Shown: positions 1-64,000 of the stretch, piece after piece
How positions within the stretch are numbered: position 1 is the first letter of the stretch
Layout: every line of letters starts with the position of its first letter
NCBI RefSeq assembly: GCF_032397745.1
Contig: NZ_CP135921.1
Span: 4,762,501-4,826,500, forward strand
Length of the DNA: 64,000 nucleotides
DNA from: Bradyrhizobium prioriisuperbiae
GTDB lineage: Bacteria; Pseudomonadota; Alphaproteobacteria; Rhizobiales; Xanthobacteraceae
Direction of reading: 5' to 3'
Position numbers and translations under genes: made by a program
The notes under the pieces: generated by a model
The model's database searches: none
What the model saw: only the letters and a program-made list of their open reading frames with translations
What the model was told of the DNA's origin: nothing

Positions 1-897
1 CGGTCGCATTATGAGCGTGGTTTCCACTCCACGGCCACGCTCGGATCGTTCGGCGCCGCCGCCGCGGCTGGCTTGCTGATGAAGCTCGATGAGGCCCAAA
101 TGGCGATCGCGCTCGGCCTTGCCGGAACCCAGGCGGCCGGATTGAAATCTATGTTCGGCACGATGGCGAAACCGTTTCACGCCGGTCGCGCCGCTGCCAA
201 CGGCGTGCTCGCCGCCCGGCTCGCGGCGCGGGGCTTCACCGCCAATCCCGGTGTGCTCGAGGCCGCGCAGGGATTTGTCGTCACCCAAAGCGACGGCGAT
301 CTCTCGGTCGACATGCCGCTGCCGCCTCCCGGCAGTCTGGTGATCGAGACGCTCTTCAAGTATCACGCTGCGTGTTATCTCACCCACTCCGCCATCGAGG
401 CCGTCAAGCTGCTGCGCCGGCAGTTGTCGCTGAGCGGGCCGGATGTTGCTGCCATCGATGTCCATGTCGCGTCCGGCCATCTGTCGGTGTGCAATATCCC
501 GTCGCCGCGCACCGGCCTGGAGAGCAAGTTCAGCCTGCGCCACGCCGCGGCGCTCGCGGCCTGCGGTGTGGATACCGCGGCAATCGGTACCTATTCGGAT
601 GACAATGCCGTCGATGCGACGCTGACCGCGGTCAGGGAGCGGGTGACGGTCCATGGCGACCGGCCGCAAGGCCGCGATGCCCATGTGGTCATCAAGACCC
701 GCGCCGGTGACGTTGCCGAAACCAGCCTCGATGTGGCCGTCCCCGACCGCGATCTCGATCGCCAGGGCGAGCGCCTCGCCAGCAAGTTCCGCAGCCTTGC
801 CGTGCCCGTGATCGGCGCGGAGCGTGCGGAAACGCTCCGGCGCAATATCAGGGGTCTGGAATCCGCAGAGGACATTCATGCCCTGATGGCGTTATAG
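1..897 (+). CDS. MmgE/PrpD family protein, 5' truncated by window
   Basis: The frame is open from the first base and the product begins inside the protein with RSHYERGFHSTATLGSFGA, a stretch typical of MmgE/PrpD proteins (2-methylcitrate dehydratase/cis-aconitate decarboxylase superfamily). About 298 C-terminal residues are present of a usual 440-460, so roughly the first third lies upstream. The family dehydrates or decarboxylates tricarboxylic acids in the cytoplasm, but most members have no known substrate. An in-frame ATG at 73 is not the real start because the homologous sequence continues upstream of it. The gene lies at the head of a CoA-thioester catabolic region on the same strand, so a role in small branched acid metabolism is plausible but inferred. 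Confidence 0.8.
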   Translation, partial: RSHYERGFHSTATLGSFGAAAAAGLLMKLDEAQMAIALGLAGTQAAGLKSMFGTMAKPFHAGRAAANGVLAARLAARGFTANPGVLEAAQGFVVTQSDGDLSVDMPLPPPGSLVIETLFKYHAACYLTHSAIEAVKLLRRQLSLSGPDVAAIDVHVASGHLSVCNIPSPRTGLESKFSLRHAAALAACGVDTAAIGTYSDDNAVDATLTAVRERVTVHGDRPQGRDAHVVIKTRAGDVAETSLDVAVPDRDLDRQGERLASKFRSLAVPVIGAERAETLRRNIRGLESAEDIHALMAL

Positions 898-900
898 AGA

Positions 901-975
901 ACCTGATCCGGAAACGTGGATTACCGGTTTTCCCTCGCGCAAACGCGGAGCGTTTGCGCGGACATCATGCTCACC
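901..975. repeat. Intergenic palindromic repeat
   Basis: An 11-bp perfect inverted repeat (CGCGCAAACGC at 936-946, complement at 950-960, 3-nt loop) is embedded between ctgatccgg on the left and catcatgctc on the right. This resembles the short palindromic repeats found between genes in Bradyrhizobium and relatives. It sits just after the MmgE/PrpD stop codon and could act as a transcript-end hairpin. Confidence 0.6.
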
Positions 976-1008
976 CCGAAGAGCGTCGATCGTGCGAGCG
1001 CCTGACTG

Positions 1009-1782
1009 ATGAAACCTTATGTCGAAGTGGTTTCCGGCGGAACCGGGCCACATCTCCTGCTGGTCCACGGCTTTCTCTCCAGTCGCGCGCAATGGCGGCC
1101 CAATCTCGAAGGCTTGAAGGCGTTCTGCCGCCCGGTCATTGTTGAATTGTGGGGCCATGGACGCTCGCCGACCCCGGACAATCCAGACATGTACCGTGTC
1201 GCGAGCTATCTTGCGGCCTTTGACGAGATCCGGCGCGACCTCGGCGTCGAGCGCTGGTTGGTGTGCGGCCAGTCGTTTGGCGCGGGCTTGACGATCCGTT
1301 ATGCGCATCAGCATTCGCGACACGTCATCGGCCAGGTCTTCACCAATTCGCTCTCCGCTCTGTCGGCGCCGGGTGAGCGGGAAAGCGAAACCAACCGACT
1401 GGTACGCGCCGATGCCATGGAGCGCGACGGCCGGCCCGCCATCGAAGCACTGCGCTTTCATCCGCGCTTCGCCACCCGATTCGCGCCGGAGGTGAAGCAG
1501 GAGATGCTGGACGATGTCGCGCGGATATCGCCGGCTGCGGTTGCCAACGCGCTTCGTTATACCACGCCGCAACTGTCGGTGGTCGATTGTCTCGGCGAGA
1601 TCCGTGTTCCGAGCCTGCTGATCAACGGCGTGTGGGAGCGGCCGTTTCAGCCGCTGCGCGAGCGGGCTTTAAAGCTGCTGCCGTCACTTGGGGTCATTGA
1701 TCTCGAGGGCGGACATTCGATCAATGCCGAAGCGCCGCTGTTGTTCAATGAGGCGATCAAGAGCTTTGTTTCCTCATTCTGA
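1009..1782 (+). CDS. Alpha/beta hydrolase
   Basis: This 257-residue protein has the alpha/beta-hydrolase fold pattern: HG at residues 20-21 (oxyanion region), the nucleophile elbow GQSFGAG with Ser89, and the catalytic-His motif GGHS with His236 near the C-terminus. No signal peptide is visible, so it is probably cytoplasmic. The family includes esterases, lactonases, C-C hydrolases and thioesterases, and nothing here decides among them. It follows the MmgE/PrpD gene after about 110 nt on the same strand. A strong palindrome after its stop probably separates it from the MaoC operon downstream. Confidence 0.8.
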   Translation: MKPYVEVVSGGTGPHLLLVHGFLSSRAQWRPNLEGLKAFCRPVIVELWGHGRSPTPDNPDMYRVASYLAAFDEIRRDLGVERWLVCGQSFGAGLTIRYAHQHSRHVIGQVFTNSLSALSAPGERESETNRLVRADAMERDGRPAIEALRFHPRFATRFAPEVKQEMLDDVARISPAAVANALRYTTPQLSVVDCLGEIRVPSLLINGVWERPFQPLRERALKLLPSLGVIDLEGGHSINAEAPLLFNEAIKSFVSSF

Positions 1783-1800
1783 AGAACCTGCGTAACTGTC

Positions 1801-1878
1801 AGTAGCCCGGATGAGCGAAGCGACATCCGGGTGAGGTGAGATGAGCTCCCGGATGTCGCTTCGCTCATCCGGGCTACT
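1801..1878. repeat. Perfect 31-bp inverted repeat (palindromic element)
   Basis: Arms at 1801-1831 and 1848-1878 are exact reverse complements (AGTAGCCCGGATGAGC outermost) with a 16-nt loop. A diverged copy of the same element lies at 41541-41622. Its position 18 nt after a stop codon fits an interspersed palindromic repeat that may also end transcription. Confidence 0.85.
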
Positions 1879-2064
1879 CTCCAGACACTTGCCCTCAAGA
1901 TGTCGATCCGCGTGAGCGCGCAACAGTGCCTCCTTGCCACGAGGATGAGCCCTCCAACATCACATATGTGATTCCATCGTCGGCACCTGTCGTTTCGGGT
2001 GGACGAACCGCGATGCGGTTGCCACTGTCGATCAACATCGAAAAACGTCGAGGGAACGATCGAG

Positions 2065-2559
2065 ATGAGCACCGACATCGTCGCCGAGCTGAAAGCGAAA
2101 GCGAAGCCGTGGCGGCGCGGCAACCGGTTCGAGGATTTCTCGGTCGGGCAGGTGTTCAGGCATCATTGGGGCCGCACGCTGACCGTAGCCGACAACACCA
2201 CGTTCGCGACGCTGACCCTGCACTATAACCCGCTCTACACCAATGCCGATTATGCGCGCGCGCATGGCCATGCTGATCTGGTGGTCTGCCCGCTGCTGCT
2301 GTTCAACACGGTGTTCGGATTGACGGTGGAAGATCTCAGCGAGGGTGGTGGTCCGTTTCTCGGCGTCGACCAATTGACCTATCACCGTCCCGTGATTGTC
2401 GGCGAGACTGTCTACGCGGACAGCGAGGTCGTCGCCCGCCGCGAGACCGAAAGCCGCCCCGGCTTCGGCATCGTCACCTGGCACAGCAAGGGTCTCGACG
2501 CCAAGGGCGCGCTGCTGATCGACTATCAACGCACCAATCTGGTGAGGAAGCGCACATGA
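2065..2559 (+). CDS. MaoC-family (R)-hydratase, first copy
   Basis: This is a 164-residue single hot-dog MaoC-type protein. It opens with NRFEDFSVGQVFRHHWGRTL, resembling the FEDF-x-VG-x-x-x start of MaoC hydratases, and contains the YNPLYTNADYA region where the Asp/His hydratase pair normally lies. Here the usual N-x-x-H is read as YNPLY, so the canonical catalytic His is not obvious. The ATG at 2065 was chosen over an upstream in-frame start because GAGGGA precedes it and homology begins there. It overlaps the acyl-CoA dehydrogenase by four bases (ATGA), indicating translational coupling. It probably hydrates, or structurally supports hydration of, an enoyl-CoA made by its neighbour. Confidence 0.8.
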   Translation: MSTDIVAELKAKAKPWRRGNRFEDFSVGQVFRHHWGRTLTVADNTTFATLTLHYNPLYTNADYARAHGHADLVVCPLLLFNTVFGLTVEDLSEGGGPFLGVDQLTYHRPVIVGETVYADSEVVARRETESRPGFGIVTWHSKGLDAKGALLIDYQRTNLVRKRT

Positions 2560-3800
2560 CCATATCTGCGGACGTCACCGTATCCGGCGACGGCAATGGC
2601 TACATGACGGAAGAACGCCGGCTGATCCGCGACACCGCGCGTGAATTCACCATGAAAGAGGTGCTGCCGGTCGCCAATCGGCTCGATCCGCAGCAGGGCC
2701 TGATCCCGATGGACCTGCGCCAGAAGATGGCGGACATGGGTTATTTCGGCATCCGCATTCCGGAAGAATACGGCGGCCTCGGGCTCGGCTCGTTCGAATA
2801 CTGCCTGGTGGCGGAGCAGTTGGCGCGTGGCTGGATGTCGGTCGCCTCCATCATGGCGCGTGGGCAGGCGGGCTGGCTGCGGCTCGGCGGTTCGCTCAGT
2901 CCGAAGAATGCGGAGCGGATGCGCCGCGCCGCAAAGGGCGAATTCCTGCAGGCGGCGGCGCTGTCGGAACCGGGCACCGGTTCGGACCTCGCATCGATCT
3001 CCTGCCGTGCCGTGCGCGACGGCGATCACTGGGTGATCACCGGCAACAAATACTGGTGCACGTTTGCCGATGGCGCCGATTATATCACGGTGTTCGCCCG
3101 CACCGCGCCGCCGCCCTCGGCCGACAAGCGTTATCTCGGGATCTCAGCCTTCCTGATCGAGAAGCCGCGCGGCTCGCTGCCGCAGAACTGCGAAGGCAAT
3201 CCGATCCCGAAAATCGGTTATTTCGGCTGGAACACCTATGAACTGGCATTCCAGGGCACGCGGGTGCCGGCGGATGCGCTGATCGGCGAGGAAGGCAAGG
3301 CCTTCTATCTGATGACCTACGGCCTGGAGACAGCCCGCGCCCACACCGCGGCGCGCTCGATCGGGCTGGCGCAAGGTGCGCTGGAGGACTCCATCGCTTA
3401 TGCCAGGGAGCGCAAGCAGTTCGGCATGCCAATCTCCGAATTCCAGGCCATCCGCTTCAAGATCGCGACCATGGCCACCAAGATCGAAGCAGCCCGGCAA
3501 TTGCTGTACTACGTCTGCAACGAGATCGACCAGAAGCGTCGCTGTGATACCGAGGCGTCGATGGTGAAATACTTCGCCTCGGAGATGGCCGAGGAGGTGA
3601 CCTCGGAGGCGATCCAGATCCATGGCGGCGCCGGCTACACCAAGCTGCATGCGGTCGAGCGTTACTGGCGCGACGCGCGGCTGACCAAGATTTTCGAGGG
3701 TACCTCGGAAATCCAGCAGCGCATCATTTCCGACAACCTGCTCGGCAAATCGGCCACCGATCGCCGCATGATCGAGCAGGCCTTCGAGCATCTCGGATGA
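2556..3800 (+). CDS. Acyl-CoA dehydrogenase
   Basis: This 414-residue flavoprotein has the family layout. The FAD-binding stretch ALSEPGTGSDLASI is followed by an ITGNKYWCTFAD strand, and near the C-terminus RYWRDARLTKIFEGTSEI carries the catalytic glutamate at about Glu381. It would oxidise an acyl-CoA to the 2-enoyl-CoA and pass electrons to electron-transfer flavoprotein. It is sandwiched between two MaoC-type hydratases and followed by a malyl-CoA-lyase-like gene and a CoA transferase. The natural reading is dehydrogenation, hydration and retro-aldol cleavage of a dicarboxylic acyl-CoA. Its length is that of ordinary short-chain dehydrogenases, not of the longer methylsuccinyl-CoA dehydrogenases. 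Confidence 0.92.
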   Translation: MTISADVTVSGDGNGYMTEERRLIRDTAREFTMKEVLPVANRLDPQQGLIPMDLRQKMADMGYFGIRIPEEYGGLGLGSFEYCLVAEQLARGWMSVASIMARGQAGWLRLGGSLSPKNAERMRRAAKGEFLQAAALSEPGTGSDLASISCRAVRDGDHWVITGNKYWCTFADGADYITVFARTAPPPSADKRYLGISAFLIEKPRGSLPQNCEGNPIPKIGYFGWNTYELAFQGTRVPADALIGEEGKAFYLMTYGLETARAHTAARSIGLAQGALEDSIAYARERKQFGMPISEFQAIRFKIATMATKIEAARQLLYYVCNEIDQKRRCDTEASMVKYFASEMAEEVTSEAIQIHGGAGYTKLHAVERYWRDARLTKIFEGTSEIQQRIISDNLLGKSATDRRMIEQAFEHLG

Positions 3801-3807
3801 GGGCGCC

Positions 3808-4314
3808 ATGAGCAACATCAGCAGCAACATCAGCGCAAGAACATCACCGGACAATTATTTCGAGAATTTCGAGGTCGGCCAGGTGATCGCCCATGCCCGC
3901 GGCAAGACCGTCACCGAGATGGACAATGTCCTGCTCACCAACATGGTGATGAACACCGCGCAGGGTCACTTCAACGAGCACCTGATGCAGCAATCGTCGG
4001 ACATCCCGGGCTTCGACACCCGCGTCGTGTACGGCGGCATCAATTTCTCGATGGTGATCGGGCTTGCCGCCCAGGACACCGGCGAGCAGGTGCTTGAGGA
4101 GCTCGGCATGGACAAGATTCGCCTGAAGGCGCCGGTGCACCACGGCGACACGCTATACGCCTTCACCGAGGTGCTGGAGAAAGCCGATGCCGACCGCACC
4201 GACGCGGGCATCGTCTGCTTCAAGCATTTCGGCATCAACCAGCACGACAAGCTGGTCTACGAGGGCGAGCGCACCGTTTTGATGAAACGCCGCAGCGCCT
4301 GGGGCGATCGCTAA
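3808..4314 (+). CDS. MaoC-family hydratase, mesaconyl-CoA-hydratase-like
   Basis: This is a 168-residue MaoC-like protein: YFENFEVGQVIAHARGKTVTE at the N-terminus, a GHFNEHLMQQS segment in the place of the catalytic N/D-x-x-H motif (Asn75-x-x-Leu here), and a second half KAPVHHGDTLYAFTEV typical of the family. Seven bases separate it from the acyl-CoA dehydrogenase and 29 from the lyase. Mesaconyl-CoA and itaconyl-CoA hydratases belong to this superfamily and are often encoded beside CitE-type lyases, so hydration of a mesaconyl-CoA-like substrate is inferred. It is not a recent duplicate of the first MaoC gene. Confidence 0.82.
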   Translation: MSNISSNISARTSPDNYFENFEVGQVIAHARGKTVTEMDNVLLTNMVMNTAQGHFNEHLMQQSSDIPGFDTRVVYGGINFSMVIGLAAQDTGEQVLEELGMDKIRLKAPVHHGDTLYAFTEVLEKADADRTDAGIVCFKHFGINQHDKLVYEGERTVLMKRRSAWGDR

Positions 4315-4343
4315 GCCAATTCAAGATTTCGGAGATATCCATC

Positions 4344-5261
4344 ATGACCAAACACGTCCGCCCCAGGCGCCTGCGCCGTTGCCAGCTATCGGTGCCCGGC
4401 AGTTCCGAGAAGATGATGGCCAAGGCCGCCGCTCTCGACCTCGATTATGTGTTCTTCGACCTGGAGGACGCGGTGGCGCCGGACCAGAAGAAGGCGGCGC
4501 GCGGCAACATCGTCAAGGCGCTGAACACGTTGGAGTTCGGCAAGACCGTGCGATGCGTTCGCATCAACGACACCGCGACACGCTATTGCTACGGCGACAT
4601 CATCGAGGTGGTGCAGGGCGCCGGCGAGAAGCTCGACTTGATCATGATTCCGAAGGTGCTCGACGCCGACGACGTGCTGTTCGTCGACAAGCTGCTGTCG
4701 CAGCTGGAGAAGGATCTCGGCCTCACAAACCGGATCGGCCTCGAGTGTTTGATCGAGGAGGTCGAGGCCATGATGAACATCGAGCGCATCGCCGCATCCA
4801 CGCCGCGGCTCGAGGCGCTGATCTTCGGCATGGGTGACTATTCCGCGAGCCAGGGCGTCTCGGTGAAGGATATCGGCGGCTCCGGCGGATATCCCGGCGA
4901 TATCTGGCACTATCAGCGCCATTGCCTGGCGATCGCCTGCAAGTCGTTCGGGCTCGATCCGGTGGATGGTCCCTATGCCGATATCCGCAATCCGGAGACC
5001 TATCGCGAAGAATGCCGGCGGGCGATGACGCTGGGGCTGGTCGGCAAATGGGCGATCCATCCCTCCCAGGTGGAGATTGCCCAGGAGGTGTTTTCACCGA
5101 CCCGGACCGAGGTCGACCGCGCCCGCGCCATGAAGGCGGCGTTCGACGACGCTTTGGCGCAGGGGCTGGGTGCGGTGATGTACGAGGGCAAGATGATCGA
5201 CATCGCCTCGATCCGGATCGTCAACAACGTCGTGGAACGCGCCAATCTGATCGGCATGTGA
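4344..5261 (+). CDS. CitE/Mcl-type CoA-ester lyase (malyl-CoA or beta-methylmalyl-CoA lyase-like)
   Basis: This 305-residue HpcH/HpaI-superfamily protein has the CitE start RRCQLSVPGSSEKMM, the acidic FFDLEDAVAPDQK motif, the arginine strand CVRIND, the metal-site region GMGDYSASQG and LGLVGKWAIHPSQ, which is characteristic of malyl-CoA lyases. A late Asp (GKMIDIASIR) matches the position of the C-terminal catalytic Asp in that group. The reaction expected is Mg-dependent reversible cleavage of a malyl-CoA-type thioester to glyoxylate plus an acyl-CoA. Context (dehydrogenase, hydratases, CoA transferase) supports cleavage of beta-methylmalyl-CoA or a homologue. The exact substrate is not established. 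Confidence 0.85.
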   Translation: MTKHVRPRRLRRCQLSVPGSSEKMMAKAAALDLDYVFFDLEDAVAPDQKKAARGNIVKALNTLEFGKTVRCVRINDTATRYCYGDIIEVVQGAGEKLDLIMIPKVLDADDVLFVDKLLSQLEKDLGLTNRIGLECLIEEVEAMMNIERIAASTPRLEALIFGMGDYSASQGVSVKDIGGSGGYPGDIWHYQRHCLAIACKSFGLDPVDGPYADIRNPETYREECRRAMTLGLVGKWAIHPSQVEIAQEVFSPTRTEVDRARAMKAAFDDALAQGLGAVMYEGKMIDIASIRIVNNVVERANLIGM

Positions 5262-5316
5262 TGGCACACGCCGTGTTCATGTCCCCCGATCCCTGTTGCA
5301 ACAGCCAGGTAAGACG

Positions 5317-6543
5317 ATGACGTCAACTCAATCGACGGGCGCGTTGGAGGGCATTCGGGTCATCGACCTGACCCAGATGCTGGCCGGCCCCTACTGCACC
5401 ATGATGCTGGCCGACCAGGGCGCCGAGGTCATCAAGGTCGAACCGATGGAGGGCGATGCCACCCGCGCCGGCGGGCCATTTCGTGCCGACGATACGCTGC
5501 AGCTTTACGGCGGCTATTTCGCCAGCGTCAATCGCAACAAGAAGAGCATCGCGCTGGATTTGAAGAGTCCGGAGGGCAGGGCGATCCTGATCCGCCTGTG
5601 CAACAGCGCCGACGCAGTGATCGAGAATTTTCGCGCCGGCGTGATGGACCGTCTCGGATTATCCTACGAGATGCTGCGCAAGGAAAATCCGAAGCTGGTC
5701 TATGCCTCGATCCGTGGCTTCGGTGATCCGCGCACCGGCCGCAGTCCTTATACCGACTGGCCGGCCTATGATCCGGTGGCGCAGGCGATGGGCGGCATCA
5801 TGGGCATCACCGGCCCCGATGCTGATACACCGATGAAGGTGGGCCCGGGCGTCGGTGATACCGTGCCGGCGGCGATGGCCGCCTTCGGCGTGGTCTGCGC
5901 CATCCTCCGTGCGGGCCGCACCGGCGAAGGCCAGTATGTCGATGTTTCGATGGTCGATGTCATGCTGTCGATCTGCGAGCGGATCGTGCACCAGCGCGCC
6001 TTCCAGGGCGTCAATCCGCATCCGGAAGGCAATCGTCATCCGCTGCTGGCGCCGTTCGGCATGCTGAAGGCGAGCGACGGCTGGGTCACCATCGCCGCGC
6101 ACACCGATGAGTTCTGGAAGACGCTCTGCGGCCTGATTGGGCGCAAGGATCTGGTCGACGATCCCCGCATGGCCACCCGGCAAGCGCGGGTCGCCAACAA
6201 GGATGCGGTCTATGACGCGGTCGGCGCCTTCGTCGGCCGCCATACCAAGCAGCAATTGAAGGATCTGCTTGGCGGCAAGATTCCGTTCGGGCCGGTCTAT
6301 CACATCGACGAGATTGCCGGGGACCCGCATTTCGCTGTGCGGGAGATGATCGTCGAGGTGGAACAGCCCGGCTGCGCGACCCCGGTGACGATCGCGGGCG
6401 TGCCGATCCGCATGACGGAAACGCCAGGCGCAGTGCGCCGCCGCGCGCCGCTGCTCGGCGAGGATTCCGACGAGGTGCTGCGCGCGATCGGCTTTGCGCC
6501 CGGCGAGATCGCCGGATTGCGGCAGGCCGAGGTGATGAAGTAG
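5317..6543 (+). CDS. CaiB/BaiF family CoA transferase
   Basis: This is a 408-residue class III CoA transferase: N-terminal GIRVIDLTQMLAGPYCTMMLA and AEVIKVEP, and the catalytic Asp at residue 181 in GVGDTVPAA. The ATG at 5317 has AGGTAAG upstream and is preferred to the in-frame ATG at 5296. The enzyme moves CoA between acids by way of an aspartyl-CoA thioester. As the last gene of the MaoC/dehydrogenase/MaoC/lyase run it would activate the starting acid or recycle CoA from a product thioester. Confidence 0.92.
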   Translation: MTSTQSTGALEGIRVIDLTQMLAGPYCTMMLADQGAEVIKVEPMEGDATRAGGPFRADDTLQLYGGYFASVNRNKKSIALDLKSPEGRAILIRLCNSADAVIENFRAGVMDRLGLSYEMLRKENPKLVYASIRGFGDPRTGRSPYTDWPAYDPVAQAMGGIMGITGPDADTPMKVGPGVGDTVPAAMAAFGVVCAILRAGRTGEGQYVDVSMVDVMLSICERIVHQRAFQGVNPHPEGNRHPLLAPFGMLKASDGWVTIAAHTDEFWKTLCGLIGRKDLVDDPRMATRQARVANKDAVYDAVGAFVGRHTKQQLKDLLGGKIPFGPVYHIDEIAGDPHFAVREMIVEVEQPGCATPVTIAGVPIRMTETPGAVRRRAPLLGEDSDEVLRAIGFAPGEIAGLRQAEVMK

Positions 6544-6578
6544 CGGCTGGCTCCGCGACTTTGCCGACTGAGGGACTT

Positions 6579-7340
6579 TCAGGTCTCGCGCAACAGCCGC
6601 CGCATCACCCGCAGGATCTCGTTGCGCTGTTCCTCGATGCGCACCATCGGGCCGCCGACGCCGATGGCCAGCGGAGCGCTGTCGGGCTGACCGGGCACCA
6701 GCATGCCGATGACATTGGCGCCGGGCGTCATCTTGCCGCGGCTTTCGGCAAAGCCCTGGCTGCGGATCACCTCGATGTCCGCCATGAACTCCCGCTCAAG
6801 GACACGATGGTCGCTGTCTTCGGCGTCGGCATTGTTGCGGCGGACGATGGCCCGGATTTCCTCGTTGCTCTTGCGGCTGAGCAGAACGCGGCCGAGTGCG
6901 GCGCAGGTCATCGGCCGCAGGATTCCCACCTGGGCGGCGAGTTGAACCTGATAACTCGCGGGGACGATGTGGACATATTGCATGCAGGGGCCGTTCTGGA
7001 GCCCCAGCAGCACTGTCTCGCCGATCGCGTGCCCGATCTCGTCCATGATGTCGGTCAGCGGCCCGCTCTTGAACAGGCTCTGCTGGATCCAGCTGCCCAG
7101 CACCGCCACACGAAATGTGGGCCGGAATTTTCGGGTCAATGGCGTGTAGTCGAGGTAGCCGAGATTGAGCAGGCTTTTGAGCAGCATGGTGGTGCTCGAT
7201 TGCGGTAGCTCGAGTGCGCCGGCGATCTCGCCGACGGTGGCGGCGCGTTTTTTCTCCCGGAAGTATTCCAGGATGGCCAATGTCCGTTCGGCGGATTTCA
7301 CCGCCGTGCTGGCGGCTTTGCTTTTTGCCGGCATATCCAA
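6579..7340 (-). CDS. IclR family transcriptional regulator
   Basis: This 253-residue protein has an N-terminal winged helix (AERTLAILEYFREKKRAATVGEIAGALELPQSS) and the IclR ligand-binding domain (GETVLLGLQNG, RPMTCAALGRVLLS, GMLVPG). It converges on the CaiB/BaiF gene, with 35 nt between stop codons, and is transcribed together with or just ahead of nothing but itself. The SDR lies upstream on the same strand. It is the natural candidate regulator of the MaoC-lyase operon or of the SDR/solute-binding genes. No operator was identified. Confidence 0.9.
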   Translation of the reverse strand: MDMPAKSKAASTAVKSAERTLAILEYFREKKRAATVGEIAGALELPQSSTTMLLKSLLNLGYLDYTPLTRKFRPTFRVAVLGSWIQQSLFKSGPLTDIMDEIGHAIGETVLLGLQNGPCMQYVHIVPASYQVQLAAQVGILRPMTCAALGRVLLSRKSNEEIRAIVRRNNADAEDSDHRVLEREFMADIEVIRSQGFAESRGKMTPGANVIGMLVPGQPDSAPLAIGVGGPMVRIEEQRNEILRVMRRLLRET

Positions 7341-7411
7341 CGCACCGATCAGTCAACGGGATGATGCCCGCCCGCGGCGGGGATGTCCACGATCGTTGCG
7401 GCCTCAGTCGC

Positions 7412-8173
7412 TCAGAACATGAACTCCCCGCCATTGACATGGATCACCTGGCCGGTGACGTACTTGCCGCTGTCGCCGGCGAGATAGAGACAGGCTTCGG
7501 CGATGTCGGCGGAATCTCCCGCATGCTTGATGGCGAGGCGCGCCAGCACATGCTCCATGTTGACATGGCCATATTGCGCGCGATCGCGCTTGGTATCTAT
7601 GGCGCCGGGCGCCACCGTGTTGCTGGTGACGCCGTGAACGCCGTATTCCCGCGCGATCGCCTTGGTCAGGCCGTGCATGCCGGCCTTGGCGGTGACGTTG
7701 TGCGCACGCTGGTCCATGTGACCGGTGAAGCCGTCATAGCCGGAGATGTTGATGATGCGGCCCCAGCCCCGCTTGCGCATCCGGGGCAGCACCACATGGG
7801 CCAGATAGAACACCGAGCTCAGATTGTGGTTGATGGTGTCGCGCCAGTCGGCGATCGAGATCTCCTCGAAGTTCTGGCGCAGTCGGCGACCGACATTGCT
7901 GACGGCGATGTCGACCTGGCCGAAGGCCGCTTCGGCCTGCGCCACCATCTGCTTGACCTGATCGGGATCGGACACGTCCGCCATCACGCCGATCGCCTTG
8001 CCGCCGGCGGCGGTGATGTCCTGGACCACCGCATCGACATTGGCGCGGTTGGAATGCCCGTTGACAATGACGGCGGCACCCTCTCTGGCGAAAAGCCTGG
8101 CAATCGCGCTGCCGATATTCTGTCCCGATCCGGTCACGATCGCCGTTCGGCCCGCCAGACGTCCCGCGGTCAT
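7412..8173 (-). CDS. SDR-fold protein lacking the catalytic tyrosine
   Basis: This is a 253-residue short-chain dehydrogenase/reductase fold. The cofactor motif TGSGQNIGSA is intact at residues 14-23, NVG at 93-95 is present, and Ser144 fits the catalytic serine. The Tyr-x-x-x-Lys motif reads Asn159-V-T-A-Lys163, so the tyrosine that acts as general acid/base is replaced by asparagine, preceded by His158. The codons (cac aac gtc acc gcc aag) were checked on the sequence. The second ATG (8173) is chosen because GGAG lies ten bases upstream. It probably binds NAD(P) but may use another acid or be non-catalytic. Confidence 0.88.
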   Translation of the reverse strand: MTAGRLAGRTAIVTGSGQNIGSAIARLFAREGAAVIVNGHSNRANVDAVVQDITAAGGKAIGVMADVSDPDQVKQMVAQAEAAFGQVDIAVSNVGRRLRQNFEEISIADWRDTINHNLSSVFYLAHVVLPRMRKRGWGRIINISGYDGFTGHMDQRAHNVTAKAGMHGLTKAIAREYGVHGVTSNTVAPGAIDTKRDRAQYGHVNMEHVLARLAIKHAGDSADIAEACLYLAGDSGKYVTGQVIHVNGGEFMF

Positions 8174-8220
8174 TGTAATCTCCATTACCGTTCAAAATGC
8201 ATTGTGCGCGTCTGAGCGGG

Positions 8221-9456
8221 TTATTGCGACTGTCCGCTGCCGACTTCGCCGGTGATGACGTCGTTCATCAGACGCCAGGCCTCGCCGTCGAACTGCATCA
8301 GCTGCATCTGTTCCATCGGGAAGAAGTCGGTGGCGCTGGTGTTGATCTTGATGCCCGGCAGCAGCATGCCGAACTCGAAGTCCTTCAGGTTGGCGGCCTG
8401 TTTCATGACATTGGCGCGGGTCAGGTCATCGCCGCACTGTTTCAGCACTTGTGCCAGAGTTTGTGCGGCCGCATAGCCATACACCGTGGTGTTGTTGGTC
8501 TTGTCGCCATCAGGGAAATACTTGTCCATGAAGGCGGTCCACGCCTTCACACCCGGGTCGTCCTTCCAGGCGGGGTCGGTCGGATCCTTCAGATAGGCGC
8601 TGGAGATAATGCCTTTGGCGTGCTCGAGGCCGGCCGGCTTGAGCACGCTCGCCACCGAGGTCGAGGTGTTGCCGAGAAAATAGGCCGGCTTCCAGCCGAG
8701 CTCGCCGATTTTGCGGATGGCCTGCGCCGCCGCTTTCGGTGTGCTCCAGGACACGAAAATATCGGCGCCGGAATTTTTCAGCCGGACCACCTGGGAATCC
8801 AGTGTCGGGTCGGCCATCTCGAACGGTGCATCGGCAATGATCATGTCGGCCTTGTCGCCGAGTCCATCGCGCAGGCCCTTCATCTGATCCTTGCCGGAAT
8901 CGTCGTTCTGCCACAGCGCCGCGATCTTGCCGTGCGGATAATGCTGCAGGATGTATTTGGCGTAGATGCGGCCTTCACTCTGGTAGTTTGGCTGCCAGCC
9001 CATGGTCCATGGAAATTTCTGCGGATCGCCGAATTTGGTCGCGCCAGTGGCGACGAACAGTTGCGGCACCTTCTTGGCGTTCATGTATTTCTGGATCGCG
9101 GAGTTGGACTGGGTGCCGAGCGACTGGAAGATCAGCAGCACCTCGTCGCTCTCCACCAGTTTGCGCGCCTGCTCCACCGCCTTGGGTGGACTGAACGCAT
9201 CGTCATAGCTGATGAAGGTGATCTTGCGGCCGTTGATGCCGCCGTCATCGTTGATCTTGCGGAAATACGCCGCCTCGGTCTGGCCGATCGACGCATAGGC
9301 CGAGGCCGGTCCGCTGTAGGGCATGATGTTGCCGATCCTGATCTCGGTGTCGCTGGCGCCGGGATCGTATTTCTTTTGTGCAAGGCTCGGGGTTGCAACG
9401 CAAAGCGTAGCCGACAGGATCGCCGAGAAGGCGAGATGCAACGGTTTCGGTGACAC
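8221..9456 (-). CDS. Branched-chain-type ABC solute-binding protein, copy A
   Basis: This is a periplasmic-binding protein of the LivK/type I family: a signal peptide (PLHLAFSAILSATLCVATPSLAQ) followed by KKYDPGASDTEIRIGNIMPYSGPAS. The GTG at 9456 is preferred as start because GGGAAG precedes it and the signal peptide then has normal length (411 residues in total). It is a clear tandem paralogue of the next gene. The two align without gaps over long stretches (QKKYDPGASDTEI, FPWTMGWQP, end GEVGSGQSQ). No permease or ATPase gene is adjacent, so it must use a transporter core encoded elsewhere, possibly the liv operon at 15.5-20 kb. Confidence 0.9.
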   Translation of the reverse strand: MSPKPLHLAFSAILSATLCVATPSLAQKKYDPGASDTEIRIGNIMPYSGPASAYASIGQTEAAYFRKINDDGGINGRKITFISYDDAFSPPKAVEQARKLVESDEVLLIFQSLGTQSNSAIQKYMNAKKVPQLFVATGATKFGDPQKFPWTMGWQPNYQSEGRIYAKYILQHYPHGKIAALWQNDDSGKDQMKGLRDGLGDKADMIIADAPFEMADPTLDSQVVRLKNSGADIFVSWSTPKAAAQAIRKIGELGWKPAYFLGNTSTSVASVLKPAGLEHAKGIISSAYLKDPTDPAWKDDPGVKAWTAFMDKYFPDGDKTNNTTVYGYAAAQTLAQVLKQCGDDLTRANVMKQAANLKDFEFGMLLPGIKINTSATDFFPMEQMQLMQFDGEAWRLMNDVITGEVGSGQSQ

Positions 9457-9638
9457 GGTTTCTTCCCGACATGGTTCTGCGCGCACACTCGTTGGCCTTG
9501 ACAGGCGGTGTGGCTTCGGGGCGCAGAGTTGCGCCGGCGAGGGCGGCGATCAAGCCGCTTTGCGGCTTGATCCGCGAGTCATCACGGTTGTGATATGTGA
9601 AAACCTGGCTTTGGCGGCGTCGAGGCAGGCTCCGGCAG

Positions 9639-10877
9639 CTACTGCGATTGTCCACTGCCGACCTCGCCGGTGATGATTTCACCGAACAGCTTCCAGGACT
9701 CGCCGTCGAATCTCATCATCTGCACCTGCTCGATTGGAAAGAAGTCGCTGGCACCCGTATTGATCTTGATACCGGGCAGAAGCATCCCAAGCTCGAGATC
9801 ATTCAGGCTGGCGGCCTGTTTCATGATATTGGCACGCGTGAGATCATCTCCGCAGCGCTTCAAGACCTGCACCAGGGTTTGCGCGGCCGTATAGCCGAAG
9901 ACATTGTTGCTGTTGGTTTTATCGCCCTCTGGAAAATACCTGTCCATGAAGGCGTGCCATTCCTTTGCGGCTGGATCGTCTTGCCAGGTCGAATCGGTGG
10001 GGTCCTTCGCATAGGCGTTGGACATGAGCCCTTGTGCGTGTTCGAAGCCAGCAGGCCTGATCACGGATCCTACCGAGTTGGAGATGCTGGAAAGGAAGTG
10101 AATCGGTTTCCAGCCAATCTCGGCGATCTTCCTGATCGTTTGAGAGGCAGCCTTTGGTGTTGAAAAGGTGACCATGATATCAGCGCCCGACGCTTTCAGG
10201 GCCACGACTTGTGAATCGACCGTTGGATCGCTCATTTCGTAGGGTTTCTCGGCGACGATCATGGACTTGGCCTTGTCACCGAGGCCGTCCTTGAATCCTT
10301 TCAGGTAATCCTTGCCGAAATCCTCGTTCTGCCAAAGGATGGCGATTTTGCCGTCGGGATGATGCTTCAGAATGTATCTGGCGAAGACGCGCCCTTCGCT
10401 CTGGTAGGTCGGCTGCCAGCCCATCGTCCAGGGGAAATGTTTGGGGTCGCCCCATTTCGTTGCGCCGGTTCCAATGAAGAGCTGCGGGACCTGCTTTGTA
10501 TTGAGATATTTCTGGGTTGCGGTGTTCGATGCAGTTCCGACGGAATTAAAAATGAACAGCACTTCATCGCCTTCGACAAGTTTGCGGGTCTGCTCGACGG
10601 CTTTCGGCGGGCTATTGGCATCGTCGTAGGAAATGAAATTGATCTTGCGGCCGTTGATGCCGCCCTCATCGTTGATCTTCTTGAAATAAGCGGCTTCGGA
10701 TCTGGCGATCGTCCCGTAGGACGAGGCCGGACCGCTATAGGCTACCGTGTTGCCGATCTTGATTTCAGTGTCACTGGCGCCGGGATCATACTTCTTCTGC
10801 GCATGGCCGGGCGTACTGAAACAGGTTGCTGCCAACGCAATCGCAAGCAATGCCAGATGCGAAAATTTCGACGCCAT
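9639..10877 (-). CDS. Branched-chain-type ABC solute-binding protein, copy B
   Basis: This 412-residue paralogue of the preceding protein has its own signal peptide (FSHLALLAIALAATCFSTPGHAQ). The ATG at 10877 with GGGAGA upstream is the convincing start. The open frame extends further but without homology. It lies upstream of copy A with a 182-nt gap. By eye it uses more A/T-ending codons than copy A, so the two may have had different histories. The ligand is unknown; relatives bind amino acids, aromatic acids or amides. Confidence 0.9.
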   Translation of the reverse strand: MASKFSHLALLAIALAATCFSTPGHAQKKYDPGASDTEIKIGNTVAYSGPASSYGTIARSEAAYFKKINDEGGINGRKINFISYDDANSPPKAVEQTRKLVEGDEVLFIFNSVGTASNTATQKYLNTKQVPQLFIGTGATKWGDPKHFPWTMGWQPTYQSEGRVFARYILKHHPDGKIAILWQNEDFGKDYLKGFKDGLGDKAKSMIVAEKPYEMSDPTVDSQVVALKASGADIMVTFSTPKAASQTIRKIAEIGWKPIHFLSSISNSVGSVIRPAGFEHAQGLMSNAYAKDPTDSTWQDDPAAKEWHAFMDRYFPEGDKTNSNNVFGYTAAQTLVQVLKRCGDDLTRANIMKQAASLNDLELGMLLPGIKINTGASDFFPIEQVQMMRFDGESWKLFGEIITGEVGSGQSQ

Positions 10878-11279
10878 GATCTCTCCCGGTATCCGCTCAC
10901 GGGCGCACTTTGTGATCCTCGGAGAGGACGTGGCTTCTCGTGAAAATGCAGCGGCCAGACTTGCGCCTGTGCGCGGGACGATCAAGCTGATTTCGTGTTT
11001 GTGCCTCGAAGGATCATGGTTGTGATAAGGCGGCGTTGCTTTCTGCATGCTTGTTCCGTCGCATCGTCGTGCTCCCGCCCGTGCGCCATCACATCACATC
11101 ACGTCCATGATTTCTGATGACGAGGTGCGCGGCTCGACTGGACGACAAGCTCCAGGAATTGTCACAGTACCGTCGCCCGCAACGACAAGCAGCACAAACA
11201 GCGCGGTCCGGAAATGTCCCGGACGGAGGAAACTACATGATGTGGCGATCGGCAATCTGCGCAGAACGCAACCGGATCC
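10878..11279. other. Intergenic region between divergent binding-protein and CoA-transferase genes
   Basis: These 400 bases must hold the promoters of the leftward binding-protein genes and the rightward CaiB/BaiF pair. A short run of catca repeats is visible near 11090-11105. I saw no convincing promoter, operator or small gene. Confidence 0.4.
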
Positions 11280-12431
11280 ATGACTAAGGCCTCTATCGTC
11301 GGCGCCGTGCCCGGAGACATCCTCCCGCTCGCCGGCCTTGTGATTCTGGAGATCGGTAACGCGCAAGCGCCGATCTGCGTCCGTCTGGCAGTATCGCTGG
11401 CGGGCAAGATCGCGGCCGATCTGGGTGCGCGGGTCATCAAGCTCGAGCCGCCCGGCGGCGATCCCGTGCGACGCAAGCCGCCGTTGCTGTCACGCGGCGG
11501 CACGTCGGTGCGCAGTGCCTTGTTCGAGTTTCTCAACGCCGGGAAAACCTCGCTGACGCTGCCGGATGATGCCGAATCGGCTCGTGCCTCCGTTGCAACT
11601 TTGCTGAGCAAGCGGATCGACGCCGTTTTGCTGGAGGAGGGCGATGAGGCAAGCGCACCCGCCGTGGCGCGCGGATTGGCCGTCGTCGAGGTCAGGGGAT
11701 GGCCGGCAACGATGCCGACACCGGGGCCGCGTCTGTCGGAATTCACCACTCTCGCACTCGGCGGTTTGCTGGACATGGTCGGAGATCCCGATCGCGAGCC
11801 GTTGCGGCTTGGCGGACATCAGGCATCATATTCGGCAGGTCTGTCCGCGTTCACGGCGTTGATGGCGCTGCTTGTCGAGCGTGACGCCGGCCGACCACTG
11901 TTGCCCGCGCGGGTCTCGTTGATCGAGACCGTCACGTGGGTCAATTGGAAGGCGATTGCCGGGGTGGATTCGGACGGCCTCGCGCCAACGCGTCAGGGCG
12001 CCGGTTCAGAATTCCAGGTGGTGCGATGCCTCGATGGCTGGATCGCAGTGGTTTTTACCGTGACTCAATTCGAGAACTTGCGCGATCTCGTCGGCAGCCC
12101 AATCCTGTATGATCGCAAATTCGCGACGCGCCAGAGCCGCCTTGAAAATATCCGCGAGCTCTATGAACAATTGTCGCCGTGGTTCGCGTCGCGGACGCGC
12201 GACCAGATCTATGCCGAGGCGCAAGCCCGCGGTGTGCCGCTTGGACCGGTCTGCGGGCCCGCCGACCTGCACGACGACCCGCAACATGCGGCGCGCGGCT
12301 TTATCATGCCGGTCGCCGATCCATCGCTGGGCCTGCTGCGTTCACCGAGGCTGCCGGTGCTTTGGAACGGCCGAAACTTTGGTCCGTCCGCACCCGCGGC
12401 CCGATCGACGCTGGACGCGGTGCTCGGATGA
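11280..12431 (+). CDS. CaiB/BaiF CoA-transferase-like subunit without the catalytic Asp
   Basis: This is a 383-residue class III CoA-transferase fold: ILEIGNAQAPICVRLAVSLAGK and ARVIKLEPPGGDP at the N-terminus, VCGPADLHDDPQ in the C-terminal half. Aligning its LGGHQASYSAGLSA segment with GVGDTVPAA of the 5317 gene places Ala182 where the catalytic aspartate should be. Central sequence is also shortened and divergent. It overlaps the next, Asp-bearing CaiB/BaiF gene by four bases (ATGA). This pattern resembles heteromeric transferases such as BbsEF, where two related subunits form one enzyme. I infer it is the non-catalytic partner. Confidence 0.82.
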   Translation: MTKASIVGAVPGDILPLAGLVILEIGNAQAPICVRLAVSLAGKIAADLGARVIKLEPPGGDPVRRKPPLLSRGGTSVRSALFEFLNAGKTSLTLPDDAESARASVATLLSKRIDAVLLEEGDEASAPAVARGLAVVEVRGWPATMPTPGPRLSEFTTLALGGLLDMVGDPDREPLRLGGHQASYSAGLSAFTALMALLVERDAGRPLLPARVSLIETVTWVNWKAIAGVDSDGLAPTRQGAGSEFQVVRCLDGWIAVVFTVTQFENLRDLVGSPILYDRKFATRQSRLENIRELYEQLSPWFASRTRDQIYAEAQARGVPLGPVCGPADLHDDPQHAARGFIMPVADPSLGLLRSPRLPVLWNGRNFGPSAPAARSTLDAVLG

Positions 12432-13594
12432 AGCCACTTGCAGGCGTCCGCGTCATCGATTTCGGTCAGCTCACCGCCGGCGCCAATACTTCGGCGATGC
12501 TGGCTGACCTCGGTGCCGAGGTCATCAAGGTCGAATCGGCGAGCTTCATGGATCTGTTTCGCTGGATCGGCAGCGGCCGTGAGACGGCGCCGGGATGGTG
12601 GAATCGATCACCGCAATTTCGCTTTACCAATCGAAACAAACGCGGGGTCGCGCTTGACGCGAAGATCCCGGAAGGCCGGCGTGTGATCCTGGATCTGATT
12701 GCGAAGGCGGATGTTGTCGTGGAAAATTTTCGCCGCGGCGTTCTGGAACGTTTGGGGCTCGATTACGCCACTCTCGCAACTCGCAATCCGCGGCTGATCT
12801 TTGCGTCGATCTCAAGCCAGGGCGAAACCGGCCCCTACCGGCTTCACGGTTCGTTCGGCTCGACACTGGATGCGATGGGTGGCATTGCGGCATTGACTGG
12901 CTATGAGGACAGCAAGCCCGTCATCAGCGGCTCGCACGTCAACTATCCGGATCAGGTTGTCTCCCTGTTTGCCACCGGGATGATCATTGCGGCGCTTCGC
13001 GAGACGCGGCGTACCGGAAAGGGCGCGCTGCTCGACATTTCACAACGGGAGGTGACGAGCTTTCTGATCGGGGAGGAAATCCTCGCCAGTTCGGCCGATC
13101 TCGGACCGGTCGAGACAAGGCGGCGCGGCAATGCGGAAGAGGGCATTATCCTGCAGGATTGTTTCCTGGCATCGGACCGCCGCTGGGTTGCCCTGACGCT
13201 GGAGGATGAGGCCGATGTCGCAAGCTGCCGTGCGATTGTCGGCGGTGATGACAATCTGCGCGATGGAGTGGCAGCATGGTGTGCAGCGCATCCAGCGGCC
13301 GAGGCCGTCGCGGGGCTGGCTGGCGCCGGACTTGCTGCCGCGCCTGTCCATGATGGCGCGGCCTTGAAGCGAGCGCGAGACCTCGCCGGCCACACACTGA
13401 TATGGCGCGCGAGCGGCGAGGTGGTCAAGGGCATGCCGTACTGCTTCGGCGGCCAAGGCCCGGCGGTCGCGTGCGACGCGCCCGATCTCGGCGAACATAC
13501 CGAAGAGGTTTTACGAGAGATTCTTGGGTTTGACGACGCGGAGATCCAGCGCCTTGCTGCGCTTGGCGTCACGCGTGCCGAACCCTACGCGTGA
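12428..13594 (+). CDS. CaiB/BaiF CoA transferase, catalytic subunit
   Basis: This 388-residue protein has canonical features (GVRVIDFGQLTAGANTSAML, AEVIKVES, NRNKRGVALD) and an aspartate at residue 175 (VNYPDQVV) at the catalytic position. The ATG at 12428 overlaps the preceding stop codon, so translation is coupled and equimolar production is likely. Together with the preceding Asp-less paralogue it probably forms a heteromeric CoA transferase. The substrate may be the acid imported by the two adjacent binding proteins, which is inference from proximity only. Confidence 0.88.
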   Translation: MKPLAGVRVIDFGQLTAGANTSAMLADLGAEVIKVESASFMDLFRWIGSGRETAPGWWNRSPQFRFTNRNKRGVALDAKIPEGRRVILDLIAKADVVVENFRRGVLERLGLDYATLATRNPRLIFASISSQGETGPYRLHGSFGSTLDAMGGIAALTGYEDSKPVISGSHVNYPDQVVSLFATGMIIAALRETRRTGKGALLDISQREVTSFLIGEEILASSADLGPVETRRRGNAEEGIILQDCFLASDRRWVALTLEDEADVASCRAIVGGDDNLRDGVAAWCAAHPAAEAVAGLAGAGLAAAPVHDGAALKRARDLAGHTLIWRASGEVVKGMPYCFGGQGPAVACDAPDLGEHTEEVLREILGFDDAEIQRLAALGVTRAEPYA

Positions 13595-13619
13595 CAACAG
13601 ATATGATCTGGAGGCTGCA

Positions 13620-14630
13620 ATGAACGTTCAAGAGATGGCCGGCAAACTTGAGATCCCGGTCATTGTCGCGCCGATGTTTCTGGTTTCGACACCAGCGATG
13701 ACGCTGGCGGCTTGTTCCGAGGGCTTGATGGGAAGTTTCCCCGCACATGGCACCCGGACGCGCGAGGTGTTCGAGCAATGGCTGGTCGAGATCACGCAGG
13801 GACTGAAACGCCTGCACGAGGATGCGTCCGGCAGCAAGATTGCGCCGTTTGCGGTCAACCTCGTGGTCCATCCGTCGAATACAAGACTGCAGGGCGATCT
13901 GGAACTGTGTATCAAGTATCAGGTGCCGGTGGTGTTGACCTCCAAGGGTGCGCCGACTGACGTGATCGCTCGCATTCATGATTATGGTGGCGTGGTGCTG
14001 CACGACATTGCCAGTCAGCGCCATGCCGAGAAGGCGCTCGAGGCGGGTGTCGATGGTGTTATTGCTGTTGCCGGCGGGGCGGGCGGGCACACCGGTACAA
14101 TCAATCCGTTCGCCCTGATGAACGAGGTCCGCCGTATCTATCGAGGTCCAGTGGTGTTGGCCGGCGGCATGACCACTGGCCGGGATGTGCTGGCGGCGCA
14201 GGCGATGGGAGCCGATTTCGGCTACATCGGTACTCGCTTCATCGCCACAGCCGAGTCATCCGCGCCGCTGGGCCAGAAGCGCATGATCGTCGAATCGAAT
14301 GCGACCGACGTGTTCTTCAGTGCGTCGATCGACGGTGCCCCAGCCAACTGGCTGACGAAGAGTCTGCTTGCGGCCGGAGCAGACCTTGATGTGCTGCGAA
14401 CGACGCTGCCGGGGAAGGTGGTTGCGGCGGCCGAGACCCGCAAGCGCTGGAAGGACATCTGGAGCGCGGGGCATGGCGTCGGCAACATCGACGATATCCC
14501 CTCGACGGTCGAATTGTGCCGGCGTTTGAAGACTGAATATCGAGCTGCTGCGGGAGTGTTCCGTTCCGCCGCCCTGCCGACCGAGAATTTGCAGGACGGC
14601 ACCAAGCAGGCGCCGCGTGCGATTGCTTGA
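13620..14630 (+). CDS. Nitronate monooxygenase-like FMN flavoprotein (2-nitropropane dioxygenase family)
   Basis: This is a 336-residue TIM-barrel flavoprotein. It shows VIVAPMFLVSTPAMTLAACSEG at the N-terminus, the FMN phosphate-binding segments GGAGGHTG and VVLAGGMTTGRD, and GADFGYIGTRFIATAES. The ATG at 13620 has GGAGG upstream and is preferred to earlier in-frame codons. It follows the CoA-transferase pair by 25 nt. Family members oxidise alkyl nitronates or reduce enoyl thioesters (FabK-like), so in a CoA-based pathway either a nitronate oxidation or an enoyl-CoA reduction is possible. The catalytic His of class I enzymes fits the GGHTG motif. Confidence 0.85.
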   Translation: MNVQEMAGKLEIPVIVAPMFLVSTPAMTLAACSEGLMGSFPAHGTRTREVFEQWLVEITQGLKRLHEDASGSKIAPFAVNLVVHPSNTRLQGDLELCIKYQVPVVLTSKGAPTDVIARIHDYGGVVLHDIASQRHAEKALEAGVDGVIAVAGGAGGHTGTINPFALMNEVRRIYRGPVVLAGGMTTGRDVLAAQAMGADFGYIGTRFIATAESSAPLGQKRMIVESNATDVFFSASIDGAPANWLTKSLLAAGADLDVLRTTLPGKVVAAAETRKRWKDIWSAGHGVGNIDDIPSTVELCRRLKTEYRAAAGVFRSAALPTENLQDGTKQAPRAIA

Positions 14631-14661
14631 TCGCACGCGGCTACAATGTGTTCTGCCGACT

Positions 14662-15426
14662 TCACGCCGTCCGATCGTCGACGCACTCGACATGAACGCG
14701 GCGGCAATCCATTTCGTATTCGAGGTCGACCACCGGCGGCCGGTTGAAATGCCAGGTCAGTCCCGAGCGCAGTGCGCCGCGACGTCCCAGTTCCTGCTCG
14801 AGAAAGGGGAAGATGTCGTGCACGGTATAGAGCTGCACCGCCGTGGTGTCGCGCCACGCCGCCGAAAACGCGCTCATCCGGCGCTCCATTTCGCCGAGCA
14901 CCCATTGCGCTTTCTCACGCATGGCGGCGGGGGATGTGTCGCCGAACCGGATGGTGCGCTCGCGGTAGGTCGCGTGTCCTTCCTGCTCTTCGCCGCTGCC
15001 GGAAACGACGAAAGAGGCAGGTGCATCAGCTGCTGCGGCCGTCGTGAAGGCGAAGGCGTGTACGCTGGGTTCGGACGGCGGATCGATCTTGGGACAGACA
15101 TTGCTGCGGGCGACCGGATTGACACCGTCCTGCATCAGGCCCCACGACTTCAGGATCTCGATGTAGGAAGCATTGAAATCCTTGAAGCCCTGCTCGGTGA
15201 AGGGCGCCGGCGAGCGCAACTCGCAGGCGCACAGCGCCGTCAGTGGCCGGCCGGTGTTGCGGATGATGTCGGCGGCGCGGGCAAATCCATCGCGCAGCGG
15301 CACGGGATTGGCAAACCGGACGCGTTCGATCCGGAATCCGGGCAAGGCCCCGACGCCGCCGGAGTACTGGCTCACACCGGGGATGAATCGATAGTCGCCA
15401 CCAGGCGCTTCAGCGGTCTTGATCAT
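14662..15426 (-). CDS. RidA/aminomuconate-deaminase-like protein, function uncertain
   Basis: This is a 254-residue protein without signal peptide. The stretch SNVCPKIDPPSEPSVHAFAF and the N-terminal GVSQYSGGVGALPGF recall the RidA-like 2-aminomuconate deaminases of the CnbZ type, but this is from memory of the family and not firm. The C-terminal part (LYTVHDIFPFLEQELGRRGA) may cover a second, degenerate Rid-like unit. It is the last gene of the liv-type operon, 42 nt after livF, so it may process the imported amino or amido compound. Confidence 0.45.
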   Translation of the reverse strand: MIKTAEAPGGDYRFIPGVSQYSGGVGALPGFRIERVRFANPVPLRDGFARAADIIRNTGRPLTALCACELRSPAPFTEQGFKDFNASYIEILKSWGLMQDGVNPVARSNVCPKIDPPSEPSVHAFAFTTAAAADAPASFVVSGSGEEQEGHATYRERTIRFGDTSPAAMREKAQWVLGEMERRMSAFSAAWRDTTAVQLYTVHDIFPFLEQELGRRGALRSGLTWHFNRPPVVDLEYEMDCRRVHVECVDDRTA

Positions 15427-15468
15427 GGTGCCTCGCTTTTTGAACTCGAGTTTCGCGGAGTGTGGAAT

Positions 15469-16200
15469 TTACGACGCAACGACGCCGAGATAGGCGTCGC
15501 GGATGGCCGGGTCGGCCAGCAGTGCGTCGGAGCTGCCCGAACGGACGATGCGGCCCATGTCCATGACAAAGGCCGAATGGCAGAGTTCGAGGGCGGTGAT
15601 GACGTCCTGCTCTACCAGCAGGATCGACATGCCTTCAGAATTCAGGGTGCGCAGCGCCGCGACCAGTTGCTCGACCAGCAGCGGCGACAGCCCCAGCGAC
15701 AGCTCGTCGATCATCAGGAGTTTCGGCGCGCTCATCATGCCGCGGCCGATGGCGCACATCTGCTGCTCGCCGCCGGACAGCGTCGAGGCCGCCTGGTTGC
15801 GCCGCTCGAACAGTTTCGGAAACGTCGTGTAGATGCGATCGAGGCCGCGCCGGATTTCGGCCTGACCGGCGCGGCGGGAGTAGGCGCCCATCAGCAGATT
15901 GTCTTCCACCGACATGGCGCCGAACAGGCGGCGACCCTCGGGCACGTGGACGATGCCGTGGGCGATGATGGTTGCGGCGCTGGCTGAGCTCAGGTCAACG
16001 CCCTCCCAGCGGAACGTTCCCTGCTGCACCGGAATGAGGCCGGAGAGCGCGCGCATCAGCGTGCTTTTGCCGGCACCGTTGGAGCCGATCAAAGCGGTGA
16101 TCTCGCCATGGCGCACGGCGAGGTCGACGCCCCACAGCACCTGGATCTCGCCATAACCGGCGCACAATCCGTTCAGCTCCAGCGCGAGGGTATCGGTCAT
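15469..16200 (-). CDS. livF: Branched-chain-type ABC transporter ATPase LivF
   Basis: This 243-residue ATPase has Walker A GSNGAGKS, signature LSGGEQQ and Walker B LLMIDELSLGLSP, the last typical of LivF. It starts with ATGA overlapping the livG stop. It would couple ATP hydrolysis to uptake through LivH/LivM. Gene order in transcription is binding protein, livH, livM, livG, livF, then the RidA-like gene. Confidence 0.95.
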   Translation of the reverse strand: MTDTLALELNGLCAGYGEIQVLWGVDLAVRHGEITALIGSNGAGKSTLMRALSGLIPVQQGTFRWEGVDLSSASAATIIAHGIVHVPEGRRLFGAMSVEDNLLMGAYSRRAGQAEIRRGLDRIYTTFPKLFERRNQAASTLSGGEQQMCAIGRGMMSAPKLLMIDELSLGLSPLLVEQLVAALRTLNSEGMSILLVEQDVITALELCHSAFVMDMGRIVRSGSSDALLADPAIRDAYLGVVAS

Positions 16201-16955
16201 GACGGGCTCCCTTGCGGCTGATGTCGCTGCGCGAACTTCTGGCCGAGATAGGCCTCCACCACCGCCGGATTGCTGATGACGTCGCGGGGCAGGCCGTCGG
16301 CGATCAGCCGGCCGTTGTGCAGCACCACGATGCGGGTGCAGACATTGAGCACCACCTTCATCAGATGCTCGATCATCACAATGGTGATGCCGCTGGCGGC
16401 GAGCTCATGAATCAGCTGGGTCGCGCGCTCCACCTCGGCGCTGTTGAGGCCGGCATTGACCTCGTCGAGGAACAGAAGCTTCGGCCGCATCGCCAGCGCC
16501 TTGGCGAGCTCGAGCCGTTTGCGCATGGCAAGTGTCAGCGTCGCCGCCGGCTGGTCGACCTGCTTGTCGAGGCCGACAAAAGCGAGATGGGCGCGCGCTG
16601 CTTCGCGGGCGGTTTTCAGGCTGACACCGGCCTGCGAAAACAGCGCGGCACCGGCGACATTGTCCAGCGCGGAAAACTCGGCGAACGGTTGCACGATCTG
16701 GAACGTCCGCGCCAGGCCGAGGCGGGCGGACCGGTGGGTTTTGACGCGGGTGATGTCGCTGCCCATGAAAACGACTTCGCCGGAACTCGCTGGCGTCACC
16801 CCGGTGACCACATTGACCAGGGTGGTCTTGCCGGCGCCGTTCGGCCCGATCAGGCCCAGCACCTCACCCTTGGCGATGCCGAGCGACACGTCGCGCAGCG
16901 CCTGCAGCCCGCTGAAGCGGCGCGACACCGATTGCAGCCGCAAAATCTCAGACAT
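16197..16955 (-). CDS. livG: Branched-chain-type ABC transporter ATPase LivG
   Basis: This 252-residue ATPase has Walker A GPNGAGKT, Walker B LLFLDEVNAGLN and the LivG C-terminal HNGRLIADG...VEAYLG. Its signature helix reads LTLAMRKRLELAKALA, a degenerate version of LSGGQ. LivG relatives often deviate here, so the pair with LivF likely forms one standard and one degenerate ATP site. It overlaps livM by eight bases. Confidence 0.94.
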   Translation of the reverse strand: MSEILRLQSVSRRFSGLQALRDVSLGIAKGEVLGLIGPNGAGKTTLVNVVTGVTPASSGEVVFMGSDITRVKTHRSARLGLARTFQIVQPFAEFSALDNVAGAALFSQAGVSLKTAREAARAHLAFVGLDKQVDQPAATLTLAMRKRLELAKALAMRPKLLFLDEVNAGLNSAEVERATQLIHELAASGITIVMIEHLMKVVLNVCTRIVVLHNGRLIADGLPRDVISNPAVVEAYLGQKFAQRHQPQGSPS

Positions 16956-17889
16956 GCTTCAGCCTCCGCCAGGGCAGACGGACCACGCTGGAGAACGACA
17001 GCATGCCGTGCGGCAGGAACAGCAGCAGCATCACCACCAGCACGCCAAGCAGACCGCTGTGGAACTGGATGAAGTTGCGCCAGACGGTTTCCTCGAGGCC
17101 GAGATAAACGAAGGCGCCGACCAGCGCACCGAGCGGTGATCCCAGGCCGCCGATCAGCGCCATCACGATCGGCTTCACCGAATAGAGAATGTCGAACACG
17201 TCGGAGGGGTCGATATAATGCACCCAGGCCGCATAGATGCCGCCGGCGGCGCCGACGCTGCAGGCCGACAGTCCGAAGGCGAGGCTTTTGTACAATGTGG
17301 TGTTGAGGCCGATCATGTTCGACGCGGTCTCGTTCTGGCGGATGCAGGCGAGGCCGAAGCCGAGTTTCGAGGAGGCCACCACGATCGCCATCAGCGCTGT
17401 CAGTAGCAGCAGGCCCCACATGGCGTAGAAGAAGAAAATCGCTTCCTGCAGCACGCCGGTGCCGGCAGCGAGCGGAATGTTCAGCCCCATGCCACCGCCG
17501 GTGAGGTCGGTGGCGTTGTTGACCAGTTCGCGGAACACCTCGACCAACGACAGGCTGGCGATGGCGAAATAATGCCCGCGCAGCCGCAGCAGCACGGCGC
17601 CAAGCAGGCCGGCCAGCGCAAACGCCGCCACCGCGGTGAGGGCGACGCTGACCACGAACGGCACGCCCAAACCGAGCAGGATGCCGGTGGCATAGGCGCC
17701 GAACCCGAAAAACGCGGCGGTCGCGAACGACGGATAACCGGCGAAGCCACCGACGATGGTCCAGGACAACGCCAGCACCGCATAGAGGCCGGCCATGGTG
17801 CCGAGCCGCAGCGCGTAGGAGCCGCCGAACACCGGCAGTGCGGCGAGGCACAGCACCAGCGCCAGCAACGCGAGGTGGGCCCTTTTCAT
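16948..17889 (-). CDS. livM: Branched-chain-type ABC transporter permease LivM
   Basis: This 313-residue integral membrane protein has about 8-10 hydrophobic segments and the LivM-type motifs GGFAGYPSFATAAFFGFGAY and GGLGSPLGALVGAFV. It forms the membrane channel with LivH in the inner membrane. It begins 46 nt after livH and overlaps livG. Confidence 0.93.
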   Translation of the reverse strand: MKRAHLALLALVLCLAALPVFGGSYALRLGTMAGLYAVLALSWTIVGGFAGYPSFATAAFFGFGAYATGILLGLGVPFVVSVALTAVAAFALAGLLGAVLLRLRGHYFAIASLSLVEVFRELVNNATDLTGGGMGLNIPLAAGTGVLQEAIFFFYAMWGLLLLTALMAIVVASSKLGFGLACIRQNETASNMIGLNTTLYKSLAFGLSACSVGAAGGIYAAWVHYIDPSDVFDILYSVKPIVMALIGGLGSPLGALVGAFVYLGLEETVWRNFIQFHSGLLGVLVVMLLLFLPHGMLSFSSVVRLPWRRLKHV

Positions 17890-17935
17890 GCCAGGCTCTT
17901 TCTCAGTTCAAGCTCTTGCTCACTCAAAGCGTTGC

Positions 17936-18802
17936 TCATTCGAAGCCCTTGCGCCCGACCAGGCCCTGCGGCCTGACGATGAGGAACACGATCAGCAGTG
18001 CGAACGACAAAGTGGTGGCGTGGGCCGGGCCGATGAAGGTGGCGCCGACGCCTTCGATCAGGGCCAGCAGCAGGCCGCCGGCCAGCGCACCTGACACGCT
18101 GCCGAGGCCGCCGAGCACGCAGACCACGAAGGCCTTGCCGAGATAGGTCGACGCGGTCAGCGCCGAAATCGGGAAGATCATCGCCATCAGGACACCGGCG
18201 CAGCCGGCAAGCGCGGCCCCAAGGCCGAAGGCGATGGCGTAGATGTTGCTGATGTTGACGCCCATCAGCACGGCGGCATCACGATCCAGCCGCACCGCGA
18301 CAATGGCGCGCCCGATCCGCGAGCGCCGCATGATCAAATAAAGCAAACCGGTCAGCACCAGCGCAGCCGCGGTCGCGATCAGCCGGTCGACCGGGACCAC
18401 GACGCCCATCACCGAGATCGATCCCATCGGCGGCACCAGCGTCAGCTTGCGATAGTCCGCCTTGAAGAGATAGATCATGGCGTTGTTCAGGATCAGGTCG
18501 AGCCCGAACGTGAGGGTCAGCGTCACCAGCACCGGTGCGGTGATCACCCGGTTGAGAATGAGGCGCTGGATGCCATAGCCCAGCACGAAGAAAGCGGGGG
18601 CCGCTGCCACCAGCACGTACCAGGGCGGCACGCCGAACGCTTGGTAGAGTCCCCAGGCGAGATAGGCGCCGAGCACGATCATCGACCCGTGGATCAGGTT
18701 GATGACGTTCAGCACACCCCAGACCAGCGAGAAGCCGATCGCGATGCAGGCATAGAGACAGCCCAGCACCAAGGCATTGATCAGCACCTGGACGGCGAGC
18801 AT
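17936..18802 (-). CDS. livH: Branched-chain-type ABC transporter permease LivH
   Basis: This is a 288-residue membrane protein with the LivH start VQVLINALVLGCLYACIAIGFS and the conserved GVLNVINLIHGSMIVLGAY, plus the EAA-like region GLGSVSGALAGGLLL. It follows the binding-protein gene by 49 nt and is co-transcribed with it. Confidence 0.93.
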   Translation of the reverse strand: MLAVQVLINALVLGCLYACIAIGFSLVWGVLNVINLIHGSMIVLGAYLAWGLYQAFGVPPWYVLVAAAPAFFVLGYGIQRLILNRVITAPVLVTLTLTFGLDLILNNAMIYLFKADYRKLTLVPPMGSISVMGVVVPVDRLIATAAALVLTGLLYLIMRRSRIGRAIVAVRLDRDAAVLMGVNISNIYAIAFGLGAALAGCAGVLMAMIFPISALTASTYLGKAFVVCVLGGLGSVSGALAGGLLLALIEGVGATFIGPAHATTLSFALLIVFLIVRPQGLVGRKGFE

Positions 18803-18851
18803 GGCGTTGGGCCTCGTTGGTGCGAGCGCGGAAAAGCGGGGAGAGGCGTGC

Positions 18852-20063
18852 TCAGTTCACGCCGAGCTTGAGCTCGCCCTGCCGGATGGCCTGCGGAAAC
18901 AGCACCACCGGCTTGCTGCCCTGGATCTGGAACACCGGCGGCTCCAGCGACGTGATTTGTCCGGTGGGGCCGAACTTCACCGGGCCGAAAAAAGTGATCT
19001 CGTTGATCTTGGCGAGTTCGTCGCGCACCTTGTCGCGATCCAGCGAGCCGGCACGCTCCAGCGCCATCTGGAACAGTGCGCCTGCGACGGACGCCGAGGC
19101 CTGCGCATAATCCGGGTCGGACTTGTACTTGGCGCGGAACAGCTTCACGTAGTTCTCGGTGGTGACGAAAATGTCCTTGCCGGCATAGTCCTCGGCCGGA
19201 TGCCACCAGGCCGCGCTGGTGATGTTCTCGGCGGTCGGGCCGGCGGCATCGATGAATTCCTGATAGGCGGGGCCGGCGATCATGGAGACCACCTGCGCCT
19301 TGATCTGCTGATCCGCCATCTGCTTGCGCACCAGCAGCAGGTCGTTGGTGTAGCCGGTGACGAAGATCCACTGCGGCGCCAGCGATTTGATCTGCGACAG
19401 CGTGGCCGAATGATCCAGGGTGCCGATAGCGTATTTCTCGAAATAGGCGACCTCGATCCCGTTGGCCTTGGCGGACTTGTCCATCTCCTGGGCGATGGCG
19501 AGTGGGAACAGGTCGTTGCGGGCCAGGATCGCCACCTTCTTCACGTCGGGCGCCTTGGCCTTGACCATGCTGGTGAGCGGCGTGGTCAGGGTGTCGTTCG
19601 GCGTGAAGGTGCCGAACAGGTATTTGTAGCCCTGGTCGTAGACCTGGGATGAGGACGCGGTCGCCGCGATGGTCGGCACCTTGTGTTTCTCCGACACGGT
19701 GCTCGCCGCCTTGGCGGCGCCGGAGCCGAAGGCGCCGAACAGGAAACTCACATTGTCCTGGGTGATCATCTGCTCGGTGGTCTGCACCGCGCGCGGCGTG
19801 TTGGATTGATAGTCGGCATAGACGATCTCGACCTTGTAGCGCTTGCCGCCGACCTGGATGCCGCCCGCCTTGTTGGCCTGTTCGGCCCAGAGATCATAGC
19901 CCTGCTGCTGCTTGATCGCTTCCGGCGCCAGCGGGCCGGTCAGTGGCAGCGGTGCGCCGAACTTGATGACCTCCTGCGCCGAGGCGGTTGCCGTCGCCAG
20001 GCCCGTTGCGATCAAGGCGGCACCGGCGATCCGGGCAGTCAAAGTCACGGGGACACGAACCAT
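18852..20063 (-). CDS. ABC solute-binding protein, amino-acid/amide type, of the liv operon
   Basis: This 403-residue periplasmic-binding protein has a signal peptide (TARIAGAALIATGLATATASAQ) and the type I fold start EVIKFGAPLPLTGPLA. The ATG at 20063 with GGAG upstream gives the proper signal peptide; the long upstream open frame is not used. It is the first gene of the liv-type operon. It differs clearly from the two tandem binding proteins at 8-11 kb. Confidence 0.92.
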   Translation of the reverse strand: MVRVPVTLTARIAGAALIATGLATATASAQEVIKFGAPLPLTGPLAPEAIKQQQGYDLWAEQANKAGGIQVGGKRYKVEIVYADYQSNTPRAVQTTEQMITQDNVSFLFGAFGSGAAKAASTVSEKHKVPTIAATASSSQVYDQGYKYLFGTFTPNDTLTTPLTSMVKAKAPDVKKVAILARNDLFPLAIAQEMDKSAKANGIEVAYFEKYAIGTLDHSATLSQIKSLAPQWIFVTGYTNDLLLVRKQMADQQIKAQVVSMIAGPAYQEFIDAAGPTAENITSAAWWHPAEDYAGKDIFVTTENYVKLFRAKYKSDPDYAQASASVAGALFQMALERAGSLDRDKVRDELAKINEITFFGPVKFGPTGQITSLEPPVFQIQGSKPVVLFPQAIRQGELKLGVN

Positions 20064-20196
20064 CGAGGAGTCTCCTTGCGCGCAAGCCGGCGAGTTCAAA
20101 CATGACAAATCCATATTTCGAATAAAAGCATTGAATTTAGAATAGAGAGGTCTGAAAATTAGAACGCTCGGGACGGCGGGCTTGAGGGGCGGGACG
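20064..20196. promoter_or_regulatory. Divergent promoter region with LysR-type box candidate
   Basis: This 133-nt AT-richer region separates the leftward liv operon from the rightward LysR gene, the classic arrangement for a LysR regulator controlling its neighbour. A TTCGAA core flanked by A/T (20114-20125) is the best LysR-box-like dyad. This is suggestive only. Confidence 0.4.
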
Positions 20197-21096
20197 ATGC
20201 TTGAAGCGATGGCGATCCGGTATTTCCGCGAGGTGACCAAGAGCGGATCGATCAAGCGTGCCGCCGCGGCGTTGCATATCGCGCCCAGCGCCATCAGCCG
20301 GCAGATCCAGGGGTTGGAGCAGGAGCTTGCGGTGAAGCTGTTCGAACGCGGCGCGCGCGGCATGAGCCTGACCAATGCCGGTCATTTGTTGCTGCGTTAC
20401 GCCGTCGAGAGCCGCAAGCAGCTCGACGATATCCGCACCCTGGTGCAGGAGTTCGACTCGCTGCAGCGCGGCCACATCAGGCTGGCCACGGTCGAGGGGC
20501 AGCTGGCGAGCTTCATTTCCGATTTCGTGCTGGACCTGTCGCGGCAATATCCCGGCGTCACCGTTGCGGTGACGGCGGTGGGATCGCGCGATGTCGCCGA
20601 GATGGTCGGGCGGCACGAGGCTGATTTGGGTCTGGTGTTCGGCCGGGCGCCGCGCCGCGATTTGATCGAGCTCGCGCGGATGCGGCAGTCACTGTGCGTG
20701 ATGGTTTCGCCGCATCATCCGATGGCGCACCGGAAATTCTGTGCGGTGAAGGATCTCGCCGGGCTGCGCTGCATCGTGCCGGACCCGACCTTCGGCATCC
20801 GCCAGGAGATCGACCGCGCCTGCGCCCGGGCCCGCGTCGCCATCGATGTCTATTGCGAAACCAACTCGCTGGCGTTTGCGCGTACGGTGGCGTCGCGCAG
20901 CGATCTCGCGACTTTTCTGCCGCAGGACGCCGCCGCCCCGGAGCTCGCGACCAAAACTTTGGTGGCGATTCCCATTCGCGACAAGAGCCTGGAGGCGACG
21001 CAGGTGACCCTGGTGCAGCCGGCCACCCGCACCGCATCGCTGCCGGTGCGGCGGATCGCACAGCTCTTGGCGGCGCAGATGAAGAGCCGAAGCTAG
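20197..21096 (+). CDS. LysR family transcriptional regulator
   Basis: This 299-residue protein has an N-terminal winged helix-turn-helix (FREVTKSGSIKRAAAALHIAPSAISRQIQGLE) and a periplasmic-binding-type effector domain. The ATG at 20197, preceded by AGGGGCGGG, is used rather than the upstream TTG. It is divergent from the liv-type operon and is therefore its likely regulator, probably responding to the transported compound or a derivative. Confidence 0.9.
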   Translation: MLEAMAIRYFREVTKSGSIKRAAAALHIAPSAISRQIQGLEQELAVKLFERGARGMSLTNAGHLLLRYAVESRKQLDDIRTLVQEFDSLQRGHIRLATVEGQLASFISDFVLDLSRQYPGVTVAVTAVGSRDVAEMVGRHEADLGLVFGRAPRRDLIELARMRQSLCVMVSPHHPMAHRKFCAVKDLAGLRCIVPDPTFGIRQEIDRACARARVAIDVYCETNSLAFARTVASRSDLATFLPQDAAAPELATKTLVAIPIRDKSLEATQVTLVQPATRTASLPVRRIAQLLAAQMKSRS

Positions 21097-21217
21097 ACAT
21101 CGGCGGTGGAACAGGCCACCGTGACGACGGCCGGTTTGCCGAACCCTTTCAAATGAATATCGGATTTCAGCACGAAATTTGCAGGAGCAGCCTGCGGGGA
21201 GGAAGCGGGATTTGGCG

Positions 21218-22120
21218 ATGAATCTGATCAGTCTCGACATCCGGATGCTGCGGTCGCTGATTTCGGTGGTCGACACCGGCAGCATCACCGAGACGGCTCG
21301 CCGATTGGGACGCACCCAGCCGGCCATCACCCTGCAGTTGCAACGGCTGGAGGAGCTCACCCGCAAGCAGCTTTTCCTGCACGAGGGGCGGCGCCTGACC
21401 CTCACCGCCGACGGCAACACCGTGCTGACCTACGCCAAATCCATTCTCCGCCTGCACGATGAACTGCTCTCGCAGCTCGCGTCGCAGGAGATCGAGGGCC
21501 AGGTGGTGCTGGGAACGCCGGATCTCTATGCGGCCTTCATGCTGCCATCGATCCTCAGCGTGTTCCGCAAATCATTCCCGCGCATTCATGTGGCGCTGAA
21601 CTGCGCGCTCTCGACGCCCCTGGTCGGCCTGGTCAAGCGCGGCGAGGTCGATATCGCGCTGGTGACGCGGATGAATGATTTCACCGGCGGCCAGGTGGTG
21701 CGCCGCGAGCAGTTGATCTGGATGACCGGCGAGCAGTCGAACGCGCATCTGGAAGAGCCGATCCCGCTGGCGCTCTTGCCCGAGGGCAACATCTATCGCG
21801 ACTACGCGATCGAGGGTCTGGAGAAAGCCGGATTGCGCTGGCGCGTCGCCTGCGTCAGCGAAAGCGTCGGCGGATTGCAGGCCGCCGCATTCGCCGGCAT
21901 GGCGGTGACGGTGCTGGGGCGCAGCGCGCTGGTCGGCGGCATGCGCGAGATCGGCGCGGACCACGGTTTTCCGCCGCTGCCGCAGGTCGAACTGCTGCTC
22001 TACAAATCCGCCAACGCGACCTCGAAAGCTGCGACTGCGCTGCATGATTATCTGGCGCACTATTTGCCGCTGGACGAGAAGCTCGGCGAGAAGAGCGTGC
22101 CGATCGAGATGGGGAATTGA
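21218..22120 (+). CDS. LysR family transcriptional regulator, second
   Basis: This 300-residue LysR protein has the HTH SVVDTGSITETARRLGRTQPAITLQLQRLE and an effector domain beginning around residue 90. The ATG at 21218 follows GGGAGGA. It is 121 nt downstream of the first LysR gene and converges with the amidase, with about 80 nt between. It may regulate the molybdenum hydroxylase/amidase cluster, but no shared promoter supports this. Confidence 0.9.
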   Translation: MNLISLDIRMLRSLISVVDTGSITETARRLGRTQPAITLQLQRLEELTRKQLFLHEGRRLTLTADGNTVLTYAKSILRLHDELLSQLASQEIEGQVVLGTPDLYAAFMLPSILSVFRKSFPRIHVALNCALSTPLVGLVKRGEVDIALVTRMNDFTGGQVVRREQLIWMTGEQSNAHLEEPIPLALLPEGNIYRDYAIEGLEKAGLRWRVACVSESVGGLQAAAFAGMAVTVLGRSALVGGMREIGADHGFPPLPQVELLLYKSANATSKAATALHDYLAHYLPLDEKLGEKSVPIEMGN

Positions 22121-22201
22121 AGCGTCTCGCCGCTCTCGGTGTCATCGTCCGGCTTGACCGGACGATGATACGGCATTTGATGCACCCCTTCCGTTATCAA
22201 C

Positions 22202-23668
22202 TCACGCTCCGCCATTGAACTGCGGCCAGAACCCTGCCCATGGATGCGCCTGTTCGAAGGCGGCGGCGATGCGGAAGATGGTGGGTTCGTCCAGCCAGGG
22301 CGCGATGATCTGCAGGCCGATCGGCAGGCCGTCGCTGTCGAAGCCGCAGGGCACGGTGGCGGCGGGCAGGCCGGCGAGATTGATCGGCCACGAGAATGGC
22401 GACCAGCCGAGATGCGGATCCACCGCCACGCCATCGACCGTGCCGACACCAAGCCGGCCGGCCTCGAACGCGGTCACCGCCACCGTCGGGGTCACCAGCG
22501 CGTCGACCCGCTCGAACAGCTTGAGAAAGGCATTGCGCACCTGGCCGCGGCGATAGCCGGCTTCGATGTAGTCGGTGCCGCTGAAGGCCCGCCCGTCTCT
22601 GACCACGTCGCGATACTCGCTCTCGGAGCCGGCGAGATGGTCGAAACTCTTGTCCGCCACGGCGGCGGCCTGTTCGGTGAAGGCGATCGGCTTGAGCGTG
22701 TGTTCGAGGATCCCCGGATCGAGCGCGGGGCCATCCTCGCTGATCGCGGCGCCACAAGAGCCGAGAACGCCGACGGCGTCGGCGAATGCCGCGCGCACCG
22801 CCGGGCTGACGGCGGCGTAGCCGAAATCGACGCTGGCACTGATCCGCAGGCCGCTGAGCGGGCTCGGCCTGGCGTCGAAATTGCGCCGCGACACCGGCAG
22901 GCTTGCCGGGTCGCGCAGGTCGTAGCCGGCGATCACCTCCAGCACCAGCGCCGCATCGGTCACGGTGCGGGTCATCGGTCCGGTGTGCGCCAGCGACGCC
23001 CATGACGGCGGTGAGAATCCGGGCGAGCGCGGCACGAGGCCAAAGGTGGGCTTGAGGCCGAACACGCCACAAAACGAGGACGGCACGCGGATCGAGCCGA
23101 CGCCGTCGGTGCCGATCGCGATCGGCCCACAGCCGGCGGCGACTGCGGCCGCCGCGCCGCCACTCGATCCGCCGCTGGTGTGCCGCAGATTCCAGGGATT
23201 GCGGGTGGTGCCCGTCACCGGGCTGTCGGCGGTGAGCTTGTAGCCGGACTCGCAGGTCGTGGTCTTGCAGGTGATGATCGCGCCGGAGGCTTTCAGCGCC
23301 GCCACCACGGCGGCGTCGACCTGCGGCACGAAGCTCGCATTGAGCGGGGCGCCGCCATAGGCCGGCACGCCGGCCACGAACACCAGATCCTTGATGGTCA
23401 CGGGCACGCCGGCCAGCGCGCCCAGCGTCTCGCCCGCGTGCATGGCCGCGGTGATCCTGTCGGCCTCGGTGCGTGCCTGCTCGTACATCGGCGTCACCAC
23501 CACGTTGCAGGCGGCGTCGGTCGCCTCCAGCGCCGCGATCACGTCGTCGACCACATCGCGCGGGGTGAAAGCCTTGCGCCGATAGCCGTCGATGATATCC
23601 GTGGCTGACAGCTTGGCGAGCGCGCGCGCGGCCGGCGCGCGTGCGGCCCGAACATGACTGGAGTCCAT
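22202..23668 (-). CDS. Amidase (amidase signature family)
   Basis: This 488-residue enzyme has the amidase signature: VTIKDL carries the catalytic Lys near residue 93, HTSGGSSGGAAAAV the cis-Ser, and GTDGVGSIRVPSSFCGVFGLKP the nucleophilic Ser region. It hydrolyses an amide to acid plus ammonia in the cytoplasm. It is the last gene of the leftward cluster, three bases after the hydroxylase FAD subunit. Amide hydrolysis of a hydroxylated N-heterocycle or purine-like product is a plausible role. Confidence 0.92.
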   Translation of the reverse strand: MDSSHVRAARAPAARALAKLSATDIIDGYRRKAFTPRDVVDDVIAALEATDAACNVVVTPMYEQARTEADRITAAMHAGETLGALAGVPVTIKDLVFVAGVPAYGGAPLNASFVPQVDAAVVAALKASGAIITCKTTTCESGYKLTADSPVTGTTRNPWNLRHTSGGSSGGAAAAVAAGCGPIAIGTDGVGSIRVPSSFCGVFGLKPTFGLVPRSPGFSPPSWASLAHTGPMTRTVTDAALVLEVIAGYDLRDPASLPVSRRNFDARPSPLSGLRISASVDFGYAAVSPAVRAAFADAVGVLGSCGAAISEDGPALDPGILEHTLKPIAFTEQAAAVADKSFDHLAGSESEYRDVVRDGRAFSGTDYIEAGYRRGQVRNAFLKLFERVDALVTPTVAVTAFEAGRLGVGTVDGVAVDPHLGWSPFSWPINLAGLPAATVPCGFDSDGLPIGLQIIAPWLDEPTIFRIAAAFEQAHPWAGFWPQFNGGA

Positions 23669-23671
23669 TAT

Positions 23672-24484
23672 CTATTTGTCCTGGATGGTCTTGAGTGCTG
23701 ATTGAACGGCCCGTTTCGCCATCACGGTGACCAGATGAGCGCGATAGTCCGCTTCCGCATGCATGTCCGAGGTCAGGTCGTCGGCGTCGATCCGGATCGC
23801 CGCGACCGCCGACGGCTCGAACTGCTGCGCCAGCGCCCGCTCCATCGCCGGCACGCGGAACACGCCGGAGCCGGCACCGGTGACTGCGACCCGCGCGCCT
23901 TCGCTGATCTGCGCCACGAACACGCCGACCAGCGCATAACGCGACGCCGGCGATTTGAACTTGGCGTAACCGGCGCGCAACGGCGTTGGGAAGCGGATTG
24001 CGGTGATGATCTCGTTCGGCGTCAGGGCCGTCTCGAACAAGCCCTGAAAGAAATGGTCCGCCGCGATCTCGCGTTCGCTGGTGATGATGGTGGCGCCGAG
24101 CCCGAGTACGCCGGCCGGATAGTCCGCGGCCGGATCGTTGTTGGCGGCCGAGCCGCCGATGGTGCCGCGGTTGCGCACCGCCGGATCGCCGATGCCGGCC
24201 GCAAGCTCGGCCAGCGCCGGGATGCGCGCGCGCACCAGGGCCGATGCGGCGACCTCCGCATGCTTGGTCATGGCGCCGATGGTGATGGTCGCGCCGTCGT
24301 TGCTGATGCCTTTCATGTGCGGCAGCTTCGACAGGTCGATCAGCGCCGGCGGCGTCGCCAGCCGCTGCTTGATGGTCGGGATCAGGGTCATGCCGCCGGC
24401 GACCAGCTTGCTGTCGGCGAGGGTGTCCAGCAGCGAGACGGCGTCCGGAATCTGCTCCGGCTGATGATAAGCGAAAGGTCTCAT
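23672..24484 (-). CDS. Molybdenum hydroxylase FAD-binding medium subunit
   Basis: This 270-residue subunit of the xanthine dehydrogenase/CO dehydrogenase family has the FAD pyrophosphate motifs VAGGMTLIP and TIGGSAANNDPAADYP. It passes electrons from the 2Fe-2S centres to the final acceptor. It sits between the large subunit (12 nt away) and the amidase, in the order small, large, medium. Confidence 0.92.
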   Translation of the reverse strand: MRPFAYHQPEQIPDAVSLLDTLADSKLVAGGMTLIPTIKQRLATPPALIDLSKLPHMKGISNDGATITIGAMTKHAEVAASALVRARIPALAELAAGIGDPAVRNRGTIGGSAANNDPAADYPAGVLGLGATIITSEREIAADHFFQGLFETALTPNEIITAIRFPTPLRAGYAKFKSPASRYALVGVFVAQISEGARVAVTGAGSGVFRVPAMERALAQQFEPSAVAAIRIDADDLTSDMHAEADYRAHLVTVMAKRAVQSALKTIQDK

Positions 24485-24496
24485 CTGTCTGTCTCC

Positions 24497-26890
<2,394 letters not shown>

Positions 26891-26902
26891 TTCCCCCGGT
26901 TG

Positions 26903-27388
<486 letters not shown>

Positions 27389-27410
27389 GATGGAACCTCC
27401 TTAAGGAAAC

Positions 27411-28520
27411 TCAGGAACGGGCCAGGGAGCGGACGCGGTCGACCGCCCAGGTGGCGAGCACGAGATCGCCGACATCGAGCGGATCGCGGAAAAAAGTGCG
27501 CTCCGGCACATAGGCGATGAAGTCATCGCCGGGCACCGCATCGAGCATCACCTTGACGAAGGAGCCCTGGTATTCGATCGCCAGCACCCGGCTCGGCAGC
27601 CCCGCGGCATGCCCCGGCGGCACGCCCTTGTCGGGCCGGATCAGCTCCACGTCGTCGCGGCGCACCGCGATATCGATGCGATCACCGATGCTCGGCGGAC
27701 GGTTCTGCATCGGAACTTCGATGCTGCCCTGAGCTGATTGCGACAGTGTGAAGGTGGCGCCGTTGACCTTCTCCACCTTGCCGCTCAGCACGTTCTGGCC
27801 GCCGAGGAATTCGGCGACATAACGATCGTGTGGGCTGGCGTAGACGTCGCGGGCGGGGCCCGCCTGCTTGATCTTGCCGCGTTCCATCACCACGACGACA
27901 TCGGCCAGCGCGATCGCTTCGAGCTGGGTGTGGGTGACATGGATGAAAGTGATGCCGAGTTCGCGCTGCATCCGCCGCAATTCGCCGCGCATCTGCACCC
28001 GCAGCTGTTCGTCCAGCGCCGACAGCGGCTCATCGAGCAGCAGCACGCGCGGTTCGGTGATGGCGGCGCGCGCCAGCGCCACGCGCTGTTGCTGGCCGCC
28101 GGACAGATGCGCCGGCAGCCGGTCGGCAAACTCAGTGAGGCGCACCTTTTCCATCATGGCGTCGGCGGCACGGTTGCGCGCGACCTTCGACAGCCCGCGC
28201 ACCCGCAGCGGAAACGCGATGTTGTCGCGCACGCTGAGATGGGGAAACAGCGCGTAGGACTGGAACATCATGGCGGTGCGCCGCTGCACCGGCGCCATCC
28301 CGACCACGTTCTGGCCGCCGATCACGATTTCGCCGGCGCTGGGATCTTCATGGCCCGCGATCATGCGCAGGATGGTGGTCTTGCCGCAGCCGGACGGACC
28401 GAGGAAGCAGCAATAGGCGCCGTCCGGAATCCTGAGATTGACGCCGTCGACCACATGGGTGACGCCGTCGTAGCTCTTGCAGACGCCGGCCAGTTCGATA
28501 TCGCCGCGACCGTCAGTCAT
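27411..28520 (-). CDS. ABC transporter ATPase, polyamine/PotA type
   Basis: This 369-residue ATPase has Walker A GPSGCGKT, signature LSGGQQQ and Walker B VLLLDEPLSALD, plus a C-terminal TOBE-like regulatory domain (about residues 280-360). It energises the two permeases upstream. A 199-nt gap holding a palindromic repeat separates it from them, which may lower or decouple its expression. Confidence 0.93.
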   Translation of the reverse strand: MTDGRGDIELAGVCKSYDGVTHVVDGVNLRIPDGAYCCFLGPSGCGKTTILRMIAGHEDPSAGEIVIGGQNVVGMAPVQRRTAMMFQSYALFPHLSVRDNIAFPLRVRGLSKVARNRAADAMMEKVRLTEFADRLPAHLSGGQQQRVALARAAITEPRVLLLDEPLSALDEQLRVQMRGELRRMQRELGITFIHVTHTQLEAIALADVVVVMERGKIKQAGPARDVYASPHDRYVAEFLGGQNVLSGKVEKVNGATFTLSQSAQGSIEVPMQNRPPSIGDRIDIAVRRDDVELIRPDKGVPPGHAAGLPSRVLAIEYQGSFVKVMLDAVPGDDFIAYVPERTFFRDPLDVGDLVLATWAVDRVRSLARS

Positions 28521-28567
28521 TGCAAACCCCTAATCCGCGATGAATTCAGGCCGAGGGAAATCTTCCC

Positions 28568-28688
28568 GTCATCTTGAGGTGCGAGCCTTGCGGTGCACTT
28601 GCACCGCTGGGCGAGCCTCGAAGGATGGACGGCCCGGGCGTTCGCCCTTCGAGGGCCGCGCTTACGCACGGCCACCTCAGGACGACGG
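28568..28688. repeat. Interspersed palindromic repeat, copy 1 (inverted relative to copy 2)
   Basis: About 120 bp of hairpin-rich sequence (start GTCATCTTGAGGTGCGAGCC, end GGCCACCTCAGGACGAC) lies in the gap between permease and ATPase genes. It is the reverse complement, with divergence, of the element at 30531-30669, so the pair brackets the two permease genes in inverted orientation. Confidence 0.8.
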
Positions 28689-28719
28689 TTAAGCTCACTA
28701 CGATTCATGTCTTCACGCT

Positions 28720-29610
28720 CTAGTGCGACGCGACGCGGGCACCGCGCCGCTTCTGGATGAACACGATGGTGCCGAGGCTGGCACCAATGATGAGGAATGA
28801 AATGATGGTGGTCACGGTGCCCAGCGCATAGAGCGACGGGGAGGTGACGTTGAGGGTCATGCTCCAGATCTCGAGCGGCAGCGTGTTCAGCGAACCGGCG
28901 GTCTGCAGGCTGCGGGCGAACTCGTCATAGGACAGGGTGAAGCCGAACAGCGCCACGGCCACCAGGCCTGGCGCGAGCACCGGCACCACCACCAGCCAGA
29001 TGGTCTGCCAGCGGCTGGCGCCGAGATCACGCGCCGCTTCTTCCCAGGCGTCGTCGAAACGCGACATCACGGCGAACATCACCAGCACGCCGAACGGCAA
29101 TGTCCATGACAACTGCGCGCCAAGCGCGGAGGTGTACCAGCTCGCATCGATACCGAGCCACTGGAACAGCAGCCCGATGCCGAGACCCAGCACCAGGCCC
29201 GGTGCCACCAGGCTACCGATCATCATGTAGAACACCACCGCGTCGCCCCGGAAGCGGCGGCGAAAGCCGAGGCCGGCGAGAAACGACACCACCACGGTGA
29301 TGATGGTGACGATCACGGCCAGCTTGATCGACCGGTCGAACGAACCCTTGACGTCGCCGGTGCGCACCTGGGTGAACAGGTCGACGAACCAGTGCAGCGA
29401 GTGCCCCTTCATCGGAAACACCAGGCCGCCGCGGACATCCTGGAACGACAGGATGTAGATGCAGATCATCGGTCCGTAGAGCGCGAGCACATACAGCGTG
29501 AACAGTGCGGCGAGGAGGTAGAAGGTCCAGGGACGTTTGCCGCGGCTCGGCGCGATGGCGTGGCGGGCGGCCGCATCGATCGTCTCGGAGGCTGACACGT
29601 CGACGCTCAT
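28720..29610 (-). CDS. ABC transporter permease, PotC type
   Basis: This 296-residue inner-membrane protein has about six hydrophobic segments and the permease EAA loop EEAARDLGASRWQTIWLVVVP. It follows the other permease with a four-base overlap. With the PotB-type subunit it forms the channel of a spermidine/putrescine-type importer. Confidence 0.92.
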   Translation of the reverse strand: MSVDVSASETIDAAARHAIAPSRGKRPWTFYLLAALFTLYVLALYGPMICIYILSFQDVRGGLVFPMKGHSLHWFVDLFTQVRTGDVKGSFDRSIKLAVIVTIITVVVSFLAGLGFRRRFRGDAVVFYMMIGSLVAPGLVLGLGIGLLFQWLGIDASWYTSALGAQLSWTLPFGVLVMFAVMSRFDDAWEEAARDLGASRWQTIWLVVVPVLAPGLVAVALFGFTLSYDEFARSLQTAGSLNTLPLEIWSMTLNVTSPSLYALGTVTTIISFLIIGASLGTIVFIQKRRGARVASH

Positions 29611-30500
29611 CGGGTGATCTCCCTGCGGATGTCGACGGTGCGCAGGATCAACGAAATCAGTCCCAGCAGCACCAGCGTCAGCAGCACGGCGCTCGCCGCG
29701 GCCATCGGATATTGCAGCACACCGACGTCTTCATAGAATGCGCTGACCACCGAGGCCGAGCCGCCGCCGGACATCACCTTGACCACGAAGAAGTCGCCCA
29801 TCACGATCGACACCACGAAGATGGTGCCGAGTGCGATGCCGCTTTTCGACATCGGCACGATGATCAGGCGCATCACGTCGAGCCGGCTGGCGCCGGCGTC
29901 GACCGCGGCCTCGACCAGCTTCTTGTCGATCCGGGCCATGGCGTTGAAGATCGGCACGATCATGAAGATGGTGAGCTGATGCACATAGGCGATCACCACG
30001 GCGAGGTCGGAGAACAGCAGCACTTCGAGCGGCTGGTGGATGATCCCGGTGGCGCGCAATGCTTCGTTGATCAGGCCTTCCTTGCCGAGCAACGGGATCC
30101 ACGAAATCATGCGGATGATGTTCGAGGTCCAGAACGGCACGGTGCACACAAGAAACAGCCCGATGGCCAGCAGCGGGTTGCGGACATGGAACACCAGGAA
30201 ATAGGCGACGAAAAAGCCGATCAGCAGGGTGAAGAACCAGGTCAGCACCGTGAACTTGATGGTCGACAGATACAGGCTCAACGTCAGCGTCGAACTCAGC
30301 ACCTCGGTATAGTTCGACAGCGTGAAGTCCGGGGTCAGGCCGCCGAAACCGTCGGTGCCGAAAAAGCTCGCCGCCAGCACCACCAGGATCGGCGCCACGA
30401 AAAACGGCAGCAGCACCAGCACCAGCGGCAGCACATAGAGCCAGCCGGCGGTGCCGGGTTTGCCCGGCATCTTGTGTAAAGCGATGTGACTGCTCGCCAT
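29607..30500 (-). CDS. ABC transporter permease, PotB type
   Basis: This is a 297-residue membrane protein with the EAA loop VEAAVDAGASRLDVMRLIIVP and about six membrane spans. The first span, LYVLPLVLVLLPFFVAPILVV, follows a short cytoplasmic N-terminus. It lies downstream of the binding-protein gene, separated by 203 nt that hold a palindromic repeat. Confidence 0.92.
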   Translation of the reverse strand: MASSHIALHKMPGKPGTAGWLYVLPLVLVLLPFFVAPILVVLAASFFGTDGFGGLTPDFTLSNYTEVLSSTLTLSLYLSTIKFTVLTWFFTLLIGFFVAYFLVFHVRNPLLAIGLFLVCTVPFWTSNIIRMISWIPLLGKEGLINEALRATGIIHQPLEVLLFSDLAVVIAYVHQLTIFMIVPIFNAMARIDKKLVEAAVDAGASRLDVMRLIIVPMSKSGIALGTIFVVSIVMGDFFVVKVMSGGGSASVVSAFYEDVGVLQYPMAAASAVLLTLVLLGLISLILRTVDIRREITR

Positions 30501-30530
30501 CGTTTGCGACGACCTTTACGCTAGACTAAT

Positions 30531-30669
30531 CCGTCGTCCTGAGGTGGCCCTGCGAAGCAGGGCCCTCGAAGGGCGTCGGCCGATTCCTTAGAGAACTTTG
30601 GCCGCTCATCCTTCGAGGCTCGCCCAGCGGTGCAAGTGCACCGCAAGGGCTCGCACCTCAGGATGACGG
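30531..30669. repeat. Interspersed palindromic repeat, copy 2
   Basis: A hairpin-rich element of about 139 bp begins CCGTCGTCCTGAGGTGGC and ends CACCTCAGGATGACGG. It matches the reverse complement of the 28568-28688 element and, in its left half, the element at 58014-58105. It lies between the binding-protein and permease genes. Confidence 0.8.
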
Positions 30670-30703
30670 AGAGACGATAGAGCTGGACGCAACGAAGCAG
30701 GAA

Positions 30704-32056
30704 TCACGCCACCTTGAAGTCGTTCCAGCGCTTGTTCATGTAGGCGGCTTCGTCCATCAGCGTGTTCCAGCAGGAGATGTTCTTGACGCGCTCGAGGAAC
30801 GAGCCGCCGTCACGCTTGGTGCCGGCCTTCTCCATCGGTACGCCGTAGGGATCGTTGACCACCTGCGGGGCGGGTTTGCCGTCGTACCAGAAGTCCCATT
30901 CCGCTGATGTGAGGAACTTCTTCGCTGTCGAGGGCACCGGACTGTAGTAGCCGTAGCGGCCGACGAACGCGCCTTGCCATCCCGACAGATACCAGTTGAG
31001 ATATTCATAGGCCGCGTCGAGCTTCTTGCCGCTGAGGTGCTTCATCAGGCCCATGCCGTTGCACCAGCCGCGATAGCCCTCTTTGCCGTTCTTGACGTTG
31101 ACCGGCGCATAGACGCAGGGGATTTCCTTGACGCGGACCGCCGCCACCGCCGGCGACCACATCGACTGGATGACGACTTCGCCCGCCGCCATCAGCTGCA
31201 CGGATTGATCGAAGGTGGTCCAGGTGGCGCGGAACTGGCCGGCCTTCTTCAATTCGATCAGCTTGTTGCAGGTGAAGTCGATCTCTTCCTTGGTCATGTT
31301 GCCCTTGTTGGCGTACTTGATCAGGCCGGCGCTCTCGAAGCACAAAGCGGCGTCCATGATCCCGATCGCGGGCACGTCGAGGATCGCGGCCTTGCCCTTG
31401 AACTTCGGGTCGATCAGGTCCTTCCACTCGGTCACTTCGTGGCCGACCAGATCCGGGCGATAGCCGATGGAATCCGCGTTGTAGACCTGGGGCAGGAAGG
31501 TCGCCCATTCGGTGACGCCGTCATGCAGATCGGTCGCGTCGGGCTTGGCGATATACATCGCCTCATAGGGCGAGATGCCCTGGCGCGGGATCTTGTGGCC
31601 GTCGATCTCACCCTTGGTGAAGATCGGCAGGATGTTGTCGAACTCCTTGATCTTCTTGACCTGGATGCCCTGGATGACACCGCGCTTGGCGGCGAGTTTG
31701 GCCTGCCATCCCTCGAGATCGGCGATGTCGACGGTGTTGGGCTGGCTGATGAAACGGTTGATCGCGGCAGAGGTGTCGAGGTTCTGCATCGTCACCTTGA
31801 AGCCGAGGTCCTTGGCGGCCTGGTCGCCGATCGCCTTCACCACGGAGTAGGACACGCCGGCGTGCCGCAGCTCGATGTCCTTGATTTCCTGGGCCCAGAT
31901 CGTCGGGAAGCCGCCGACGAGGTCGGATCCCGCGGCGGCGCCGGCCAGCGCCGCGCCCGCCTTCAGCAGCGAACGACGGCTGAGCTTGCCGGACTTCTCT
32001 GCTGCCTTGCCGCCGGTTGTGGTGGGTTTCGGCTTTCGTCCATCATGGTCAGACAT
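30704..32056 (-). CDS. Extracellular solute-binding protein, polyamine-transporter type, Tat-exported
   Basis: This 450-residue protein has a twin-arginine signal (SRRSLLKAGAALAGAAAG) at residues 26-45. It resembles family 1/PotD-type binding proteins (YEYLNWYLSGWQGAFVGRYGYYSP near the C-terminus). The ATG at 32056 is preceded by GAGG and is preferred to the longer frame. As first gene of the cluster it defines the transporter's ligand. The neighbouring hydroxylase and amidase point to a nitrogenous compound, which is inferred. Confidence 0.9.
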   Translation of the reverse strand: MSDHDGRKPKPTTTGGKAAEKSGKLSRRSLLKAGAALAGAAAGSDLVGGFPTIWAQEIKDIELRHAGVSYSVVKAIGDQAAKDLGFKVTMQNLDTSAAINRFISQPNTVDIADLEGWQAKLAAKRGVIQGIQVKKIKEFDNILPIFTKGEIDGHKIPRQGISPYEAMYIAKPDATDLHDGVTEWATFLPQVYNADSIGYRPDLVGHEVTEWKDLIDPKFKGKAAILDVPAIGIMDAALCFESAGLIKYANKGNMTKEEIDFTCNKLIELKKAGQFRATWTTFDQSVQLMAAGEVVIQSMWSPAVAAVRVKEIPCVYAPVNVKNGKEGYRGWCNGMGLMKHLSGKKLDAAYEYLNWYLSGWQGAFVGRYGYYSPVPSTAKKFLTSAEWDFWYDGKPAPQVVNDPYGVPMEKAGTKRDGGSFLERVKNISCWNTLMDEAAYMNKRWNDFKVA

Positions 32057-32393
32057 CGCAATCCTCATCCGTTCCAGTGAAGGTCCGCAATGATCGGGGT
32101 GATCAGCTGCCGGTGTGTTCGATTTCGTGGATGAGGCTAGCGACCGCATTTTTCGAAGTAAAATTGGAAGAAAAAATTCTCGCCATAAGCCGGACTAATG
32201 ATCTGCATGCATGCTCCGTATTTCGGCAGCGATGCTCAATTCGCAAACAAGGCCCGGATGATCCCGGCGAAACAGGCTGCGAGATCATGCGCCGCGCCGG
32301 CCGCGTTAGGAGCAATTTCACCAATTCGCGCTAGCACGGAGCCATGCGGTGCCATCCGGCGGTCCGCTCTCGCGACCCCAGAACAGGTGCCCG
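32057..32393. other. Intergenic region between divergent transporter and chemoreceptor genes
   Basis: This 337-nt region contains an AT-richer tract around 32140-32180 that probably carries promoters for the leftward transporter cluster and the rightward chemoreceptor. TGCATGCATGC near 32205 is palindromic. No named operator was recognised. Confidence 0.4.
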
Positions 32394-34079
32394 ATGCTCG
32401 GCAATTTGCGGATTTCCTCCAAGCTCATGATCATGGTTGCGCTGTCGGTGCTCGGTATTGGCGCGGTGGCGGGCGTCGGACTGTCGGCGCTCAAGGACAA
32501 CCTGCTGGAGGACCGCAAGGCCAAGCTGCAGGAGCTCGTGCTGCTGGCGCGCCAGGCGCTTGATTCTGACCGCGAGGCGGCGAAAAAGGCCGGGCTGTCC
32601 GATGCCGATGTGATGGCGCGCAGCAAGGCGCTGATCCGCACACTGCGTTTCGACAAGGACAACTATTTCTACGCCCTCGACATGACGGGGACGGTGGTGG
32701 CAAACCCCAACGAGAAGGTCGAAGGCCGCAACCTGTTCAACACCCCGGATTCCAACGGTGTCTACTTCACGCGTCAGCAGGTTGAACTGGTGAGCAAGGG
32801 CCCAGGCGCCGGCTTCGTGGCGTTTCGCTTCCCGCGCCTCGGAACCGATCAACCCGCTCCGAAGCTCGCCTACGCGGTCGCGTACAAGCCCTATGACTGG
32901 GCCGTCGGCGGCGGAATTTATCTGGACGACGTCGACGCCATTTTCTGGTCGCACGTCAGGTCGATCGCATTTCTTGTCGGCATCGCGCTGCTGCTGGTTG
33001 TCGGCATGTCGCTGCTGCTGGGACGCAGCATCGTCAAGCCGATCACCGGCATGACGGCGGCGATGCGCAGCCTCGCAAGCGGCGACACCGCGACCGAGAT
33101 CCCGGCGCGCGAGCGCGGCGACGAGGTCGGCGCCATGGCGCAGTCGGTGCAGATCTTCAAGGACAACATGATCGAGGCCGAGCGGCTGCGCGGCGAGCAG
33201 GACGCGCTGAAGCGCAAGGCCGAGGCCGAGAAGAAGGGCTTCCTGACCCGGCTCGCCGACGAATTCGAAACCGGCGTGCGCACTTCGCTGGATACGCTGG
33301 GGCAATCGGCCACCGGCATGCGCACCATGTCGCAGAGCATGTCGGCGACCGCGGAAGAGGCCAGCCGGCAGGCCACCACCGTGGCCGCAGCCGCAAGCCA
33401 GGCCACCTCCAATGTGCAGACGGTTGCGGTCGCCACCGAAGAGTTGTCGTCGTCGGTGTCCGAGATCGGCCGCCAGGTAACGCAGTCGACCCAGATCGCG
33501 GCCAAGGCAGTGGAGGAGGCGAACCGCACCAATGTCACGGTGCAGGGGCTTTCGGCAGCGGCGCAGAAAATTGGCGACGTGGTGAAGCTGATCAGCGCGA
33601 TCGCCAGTCAGACCAATCTTCTGGCCCTCAATGCCACCATCGAAGCGGCACGCGCCGGCGAGGCCGGCCGTGGCTTCGCGGTGGTGGCCAGCGAGGTCAA
33701 GTCGCTTGCCAACCAGACGGCGCAGGCGACCGAGGAAATCTCCGCCCAGGTCGCCGCCATGCAGGGCGCCACCGGTGAGGCAGTGCAGGCCATCGCCAAT
33801 ATCGGCGGCACCATCGCCGCGATCAACGAGATCGCCACCACCATCGCCTCCGCCGTCGAGCAGCAGGGCGCGGCCACGCTGGAGATCGCGCGCAATGTAC
33901 AACAGGCGGCGCAAGGCACCGGCCAGGTCTCGCACAACATCGTCGGCGTCAATCACGCCGCGGGCCAGACCGGCACCGCCGCGAGCCAGGTGCTGCTCTC
34001 GGCCGAAGAGCTCTCGCAGCAGTCGGCGACGCTGCGTGCCGACGTCGATCATTTCCTGGCGAACATTCGCGCGGCGTGA
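32394..34079 (+). CDS. Methyl-accepting chemotaxis protein with single Cache sensor
   Basis: This is a 561-residue chemoreceptor. A first membrane segment lies at about residues 9-30 ([20 protein letters not shown]). A periplasmic sCache-type domain spans about 35-185 ([20 protein letters not shown]). A second membrane span is near 190-210, then HAMP ([16 protein letters not shown]) and the signalling domain, whose hairpin tip region is [24 protein letters not shown] split around the Glu-rich tip. The ATG at 32394 gives a normal N-terminus. The ligand is unknown, but it is divergent from a transporter cluster and could sense the same compound. Confidence 0.93.
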
Positions 34080-34134
34080 ACGTTGCTTATTGTCGGGCAT
34101 CGCTGATGACCGACAGCGCCCATCACCACACTCA

Positions 34135-34235
34135 GCGTCATCACCGGGCTTGACCCGGTGATCCAGCTTAAGCGCCAAATTTCCATGGAAATTTCGAAGA
34201 AAGCTGGATTGCCGGGTCAAGCCCGGCAATGACGC
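34135..34235. repeat. Intergenic inverted repeat
   Basis: Imperfect arms of about 35 nt (left arm from 34135 with ACCGGGCTTGACCCGG, right arm ending at 34235 with CCGGGTCAAGCCCGG) flank a loop holding TTTCCATGGAAA. The element at 46422-46512 is built the same way, so this is a repeat family. Confidence 0.7.
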
Positions 34236-34352
34236 AGTGGGGATGATTGGCCCATCGCCAAACTGCCACTTGCGTAAAACTTGCATCCGGACTGACGTCG
34301 GTCGATAAGCCGCCGCACCAGTCATCGTGATCAAGCGAAATCGAACTCCCAA

Positions 34353-35294
34353 ATGACCAGCACCAACCCCGATCTCCAATCCGTCGTCACAGACATCGCC
34401 AACGAAATGGCGCAGCGCTCGGATCGGGGTGAGGTCGCCAGCTACATTCCCGAACTCGCCGGCGTCGACGCCAATCAGTTCGGCCTCGTGGTGATCGATG
34501 CAGACGGCAACATCGCGGCGGGCGGCGACAGCGAGGCGCCGTTTTCGATCCAGAGCATCTCGAAAGTGTTCACCCTGACGCTGGCGCTGGGCATGATCGG
34601 CGACCGGCTGTGGCGGCGGGTGGGGCGCGAACCTTCGGGCAATCCGTTCAACTCCATCGTGCAGCTGGAGCGCGAGCGCGGCGTGCCGCGCAATCCCTTC
34701 ATCAATGCGGGTGCGATCGCGGTCACCGACGTCATCGTATCGGGGCATCAGCCGCGGGAGTCGCTGGGAGAAATCCTGCGCTTCATGCGTTTTCTGGCGC
34801 AGGACTCCTCGATCGTGATCGATCACGCGGTCGCGGCCTCGGAAAAGCGCACCGGCTATCGCAACACCGCGCTCGCCAACTACATGAAATCCTTCGGCGT
34901 GCTCGAAAACCCGGTGGATTTCACCCTCGGCGTCTACTTCCATCATTGCGCCATCGCGATGTCATGCCGGCAACTCGCCATGGCCGGACGTTATCTCGCC
35001 CATTCCGGCACCAATCCCTCGACCGGTTTCTCGATTGTCCCGGCGGAGCGGGCGCGCCGGATCAATGCGCTGATGCTGACCTGCGGGCACTATGACGGCT
35101 CCGGCGAATTCGCCTATCGGGTCGGTCTGCCGGGCAAGAGCGGTGTGGGGGGCGGCATCCTGGCGATCGCGCCGGGCAAGGCGTCGATTGCGGTGTGGGC
35201 GCCGGGCCTCGATGCCAACGGCAATTCCCATCTCGGCCGGATCGCGCTGGAGGCGCTGACCCGGCGACTGGGCTGGTCGATCTTCGGGGTCTGA
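34353..35294 (+). CDS. glsA: Glutaminase A
   Basis: This 313-residue serine-dependent glutaminase has a beta-lactamase-like fold. The SxxK catalytic motif is Ser68-I-S-Lys71. Further family motifs are [25 protein letters not shown] and SGVGGGILA. It converts glutamine to glutamate and ammonia in the cytoplasm. It lies about 800 bp from glnII and converges on the DUF2735-like gene, so nitrogen-assimilation functions cluster here. A strong terminator follows it. Confidence 0.95.
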
Positions 35295-35315
35295 GTTTTA
35301 AGGGGCACAAATGAA

Positions 35316-35344
35316 AAGAGCCGAAACATGGTGTTTCGGCTCTT
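35316..35344 (+). terminator. Rho-independent-type terminator of glsA
   Basis: The 12-bp stem AAGAGCCGAAAC (35316-35327) and its perfect complement (35333-35344) enclose a 5-nt loop 21 bases after the glsA stop. The right arm is repeated directly at 35345-35356. The T-run is weak, as often in such genomes. It may also serve the convergent gene. Confidence 0.75.
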
Positions 35345-35413
35345 GTTTCGGCTCTTGGGTTGGGTCGCGCTGCAGCGGGCGGCAACACGGGGATGTCAGT
35401 CCTGCCGGCGACA

Positions 35414-35599
35414 TCAGTGGTCCAGGCCCCGCTTGGTCTCTTCGATCGCGGCCTCGTGGTACCAGCCGGACACGTCGATCGGCATGCGCTGCGGACCGGC
35501 TTCGGTCGCGGGCTTGGCTGTCTGGGCGGCGACGCCTGCACGGCCTCCCAGCGGAAACTGATAGATCCTGGCGGTCTGGCCAGGTGATAGACTAACCAT
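35414..35599 (-). CDS. DUF2735-like small protein
   Basis: This 61-residue protein has the central motif ARIYQFPLGGRA and a WYHEAAIEE segment near the C-terminus, matching my recollection of the DUF2735 family found near glutamine synthetase II in Rhizobiales. The ATG at 35599 follows AAGGAG at good spacing. It is divergent from glnII across about 510 nt. Its function is unknown; a role in nitrogen-status control of glutamine synthetase is a guess from context. Confidence 0.65.
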   Translation of the reverse strand: MVSLSPGQTARIYQFPLGGRAGVAAQTAKPATEAGPQRMPIDVSGWYHEAAIEETKRGLDH

Positions 35600-36109
35600 C
35601 AAATGCACTCCTTATCGGCCGCGCAAGAACGTGCGGGGCAATCATTATATAGGGAGTCGCCCCTCATTTGCGCCGCCTGCCTTATATGGCAGCAGTGTTT
35701 GCTTATAATATCAGCATATCGTGTGTGTGCGTGTAGGCTCAGCATGAGCGTCCTCGCCGGATCGGTTCCGACCTTCGAACACCTGGTCTACTGCCGACGC
35801 CCTGCGCAGTTCCGCCCTGACTGACTCGCTCTGGCTAAGAAGTATGCGATTTTGCTGCACTTGCGCGTGCTTACGAGAACGTCAGGAGCACTGCCCAATG
35901 GCCAGCGGGGGTGCGACATCTCGGCGCACTGCGGTGCAATGGCCTGTTCGACGCGGCGCGGTAGCCGGCGTCATCTTTGGCATAAGAAATGCTTAACAAA
36001 GGGCAGGCCGTTGGTGGCCAGTTTACGTATTGGACCGGGCCAGCCTTGGAAGTTCAGCCTTGGGAAGAATTTCTCACTCTACGCATCGTCAACTCAGCAA
36101 GAGATCGCA
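35600..36109. other. Long divergent control region upstream of glnII
   Basis: These 510 nt between the DUF2735-like gene and glnII hold the sigma-54 promoter listed separately, an AT-rich stretch at 35640-35740, and imperfect GCAC/GTGC dyads at 35857-35870 and 35926-35937. The dyads recall NtrC sites, but their spacing is shorter than the classic one. Confidence 0.5.
35976..35994 (+). promoter_or_regulatory. Sigma-54 promoter of glnII
   Basis: The sequence TTGGCATAAGAAATGCTT has the diagnostic GG (35979-35980) and GC (35991-35992) separated by exactly ten bases, the -24/-12 arrangement of RpoN promoters. Transcription would begin near 36004, giving a leader of about 105 nt before the glnII ATG. 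Control of glnII by NtrC and sigma-54 is known in rhizobia, which supports the call. Confidence 0.7.
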
Positions 36110-37147
36110 ATGACAAAGTATAGACTCGAGTACATCTGGCTCGACGGATACACCCCGACGCCGAATCTGCGCGGCAAGACCCAGATCAAGTCGTTCGACG
36201 CCTTCCCGACCCTCGAGCAGCTCCCGCTGTGGGGCTTCGACGGCTCGTCGACCATGCAGGCCGAAGGCCACAGCTCCGACTGCGTTCTCAAGCCGGTTGC
36301 GGTCTATCCGGACGCCGCCCGCACCAACGGCGTGCTGGTGATGTGCGAAGTCATGATGCCCGATGGCGTCACGCCCCATGCCTCGAACAAGCGCGCCACC
36401 ATCCTTGACGATGAAGGCGCCTGGTTCGGCTTCGAGCAGGAATACTTCTTCTACGAGGACGGTCGTCCGCTCGGCTTCCCGGAAGCCGGCTATCCGGCGC
36501 CGCAGGGCCCGTACTACACCGGCGTCGGCTACAAGAACGTCGGCGATGTCGCCCGCAAGATCGTCGAAGAGCATCTCGACCTCTGCCTCGCCGCCGGCAT
36601 CAACCACGAAGGCATCAACGCCGAAGTGGCGAAGGGCCAGTGGGAATTCCAGATCTTCGGCAAGGGCTCCAAAAAGGCCGCCGACGAAATGTGGATGGCC
36701 CGCTACCTGATGCTGCGCCTCACCGAGCAGTACGGCATCGACATCGAATTCCACTGCAAGCCGCTCGGCGATACCGACTGGAACGGCTCGGGCATGCACG
36801 CCAACTTCTCGACCACCTATATGCGCGAGACCGGTGGCAAGGAGTACTTCGAAGCGTTGATGAAGGCGTTCGAACTCAACCGCGAAGATCACATCGCGGT
36901 CTACGGTCCGGACAATCACCTGCGCCTGACCGGCAAGCACGAGACGGCCTCGATCCACCAGTTCAGCTGGGGCATTGCTGACCGCGGCGCATCGATCCGC
37001 GTGCCGCACTCGTTCATCAACAACAGCTACAAGGGCTATCTGGAAGATCGCCGCCCGAACTCCCAGGGCGACCCATACCAGATCGCATCGCAGATCCTGA
37101 AGACGATCGCGTCCGTGCCGGCCGGCGCCAAGGCAGCCGCGGCCTAA
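36110..37147 (+). CDS. glnII: Glutamine synthetase type II
   Basis: This 345-residue eukaryote-type glutamine synthetase starts MTKYRLEYIWLDG and has the catalytic-domain motifs GFEQEYFFYEDG (metal-binding glutamates), NHEGINAEVAKGQWEFQ and NGSGMHANFS. The length fits GSII of rhizobia, not the ~470-residue GSI. It makes glutamine from glutamate, ammonia and ATP. The ATG at 36110 is chosen because homology starts there, although the frame is open upstream. Expression is probably nitrogen-regulated from the sigma-54 promoter. Confidence 0.97.
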   Translation: MTKYRLEYIWLDGYTPTPNLRGKTQIKSFDAFPTLEQLPLWGFDGSSTMQAEGHSSDCVLKPVAVYPDAARTNGVLVMCEVMMPDGVTPHASNKRATILDDEGAWFGFEQEYFFYEDGRPLGFPEAGYPAPQGPYYTGVGYKNVGDVARKIVEEHLDLCLAAGINHEGINAEVAKGQWEFQIFGKGSKKAADEMWMARYLMLRLTEQYGIDIEFHCKPLGDTDWNGSGMHANFSTTYMRETGGKEYFEALMKAFELNREDHIAVYGPDNHLRLTGKHETASIHQFSWGIADRGASIRVPHSFINNSYKGYLEDRRPNSQGDPYQIASQILKTIASVPAGAKAAAA

Positions 37148-37158
37148 GCCACAACATC

Positions 37159-37186
37159 AAGGCCGGGACGGATGCGTCCCGGCCTT
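37159..37186 (+). terminator. Terminator of glnII
   Basis: A perfect 12-bp stem (AAGGCCGGGACG at 37159-37170, complement at 37175-37186) with GATG loop lies 12 bases after the glnII stop, followed by TGTCGTTT. Confidence 0.85.
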
Positions 37187-37400
37187 GTCGTTTGAGATCT
37201 CGTTGGAAACGCTTGAGCCATGCTCTACCCCTTTTGGCTCGGGCCAGAGCCGGGGCGGAGGTTGGTCACTTCCCCTCGGCTTGTTTCTGAGAGCGTGTTA
37301 TTCCGGCCTCATCGTTCGGGCAGCTCCTTCACAACAATTGTTCGCTTCTCGCCGCGCGCGCCATTGAAGCATCCCGTTGAGATGCGGCGCCGAGGTTGCC

Positions 37401-38174
37401 CTAGCAGTCCGCGACCGTCACGATGTAGGTGCCTTGAAGGCTCTCTCCCTTCCTGAGGCTGCGGGGCTGCAGGTTGGTTGGTCCCAGAGCCATGAAAGCA
37501 AAGTCGGGATTGCCACCATAGAACGACAGGAACAGCGCATTGGCCTGCGTCGCGTTCTGCTGGAATGTCACCGCCGCGCCTTTGCCCTGAAAGGACACCG
37601 ACGCGGGTGTGTCGCCGGAGGCCGTCCCCGGGGGATAGACCTTGCCGCCCGCGAACAGATCCTGCGCGAGGCGCAGACCCAGGCCGCAATAGCCGATCTG
37701 CCCAGGCTCCATGCTCCATACGCTCTTGATGATCTCGACATTGCGTTCGGCGGTCAGCGTTGTCCGCCATGTCCAGACGAAGGCTCCCGGCACGGCTGTG
37801 ACCGAGATGATCCGCGTCTCGCGGAAGGTGACGAGCGTGTCTCTCGCCCACACCACCTGCTGGATGAATCCGATTCCGTCGGCCGGAGGCAGCATTGCGG
37901 GTATACCGGATTGCTGCCGTCCGATCGGAATCTGGCGATTTGACGGCTCCGCGGACAGGCTCTCTTCCCAGAAATTCACATCGGACGCGCACAGCCCGAA
38001 CTGCAGTCCGTGGTGGTGCGGATGGTCAGGCGGGGGAGGTGCGACGACGTCCTTGCCGCTGGGAGTGAAGAGCCCCCGGAAGAACGACTTGAAGGGATCC
38101 TGATAGTGATAGACACCGCATAGCCTGCCATGGCTGTCGCGGATCTCCAGGGGGGTGTCGAGGTTCGCGTTCAT
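37401..38174 (-). CDS. PmoA-like (DUF6807-type) protein
   Basis: This 257-residue protein carries the DHPHHHGLQFGL motif and the pattern FRGLFTPSG typical of the so-called PmoA family, which is unrelated in function to methane monooxygenase and often sits near carbohydrate-active enzymes. No signal peptide is visible. It is 78 nt downstream of the GH76-like gene on the same strand, so both may act on one glycan-derived substrate. The start has GAGAGGA upstream. Confidence 0.7.
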   Translation of the reverse strand: MNANLDTPLEIRDSHGRLCGVYHYQDPFKSFFRGLFTPSGKDVVAPPPPDHPHHHGLQFGLCASDVNFWEESLSAEPSNRQIPIGRQQSGIPAMLPPADGIGFIQQVVWARDTLVTFRETRIISVTAVPGAFVWTWRTTLTAERNVEIIKSVWSMEPGQIGYCGLGLRLAQDLFAGGKVYPPGTASGDTPASVSFQGKGAAVTFQQNATQANALFLSFYGGNPDFAFMALGPTNLQPRSLRKGESLQGTYIVTVADC

Positions 38175-38252
38175 GACATCCTCTCGCGATGGCGTGTGTC
38201 GGGTGCGTGGCGGCCAGCAGATGGGCCGGCCGCCTGCTCGATTGCGTGGTCC

Positions 38253-39446
38253 CTACAGCAACGCGGTCGCCGCAATCAGGACGGCTGTCTGGTTGGCCAG
38301 TGTCTCAAGGGAGGGGTTATCGGGGCTGAGCATTGCGGCGTTCGCACTCACCCGCAGCATGTCTTGATAGGCCGTGCCGGCGAGAAAGGATCGCAAGGCG
38401 GAATTGGTCTTCCAGACATACAGATAGTTGCGCCAGAAAACGCCGGATCCGACCTGGTAATCGGACGTGTCGCCGTCAGGAACGATGATGGGTGGAGTCA
38501 CCGAATAATTCGGCGGCGTGTAGCTGATCACCACGCCATTGCTGTCGACCAGATTCTGGCGAACGCCCGCGACGATCTGCTGTGCGCGCGCGAGCAGTGC
38601 CGGGCGCTGATTGGGAGCGGCGTTCTGCATGGCATCGCTGAGGCTGCCCAGCATCAGTCCCTGGTCGCCGGTCCAGGCCCATTTCTCTTGAAAACCCAGT
38701 GCCGGTGTCACGTTTGCGAAATGGCCGACCCGCTCACGGACCAGGCCCGCATTGGCGCTGAGTGTCCACCAGAGCGGCGTGCTTGTCTCATTCAGCCAGG
38801 TGGACAGGAATGACAACTCCGCTTCTGCCGCCATCCGTGCGACGGGATCGGTTCGGCCGAGCCGCTGCGCCGCCATCAGGTAGAGCGTGTTGGTCACGGT
38901 GTTCTGGATTCCGACCAGACTGCCGTTGCTCGGGTCACCGTTTTTGGGGCCCAGATATTTATCGGGCGTGCCGGTCCAATATGCGTTCCACACGCCACCA
39001 TCGACGACCGGGCCGTAGTTCTGGAATGTCGTGGGATCGTGACGCTGCCAGACGAACGGGGCATTGTTTGTGAAACGGGGCCAGCACTCGTGGAGGACGT
39101 TCTGCAGTTGTTTCCTGGCTGACGCGCTGAAGAACGGCTTGTTCAGGGCGCGCTCAGTGGCGACGCTCCACCATCCGAAATCGTCGAACCACGCGCCGTC
39201 GTATCCCCCCTTGATATGCTTCAGGGATGCGTTGAGCTGCGTGACGACCATGTCGACGATGCCATTGGCATTGTTCGGATTGATGACGTCGAGAAAATCG
39301 ATCATCGTGTCGAACGTGTTTCCCAGCTTCCAGAAAGAAACCGGGCTCAATTGCTCGTCGTTCGTGCTGTAGAGGTTCACGAGCGCCGTGAAGTTGCTGA
39401 TTGCAGCGGCTTGATAGTCGACGTCGGAGGCGGGTTTATCGAGCAT
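38253..39446 (-). CDS. GH76-like glycoside hydrolase
   Basis: This 397-residue alpha/alpha-barrel-like protein contains YDGAWFDDFGWWSVA, the paired aspartates and aromatic pattern seen in GH76 endo-alpha-1,6-mannanases. Later segments NTVTNTLYLMAAQRLG, WTGDQGLMLGSL and GVFWRNYLYVW fit the helical repeats. No export signal follows the ATG at 39446 (AAGGTGA upstream), which is unusual for a polysaccharide hydrolase and suggests a cytoplasmic oligosaccharide or glycoside substrate. It is transcribed before the PmoA-like gene. Confidence 0.65.
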   Translation of the reverse strand: MLDKPASDVDYQAAAISNFTALVNLYSTNDEQLSPVSFWKLGNTFDTMIDFLDVINPNNANGIVDMVVTQLNASLKHIKGGYDGAWFDDFGWWSVATERALNKPFFSASARKQLQNVLHECWPRFTNNAPFVWQRHDPTTFQNYGPVVDGGVWNAYWTGTPDKYLGPKNGDPSNGSLVGIQNTVTNTLYLMAAQRLGRTDPVARMAAEAELSFLSTWLNETSTPLWWTLSANAGLVRERVGHFANVTPALGFQEKWAWTGDQGLMLGSLSDAMQNAAPNQRPALLARAQQIVAGVRQNLVDSNGVVISYTPPNYSVTPPIIVPDGDTSDYQVGSGVFWRNYLYVWKTNSALRSFLAGTAYQDMLRVSANAAMLSPDNPSLETLANQTAVLIAATALL

Positions 39447-39766
39447 TTGTTTCACCTTTCTTCGCAAAAAGTCCCTCTCAAAAAAAACTCCGCGAAGCGC
39501 CGGTCACGGAAGGCCTGCAAGCGCGCGATCTCGGCCCGGAGCGCCGCTCCGGGAGAGATGCAGCCGATGCTGCTGGACGTTTGGTTCAGGCTTGGCTCAT
39601 CAGAAAACGAAAACCGGTTTCGCGCTGTGCTAAAATGCACATTCAAGCGTGACGCGCGCAGCAGCATTGGTCGCAGCGCGGGCCTTGTGCCCTTGTCCTT
39701 GTGCGGCTGGCTGGTGTTAGATCGGCTCCTCGAAGACGTTGCAAAAACGATCGCGAAGGGTTGGAA
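39447..39766. other. Intergenic region upstream of two divergent genes
   Basis: These 320 nt separate the leftward GH76-like gene from the rightward monooxygenase. Short open frames cross it but have no good start sites or recognisable products. No repeat or operator was found. Confidence 0.4.
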
Positions 39767-41542
39767 ATGCTGGCTGAATCGGAAGCCGTCGCAGCGGGGT
39801 CGGAGGCGGCGATGGCCGCGAACTGGCTTGCGCAATTCGAAACTGCGTTGTTGCAAGTTGACGGCGTCAGGCTCGCGGCACTGTTCCATCCCGAGAGCCA
39901 TTGGCGCGATGTGCTGGCGTTCACCTGGACCCTGACAACCATCAGCGGGCATGATGCGATTGTGCCGGTACTCGCGTCCTGTGCCAGGGACGCGCGACCG
40001 ACAGGCTTCATGATCGATCCCGCGCGGACTGCCCCTCGCACTGTGACCCGAGCCGGCACGCGCACCATCGAGGCGATCTTTAAATTCGAAACCACCGTGG
40101 GCCGCGGTTATGGCGTGCTGCGTCTGATCCGCGATGCAGACGATGGCGATGCTTTCAAAGCGTGGACGCTGCTGACCTCGCTGGAGGAATTGAAAGGCTT
40201 CGAGGAACAGCTCGGGCGCGCGCGCCCCGTGGGGCAATCCTATTCACGCGATTTCCGCGGGCCGAACTGGCGCGATCTGCGTGCTGCCACATCGGCTTAT
40301 GACGATCGCGATCCGGCCGTGCTGGTGGTCGGCGGCGGGCAGGCGGGTCTTTCGATCGCAGCGCGTCTCAGCCAGTTGAAGGTCGACACCCTGATTGTCG
40401 ATCGCGAACAGCGCATCGGTGACAACTGGCGCAACCGCTATCACGCATTGACCCTGCATAATCAAGTGCAGGTCAATCACCTGCCTTACATGCCGTTCCC
40501 ACCGAACTGGCCGAGCTATATTCCGAAGGACAAGCTCGCCAACTGGTTCGAGGCCTATGTCGAGAGTTTGGAGCTCAACTTCTGGACCGGCACCGAATTC
40601 GAGGGCGGCAGCTACGATGCCGCCGCGCGGCGCTGGACCGTGACGCTGCGGCGCGCCGACGGCAGCGTGCGCGAGATGCGGCCGCGCCATGTGGTGCTGG
40701 CCACCGGTGTCAGCGGCATTCCCAACCTGCCGGAGATTCCGACGCTGGCGAATTTCACAGGTCCCGTGCTGCACTCCAGCCGGTATCGCGACGGCGAAGA
40801 CTGGGCGGGCAAGCGCGCGATCGTTTTCGGCACCGGCAACAGCGGCCATGACATCGCCCAGGATCTTTATTCCAGCGGCGCCGAGGTGACGCTGGTGCAG
40901 CGCAGCCCCACGCTGATCGTCAATATCGAGCCAAGCGCGCAGCTGGCGTATGCGCTTTATGACGAGGGACCACCGACCGACGATTGCGATCTGATCGCGA
41001 CCGCGATGCCGTTGCAATTGGCGCGAAAAAGCCATGCGCTGTTCACCGAACGGGGACGGCAACTCGACAAGCCGCTGCTCGACCGGCTGGAGGCGCTCGG
41101 GTTCAAGCTCGATTTCGGCGAGGACAACACCGGCTGGCAGTTCAAGTACTTGACCCGCGGCGGTGGTTATTATTTCAATGTCGGCTGCGCGGACCTGGTC
41201 GCGGACCAAAAAATAAAGCTGCTGCAGTTTTCCGAGATTGCCGAGTTCGTCACTGAGGGCGCGCGCCTGCGCAACGGAGAGACGCGCGCGGCCGATCTCG
41301 TCGTGCTGGCGACCGGCTACAAGGGCCAGGAGCACTTGGTGCGCAAGCTGTTCGGTGAGGAGGTGGCTGTTCGCGTCGGCCCGATCTGGGGTTTCGGCGA
41401 CACCCAGGAACTGCGCAACATGTATGTGCGCACGGCGCAGCCCGGCCTCTGGTTCATCGCAGGCAGCCTGGCGCAATGCCGGATCAATTCGAAGTATCTG
41501 GGCTTGCAGATCAAGGCGGTGGAAGAGGGTTTGGTCTCGTAG
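39767..41542 (+). CDS. Flavin-containing monooxygenase with N-terminal SnoaL/NTF2-like domain
   Basis: This is a 591-residue protein. Residues 1-150 look like a small NTF2/SnoaL-type domain (LAQFETALLQVDGVRLAALFHPESHWRD). From about 185 there is a class B flavoprotein: FAD motif VVGGGQAGLSIAARL, FMO fingerprint FTGPVLHSSRYRD (FxGxxxHxxxY), NADPH motif VFGTGNSGHDIAQDL and the C-terminal ATGYKGQ. It would hydroxylate or oxygenate a nucleophilic or ketone substrate with NADPH and O2. The ATG at 39767 has GAAGGG upstream. It stands alone. Confidence 0.9.
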   Translation: MLAESEAVAAGSEAAMAANWLAQFETALLQVDGVRLAALFHPESHWRDVLAFTWTLTTISGHDAIVPVLASCARDARPTGFMIDPARTAPRTVTRAGTRTIEAIFKFETTVGRGYGVLRLIRDADDGDAFKAWTLLTSLEELKGFEEQLGRARPVGQSYSRDFRGPNWRDLRAATSAYDDRDPAVLVVGGGQAGLSIAARLSQLKVDTLIVDREQRIGDNWRNRYHALTLHNQVQVNHLPYMPFPPNWPSYIPKDKLANWFEAYVESLELNFWTGTEFEGGSYDAAARRWTVTLRRADGSVREMRPRHVVLATGVSGIPNLPEIPTLANFTGPVLHSSRYRDGEDWAGKRAIVFGTGNSGHDIAQDLYSSGAEVTLVQRSPTLIVNIEPSAQLAYALYDEGPPTDDCDLIATAMPLQLARKSHALFTERGRQLDKPLLDRLEALGFKLDFGEDNTGWQFKYLTRGGGYYFNVGCADLVADQKIKLLQFSEIAEFVTEGARLRNGETRAADLVVLATGYKGQEHLVRKLFGEEVAVRVGPIWGFGDTQELRNMYVRTAQPGLWFIAGSLAQCRINSKYLGLQIKAVEEGLVS

Positions 41543-41622
41543 CCCGGATGAGCGCGCAGCGCGACATCCGGGGGAGCGTTCGCGTGATCCCGGGTATCGC
41601 TTCGCTCACCCGGGTTACGGAT
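41541..41622. repeat. Diverged copy of the 1801-1878 palindromic element
   Basis: TAGCCCGGATGAGCG at the left and CGCTCACCCGGGTTA at the right form an imperfect inverted repeat that overlaps the monooxygenase stop codon. Its sequence is clearly related to the perfect element at 1801. Confidence 0.75.
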
Positions 41623-41788
41623 CATTATCATTGTGCAGTGCAATTCATCCGAAAGCACAAGTCTGCTGCGTCACGCTGGCTTTCGACAAGCCGGCCGGAA
41701 GTGCCTATGCTGATCGCGCGATAAAATGCCGGTCGGTCAACGAACCGATCAAAAAGCAACAAACATCAACACGCATGGAGGAGACGAG

Positions 41789-43114
41789 ATGAGCGATTTC
41801 ACGACCGATCGACGACGTTTGCTCAAGGGCGGCGCAGGTGCGCTTGCCGCCGCGGCCACGATGTCCGCCGATCAGTTGCTCGGTTATGCGAAAGCGTGGG
41901 CGCAGACGGCGCCCTGGAAACCGGAAGCCGGCGCCAGCATCAACATGCTGCGATGGAAACGTTTTGTGGAGGCCGAGGACGTTGCCTTCATGAAGATCGT
42001 CGACGCCTTCCAGAAGGCGACCGGCGTCAAGATCAACGTCTCCAACGAATCCTATGACGATATCCAGCCCAAGGCGTCGGTGGCCGCGAACACCGGCCAA
42101 GGCCTCGACATGGTGTGGGGGCTCTATTCACTGCCATTTTTGTTTCCGGAAAAATGCGTCGATGTCACCGACGTTGCCGATTATCTCGGCAAGAAGTGCG
42201 GGGGATGGGCGCCATCAGGCGAGGCCTATGGCAAGATGGGCAACAAGTGGATCGGCATTCCGGTGGCGGCCACCGGCGGCCTTGTGAACTACCGCGTCGC
42301 GGCGACGGAGAAGGCGGGCTTCAAGGAGTTTCCGAAAGACCTCGGTGGCTTCCGCGAACTCTGCAAGGCGATGCAGAAGAACGGCACCCCGGCGGGCATG
42401 GCGCTGGGACACGCCTCCGGCGACGCCAACGGCTGGCTGCACTGGGCGCTGTGGGCCCACGGCGGCGCCACCATCGACAAGGACAACAAGGTCATTGTCA
42501 ATTCACCGGAAACGGCCAAGGCGCTGGAGTACATCAAGTCGCTGTACGAGACCTTCATTCCCGGCACGTCGTCCTGGAATGATTCCTCCAACAACAAGGC
42601 GTTCCTGGCTGGCCAGCTGCATTTGACCACCAACGGCATTTCCATCTACGTGACCGCGAAGAAGGAAAATCCCGCCATTGCCGAAGACATGAATCACGCG
42701 CATCTGCCGGCGGGCCTCGACGGCAAGACCAGGGAGTTGCATCTCGGCTTCCCGATCCTGATCTTCAACTTCAGCAAGTATCCGCAGGCCTGCAAGGCCT
42801 TCACGGCCTTCCTGCTGGAGCCGGAGCAGTTCAACCCATGGATCGAGGCGGCGCAGGGCTATCTCTCGCACTTCCTGCTTGGTTACGACAAGAACCCGGT
42901 GTGGACGGCCGATCCGAAGACAACGCCGTATCGGAACGTGGCTCAACTCGCCAACACGCCGGCCGGCGCCGGCAAGATGAGCGAGAGCGCCGCGGCCGCG
43001 ATCGCCGACTTTATCGTGGTCGACATGTTCGCCAACTACGCAACCGGCGCCGAAGATACCAAGACCGCGATGGCCTCGGCGGAGCGCAAGCTGAAGCGAA
43101 TGTACCGGGTCTGA
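41789..43114 (+). CDS. Orphan sugar-type ABC solute-binding protein, Tat-exported
   Basis: This 441-residue family 1 extracellular binding protein has a twin-arginine-like signal (TDRRRLLKGGAGALAAAATM). The mature part (INMLRWKRFVEAEDVAFMKIVDAFQKATGVKI) resembles carbohydrate-binding subunits. GGAGGAG lies just upstream of the ATG at 41789. No permease or ATPase is next to it and a terminator follows, so it is transcribed alone and must share a membrane complex encoded elsewhere. Confidence 0.88.
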   Translation: MSDFTTDRRRLLKGGAGALAAAATMSADQLLGYAKAWAQTAPWKPEAGASINMLRWKRFVEAEDVAFMKIVDAFQKATGVKINVSNESYDDIQPKASVAANTGQGLDMVWGLYSLPFLFPEKCVDVTDVADYLGKKCGGWAPSGEAYGKMGNKWIGIPVAATGGLVNYRVAATEKAGFKEFPKDLGGFRELCKAMQKNGTPAGMALGHASGDANGWLHWALWAHGGATIDKDNKVIVNSPETAKALEYIKSLYETFIPGTSSWNDSSNNKAFLAGQLHLTTNGISIYVTAKKENPAIAEDMNHAHLPAGLDGKTRELHLGFPILIFNFSKYPQACKAFTAFLLEPEQFNPWIEAAQGYLSHFLLGYDKNPVWTADPKTTPYRNVAQLANTPAGAGKMSESAAAAIADFIVVDMFANYATGAEDTKTAMASAERKLKRMYRV

Positions 43115-43141
43115 CCTGAACGGCGAGACCGCGACCTAACG

Positions 43142-43181
43142 GCCTCCGTTCGGATAAAACCGGAACGGAGGCTCCCTTTTT
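43142..43181 (+). terminator. Rho-independent terminator
   Basis: Stem GCCTCCGTTC (43142-43151) pairs with GAACGGAGGC (43163-43172), followed by TCCCTTTTT. It ends the binding-protein transcript. Confidence 0.88.
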
Positions 43182-43364
43182 ATCCGGCCTTGTTTTCGAG
43201 TCGGTATGTTGGGCTGCTGTCAAGGTCCAACGAATCGACGCATGACTGATTTGCGACACCCCCTGTTGCGGCGATGCCGCATCCGCCCGGCGTGACCAAA
43301 CACGACAAATCGATTACATCTGCATCAAGCAGCGCCGTCGAACAACGCCGGCAGAGGGAATCGC

Positions 43365-44651
43365 ATGGCCAAGCAAGGTCCGTTTCAAGGATTGTTTCCG
43401 GGGTGGAAGGTCGTTTTGGGCTCCGGTGTCGGCATTTCATTCGGCTCCGCGCCGGTGTTCGCCACCGGCTTTGCATTGTTCGGCAGTGCCATTGCGCACG
43501 ATTTCGGCTGGACCCAGCCTGAGGTCGCAAGGGCAGCGACCCTGTTCCTGCTGCTGCAGACACTGATCTATCCGTTTTGCGGCTGGCCGCTCGACCGTTT
43601 CGGATCGCGCCGGTTCGCCATGTACAGCATCACGGCCTTCGCGGTCTCGCTGATCATCTTGAGTCAGATCGGCAACTCGCTGACCCAGTTCTACCTTGCG
43701 TTCGCGTTGATGGGCTTGATCAGCGCCGGCACCAATGTGCTGTCCTATGCCCGGGCGATTGCGCTGTGGTTCAACCGCAAGCGCGGCCTGGCGCTGGGGC
43801 TCGCCGCCAGTGCGCAGGCGGTGGGGTCGTTTGTAATTCCGATCGTGGGCCAGAAGCTGATCGCGAACCACGGCTGGTCGACCGCGCTGCTGGTGCTCGC
43901 GGTGTTCGAACTCGTGGTGTGTCTGCCGCTGGTCGGATGGCTGGTGAAGGACTCGCCGGTGCCCTACGGGTTGCGGGCGGACGGTGACGATCCGGCAGAG
44001 AGCGTCGTAGCGGCGCAAGCTGCCGATACGGGCATGGAGGTCGCAGAGATCATCCGCACCGCCACGTTCTGGAAACTCGCAGTGGCTTTTGCGCTGATCG
44101 GCATGTCGTTCTACGCCATCGTGCCCAACATCGTGTACATCCTGACCAAGACCGCGAGCCTGAGCCATGCCGAGGTGGCAAAGGTGCAGGCGGCGGGCGG
44201 TGTCGCCGTCCTGTTCGGCCGCATCTGTTTCGGCTATCTGCTGGACCGGGTGCATGCGCCCTATGTCGGTGTGCTCACGGTGGTGATCTCGGCTTGCTGC
44301 GCGCTGGTCTATGGCAACGTCAGCGGACATGCGGTGATCTATGTTGCCGCCATCCTCTCGGGTTTTGCCATCGGCGGCGAAACCGATCTGCTGCCGTATC
44401 TGGCCAGCCGCTATTTCGGCACAAAATCCGTGTCGAAGATTTTCGCCTGGTTCCTGTTCGCGTTCTTCCTCGGCGCCACCGTCGGACCGACGGCGTTCGC
44501 GCAGATTTCGGCCGCTTACGACAGCGTCACCACGCCGCTGTTCATGCTGGCGATCCTGCAGATCATCCCCGCGCTGCTGTTCCTGTCGCTGGGAGCTTAT
44601 CCGGCGGCGCCGGTGCCGGCGCAGAGCGAGGCGCTTGCGAAGGCGGCCTGA
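43365..44651 (+). CDS. MFS transporter
   Basis: This 428-residue protein has 12 predicted membrane spans, the MFS loop 2-3 pattern DRFGSRR, and IALWFNRKRGLALGLAASAQ typical of the monocarboxylate/oxalate-formate antiporter-like group. The ATG at 43365 has AGAGGGA upstream. Such proteins move organic acids across the inner membrane. It ends 95 nt before the trp leader peptide and may be an independent transcript. Confidence 0.9.
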   Translation: MAKQGPFQGLFPGWKVVLGSGVGISFGSAPVFATGFALFGSAIAHDFGWTQPEVARAATLFLLLQTLIYPFCGWPLDRFGSRRFAMYSITAFAVSLIILSQIGNSLTQFYLAFALMGLISAGTNVLSYARAIALWFNRKRGLALGLAASAQAVGSFVIPIVGQKLIANHGWSTALLVLAVFELVVCLPLVGWLVKDSPVPYGLRADGDDPAESVVAAQAADTGMEVAEIIRTATFWKLAVAFALIGMSFYAIVPNIVYILTKTASLSHAEVAKVQAAGGVAVLFGRICFGYLLDRVHAPYVGVLTVVISACCALVYGNVSGHAVIYVAAILSGFAIGGETDLLPYLASRYFGTKSVSKIFAWFLFAFFLGATVGPTAFAQISAAYDSVTTPLFMLAILQIIPALLFLSLGAYPAAPVPAQSEALAKAA

Positions 44652-44746
44652 CAAGGTGCGTTATCCGGCTCGCGGTCGTCGGGCCGACGTTGATGGATGC
44701 GGATATCTCTTGCCAAGGCATGCGGCAGCATGGCATCACGCTGCCC

Positions 44747-44797
44747 ATGACCAGCATGATGACCCTCGCTCGTTGCAATTGGTGGCGCTCCTTTTAA
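44747..44797 (+). CDS. Attenuator leader peptide with tandem Trp codons
   Basis: A 16-residue reading frame, MTSMMTLARCNWWRSF, has two consecutive TGG codons (44780-44785) and stops at 44797, 124 nt before a tryptophanyl-tRNA synthetase gene. Tryptophan is the rarest residue, so WW in a peptide of this length is a strong sign of a trp leader. In-frame ATGs also exist at 44693, 44720, 44756 and 44759, and no strong ribosome-binding site marks one of them. The start is therefore uncertain while the end is not. The first hairpin strand begins at the base after the second Trp codon. Confidence 0.65.
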   Translation: MTSMMTLARCNWWRSF

Positions 44798-44866
44798 GGA
44801 GCGGCACGTCGTCATGTCCTGATGTTTCATTGACCGTCGCCGCCGTGTTCGGGCAGGCGAAGTTTT
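44786..44866 (+). promoter_or_regulatory. Putative transcription attenuator of trpS
   Basis: Four strands can pair in the classical way. Strands 1:2 are CGCTCC(TT) at 44786-44793 with (AA)GGAGCG at 44796-44803. Strands 2:3 (antiterminator) are GCGGCACG at 44801-44808 with CGT-GCCGC at 44835-44843, one bulged C. Strands 3:4 (terminator) are CGCCGCC at 44838-44844 with GGC-GGCG at 44852-44859, one bulged A, followed by AAGTTTT to 44866. A ribosome stalled at the two Trp codons would cover strand 1 and favour 2:3, preventing termination. The second SD-proximal pairing CTCC/GGAG (44900-44903 with 44910-44913) could add translational control. Confidence 0.6.
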
Positions 44867-44920
44867 GATCTCTTTGGCAATCGTGTCCGGCGCGGCGGCT
44901 CCATCCCTTGGAGACCGAAA

Positions 44921-45946
44921 ATGCCCGTTGCCCCCGACAATCGCCCCATCATCCTGACCGGCGACCGCACTACTGGTCCGCTGCATCTCGGCCACTATGC
45001 CGGATCGCTGAAAAATCGCGTCCGACTGCAATCGACCCATCGGCAGTTCCTGCTGCTCGCCGATACCCAGGCGCTCACCGATAATGCGCACGATCCCGAT
45101 AAGATTCGCCGCAACGTGCTTGAGGTAGCGCTGGATTATCTCGCGGTTGGCATCGATCCGGCGCTGACCACGATCTGCGTACAGTCCGCCTTGCCGGCGC
45201 TGGCGGAGTTGACGCTGCTCTATCTCAACTTTGTTACCGTCGCTCGACTCGAGCGCAACCCGACCATCAAGGATGAGATCCAGGCGCGAGGATTCGGGCG
45301 CGATATCCCGGCGGGCTTCCTGTGTTATCCGGTGGCGCAGGCCGCCGATATCACGGGCTTCAAGGCCACCGTGGTTCCGGTCGGCGAGGATCAGGCGCCG
45401 CTGATCGAACAGACCAACGAAATCGTGCGTCGGCTGAATCATCAGATTGGCCGTGATGTTCTGCTGGAGGCGAAGGCGTTATTCGCAGAGGTGGGCCGGC
45501 TGCCGGGTGTCGACGGCAAGGCGAAGATGAGCAAGTCGCAAGGCAATGCGATCCTGCTCTCCGCCTCGCCCAACGGCATCAGCAACGCGGTGCGGCGCAT
45601 GTACACCGATCCCGCCCATCTGCGTGCTACCGACCCCGGTAAGGTAGAGGGCAATGTCGTCTTCACCTATCTCAACGCGTTCGACGAGGATCGGTTTGCG
45701 GTCGCGGAACTGAAGGCGCAATATCGAAGGGGTGGTCTCGGCGACGTGGCGGTCAAGCGCAGGTTGGAAGATCTGCTGCAGCATGTGCTAGCGCCAATTC
45801 GTGCGCGGCGGGAACAATTCGGCCGTGATCCGGGCTTTGTGATCGATCTATTGCGGCGGGGAACACGGACCGCACGCGAACGCACCCAGGCGACGCTCGA
45901 CGAGCTGCGCGGCGCGCTCGGGCTGTCAGTGCTCCCACCTGCATGA
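44921..45946 (+). CDS. trpS: Tryptophanyl-tRNA synthetase, auxiliary (second) type
   Basis: This is a 341-residue class I synthetase. The HIGH motif reads [16 protein letters not shown] near residue 20 and the KMSKS motif is intact in [10 protein letters not shown] near 203. The forms [27 protein letters not shown] and [12 protein letters not shown] place it with the TrpRS lineage common in Firmicutes and known as auxiliary, sometimes indolmycin-resistant, copies. The usual alphaproteobacterial enzyme has GxQPTGxLHLGNYLG. It charges tRNA-Trp in the cytoplasm. Its SD (GGAG at 44910-44913) is preceded by the putative attenuator, so it is probably induced by Trp starvation or TrpRS inhibition. 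Confidence 0.93.
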
Positions 45947-46019
45947 TGCCCCCATCGAAGAATCCGGGAACGAGGTGCGCGGCGGGTGGTTGGTCTTCCT
46001 CACAACAGGGAGATCAGTC

Positions 46020-46382
46020 ATGGCAACAGCAGCACGTGAAACCGGAACTCTGATCGGCAGTGACAAAGTCGAGGGAACCGCGGTGTACGGCGCCGACGGC
46101 GAAAAGATCGGCTCGATCGAGCGGGTGATGATCGACAAGGTCAGCGGCAAGGTGTCCTACGCCGTGCTCAGCTTCGGCGGCTTTCTCGGCATCGGCGACG
46201 ATCATTATCCGCTGCCGTGGTCATCGCTGAAGTACAACACCGAACTCGGCGGTTATCAGTCGATGATCCCGGTGGAGAAACTCGAGAAGGCGCCGAGCTA
46301 CGCCACCGAGTCCGAGTGGAACTGGAACGACACCGCCCGCGCCCGCAGCGTGAATTCGTACTATGGGGTTGCTATGGTGTAG
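46020..46382 (+). CDS. PRC-barrel domain protein
   Basis: This 120-residue protein has a PRC-barrel pattern (GTAVYGADGEKIGSIERVMIDKVSGKVSYAVL, then GIGDDHYPLPWSSLKY). It resembles the stress-related PRC-barrel proteins common in rhizobia. AGGGAG precedes the ATG at 46020. No signal peptide is seen. Its function is unknown; it is monocistronic, with a palindromic repeat after it. Confidence 0.85.
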   Translation: MATAARETGTLIGSDKVEGTAVYGADGEKIGSIERVMIDKVSGKVSYAVLSFGGFLGIGDDHYPLPWSSLKYNTELGGYQSMIPVEKLEKAPSYATESEWNWNDTARARSVNSYYGVAMV

Positions 46383-46421
46383 GGGCCGCACCGGTTAGGC
46401 TATGAGTCACAACACCCACTC

Positions 46422-46512
46422 CGTCATGCCCGGCCTTGTGCCGGGCATCCACGTCTTAGCGGTAGTGCAGCAAGTAAGACGTGGATGGCCGGGACAAGCC
46501 CGGCCATGACGC
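46422..46512. repeat. Intergenic inverted repeat, same design as 34135-34235
   Basis: The left arm (CGTCATGCCCGGCCTTG, then CATCCACGTCTTA) and the right arm (TAAGACGTGGATGGCCGGG to GGCCATGACG) pair nearly throughout, forming a long stem between the convergent PRC-barrel and TRAP genes. It may terminate both. Confidence 0.75.
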
Positions 46513-46558
46513 AGAGTGTGGAGTAGCGCGGACGTTCAACCGCGGTTCTCTCTTCAAC

Positions 46559-47566
46559 TCACCCCTTCGCCTTGTGAAACTTCTCCACGATGGCCTGGAA
46601 CGTCTTCACGTTGTCGCCGCCGGAATAATCCGAGATCCGCTTGTAGGCCGGCTCCATCCGGGCGCGGAACAGCGAGAGATCGGGCATGGTGATCTGCATG
46701 CCGGCGGCCTCCAGTTTCTTGAGCTGGTCGGCTTCCGCATCCGCGATCAGCTTGCGCATCAGTTCGCCGGAGGTCTTGCTTTCCTCGCGGAAGATCGTCT
46801 GCTGCTCCGATGTCAGCTTCTTCCAGCTGTTGACGCCGATGGTGTGGATCATGTTGTTGTAGACATGCTGGGTCAGCGCGAGGTGCTTTTGCACTTCGTT
46901 GTATTTGTTGAAGAAGATCACTGCGACCGGGTTTTCCTCGCCGTCGACCACCTTCTGCGACAGCGCGAGGTAAAGCTCGGGGAAGGCGATCGCCTGCACC
47001 GTGGCGCCCAACGCCTCCATCGAGGCCTGGATCTGCAGCTCCGGCGGGGTGCGGATCTTCAGGCCCTTCATGTCGTCGGGGACGTTGATCGGCCGCACGC
47101 TGTTGGTGACGTTGCGGAAGCCGTATTCCCAGTTGCGCAGCAGGATGAAGCCCTGTTTTTCGGCGAGCGGCGCCACCCACTCCATCACCGGTCCGTCGAG
47201 GATCGGGAAGGCGTCGGCGCGGCCGTTGAAGATGAAGGGCAAGAGGATCGCGGCGAAGGCGCGCTCGTATTTGTCGAGCTGGCCCTGGGTCGGCAATCCC
47301 ATGTCGATGGTGCCGAGCTTGATCTGCTGCGCCTGTTCCGGCGGTCCGCCCAACTGGTTGTTGGGGAAGATCGCGATCTTGACGGCGCCGTCGGTGCGCT
47401 TCTCGACATTGGCGGCGAACTGCTTGGCCGCGATGTTGGCGGGGTGGTTTTCGTCGGCGAAGTGCGCGAAGCGCATGGTGATGCCGGCGGCGCGAAGCAC
47501 GGCGGGGGCGGCGATGGTGAAGCTTGCGGCGGCGGTCGTCACCTTGATGAACTGTCTGCGATCCAT
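46559..47566 (-). CDS. TRAP transporter solute-binding protein (DctP family)
   Basis: This 335-residue periplasmic protein has a Tat-like/Sec N-terminus (MDRRQFIKVTTAAASFTIAAP). DctP-type features are GGPPEQAQQIKLGTIDM, LKIRTPPELQIQASMEALGATVQAIAFPE split around the substrate-binding Arg (RTP), and NGEENP-like DGEENPVA. The ATG at 47566 has GGAGG. It is the last gene of the leftward TRAP operon and binds a carboxylate or sugar acid. Confidence 0.92.
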   Translation of the reverse strand: MDRRQFIKVTTAAASFTIAAPAVLRAAGITMRFAHFADENHPANIAAKQFAANVEKRTDGAVKIAIFPNNQLGGPPEQAQQIKLGTIDMGLPTQGQLDKYERAFAAILLPFIFNGRADAFPILDGPVMEWVAPLAEKQGFILLRNWEYGFRNVTNSVRPINVPDDMKGLKIRTPPELQIQASMEALGATVQAIAFPELYLALSQKVVDGEENPVAVIFFNKYNEVQKHLALTQHVYNNMIHTIGVNSWKKLTSEQQTIFREESKTSGELMRKLIADAEADQLKKLEAAGMQITMPDLSLFRARMEPAYKRISDYSGGDNVKTFQAIVEKFHKAKG

Positions 47567-47625
47567 GGTATCCTCCAAGTCTCTCTTGTTTGTTGGTATC
47601 AAGTCATTGCAATGCGATGGGCCCG

Positions 47626-49536
47626 CTAACCTCGGAAACCGAAATAGGCAGGCAGGAACAGCGTGAACCAGGGTACAAAGGCGACGATCAGAAGGCCCGC
47701 GATCAGCACCACGAGATAGGGCAGCATGGCGCGCGACGCTTCCTCGATGTTGCATTTCATCACCGCGCAGCAGACGTAGAAGCCGACACCGGCGAACGGC
47801 ATGAAGCCGCCGATGCCCATGGCGATGATCAGCACCAGCGCATAGTGCAGTTCGCTGAGGCCGAGCTTGCCGGCGATCGGCAGCAACAGCGGCGCCAGCA
47901 CGTTGAGCGAGGGCAGTCCTTCGAGCAGCACACCGACCACGATCAGCAGGATGATCGAGCACACCATGAACACGGCGGTGCTGCCGCCGGTCGCTTGCAG
48001 CAGCAGCACCAGGCGCTGCGGCAGATAGGCGACAGTGAGTGTCCAGGAAAAAGCCGAGGCGGCGGCGAAAATAAACAGCAGCACGCCGGTCATCGCCGCG
48101 GTGTCGGCGACGATGCGCAGCAGGCTCTTGAGCGTCAGCTCCCGGTAGACCAGTGCCGAGAGCGCCACGCCATAGATCACGGCCAGCGCCGCGATCTCGG
48201 TCGGGGTCGCGACCCCCGCGAGGATGCCGACCAAAAGCGATCCGGGCATGAGCAACGGCAGGATGGCGTCGCGGCCGGCGCGGGCGATTTCGCTCGCCGG
48301 CGCGCGCGGCATCCGCGGCAGGCCGGCGGCGCGGGCGCGGAACCAGATCATCACCATCAGGCACAGCGCCATCACCGCCGCCGGCACCAGGCCCCCGATG
48401 AACATGGCGCCAACCGAGACGTTGGTGATCGAGCCGACGATCAGCATGGCGATGCTGGGCGGCACGGTCTCGCCCATCACCGCGGAGGCGGCGAGCACCG
48501 CAGCGCCTTCCGGCGCACCGTGTCGTTCGGTCAGTTGCTTGCGCATTACGGTGCCGACGGCGGCGACATCCGCGGGCTTGGAGCCGGAGAGGCCGGACAC
48601 CGCATACATGCTGGCGACCGTCACCTGCAGCAGGCCGCCCTGCATGTGCCCGACCAGCACCTGGATGAAGCGCACCAGACGGATGCTGATGCCGCCGCGC
48701 TCCATCACCAGGCCAGCGAGAATGAAGAAGGGGACCGCCAGCAGGATGAAATTGCCGGTGCCGTTGACCATGGTCTGCGGCAGCACCACCAGCGAGGCGG
48801 TGCCGGTGCCCCACAGATAAGTGGCGGTCGCAAGCAGCAGCACGAAGCCGACGGGAACGCCGGCGAGGATCGCGGCAAAGAATAATATCAGCGCCACCAT
48901 GATCGCCGCATCGTCGCCGAGCAGCGGCAGCCAGATATCGCGTGTCAGCGCCGCGATGGCGATGGTGCCGAGGAACACTGCGCCGACCCAGAGTGCCAGC
49001 GTGCCGTGGTTGCGGCGCAGGTTGAGAATGGCGTGCATGGCGAGCAGTGCCATGCCGATCGGCAGCGGCGAGCCGATCAGCGCCGCCGGCCACTGCAGGA
49101 TCGGGGTCAGTTCGTTCCAGCTCGACGCCAGGAATTCGATCGAGGCGACACCCGTGATGCCGCACACGAACAGCACCACGATGTCGGCCAGCGCGAGCAG
49201 GATGCGGCTGCCTTGATCCGGCAGCCGGTCGAGCACCACGCGGACAAAGGCGTGATCATGCCGGCGATAGGCCACGGCGCCACCGATGAAGGCGAGCACG
49301 GAGAGCGCGAAGCGCGCCAGTTCGTCGGTCCAGAGAAAGGAATGATGCAGCCAGACCCTCGCCACCACATTCATCAGCACCAGCGTGAGCTCGCCGAACA
49401 GGGCGACCACGACCAGCGTTTCGGCTGTCGCGTCGATGGCGCGGATGATGGCGGGGTCGCGCGCGACCTCGGCGCGCGGCACAGCGTCAGTCACGGCCGG
49501 GGCCAGCAGCCCGTCGGCGCGATCAGCGTGCGACAC
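47626..49536 (-). CDS. TRAP transporter fused DctQ-DctM membrane subunit
   Basis: This 636-residue protein fuses the four-span small subunit (about residues 30-170) to the twelve-span large subunit (from about 200; AILAGVPVGFVLLLATATYL, MGETVPPSIAMLIVGS, GVATPTEIAALAVIYG). Fused QM subunits are known for TRAP systems. The start is the GTG at 49536, which has no good SD, so it is uncertain by a few residues. It drives sodium-coupled uptake of the ligand delivered by the binding protein 59 nt downstream. Confidence 0.9.
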   Translation of the reverse strand: MSHADRADGLLAPAVTDAVPRAEVARDPAIIRAIDATAETLVVVALFGELTLVLMNVVARVWLHHSFLWTDELARFALSVLAFIGGAVAYRRHDHAFVRVVLDRLPDQGSRILLALADIVVLFVCGITGVASIEFLASSWNELTPILQWPAALIGSPLPIGMALLAMHAILNLRRNHGTLALWVGAVFLGTIAIAALTRDIWLPLLGDDAAIMVALILFFAAILAGVPVGFVLLLATATYLWGTGTASLVVLPQTMVNGTGNFILLAVPFFILAGLVMERGGISIRLVRFIQVLVGHMQGGLLQVTVASMYAVSGLSGSKPADVAAVGTVMRKQLTERHGAPEGAAVLAASAVMGETVPPSIAMLIVGSITNVSVGAMFIGGLVPAAVMALCLMVMIWFRARAAGLPRMPRAPASEIARAGRDAILPLLMPGSLLVGILAGVATPTEIAALAVIYGVALSALVYRELTLKSLLRIVADTAAMTGVLLFIFAAASAFSWTLTVAYLPQRLVLLLQATGGSTAVFMVCSIILLIVVGVLLEGLPSLNVLAPLLLPIAGKLGLSELHYALVLIIAMGIGGFMPFAGVGFYVCCAVMKCNIEEASRAMLPYLVVLIAGLLIVAFVPWFTLFLPAYFGFRG

Positions 49537-49606
49537 GGTGTTCAGTGTTCGTGCAAATGACCTTGCGCATGGTGGTGAACCTCCCGTTCATTCATGATTT
49601 TTGTAG

Positions 49607-50500
49607 TCACGGCTTTTGTTTCCGGCCGCGTTGTTTTTGGTGGTCGGTGGCGCGCCGGTCTGTGCCGGCTTCGCCCTCGCTGATCTCGAACAGATCAGGG
49701 TTGAGTTGCTGGGTTGCGGAAATGTCGGCGAGCAGCCGCTCCAGATGATCGGTGATGGCGGCAACGGCCCGCACCGGGTCATGGGCCGAGATCGCCGCCA
49801 GGATGGTTTCGTGCTCGGCGATAGCGCGGGTGATGCGGCCGGGCTGTGGCAGGGTCAGCCGCCGGTAACGGTCGACATGGACTTTGACCTGCTGGATCAG
49901 CGTCCAGATGCCGGGATAACCGGCCACCTCGGCGATGGTCGCGTGAAACGCTTCGTCGGCGAGATGAAATGCATCGTGATCGTCGGCGGCCTCGGCCTCG
50001 CGCTGGCTTTGCAGCACCGATTGCAGCGCCAGCAACTGACTGGCGGTGGCCTGGGTTGCTGCGATCCGCGCGGTGGTCTCTTCCAGCGCGCGGCGGATCA
50101 GGATGGCTTCGGGCAGCTCCGCAACCGGAATCCGCGAGACGAAGATTCCCGATTGCGGGAAAATATCCAGCAGGCCTTCGTCGGCAAGCTTCAAAATGGC
50201 TTCGCGCACCGGTGTGCGGCTGACACCATAAGCTTCGGCGATTTCGCTCTCCGACACCGGCTCATCCGGCAGGCGCTGCAGCGAGACCAGTTGCTGGCGC
50301 AAATCGGCATAGATCGTGGCCGACAGCGGGCCGGCGCGTTTGCTGCGCGACTTGCCGGCACGGCCGCCGTTGGAGGTCAGCTTGTCGACGACCGGGCTGC
50401 GGCTGCGCGGGCCCGTCGGTGACGCCGGCAACGCCTGCGTCGCCCGGCGCGGCTTGGCCTTGCGGGTGGACAGCTTTCGCGATGTCGTCGGCCGTTTCAT
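49607..50500 (-). CDS. GntR family regulator, FCD type, with basic N-terminal extension
   Basis: This is a 297-residue protein. Residues 1-60 are Lys/Arg/Ser/Pro-rich and low in complexity. The GntR winged helix (SESEIAEAYGVSRTPVREAILKLADEGLL) lies at about 82-110 and an FCD ligand domain follows, with metal-binding His (HDAFHLADEAFHATIAEVAG). The usual family length is about 230, so the N-terminal tail is an addition. It probably regulates the TRAP genes downstream and the divergent SDR. Confidence 0.9.
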   Translation of the reverse strand: MKRPTTSRKLSTRKAKPRRATQALPASPTGPRSRSPVVDKLTSNGGRAGKSRSKRAGPLSATIYADLRQQLVSLQRLPDEPVSESEIAEAYGVSRTPVREAILKLADEGLLDIFPQSGIFVSRIPVAELPEAILIRRALEETTARIAATQATASQLLALQSVLQSQREAEAADDHDAFHLADEAFHATIAEVAGYPGIWTLIQQVKVHVDRYRRLTLPQPGRITRAIAEHETILAAISAHDPVRAVAAITDHLERLLADISATQQLNPDLFEISEGEAGTDRRATDHQKQRGRKQKP

Positions 50501-50571
50501 GGCGCGTGCCGGATCCGATAGCTAAACGGGGCTTGATAAAACGAGGCATGGCGAGCGGTGCGTTCAACTAG

Positions 50572-50583
50572 TATATTAATATA
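50572..50583. promoter_or_regulatory. Palindromic operator candidate between GntR and SDR genes
   Basis: TATATTAATATA is a perfect 12-bp palindrome in otherwise GC-rich DNA, located in the 181-nt divergent promoter region. It could be the GntR operator or part of the -10 elements. Confidence 0.45.
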
Positions 50584-50681
50584 AGAATTGTTTCCGCAAT
50601 CCCGAAACGCACATTTCGACTGAAGATACCCACCAGAAATGCTGCGTTATCTTGCGTTGCACAATCCGAGGAAAACCGCTC

Positions 50682-51494
50682 ATGACCGATTATCGCAAAC
50701 TGTTCGACCTCACCGGCAAGACCGCGGTGGTCCTGGGCGCGGCCTCAGGCATCGGCAAATCCTCCGCCGAAGCGTTGGCCGGCCTCGGCGCCGAAGTGCT
50801 GTGCGCCGATCTCTCGCGCGACGCGGCGGAGGTGACAGCCGAAGGCATTCGCGCGAGTGGAGGTGCGGCGACATCGGCGGCCTGCGACGCCGCTGACCGC
50901 GCGTCGGTGATGGCGCTGAAGGACGCGGCGATGCAGCGCTTTGCGCGGCTCGACATTGCGGTGACGACACCGGGCCTCAACATCCGCAAGACCATTCTCG
51001 ATTACACCGAGGAGGATCTCGATCGGGTGCTCAATCTCAACGTCAAGGGCACGGTGTATTTCTTCCAGGCGTTCGGCGGCGTAATGGTCAAGCAGGGTCG
51101 CGGCAGCCTGATCGCCTGCTCGTCGGTGCGTGCGGTGACCATCGAGCCCGGGCTCGGCGTTTACGGATCGACCAAGGCCGCGATCGGACTCCTGGTCAAA
51201 GGCTTCGCGTCGGAAGTCGGGCCGTTCGGCGTGCGCGTCAACGCCATTGCACCGAGCATAGCCGAGACTGCGCTGACCGCGCCGTTCAAGCAGCGGCCGG
51301 AGCTGCACAAGCTCTATGCCGCGCATACCGTGTTCAACCGCTGGAGCCACGCGGACGAGGTGGCGACGGCCGTCGCCTATCTCGCCTCGGATGCGGCGAG
51401 TTATGTCAGCGGCAGCACGCTGTTCGTGGACGGCGGCTGGACCGGCATCGACGGCCCGCCGACCGGGCTGACCCAGCTGACGCGGCCGGCGTGA
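50682..51494 (+). CDS. SDR family oxidoreductase
   Basis: This 270-residue classical SDR has the cofactor motif GAASGIGKSS, the catalytic Ser in ACSSV and the intact Tyr-x-x-x-Lys in VYGSTKAA. GAGG precedes the ATG at 50682. It is divergent from the GntR-TRAP operon, so it probably oxidises the imported sugar acid or polyol using NAD(P). Confidence 0.92.
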   Translation: MTDYRKLFDLTGKTAVVLGAASGIGKSSAEALAGLGAEVLCADLSRDAAEVTAEGIRASGGAATSAACDAADRASVMALKDAAMQRFARLDIAVTTPGLNIRKTILDYTEEDLDRVLNLNVKGTVYFFQAFGGVMVKQGRGSLIACSSVRAVTIEPGLGVYGSTKAAIGLLVKGFASEVGPFGVRVNAIAPSIAETALTAPFKQRPELHKLYAAHTVFNRWSHADEVATAVAYLASDAASYVSGSTLFVDGGWTGIDGPPTGLTQLTRPA

Positions 51495-51498
51495 GCGG

Positions 51499-52680
51499 CT
51501 AAGCCGCGAGCTCCTTGCGCTCGGTCAGCGGCATGGTGAAGGTGAAGCGGGTTTCCTCGGATGTCGACGCGACGTCGATCCGGCCGTCATGCGCCCTGGC
51601 GATTTCCGAGGCGATATAGAGTCCCAGTCCAAGTCCCGGCTTGTGTCCCTCGGCGCTGCCGCGGGTGAATGGCTGGAACAGCCGGGTCATGGCATCCGGC
51701 GGAATCGGCTTGCCGGCATTCGCCACTGATAGCGTCAGGTCGGTCGCATCCATCGCGGCGCGGACGTGCACCGGTTTGTCGGCGTCACCATAAGCGAGTG
51801 CGTTGCCGAGCAGGTTCGACAGCAGCTGCGCGATGCGGCCGCGATCGGCCTCGACCGCCTGCGGCAGCACGAAGCTGACATCGATCAGGCGTTCGGGAAA
51901 TGCGCTCTGCAGTTCCGACACCACCTGGCTGATCACCGACGCCATCTGCAGGGGCGTGCGGAACAGCAGGAGACCGCCGCCAAGCCGACCGCGCGCCATG
52001 TCCATCACATTGTCGATCAGTCCGGACATCCGCTCCACGCTGCTGTCCATCATGGCATAGACCGCGGGGTCCGGTCGCTTGCGCAGCAACTGGATGCCGG
52101 CGGCGATCGAGGCGAGGGGATTGCGTAGGTCGTGGCCGAGCACCGCGACGAATTGCTCGCGCAGTTCGGCGAGCTTGCGCTCGTCGGTCAGGCGGGCTTC
52201 GCTGAGCGCGACGCGGGCATGCGCATCGAGATGAAACGCGATGAGCTCGGCAAACAGCCTGAACATGCCGAGGACCGCCGGCGTGTTGAGGCGCGCCGGC
52301 CGCGGATCGATCGCACACAGCGTGCCGAACATCCGCCCGTCCGGCAGCAAAATCGGCATCGAGAGATAGCTCTGGAAGCCGTACTGCGCCGGCGTCGGGT
52401 GTCCGCGAAACACATCGTCGCGCGCCACCTCGTTGATCACCACGGCTTGCAGGCTTTGGCGGATCTCGTTGCAGATGGTGGTCTCGACCTTCAATTCGCC
52501 GCCGGGGACAAGTCCGAACGCGATCTCGTCGCGCACGGCGCAGCATATCCAGCGCGCCTCAGTGACGCGGGCCACCGCGGCGAAGCCCATTCCGGTGGTG
52601 CGGCAGATCACTTCAAGGATTGCGGGAATTGCCGGGATGCGGTCGATGGCGTCGATATCCGCCTGGAAATCACTCGCCAT
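51499..52680 (-). CDS. Sensor histidine kinase with GAF domain
   Basis: This is a 393-residue soluble kinase. A GAF domain spans about residues 15-160 (SYLSMPILLPDGRMFGTLCAIDP). HisKA follows, with phospho-accepting His in VLGHDLRNPLASI, and then HATPase (LLSNLLGNALAYGD as N box, GKPIPPDAMTRLFQPF, GLGLGLYIASEIARAH). GGAG precedes the ATG at 52680. No transmembrane segment or adjacent response regulator is present, so it is an orphan cytoplasmic kinase. Its stop lies four bases from the SDR stop (convergent). Confidence 0.92.
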   Translation of the reverse strand: MASDFQADIDAIDRIPAIPAILEVICRTTGMGFAAVARVTEARWICCAVRDEIAFGLVPGGELKVETTICNEIRQSLQAVVINEVARDDVFRGHPTPAQYGFQSYLSMPILLPDGRMFGTLCAIDPRPARLNTPAVLGMFRLFAELIAFHLDAHARVALSEARLTDERKLAELREQFVAVLGHDLRNPLASIAAGIQLLRKRPDPAVYAMMDSSVERMSGLIDNVMDMARGRLGGGLLLFRTPLQMASVISQVVSELQSAFPERLIDVSFVLPQAVEADRGRIAQLLSNLLGNALAYGDADKPVHVRAAMDATDLTLSVANAGKPIPPDAMTRLFQPFTRGSAEGHKPGLGLGLYIASEIARAHDGRIDVASTSEETRFTFTMPLTERKELAA

Positions 52681-53209
52681 TTGACTCCGCCCGCCTGCCC
52701 CAAAATCGATCTGCATATGCAATGGATTGATAAGCACCGGCAAGCGATTTGGTTTCACAAGAACCGAGGCGCGGCCGCTTGTTTGGTGAATCGCAAACGA
52801 AAAAGCCCCGCCTCCCGGGGGGGAGAGGCGGGGCGCAGGTCCAAGTTCGAGGGGCAAACTTGCGGCCTGGGAGTGACGCGACAGAAAACAACAGAGGGCA
52901 GAAAACAACAGAGAGTGCCGGGCGCGCGCACGAGCCAGAGCGCGCGACGGTCACGTGATGCGATCTGATGGAGCGGACCTGACTGCGTCCGGTTATTCGA
53001 AGAACCGTTGTGTCGTGTATCGGCAGGCTCGCGGCTGTTCGCATTGCAGAGCCGAGAGCGCATTAGAACAAAACAAGAACAAAAGAGTCAAGCCAAAACG
53101 CGCGACCACATCATGAAATGTGTGCACGTTTCAGCTCGTTCGGCTCACGCCGACGCCACACCCGCACGGATGCAAGCGTCGGTGTTCGCACGTCGTTGTT
53201 AGATGATCG
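52681..53209. other. Intergenic region between histidine kinase and small gene
   Basis: 529 nt without a convincing gene. It contains the minus-strand terminator at 52800-52834, an A-rich stretch near 53060-53100, and presumably the kinase promoter. Open frames here have no start sites or recognisable products. Confidence 0.5.
52800..52834 (-). terminator. Rho-independent terminator (minus strand)
   Basis: The 10-bp stem GCCCCGCCTC (52805-52814) with GAGGCGGGGC (52825-52834) is followed on the minus strand by TTTTT (52800-52804). It would end transcripts coming from the small gene at 53210-53401, upstream of the kinase. Confidence 0.88.
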
Positions 53210-53401
53210 TCAGTGATACCGTTGGCGCAGGTATGTCAGGCCTTCGACCACCAGGCGATTGGTGTCTTCCTGGCCGGTCCAAAACAGCCGGTCGACATAC
53301 TTCGTCACCTCGTCGCGACGCTGTTCCGCCTCTGCGGCTGAGAACATCATGCTGTAGGTATCGACGATGCGCGTGACGGCAGTTTCAACAACAGTATCCA
53401 T
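53210..53401 (-). CDS. Small hypothetical protein
   Basis: This 63-residue, acidic, probably helical protein (MDTVVETAVTRIVDTYSMMF start, LVVEGLTYLRQRYH end) was not recognised. AGAGGGA stands upstream of the ATG at 53401, and a strong terminator lies downstream in the same direction, which supports a real transcript. Confidence 0.5.
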   Translation of the reverse strand: MDTVVETAVTRIVDTYSMMFSAAEAEQRRDEVTKYVDRLFWTGQEDTNRLVVEGLTYLRQRYH

Positions 53402-53519
53402 GCTTTGCATTCCCTCTCATGGATCATAACAACGCATGATGCGCGGTTTTGTTCCGAGGGAACCGCGGGGTGGAACCTGGGTGAGACACCGCCAATGTTC
53501 CCGTGCGGCGATGCCGATG

Positions 53520-54323
53520 TTAGGTCTTTGCGTAAGAGACGCCCATGCCGGCGCGCACGTCGCTCTGAATGCCATAAGGCGCGATCGGATAACGCAGCCC
53601 GTTCTTCGCCAGCGCCTTCATGCCGGTGATGGCCTTCTGCAGATCCGCGGGTTTTAGCGCCATCAGCATTTCTTCGTCGGGCACCCCGCCATAACGCCGC
53701 TCCGCATAACACGGCAGCGACAGGCTGGGCTCGCCGGTCGCCAGGGCGCGGCCCCAGGAATCGGCGCAGGCGGTTTCGCCGACCACTCCCCATTCGAATT
53801 TCTTGTAGCCCGAATACTGCAGGCCGTTGATCAGGATGATCATCTGCCCCGGTGTGGCATAGACGAGGCAAATGTCCGGCGGATTGAGCCGGCCGCTGGC
53901 GAGCGGGCTCACCGCCAGTGCTTCGTAACGCCCGTGCGGCACCACGCACAACGCTTCCTGCCGTGCGCGCGCATCCTCCGCGGTCTCGTGCCAGACGCCG
54001 ACATAGGATTGGCCCGACAGCCATTGCTCGTCCTGCGGCGTCAGGCCGATCACCGCGCGGCACTGCGCGCCCACCAGGTCGCTTGCGGTGATGCCGACGG
54101 TCCATCCCAGCCGTGACGCCATACTGACGATCTGGTCGGTGGTGTGCACTGCGGACGGCCGTCGAATTTTGGGGATCGCCGCCATCTCGTCGGCACGGGC
54201 GAACAGCTTCATGCCGATCACGGTGGTCTTCAGCCGCAGCAGCGCATTCAACTCGTTGACCAGGGCCGCAAGGTCGAACGTTTGCGGCGGCGCCTTATCC
54301 TGTTGGGATTGTTGTTGTGACAT
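53520..54323 (-). CDS. DUF169 family protein
   Basis: This 267-residue protein has the DUF169 pattern: LNALLRLKTTVIGMKLF at the start, ALCVVPHGRYEALAVSPL, PDICLVYATPGQMIILINGLQY and CADSWGRALATGEPSLSLPC with conserved cysteines. The family has no assigned biochemical role. The ATG at 54323 follows GGGAG. It stands alone beside the gene remnants at 54.4-55.1 kb. Confidence 0.8.
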   Translation of the reverse strand: MSQQQSQQDKAPPQTFDLAALVNELNALLRLKTTVIGMKLFARADEMAAIPKIRRPSAVHTTDQIVSMASRLGWTVGITASDLVGAQCRAVIGLTPQDEQWLSGQSYVGVWHETAEDARARQEALCVVPHGRYEALAVSPLASGRLNPPDICLVYATPGQMIILINGLQYSGYKKFEWGVVGETACADSWGRALATGEPSLSLPCYAERRYGGVPDEEMLMALKPADLQKAITGMKALAKNGLRYPIAPYGIQSDVRAGMGVSYAKT

Positions 54324-54453
54324 GGCGTTCGTGCTCCCGGCGATTTTCAGCAAGCGTAGGGAGGGGCCTATCGCGGGTCAAGCGCATGGCTGCACCGTCT
54401 CCGCTCGTTTCATTGCGTGCAGGGATATCCAGTGTTTGGCGCCGGCGTCGTTG

Positions 54454-54741
54454 TCAGCCGCCGAATTGCAGGCGCAGTCCCTGCACCAGGCTGACCGTCG
54501 CCACCGCCGCGATCAGCCGCCGCGACCATAGCCGGAAGGCTGCGTCGCTGATGGCGTCGAGCACGTGGCGCGACAACTGGGTGCCGAGCAGCGCCAGCGT
54601 CACGGCGAGAAGGATGGCCGCGGAGGCGACCTGTCCGCCGCCGGCCGTCAGCATCTGCCCGAAATAGATGAGCTTCACCGTGTGGCCGATGGTCTGGATC
54701 GCGGCCTTGGTCGCGACCATGTCCTTGCGGCCGATCCCGGA
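54454..54741 (-). pseudogene. TauE/SafE-family membrane protein, C-terminal remnant
   Basis: About 95 residues remain (RKDMVATKAAIQTIGHTVKL to GLRLQFGG), matching the end of sulfite-exporter-type TauE/SafE proteins (usual length about 250). The 5' part is missing: just past 54741 the sequence turns into the 3' part of a LysR gene on the other strand. No start codon with SD precedes the remnant. Confidence 0.7.
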
Positions 54742-55098
54742 GCGAAGCTTGCGAAGGAAACGCTGCTGCAGGTGGTGCACTGGCCGGAGGACTGGCCGCT
54801 CTGGCTCACCGCCGCCGGTGTCGACCTGCGCGGACGCGCGCTCGGGCCGCGCTTCGACAATTATGCGATGGCCCTGCAGGCCGCGCTCGACGGCGTCGGC
54901 GTCGCGATCGCGCTGCGGCCCTATGTCGAGGACGATATCGCGGCGGGACGGCTGGTGGCGCCGTTTCCGCTGGCGGTGCCGAAAGGGCGGGCGTGGTTTC
55001 TCGTCTACCAGCCATTCCGCAAGGACGAGCCGGGCTTTGTCGCTTTCCGCGGCTGGCTGCGTGACACTTTCAGCAATCAGGGCGAGGCAGTGAGGTGA
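54742..55098 (+). pseudogene. LysR-type regulator, C-terminal remnant
   Basis: About 118 residues of a GcvA-like effector domain remain (LAKETLLQVVHWPEDWPLW, RFDNYAMALQAALDGVGVAI, RPYVEDDIAAGRLVAPFPL). The DNA-binding half is absent. The fragment begins exactly where the TauE remnant ends on the opposite strand, which fits one deletion that removed the shared 5' region of two divergent genes. Confidence 0.7.
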
Positions 55099-55126
55099 TT
55101 GCGAGAGGCCTCTAGCATCCCGGCGT

Positions 55127-55795
55127 TTACCCCGGCGGCAGCGCCACCGCCCGGAAACACGCCTCCAGCGCCTTCGCGATCAGTGCATTGCGGGGGATCG
55201 GCTTGTGTTTTGACGCCAGGATGGCGTCGTCGACCATGCCGTGCACGCCGCTGAACAGGAACACCGCGGTGAGATGCGGGTCGTCGACCGTCCACGCCTT
55301 TGCCGCATTGCCGGCGGCGAGCAGGGCGCCGAGATGATCGATCACGATGTTGTCCACCAGGCCCTGCCGGGTCGGCTTGCGTGCCTCGTGAAACAGCATG
55401 TCGTGCAGCTTGACGCCGTCGAGATAGGTGGTGACCCCGGTGCGGGCCCAGCAGGCGAGGCGGCCTTCGAAATTGTCCGGACCCAGTTTTGCCAGCGCTT
55501 GCGTAATGCGCGCGAGATGATCGTGGGCGAAACGTTCGCCCAGCGCTATCAGCACGTCCTCCTTGGACGGGAAGTAGAGATAGAAGGTGCCCTTGGCGAC
55601 GCCGGCGCGCGTGGTGATCTGCTCCACGGTGGTGTTGGCGACGCCGTGTTCAAGAAAAAGCTGTTGCGCCGCGGTCATCAGTTCGTCGAGCCGCTCCTGC
55701 GGCGGACGGGTGCGCGGCTTCGATGCTTGCTTCCCGCGCGACAATTTGGCGGGTTTGGCAGCCGACTTGGCATTGGAATTGGCGCGCGGGATCAT
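55127..55795 (-). CDS. TetR family transcriptional regulator
   Basis: This is a 222-residue repressor. A basic N-terminal tail (about 30 residues) precedes the TetR helix-turn-helix (AAQQLFLEHGVANTTVEQITTRAGVAKGTFYLYFPSK split over residues 42-78) and a ligand-binding C-terminal domain. The ATG at 55795 overlaps the MFS stop codon (ATGA), so it is translated with the transporter. It probably represses the MFS-tetR operon through the palindrome at 57148-57164. Confidence 0.93.
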   Translation of the reverse strand: MIPRANSNAKSAAKPAKLSRGKQASKPRTRPPQERLDELMTAAQQLFLEHGVANTTVEQITTRAGVAKGTFYLYFPSKEDVLIALGERFAHDHLARITQALAKLGPDNFEGRLACWARTGVTTYLDGVKLHDMLFHEARKPTRQGLVDNIVIDHLGALLAAGNAAKAWTVDDPHLTAVFLFSGVHGMVDDAILASKHKPIPRNALIAKALEACFRAVALPPG

Positions 55796-57051
55796 TCCAG
55801 TCGCTCCACATGGCGCAGTGATGGGAACAGCTTCATCCACAGCAACGCGATCAGCACCGTGCCGACGCCGCCGATCAGCGCCGCCGGCATGGCGCCAAGC
55901 AGGGCCGCGACCATGCCGCTTTCGAAATCGCCGAGCTGGTTGGAGGCGTTGATGAACAGGAAGTTCACCGCGCCGACCCGGCCGCGCATCTCGTCGGGCG
56001 TGGCGAGCTGCACCAGCGAGAAGCGGATCACCACGCTGACGGTGTCGGCCGCGCCCATGGCGGCGAGCGCGAGCAGCGATAGCCACAGCCAGTGCGACAG
56101 CGCGAACACGATGGTGGCGAGCCCGAACGCGATCACCGCCTGGAACATGCGCATGCCGACGCGGCGCCGGATGGTGTAGCGGGCCAGCACGAATGTCATC
56201 AGCAGCGCGCCGACCGCGGGCGCGCCGCGCAACACGCCGAGACCCCATGGCCCGGTGTGCAGGATATCGCGGGCGTAGATCGGCAACAGCGCCGTGGCGC
56301 CGCCCAGCAGCACCGCGAACAGGTCGAGCGAGATGGTGCCGAGAATGGTCGGATTGCTGCGCACGAAGCGCACGCCGTCGAACAGCGCGTTCAGCGTCGG
56401 TGGCTCCTTCGCCTCGATCGCGCGTGCGATCCAGATCGCGCCAGTCAGGCCGGCGGCGACCAGCCAGAAGGCCGCCATGGTGGCGTAAGGCAGTCCAGGT
56501 GAAATCGCGTAGAAGATGCCGCCCAGCGCCGGGCCGGTGATGGTCGCGACCTGGGCGCCGGCGGTCGACACTGCCGTCGCCTGCTGCAGCCGGCCCTCCG
56601 GTGCGACGCCGGACAACAGCGCCGCCGACGCCGGACTTTCGAACGCGCCGCAGGTGCCGAAGATGGCGAGCGCCGCAAAGATCATCGGCACCGTCAGCCA
56701 GCCTTCATAACTCGCCACCGCAAGGCACATCGCAGTCGTGCCTTCGGCGATCTGGCAGAGCTGCATCACGCGCTTGCGGTCATAACGATCGGCGGCGTGA
56801 CCGGCGACAAACACCAGCAGCGCGGTCGGCAGGAACTGGGTCAGCCCCGCGAGCCCGAGATAGAACGCGCTGCCGGTCAGGGCATAGACCTGCCAGCCGA
56901 TCGCGACGGAGGCGATTTGCGAGGCAAATCGCGAGAGGCTGCGGGTGGCGAAGAAAAACAGGAATGGGCGGTGGCGCAGCAGCGCGCCAACGCCGGCGGG
57001 GGGATCTTCAGAGACGGCGACAGGCGATGCGGCTGATGCAGGCGACGGCAT
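55792..57051 (-). CDS. MFS exporter (DHA3/EntS-like)
   Basis: This 419-residue, 12-span transporter has the motifs GWQVYALTGSAFYLGLAGL, AGHAADRYDRKRV and ATPDEMRGRVGAVNFLF that mark the EntS/DHA3 group of drug or siderophore exporters. It heads an operon with the TetR gene. The substrate is unknown; efflux of a compound sensed by TetR is inferred. Confidence 0.93.
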   Translation of the reverse strand: MPSPASAASPVAVSEDPPAGVGALLRHRPFLFFFATRSLSRFASQIASVAIGWQVYALTGSAFYLGLAGLTQFLPTALLVFVAGHAADRYDRKRVMQLCQIAEGTTAMCLAVASYEGWLTVPMIFAALAIFGTCGAFESPASAALLSGVAPEGRLQQATAVSTAGAQVATITGPALGGIFYAISPGLPYATMAAFWLVAAGLTGAIWIARAIEAKEPPTLNALFDGVRFVRSNPTILGTISLDLFAVLLGGATALLPIYARDILHTGPWGLGVLRGAPAVGALLMTFVLARYTIRRRVGMRMFQAVIAFGLATIVFALSHWLWLSLLALAAMGAADTVSVVIRFSLVQLATPDEMRGRVGAVNFLFINASNQLGDFESGMVAALLGAMPAALIGGVGTVLIALLWMKLFPSLRHVERLE

Positions 57052-57147
57052 GAACGACAGAACTCCGCTCGCGGGCGTGGGGCGTCCGCGAGGCCACCAT
57101 GGGGGATGGCACGTGTGTGAGCCCGTTGCGGGCGATGGCCGTCTATG

Positions 57148-57164
57148 ACTGACCGTCGGTCAGT
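57148..57164. promoter_or_regulatory. TetR operator candidate
   Basis: ACTGACCG-T-CGGTCAGT is an 8-1-8 perfect palindrome about 100 nt upstream of the MFS start, of the GACCG/CGGTC type bound by many TetR proteins. A further GGTCA follows directly. It supports autoregulation of the MFS-tetR operon. Confidence 0.8.
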
Positions 57165-57614
57165 GGTCAAGTCGCGATCGCGTGTAGATGCCGGCAAGAG
57201 GCTGGAATGGCTTTAAGTGGGCGACAAGGAACTTATTTTATTCGAAAGGTCTCTTTGATCTCGGATTGGGTTCTGTCATTGCGGACTTCATCGGTGCGCT
57301 GCTCGGACGGTTGTTCAGCGAAGCCTGGGCGCTGGATCGGCTGCTTGGCCGGTTTCGGAGCTGGTTGCAGCGTTTGCCCGACCGCGACCCGTCACAGCTT
57401 CCGCTGCTTCACCGTCTGGGCCGCATGCTGCTTGCAGCAGCGACGCTCGCGTGTTTGCCGCGCCGGTGGCATGGTTGATCTGGCGATAGGGCGAGACGCT
57501 TCGCCCCCGATGTGATTCGCTCCGCACAAATGCTGTGCAGGGATCACTTTCCGCTGAACCCATTCCATCCTCATGCATTGGCCCTGCGAGCACACCACGC
57601 GCATGGAGGCAATC
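57165..57614. other. Intergenic region without a supported gene
   Basis: 450 nt. A 96-codon open frame (57188-57478) crosses it but has no SD and no recognisable product. It may hold the promoter of the broken response regulator. Confidence 0.4.
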
Positions 57615-57986
57615 ATGGGACAGATGGAACCCATCCGGCCGGTCGCCCTGATCGTCGAGGACGACCAGACCCAACGTGATCTCCTCAGCGTGCTGCTGGA
57701 GGAAAGCGACATGCACGTGATCCAGTGCGAGAGCGCGGAGGCGGCCGTCATCGTGCTGGAGTGAACCGGCGGTTGCCTTGCGCTGCTGTTCACCGACGTC
57801 GATCTTGCGGGACGAATGGTCGGCATCGAACTCGCCTATCTCGCCAAGCAACGATTTCCGAATCTCAACGTGATCGTGACCTCGGGGGCGCCGCGGGTGC
57901 GGCGTTTGCCCGACGGCACATCGTTCATGGCCAAGCCCTGGACGCCGCTGGATGTGCTGCGGGAGGCGGAGAAGTCGCTGCATTAG
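57615..57986 (+). pseudogene. Response regulator (REC domain) interrupted by one in-frame stop
   Basis: The frame begins at ATG 57615 (GGAGG upstream) with VALIVEDDQTQRDLLSVLL, giving the acidic pair. It is stopped by TGA at 57762-57764, and then continues in the same frame with GGCLALLFTDVDLAG (phospho-acceptor Asp), VIVTSGAP and FMAKPWTPLDVL to TAG at 57986. Together this is a complete 123-residue single-domain REC protein with one nonsense codon, most simply CGA to TGA. The first 49 residues alone cannot form a receiver domain. Confidence 0.85.
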
Positions 57987-58013
57987 AGCATGATGAAAGA
58001 ACCGGATCGGTTA

Positions 58014-58105
58014 TCCGTCATCCTGAGGTGGCCGCGTAGCGGCCCTCGAAGGACGACGGCCAATGCTTAAGAAGAATCGGCCGTGCATCCTCCGAGGGCC
58101 GTGCT
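58014..58105. repeat. Interspersed palindromic repeat, copy 3 (partial)
   Basis: TCCGTCATCCTGAGGTGGCC at the left matches the left half of the 30531-30669 element. The right part (TCCTCCGAGGGCC) is degenerate and runs into an MFS gene fragment, so the copy is truncated or disrupted. Confidence 0.7.
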
Positions 58106-58115
58106 GCGCACGTCC

Positions 58116-58232
58116 GGCGGCATCGCGCTGATCAATTCCATCGGCAATCTCGGCGGCTTCGCCGGTTCGGATGCATATTTGCGGCAAGTGGTGCAGGGAC
58201 TTCAGATCGGCGCTACTAGTACCCACTTTTGA
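58116..58232 (+). pseudogene. MFS transporter fragment
   Basis: About 38 codons read GGIALINSIGNLGGFAG followed by a diverged membrane segment and TGA at 58232. The GIALINSIGNLGGF string is a conserved motif of the anion:cation symporter-type MFS family in the second half of the protein. No other part of such a gene is nearby, so this is a remnant. Confidence 0.65.
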
Positions 58233-58395
58233 TCAAACGTGATTCAGAATCGGTGGGCACGTACAGTGTTTGCTCGTGTCACTTGGCTATGATTCCGGGT
58301 ACTAGCACGGATGCTCTGAATACGACCAGCGGCGAGCCACCGAGATGGCGGTCGCCGGGTTACGCTCATTCCTGACGCTGTCGCCTCAACACTTA

Positions 58396-59652
58396 TCAAT
58401 ACTTGGCCATCACGGAGTATTTGACGAACCGTGTCGGCGTGATCTTGCCGTCGGGGTGAAAGCCGACGAGATCGACGACGCCGTCGAAGTCGACGTCGTG
58501 ATAGGAGATGTCCCAGCGGCCGTCGCGATCGCGATCTTCGATGCGGATATCGGGGCGGCCGTCGCCGTTGTCGTCGATCAGGATGTAAATCGGCTGGCTC
58601 GTGTCATCGGGTTTGACCAGCGAGAAGTCGGCCTTGCCGCGGCACGTGGTGTCGTATTGCACAAGTTGCGCGGTGTTTTTCTGCTCACGCCCCTCATACA
58701 GCTTGACCATCTCGCAGGGTTTCTTGCTGGCCTGCGGCGGTGGCGAATCGGGCAAGCTGAGGAATTTCTGCACGTCGAGTATCGATACGGCGAAGTTGAG
58801 ATTCTCGCCCTGGGTCTTCTGGAATGAATTGACCCCGAGCAGTTTGCCGTCGTCCGTCAGCAGCGGGCCACCTGAATTGCCGGGGCTGATCGGTGTCTGG
58901 GTCTGGATCACGTTCGCCTTGTGCAGGATGTCCTTGTCACCGCCCTTCCACTCATAGTCCCGGCGATACTGGCTGATGATGCCCTTGGTGTAGGTCCAGG
59001 TCTGGCCGATCGGGTGGCCGATGGCATGGACGTCGGCTCCGACCTGTATGTCCGCCTCGCTCGCCATGGCGATCGATTTCAGATCCGGCGGAGCGTCCGA
59101 GAATTGCAACAGCGCCAGGTCGACCGTCGGGTCGGTCTTGAGCACCCGCGCGATGCGCACCGTCTTGATGTCCGGCTGATCGCCCTCGGTTTTGGGCTTG
59201 AAGATCACGCCGACCTTGTTGGCGCCTTTAATGACGTGAAAATTGGTCAAGATCCGGTTGTTGCCGAGATAGCTGCCGGATCCGCTCATGGTCCCCTCAG
59301 GCGTATCGGCGAGGACCAGCACCACTTGAGGTGACACGGCACGGTAGATGTCGGCGTCGTGCTTGCCACGCAAGGTCAATGACCCGCGGTCCTCGATCGG
59401 GCTGGCCAGCACCTTTTTCAGCGTGCCGCCTGCCAGGCCGCCCAGATCCACGATATCGGGAGAGGCCTTTTCGTTGAGGGGCGCCGCATTCGCCGTAGGC
59501 GCGGGCATGGACTTGTCGATATAATTCGCGCCATCCTGGGCCTGTGCCGGGGACGCCAGCAGGGCGAGAGACAGAAGTGCAAAGCTTGTGGCTGCCCCGA
59601 CACGGCAAGTCCGGTCCGACCAGATCGTGCCTCCGCGAGTAACGTTGCCCAT
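58396..59652 (-). CDS. Secreted trypsin-like serine protease with Asp-rich C-terminal repeats
   Basis: This is a 418-residue protein with a signal sequence (VGAATSFALLSLALLASPAQAQ, residues 18-39). The S1-type catalytic domain has His139 (LTNFHVIKG), Asp178 (TVDLALLQF) and Ser260 (SPGNSGGPLL). After a Pro-rich linker and two cysteines (313, 337), the C-terminus has three DxDxDGxxD-like units at residues 360-368, 373-381 and 386-394, likely Ca-binding. There is no PDZ domain, unlike DegP. ATG 59652 has AGGGGA upstream. It is head-to-head with the CHAT gene. Confidence 0.88.
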   Translation of the reverse strand: MGNVTRGGTIWSDRTCRVGAATSFALLSLALLASPAQAQDGANYIDKSMPAPTANAAPLNEKASPDIVDLGGLAGGTLKKVLASPIEDRGSLTLRGKHDADIYRAVSPQVVLVLADTPEGTMSGSGSYLGNNRILTNFHVIKGANKVGVIFKPKTEGDQPDIKTVRIARVLKTDPTVDLALLQFSDAPPDLKSIAMASEADIQVGADVHAIGHPIGQTWTYTKGIISQYRRDYEWKGGDKDILHKANVIQTQTPISPGNSGGPLLTDDGKLLGVNSFQKTQGENLNFAVSILDVQKFLSLPDSPPPQASKKPCEMVKLYEGREQKNTAQLVQYDTTCRGKADFSLVKPDDTSQPIYILIDDNGDGRPDIRIEDRDRDGRWDISYHDVDFDGVVDLVGFHPDGKITPTRFVKYSVMAKY

Positions 59653-62530
59653 GGTGCATGTCCCCTTTGTGATGCGGCGCAGCCTTGCGGGCAAGGCCGG
59701 CAGCCTGTTGTTGGGGCTCATTTTGATACTTGCTCCGGTTGTGGGCAAGGCCCAAAACAATTCTTCAGCCATGGTTGCCGCCGGGTCTGATTTCGAGGCG
59801 CGCAAGACCGCTGTGGCGCAGAAATTTCATCGCGGTGCGGTGCGCGAGGCGGCACGCGATCTGCGACAATTTGTCAACGAGACGGGGGACAAGGCCGCGA
59901 AGACCTACCTGCTGCGAGACCTCGCTGAGATCTGCAACGTGGCCTATGATGATGTCTGCGTGCTCGCGGCGGTCGATGAAGCGCTGAAGGGGGCCGAGTC
60001 CGACGCGTCGCTCAAATCATTAACGCCCGACATCCTGGCGTCGCTCGTAGCGATCGGTGCCTGGCGCAACAATCCGGCCGAAATGATCCCGCTGCTGAAG
60101 ACCAGCCTGCCGGCCTTCAACGCCGCCACTCATCCCATGGCCACAGCGCTCGGTTACCTTGCTGCAGCTCGCTTCCTGCTCCGGCACGGGCAACACCGAA
60201 TGGTTGAAGATATGACTTCGGTGGCGGTTCTGGCGTTGCTGCAGATGAGTCCGCTCGACGGATATGGCATCAGCAGGATTCTCGTCGATCTGCTGGATAG
60301 CATGATCTCACAGCAGGATCTTGTCGGAGCTCAATCGCTGGTGTCGATAACTTACCCTCATCTGGGCCGAAGGCTTGGGCGCGAGGATCCGTACCGGATC
60401 AAATATATCGACCTTGTGGGCCAGCTCTCCGCGATGACCTTGCGCTACAAGAGCGCGGAAACGAACCTCGCCGAGGCCGAGCTGCTGAACGCGCGTCTCG
60501 ATATCAACGACGACACGCGAATGAGCCGGCTTGCTGTCGACAACGGCCTGAGATCACTGATGCTGGCAATGGAATCGCAAGGCGATGCCGCACGTCAGGT
60601 TCACGCACAGCATCCGTTGCAGCCTGGCAAGAAGGATATCATCAGGCGCGGCTCGTTCGACACCATCCGAGAGCTCTATTTCGCCACCTCCGACGTTCTG
60701 ATGCTCTCGCGTGTGGACAACGGAAGCGGCGCGATACCGTGGACGCCGATTTTCGAGCAGCAGTTTCCACAACGATGGTCGTTGAGCGAAACCGAGGCGC
60801 GTGATGCTGAATCGTATCGCGATTTTGCGCGCGGGCTGCTGGCGATGTTGCAGTCGAAAGGCGAGGGGGCGGTTTTGTTGCGGCGGGCCGCCCAAGGCCG
60901 GATCGATAATTTCGATGCGGCGCTACGCGCGCGCTCCGAGGGCTTCCAGCTGCCGTCGGTCATCGACACAATCATGGTTGGCGCTGCTGGTGCCGTCTCC
61001 GACAGCGCCCAGCATGACCTTATGCTGCAAGGCAGTGAGATGGTGCTGCGGACGCTGCGCCATCAACTCAGCGACTTCGCACTGCTGCTTGGTGCCCAAC
61101 GGACGGACCAGGCGCGCGATGCCGCGCGCTCGTATCAGTTGGGGCTGGCCGAGAAGCGGAACTTCGAACTGCTGCAGATCAAGGCGCTGCTGGAAGGGCA
61201 GCCGCGTGATCTGGGTGCCGTTCTGCGGCAGTATGCTGAATTGCGTGGATCATTCGTGCGGTTAAGAGACGAACTCGCTGCCCGCTCCGATTATGCAGCG
61301 ACGAGCGGTCTTCCCAGCGTGAAACAGGTCCAGGACGCGCTCGGTGACAATGAGGTCTTCGTAACCTATCTGCCGACCTTGCGCGGGATTGGCCGGCTGT
61401 GTGTCTCGAAGACGACGAGTGTGAATTCATTTGGCCCCATGGAGCTTCAGCAGCTTACCGTAGATACCAAGCTCTTGCGTTTGGCGCTGACCGCAGACGA
61501 TGCGGCCGACGATGAACGGGATGCGCAATTTCCGGCGATCGCGGCGGTGCGTCTCGGACGACACTTGTTCGAGGGCCTCGATCGCTGCATGACCAAGGGC
61601 GCACATGTGAACGTCGCGCTGCCGCTTGATATGGCCGGCATTCCGCTGGCGGCGCTGCTTGCGGAGGTGCCGCCGCGGCGCGGCGATGGCTACGATCTCA
61701 AGGCGGCCCGCTGGCTCGGCAATGACTATAGCTTCTCGGTAACGGTCTCGGCGCGCCATCTGCTCGGGCTCAAGCGCGCCGTTGCCCATCAGCAGGCGCC
61801 GCGGCCCTATTTCGGCATTGGCGATCCCGATCTTGCACCACCGCCGGCGGCGACCACGGTTGCCGCAGCCGGCCAGACGGTGTTTCGCGACGCCTCGCAA
61901 AACCGCCTCCAGGATCTGCCGCCGCTGCCCGAGACCGCGGAGGAGTTGTCCGCGGTGCGAACGTTGCTCGGTGTCGATGCGCAGGAGGTGCTGACCGGGC
62001 AGGCGGCGACTGAGCAGGCGTTCCGCTCGAAAGACCTGGGCGCCTACGACGTGATTCACTTCGCAACCCATGGCTTGCTGAAGGATGAGGTCGACGGATT
62101 GACCGAACCGGCGCTGGTGCTGACGCCGAAGGATTCGGTCAACACTTCCGACGACGGCTTGCTGTCGACGTCCGAGATCACACATCTCGCGCTCAATGCG
62201 CGGCTGGTGGTGTTGTCGGCCTGCAATACGGCCAAGATCGACACCGCTGCCGCCAGTCTCGGCGTCAACGATCTGCAGGCGGCGTTCTCGGTTGCGGGCG
62301 TGCCGGCGTTGCTGGCGGCGCTGTGGCCGGTGGAGTCCGGTACCGCCCGCGATCTGATGACCGGTTTCTTCCAGGCCTGGCAGCGGCAGCCCGCCAAAAG
62401 TGCGTCGCGTGCGTTGGCGGAGGCCACGCGCGGTTATCTGGCGCACGCGGACCGGGCGCACCAGCATCCGCGGTTCTGGGCTCCGTTTGTGGTAATGGGG
62501 TATGGGGACACGCTGCCTGGCCGGCAATAA
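59651..62530 (+). CDS. Secreted CHAT-domain (caspase-like) protein with helical repeats
   Basis: This protein of about 959 residues begins with a signal peptide (LLLGLILILAPVVGKAQ). A long alpha-helical, TPR-like region follows (about 60-580), and the C-terminal CHAT domain has the catalytic dyad His807 (IHFATHGLL) and Cys858 (VLSACNTA), then the GVPALLAALWPVES and FWAPFVVMGYG strands. CHAT proteases are caspase-like cysteine peptidases. ATG 59651 overlaps the start codon of the divergent protease; ATG 59672 is an alternative. Neither has a good SD. The export signal sets it apart from cytoplasmic CHAT effectors of immune systems. Confidence 0.88.
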   Translation: MVHVPFVMRRSLAGKAGSLLLGLILILAPVVGKAQNNSSAMVAAGSDFEARKTAVAQKFHRGAVREAARDLRQFVNETGDKAAKTYLLRDLAEICNVAYDDVCVLAAVDEALKGAESDASLKSLTPDILASLVAIGAWRNNPAEMIPLLKTSLPAFNAATHPMATALGYLAAARFLLRHGQHRMVEDMTSVAVLALLQMSPLDGYGISRILVDLLDSMISQQDLVGAQSLVSITYPHLGRRLGREDPYRIKYIDLVGQLSAMTLRYKSAETNLAEAELLNARLDINDDTRMSRLAVDNGLRSLMLAMESQGDAARQVHAQHPLQPGKKDIIRRGSFDTIRELYFATSDVLMLSRVDNGSGAIPWTPIFEQQFPQRWSLSETEARDAESYRDFARGLLAMLQSKGEGAVLLRRAAQGRIDNFDAALRARSEGFQLPSVIDTIMVGAAGAVSDSAQHDLMLQGSEMVLRTLRHQLSDFALLLGAQRTDQARDAARSYQLGLAEKRNFELLQIKALLEGQPRDLGAVLRQYAELRGSFVRLRDELAARSDYAATSGLPSVKQVQDALGDNEVFVTYLPTLRGIGRLCVSKTTSVNSFGPMELQQLTVDTKLLRLALTADDAADDERDAQFPAIAAVRLGRHLFEGLDRCMTKGAHVNVALPLDMAGIPLAALLAEVPPRRGDGYDLKAARWLGNDYSFSVTVSARHLLGLKRAVAHQQAPRPYFGIGDPDLAPPPAATTVAAAGQTVFRDASQNRLQDLPPLPETAEELSAVRTLLGVDAQEVLTGQAATEQAFRSKDLGAYDVIHFATHGLLKDEVDGLTEPALVLTPKDSVNTSDDGLLSTSEITHLALNARLVVLSACNTAKIDTAAASLGVNDLQAAFSVAGVPALLAALWPVESGTARDLMTGFFQAWQRQPAKSASRALAEATRGYLAHADRAHQHPRFWAPFVVMGYGDTLPGRQ

Positions 62531-62544
62531 CCGAGCGCTCTATC

Positions 62545-62586
62545 TTGAATTATCCGAAATCGGAGTTATTATGCTCCTGTATCGGA
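62545..62586 (+). promoter_or_regulatory. Promoter and twin operators of the RES/Xre toxin-antitoxin operon
   Basis: TTGAAT (62545-62550) and TATTAT (62567-62572) with a 16-nt spacer form a promoter. TCCGAAATCGGA (62553-62564, perfect palindrome) lies in the spacer and TCCTGTATCGGA (62575-62586) just after the -10 box. The copies start 22 bp apart, two helical turns, fitting cooperative autorepression by the antitoxin. Confidence 0.75.
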
Positions 62587-62593
62587 GAATAGC

Positions 62594-63031
62594 ATGTCCC
62601 TCGCGCCCCACTATCCGACGTCTCGCTACGAGCCGTCGCCGCTTCCGGATCTCGCCTCCAAGAGCGAGCGCGAGCGGCTGAGCCCGTCGGCCATCAAGGC
62701 GTTCCTCAATATCATGGCGACGTGGAAGGTGCGTGACGAGGATGCGCGTGCGCTGCTCGGCGGCATCTCCAACGGGCCGTTCTACGAGATGAAGAAGAAG
62801 CCGGAGCGCACCCTGGATGCCGATGCGCTGACGCGGGCCTCGTATCTGGTCGGCATCTTCAAGGCGCTGAACATCCTTTATTCCGAGAAGCTCGCGGACG
62901 CCTGGGTGCAGCGGCCGAACAGCAACCGCATCTTCGGCGGCCAGACGCCGCTCGGCTTCATGATCCGGGGCGGCTTGCCGGCAATGCAGACGGTGCGCCG
63001 GCTGCTCGATGCGCGGCGGGGCGGGGCGTGA
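62594..63031 (+). CDS. Xre/MbcA/ParS-type antitoxin
   Basis: This is a 145-residue protein. The N-terminal part (LSPSAIKAFLNIMATWKVRDEDARALLGG) forms an Xre-like helix-turn-helix. The C-terminal DUF2384 region (RASYLVGIFKALNILYSEKLADAWVQRPNSNRIFGGQTPL, residues 81-120) binds the RES toxin. The SD GGAG overlaps the second operator. Its stop overlaps the toxin GTG start (GTGA), so the two are translationally coupled. It neutralises the toxin and probably represses its own operon. Confidence 0.93.
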   Translation: MSLAPHYPTSRYEPSPLPDLASKSERERLSPSAIKAFLNIMATWKVRDEDARALLGGISNGPFYEMKKKPERTLDADALTRASYLVGIFKALNILYSEKLADAWVQRPNSNRIFGGQTPLGFMIRGGLPAMQTVRRLLDARRGGA

Positions 63032-63711
63032 TCCCGCCGACTACGCTCGTCCGCCGCAACGACACCCACCGCCTGATCCCCTCGAAATACAGCGAGGGCG
63101 GCGACAGCGTGTTGACGCGCATCGCGGATGACGATGCGCATCTCGCCGACATCTTCGATCTCGACAACGCCACCAACGATCGCCTCATTGCCGAGAACAA
63201 CCTGCTGCCCGGCATCGGCATCGATGAACTGGTGTTCGGCGTGCCGTATTTTCGCATCGTCAACGCCGCGTTCTGCCACGCCCACCCGCAGGGCAGCCGC
63301 TTCAACGGGCCGGATCGCGGCGCCTGGTATGCGGCGTTCGCGGTAGAAACCTCGCAAGCGGAGATCGCCTATCACAAAGCGATCGAGCTTGCAGAGGTGG
63401 ACTGGTTCGAGGAAGAGGTGACCTACGACGATTACCTCGCCGACTTCAGCGCACAATTCCACGACATCTGTGGCGCCGAGTCCTCAGAGATTGAGGCCTG
63501 CCTCGCTCCGGACAGCTACCTCGCCTCGCAGGATCTGGCACTGCGCCTGTTCGATGCGGGCTCGCTCGGCATCGTCTATCCCAGTGTCCGCCATGCGCGC
63601 GGTACCTGCATTGCCTGCTTCCGCCCGGCGCTGGTGATGAATGTGCGCAAGGGCCCGACGTATCGCTTTGTGTGGGACGGGCGAGGCCTGCCGGAGGTTT
63701 TGGCGGTTTAA
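63028..63711 (+). CDS. RES-domain toxin (NAD-degrading family)
   Basis: This is a 227-residue RES-family protein. The conserved Arg lies in GSRFNGPDRGAWYAA, the Glu in ETSQAEIAYHK and the Ser in YPSVRHARG. It starts at GTG 63028 inside the antitoxin stop. RES toxins such as MbcT and ParT act on NAD+ or transfer ADP-ribose, arresting growth when the antitoxin is lost. At 227 residues it is longer than many RES toxins (about 150-180) because of an N-terminal extension of about 80 residues. Confidence 0.92.
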   Translation: MIPPTTLVRRNDTHRLIPSKYSEGGDSVLTRIADDDAHLADIFDLDNATNDRLIAENNLLPGIGIDELVFGVPYFRIVNAAFCHAHPQGSRFNGPDRGAWYAAFAVETSQAEIAYHKAIELAEVDWFEEEVTYDDYLADFSAQFHDICGAESSEIEACLAPDSYLASQDLALRLFDAGSLGIVYPSVRHARGTCIACFRPALVMNVRKGPTYRFVWDGRGLPEVLAV

Positions 63712-63868
63712 TGCTGGCGCATACGGTAGCATCATGATGCTGCGGCGATACGTGCAAAACCTTGTAAAGTTTCAGCCTGTGTTGGTTTGTCGCATCGCCG
63801 TGCTACGCTGACCGCAAGGATGGGGCTGCCTTCCTCGAACGAGCCTTTCTCGAAGCAGGAGCGGTACA

Positions 63869-64000
63869 ATGAACGTGGCAAGGACCGCCGCGCGAGAGAT
63901 GGTTCGGCATCTAATCTACAAGACGGGCTCCTACGACATCATTACCCGGTTTCGAGCCTGGAGAGGCCGGGCGTCGGAGCACCTCAACGGCGCCGACCTG
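63869..64000 (+). CDS. Unrecognised protein, 3' truncated by window
   Basis: An open frame of 44 codons to the window edge (MNVARTAAREMVRHLIYKTG start) has AGGAG eight bases before the ATG. The fragment is basic and without signal peptide. It vaguely recalls the start of sugar O-methyltransferase-like proteins, but too little is present to name it. Confidence 0.5.
   Translation, partial: MNVARTAAREMVRHLIYKTGSYDIITRFRAWRGRASEHLNGADL

What the first reader, a model, noticed from the sequence alone, without database searches (positions are those of the whole stretch)
44747..44920. Complete trp-type attenuator in front of an auxiliary tryptophanyl-tRNA synthetase gene
Seen: a short peptide with two adjacent Trp codons; a hairpin whose first strand begins at the next base (44786-44793 with 44796-44803); a competing pairing of strand 2 with strand 3 (44801-44808 with 44835-44843); and a 3:4 hairpin ending in TTTT (44838-44866). 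Known: this is the logic of ribosome-mediated attenuation, and an auxiliary trpRS of Streptomyces is controlled in this way. Inference: the cell makes this second-type TrpRS when charged tRNA-Trp is low or the main TrpRS is inhibited, for example by indolmycin-like compounds. I know of no such description for an alphaproteobacterial trpS.
Basis: partly seen in the sequence, partly recalled or inferred. Interest (0 to 1): 0.85.

Follow-up and report, generated by a model that had tools for sequence, protein, structure and literature searches.

The report
Tryptophan-starvation switch for backup synthetase
In front of a spare copy of the enzyme that loads tryptophan onto its tRNA, this bacterium carries a short tryptophan-reading sensor that is kept across many related bacteria, looks set to switch the spare enzyme on when loaded tryptophan-tRNA runs short, and has an extra RNA pairing that the textbook version lacks.

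Summary
In detail: leader ORF MTSMMTLARCNWWRSF* (44747-44797), the three pairings, and a TrpRS-II-type gene (44921-45946) that is the second trpS of this genome. It is not chance: 37 of 391 family genomes have this gene (E 1e-60 or better) and all 37 carry a WW leader; relatives in alpha-, beta- and gammaproteobacteria carry it too. In 46 genomes the leader goes with having another trpS (33/1/4/8, p 1.5e-5); most genomes without it rely on this TrpRS alone. Trp-codon attenuation of a backup TrpRS is very likely.

In the window's own group the 3:4 hairpin mostly lacks a U-tract (8 of 34 have one, against 18 of 18 and 16 of 22 elsewhere). And a fifth strand before the start codon (44889-44899) pairs with strand 3 and its loop; this pairing covaries and overlaps a hairpin holding the Shine-Dalgarno. 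I propose that after a stall strand 3 passes from strand 2 to strand 5, opening the start site: a translational or dual output. Modelling supports that step only weakly. A second copy precedes a BASS-family transporter. Nothing was tested at the bench.

The parts
44710..44715 (+). putative -35 element TTGCCA of the leader promoter (a poor -10, GCATCA or CATCAC, follows at 44733-44739)
   Evidence: 65 of 75 loci have a best site with TTG in the -35; the -10 ends 6 or 7 bases before the leader ATG in 56 of those 65; strict consensus scan finds no promoter here, so the -10 is weak.
44747..44797 (+). leader ORF MTSMMTLARCNWWRSF*, probably read from a leaderless mRNA (start at or next to the ATG; inferred)
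44780..44785 (+). tandem Trp codons (sensor)
   Evidence: WW in 38 of 80 relatives, a single W or WC in at least 7 more
44786..44793 (+). strand 1
   Evidence: 1:2 paired in 95.4% of cells in 24 sequences
44796..44808 (+). strand 2 (44796-44803 pairs with 1; 44801-44808 pairs with 3)
44835..44849 (+). strand 3 and its loop (44835-44843 pairs with 2; 44838-44844 with 4; 44839-44849 with 5)
44852..44866 (+). strand 4 and weak T-run (TTTT 44863-44866)
44889..44899 (+). strand 5, complementary to strand 3 and loop (11 pairs incl. G-U), 3' end about 20 bases before the trpS ATG
44897..44916 (+). hairpin GGCTCC...GGAGACC that holds the trpS Shine-Dalgarno GGAG and overlaps strand 5
44921..45946 (+). 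auxiliary tryptophanyl-tRNA synthetase gene, TrpRS-II type, 341 aa

Best explanation
A tryptophan-starvation switch on a backup TrpRS. SHOWN from sequence: a conserved Trp-codon leader with promoter spacing that puts the transcript start at its ATG, helices 1:2, 2:3, 3:4, an additional covarying helix 3:5, and a Shine-Dalgarno hairpin that overlaps strand 5. INFERRED: with enough Trp-tRNA the leader ribosome runs to the stop codon and covers strand 2; 3:4 forms first, strand 5 then closes on the Shine-Dalgarno, and in lineages with a U-tract transcription also ends; trpS is off. When Trp-tRNA is short (tryptophan starvation, or the main TrpRS blocked) the ribosome stalls on WW and covers strand 1; 2:3 keeps strand 3 out of 3:4; once strand 5 is made it takes strand 3, which keeps strand 5 from closing the Shine-Dalgarno, and the backup TrpRS is made. 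In this genome the output is probably mainly translational or dual. My confidence is about 0.9 for Trp-codon attenuation of a backup TrpRS and about 0.45 for the strand-5 hand-off as the output step.
For: Leader conservation: WW in 38 of 80 relatives and at least 7 more with one Trp codon or WC; 30 of 30 loci of the genus and family searches, L083-L112; 37 of 37 family genomes with the gene. RNA-model scan of 391 family genomes, not anchored on trpS: 24 hits over 50 bits, 22 before TrpRS-II genes, 2 before a BASS transporter (several of the 22 were in the model and match by construction). Leader goes with a second trpS: 33 leader/two, 1 leader/one, 4 no leader/two, 8 no leader/one of 46 genomes, Fisher p 1.5e-5; sister contrasts Cupriavidus basilensis (leader, two trpS) against five Cupriavidus (none, one), and Herbaspirillum against Herminiimonas. 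3:5: 94.5% of cells paired, covariation 0.295 against 0.164 shuffled (0 of 500) and at most 0.108 when slid; partner permutation within groups: B 0 of 5000, C 0 of 5000, A 4.5%. Promoter spacing.
Against: Thermodynamic states are nearly equal and the Shine-Dalgarno opens only modestly in the 3:5 state (mean 0.23 against 0.16-0.17 in the window group; in the window itself 0.05 against 0.00). 2:3 and 3:4 cores do not covary in the window group. The SD hairpin covaries only modestly (0.255 against 0.204; slid versions reach 0.196), its stability against shuffles is often ordinary, and the SD is unpaired in 2 of the 8 group C loci printed. On average 0.22 (B), 0.18 (C) and 0.33 (A) of foreign partners of the same group fit strand 3 as well as its own strand 5. 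Four genomes have two trpS and no leader, one has a leader and one trpS found. No expression data.
Confidence: 0.72

Rival explanations
1. Classical transcriptional attenuation only: 3:4 is an intrinsic terminator, 2:3 the antiterminator, and strand 5 has no role in switching.
For: Sister groups have textbook terminators: at least 5 T of 8 after the hairpin in 18 of 18 (group A) and 16 of 22 (group C); the window keeps TTTT and just reaches 5 of 8. trpE of the same genome has a WW leader MNTVISPSRLWWPTF and a GC hairpin with TTTT.
Against: Only 8 of 34 of the window's group, the window among them, reach 5 T of 8; the 3:4 hairpin is nevertheless kept. Does not explain the covarying 3:5 pairing or its place 16-23 bases before the start codon in 30 of 34 of the group.
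Confidence: 0.3
2. Rho-dependent attenuation: leader translation and the hairpin decide whether Rho loads on the untranslated stretch 44800-44920.
For: No U-tract in 26 of 34 of the group; the stretch lies after the leader stop and before the trpS start.
Against: The region folds stably; does not predict 3:5 covariation. I did not search for Rho-binding sites.
Confidence: 0.12
3. The leader ORF is a by-product or reinitiation aid and not a Trp sensor.
For: Leader genes without marked regulatory codons are numerous in bacteria (PMC4833913, passages).
Against: Trp codons sit at the same place in leaders that otherwise differ, and 8 of the 9 genomes where this is the only trpS found have no leader.
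Confidence: 0.03

Closest known systems
trp attenuator of rhizobia (trpLE(G); S. meliloti rnTrpL/peTrpL, B. japonicum peTrpL MSTAVAPARLWWRTS; PMC7298713, passages)
   Same: Trp-codon leader at the very 5' end of the transcript in S. meliloti, terminator/antiterminator logic; own genome has a WW leader before trpE
   Different: controls a synthetase gene; adds strand 5 and an SD hairpin; U-tract mostly missing in the window's group
Streptomyces trpS attenuators (trpS2 of S. avermitilis, PMC1262725, passages; auxiliary indolmycin-resistant trpRS1 of S. coelicolor and its attenuation, recalled, papers not held)
   Same: attenuator before a second TrpRS gene
   Different: other phylum; strand 5 and SD hairpin not mentioned in the passages seen; homology between the leaders not tested
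Caulobacter trpS small leader CDS (PMC4117421, passages)
   Same: putative small leader CDS on an alphaproteobacterial trpS mRNA, from ribosome profiling
   Different: no Trp codons or structure stated in the passages; which trpS type it is was not checked
Deinococcus TrpRS II (PDB 1yi8, 2a4m)
   Same: closest solved relatives by sequence; share R at the Bs Q9 place and Q at the Bs H43 place
   Different: nitric-oxide-synthase partnership not looked for here

Membership tests
ribosome-mediated trp-type transcription attenuator | short leader ORF with tandem regulatory codons near its end | tested here: met
ribosome-mediated trp-type transcription attenuator | mutually exclusive 1:2, 2:3, 3:4 helices, first strand right after the regulatory codons | tested here: met
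   present and conserved (95.4%, 91.6%, 93.3% of cells paired in 24 sequences); no compensatory support for the 2:3 and 3:4 cores within the window group
ribosome-mediated trp-type transcription attenuator | 3:4 is an intrinsic terminator with U-tract | tested here: inconclusive
   window TTTT after AAG; 8 of 34 in its group, 18 of 18 and 16 of 22 in the others have at least 5 T of 8
ribosome-mediated trp-type transcription attenuator | read-through rises on tryptophan starvation and needs the Trp codons | not testable with these tools
   needs Term-seq and reporters
leaderless rhizobial trpL-type leader | transcription starts at the leader ATG | tested here: inconclusive
   promoter spacing fits in 56 of 65 loci with a TTG -35, of 75 scanned; no start-site data; window -10 is weak
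TrpRS II type synthetase | sequence closest to Deinococcus TrpRS II, distinct from the main bacterial TrpRS | tested here: met
   1yi8 E 3e-117; 31-32% identity to the genome's main TrpRS
indolmycin-resistant auxiliary TrpRS | resistance of the enzyme | not testable with these tools
   Q instead of the His whose change to Asn gives resistance in B. stearothermophilus (PMC4899734, passages) in 115 of 118 relatives, 3 not matched by the search pattern; suggestive only
Rfam families | covariance-model match | tested here: not met
   none at gathering score in the window; one chance-level hit at E 0.77

The most novel reading that the evidence does not exclude
A five-strand relay attenuator: the stalled leader ribosome decides whether strand 3 is locked by strand 4 or handed on to strand 5 beside the start codon, so one Trp-codon sensor drives transcription termination in some lineages and start-site opening in others, with the window's group caught after losing the terminator. 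The same module also sits on a BASS-family transporter, which would make that transporter a tryptophan-related importer.
Probability: 0.4. Interest if true: 0.78.

Novelty: new variant of a known kind. Interest (0 to 1): 0.63.

Why it matters
It would show how bacteria keep a backup synthetase silent until the main one fails, explain why the leader is missing where the backup has become the only TrpRS, and offer a natural series in which an attenuator goes from stopping transcription to gating translation. The covarying fifth strand gives a directly testable addition to the textbook trp attenuator, and the copy before a BASS-family gene predicts a function for an unassigned transporter.

Tried and rejected
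Equilibrium folding with ribosome masks does not by itself show a clear on/off change of the Shine-Dalgarno; I kept the covariation result and marked the output step as inference. A strict promoter and terminator scan found neither element of the leader; the promoter claim rests on spacing across relatives, and that script chose, among in-frame ATGs, the one with the best site, which favours good spacing where a leader has several ATGs. Known RNA families: none. The main trpS of this genome has no leader with tandem Trp codons. 2:3 and 3:4 cores were counted for covariation and gave none in the window group.

Limits and dropped rows: the SD-hairpin script stopped with an error inside group C; A (18), B (34) and 8 of group C were printed. 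L059 (WW in an unrelated frame) was counted as leaderless. L073 has no recognisable strand-3 core and was left out of the pairing and U-tract counts (74 of 75 loci used). Two loci with a very long distance to the gene were left out (72 of 74). The tree used 107 of 139 rows. Single-W leaders were looked for only in the loci printed, so the count of 7 is a lower bound. The RNA model comes from 24 group-B-like leaders; above 50 bits it finds 22 of the 37 TrpRS-II leaders of the family, missing nearly all group A ones; its 10 hits below 34 bits include a trpE leader (L170), a group A leader (L173) and hits that look like chance. L002 keeps strands 2 to 5 but its leader has decayed. In the class search 33 of 387 genomes matched: of 7 loci at 67% identity or more besides the window's, 6 have WW and 1 a single W; of 22 at 57% or less, 1 has WW (L140).

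Literature: seven searches on trpS, attenuation, indolmycin and leaders and two on trpL and BASS, in an open-licence library only, showed no description of this element; Lopatovskaya 2010 and two Vecchione/Sello papers are not held and could contain part of it.

Full report
Observation. The gene behind them encodes a 341-residue tryptophanyl-tRNA synthetase (Pfam PF00579) closest among solved structures, by sequence, to Deinococcus TrpRS II (1yi8, E 3e-117). The genome has a second TrpRS, 31% identical, whose upstream stretch has no leader with tandem Trp codons, and a trpE with its own leader MNTVISPSRLWWPTF and a GC hairpin followed by TTTT.

Conservation. In the 80 relatives, 38 have a WW leader and at least 7 more a leader with one Trp codon or WC; 18 of the 35 others are Acinetobacter. 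In the window's family 37 of 391 genomes hold the gene at E 1e-60 or better and all 37 have a WW leader: the window and 30 loci; G121 and G369 through (G369 read by eye on the other strand); G389, G054, G011 and G039. 36 of these 37 show a further TrpRS match; the exception, G312, is 81% complete. WW leaders were also seen in 6 of 7 plasmid-collection loci fetched, chosen from 88 records with a match: Agrobacterium rubi, Rhizobium ruizarguesonis, Methylocystis rosea, Roseibium aggregatum, Variovorax and the gammaproteobacterium Photobacterium; the R. leguminosarum copy has none.

Leader and backup status. In 46 genomes searched through their loci (a 47th, L035, was not held), 33 have a leader and another trpS, 1 has a leader and only one trpS found (L048), 4 have no leader and two trpS (L002, L043, L057, L061), 8 have no leader and only this trpS; Fisher p 1.5e-5 (the single-W leader of L053 and the WC leader of L015 count as leaders). 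These genomes are related, so the p value overstates independence. On the protein tree (107 rows) the leader label needs 11 changes (shuffled 21.9); genomes with this trpS alone and no leader are two Acinetobacter tested, five Cupriavidus next to C. basilensis (leader, two trpS), and Herminiimonas next to Herbaspirillum (leader, two trpS).

Promoter. This points to transcripts that begin at the leader ATG, as stated for S. meliloti trpL (PMC7298713, passages). The window's -10 is poor and a strict scan finds nothing.

Helices. I grouped 75 loci: A (18, WWLA-type and kin, alpha), B (34, WWRS-type, alpha, including the window), C (23, mostly beta). At least 5 T of 8 follow the 3:4 hairpin in 18 of 18 A, 8 of 34 B and 16 of 22 C. 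In a 24-sequence alignment of B-like leaders (A1) 1:2 is paired in 95.4% of cells, 2:3 in 91.6%, the 3:4 core in 93.3%; the last two show no compensatory signal over shuffles.

Strand 5. Downstream of the hairpin, ending 16-23 bases before the trpS ATG in 30 of 34 group B loci, lies a strand complementary to strand 3 and to the loop of 3:4; its fit beats dinucleotide shuffles by a mean z of -3.3, -3.7 and -3.7 in A, B and C. In A1 it pairs in 94.5% of cells with covariation 0.295 (shuffled 0.164, 0 of 500; slid at most 0.108); 14 of 15 cells changed on both sides lie in two columns of the loop, which 3:4 does not use. Strand 3 fits its own strand 5 better than strands 5 of other leaders of the group: permutations at least as good, B 0 of 5000 (23 representatives), C 0 of 5000 (21), A 4.5% (7); single foreign partners fit as well in 0.22, 0.18 and 0.33 of cases. 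Strand 5 overlaps the 5' arm of a hairpin in which at least two Shine-Dalgarno bases are paired in all 52 A and B loci (overlap absent in L022), though its stability against shuffles runs from z +0.2 to -4.8; it covaries modestly.

Mechanism. See best explanation. Computed states with strand 3 in 2:3, 3:4 or 3:5 lie within a few kcal/mol of each other (group B means -46.3, -47.7, -46.5; 33 loci), which suits a switch, but the Shine-Dalgarno opens only a little more in 3:5 (0.23 against 0.16-0.17; window 0.05 against 0.00). So the hand-off is inferred from covariation and position, not shown by modelling.

Scan not anchored on trpS. A covariance model of the element run on 391 family genomes gave 24 hits over 50 bits: 22 before TrpRS-II genes, two of them decaying (G121 split, G369 truncated), and 2 before a BASS-family transporter, in this genome and in G352, which shows no TrpRS-II. 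Several of the 22 were in the model. The transporter protein has no Pfam or NCBIfam hit itself; its relatives are named BASS or Na+-dependent transporters by some sources. Of 30 loci fetched for it and its relatives (50 of 244 genomes matched), this genome's copy and 11 loci of one other genus have WW leaders, one more of that genus a single-W variant, and 17 none.

Residues. R stands at the B. stearothermophilus Q9 place in 118 of 118 relatives at 60% identity or more, Q at the H43 place in 115 (3 not matched by the pattern); change of H43 to Asn gives indolmycin resistance in the Bacillus enzyme (PMC4899734, passages). The placement of Q9 and H43 comes from alignments and my own count; Q9 as a contact is recalled. 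This fits, but does not show, a role against TrpRS inhibitors; tryptophan limitation is the simpler trigger.

Print. Streptomyces trpS attenuators (PMC1262725, passages) and a Caulobacter trpS small leader CDS (PMC4117421, passages) are the nearest reports found. The nine literature searches listed under Tried and rejected showed nothing on this element; key older papers were not held.

Noticed in passing
G000:C1:1138004-1139133 minus strand (L145, L177); also L169 in G352: A second copy of the attenuator (leader MTYRAAFTSWWRSCPERHIVMS*, strand 3, strand 5 with matching loop) stands before a BASS-family membrane transporter; same arrangement in G352 with leader MDDCLTFTASRWWRSV*.
   Followed up: partly
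L178-L181, L183-L185, L189, L193, L195, L197: In another genus of the family the same transporter has a different conserved leader of the form MIERVTSLRRRWWRSVSCNGIW*; by eye the WW codons can pair with the CGC codons before them.
   Followed up: partly
L043; L211 (R. leguminosarum plasmid pRL23b4): Leaderless copies of this trpS; on pRL23b4 it starts 28 bases after an annotated FAD-dependent oxidoreductase gene, and L043 has a similar protein end upstream by eye.
   Followed up: no
G121 (L165, L218) and G369 (L162): TrpRS-II gene split or truncated while the leader and attenuator still match the model well: the backup gene may be being lost.
   Followed up: no
G798 (genome of L023, Bradyrhizobium valentinum): Two TrpRS-II copies (74% and 75% identical to the query) besides the main TrpRS.
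   Followed up: no
plasmid collection: 45 of 88 matching records hold a trpS at 60-80% identity to this one (43 are below 60%), in many genera; some records are of chromosome size.
   Followed up: partly
window 46020-46382: Next gene downstream on the same strand encodes a short protein (MATAARETGTLIGSDKVEGTAVYG...), no NCBIfam hit; looks like a PRC-barrel protein from memory.
   Followed up: no
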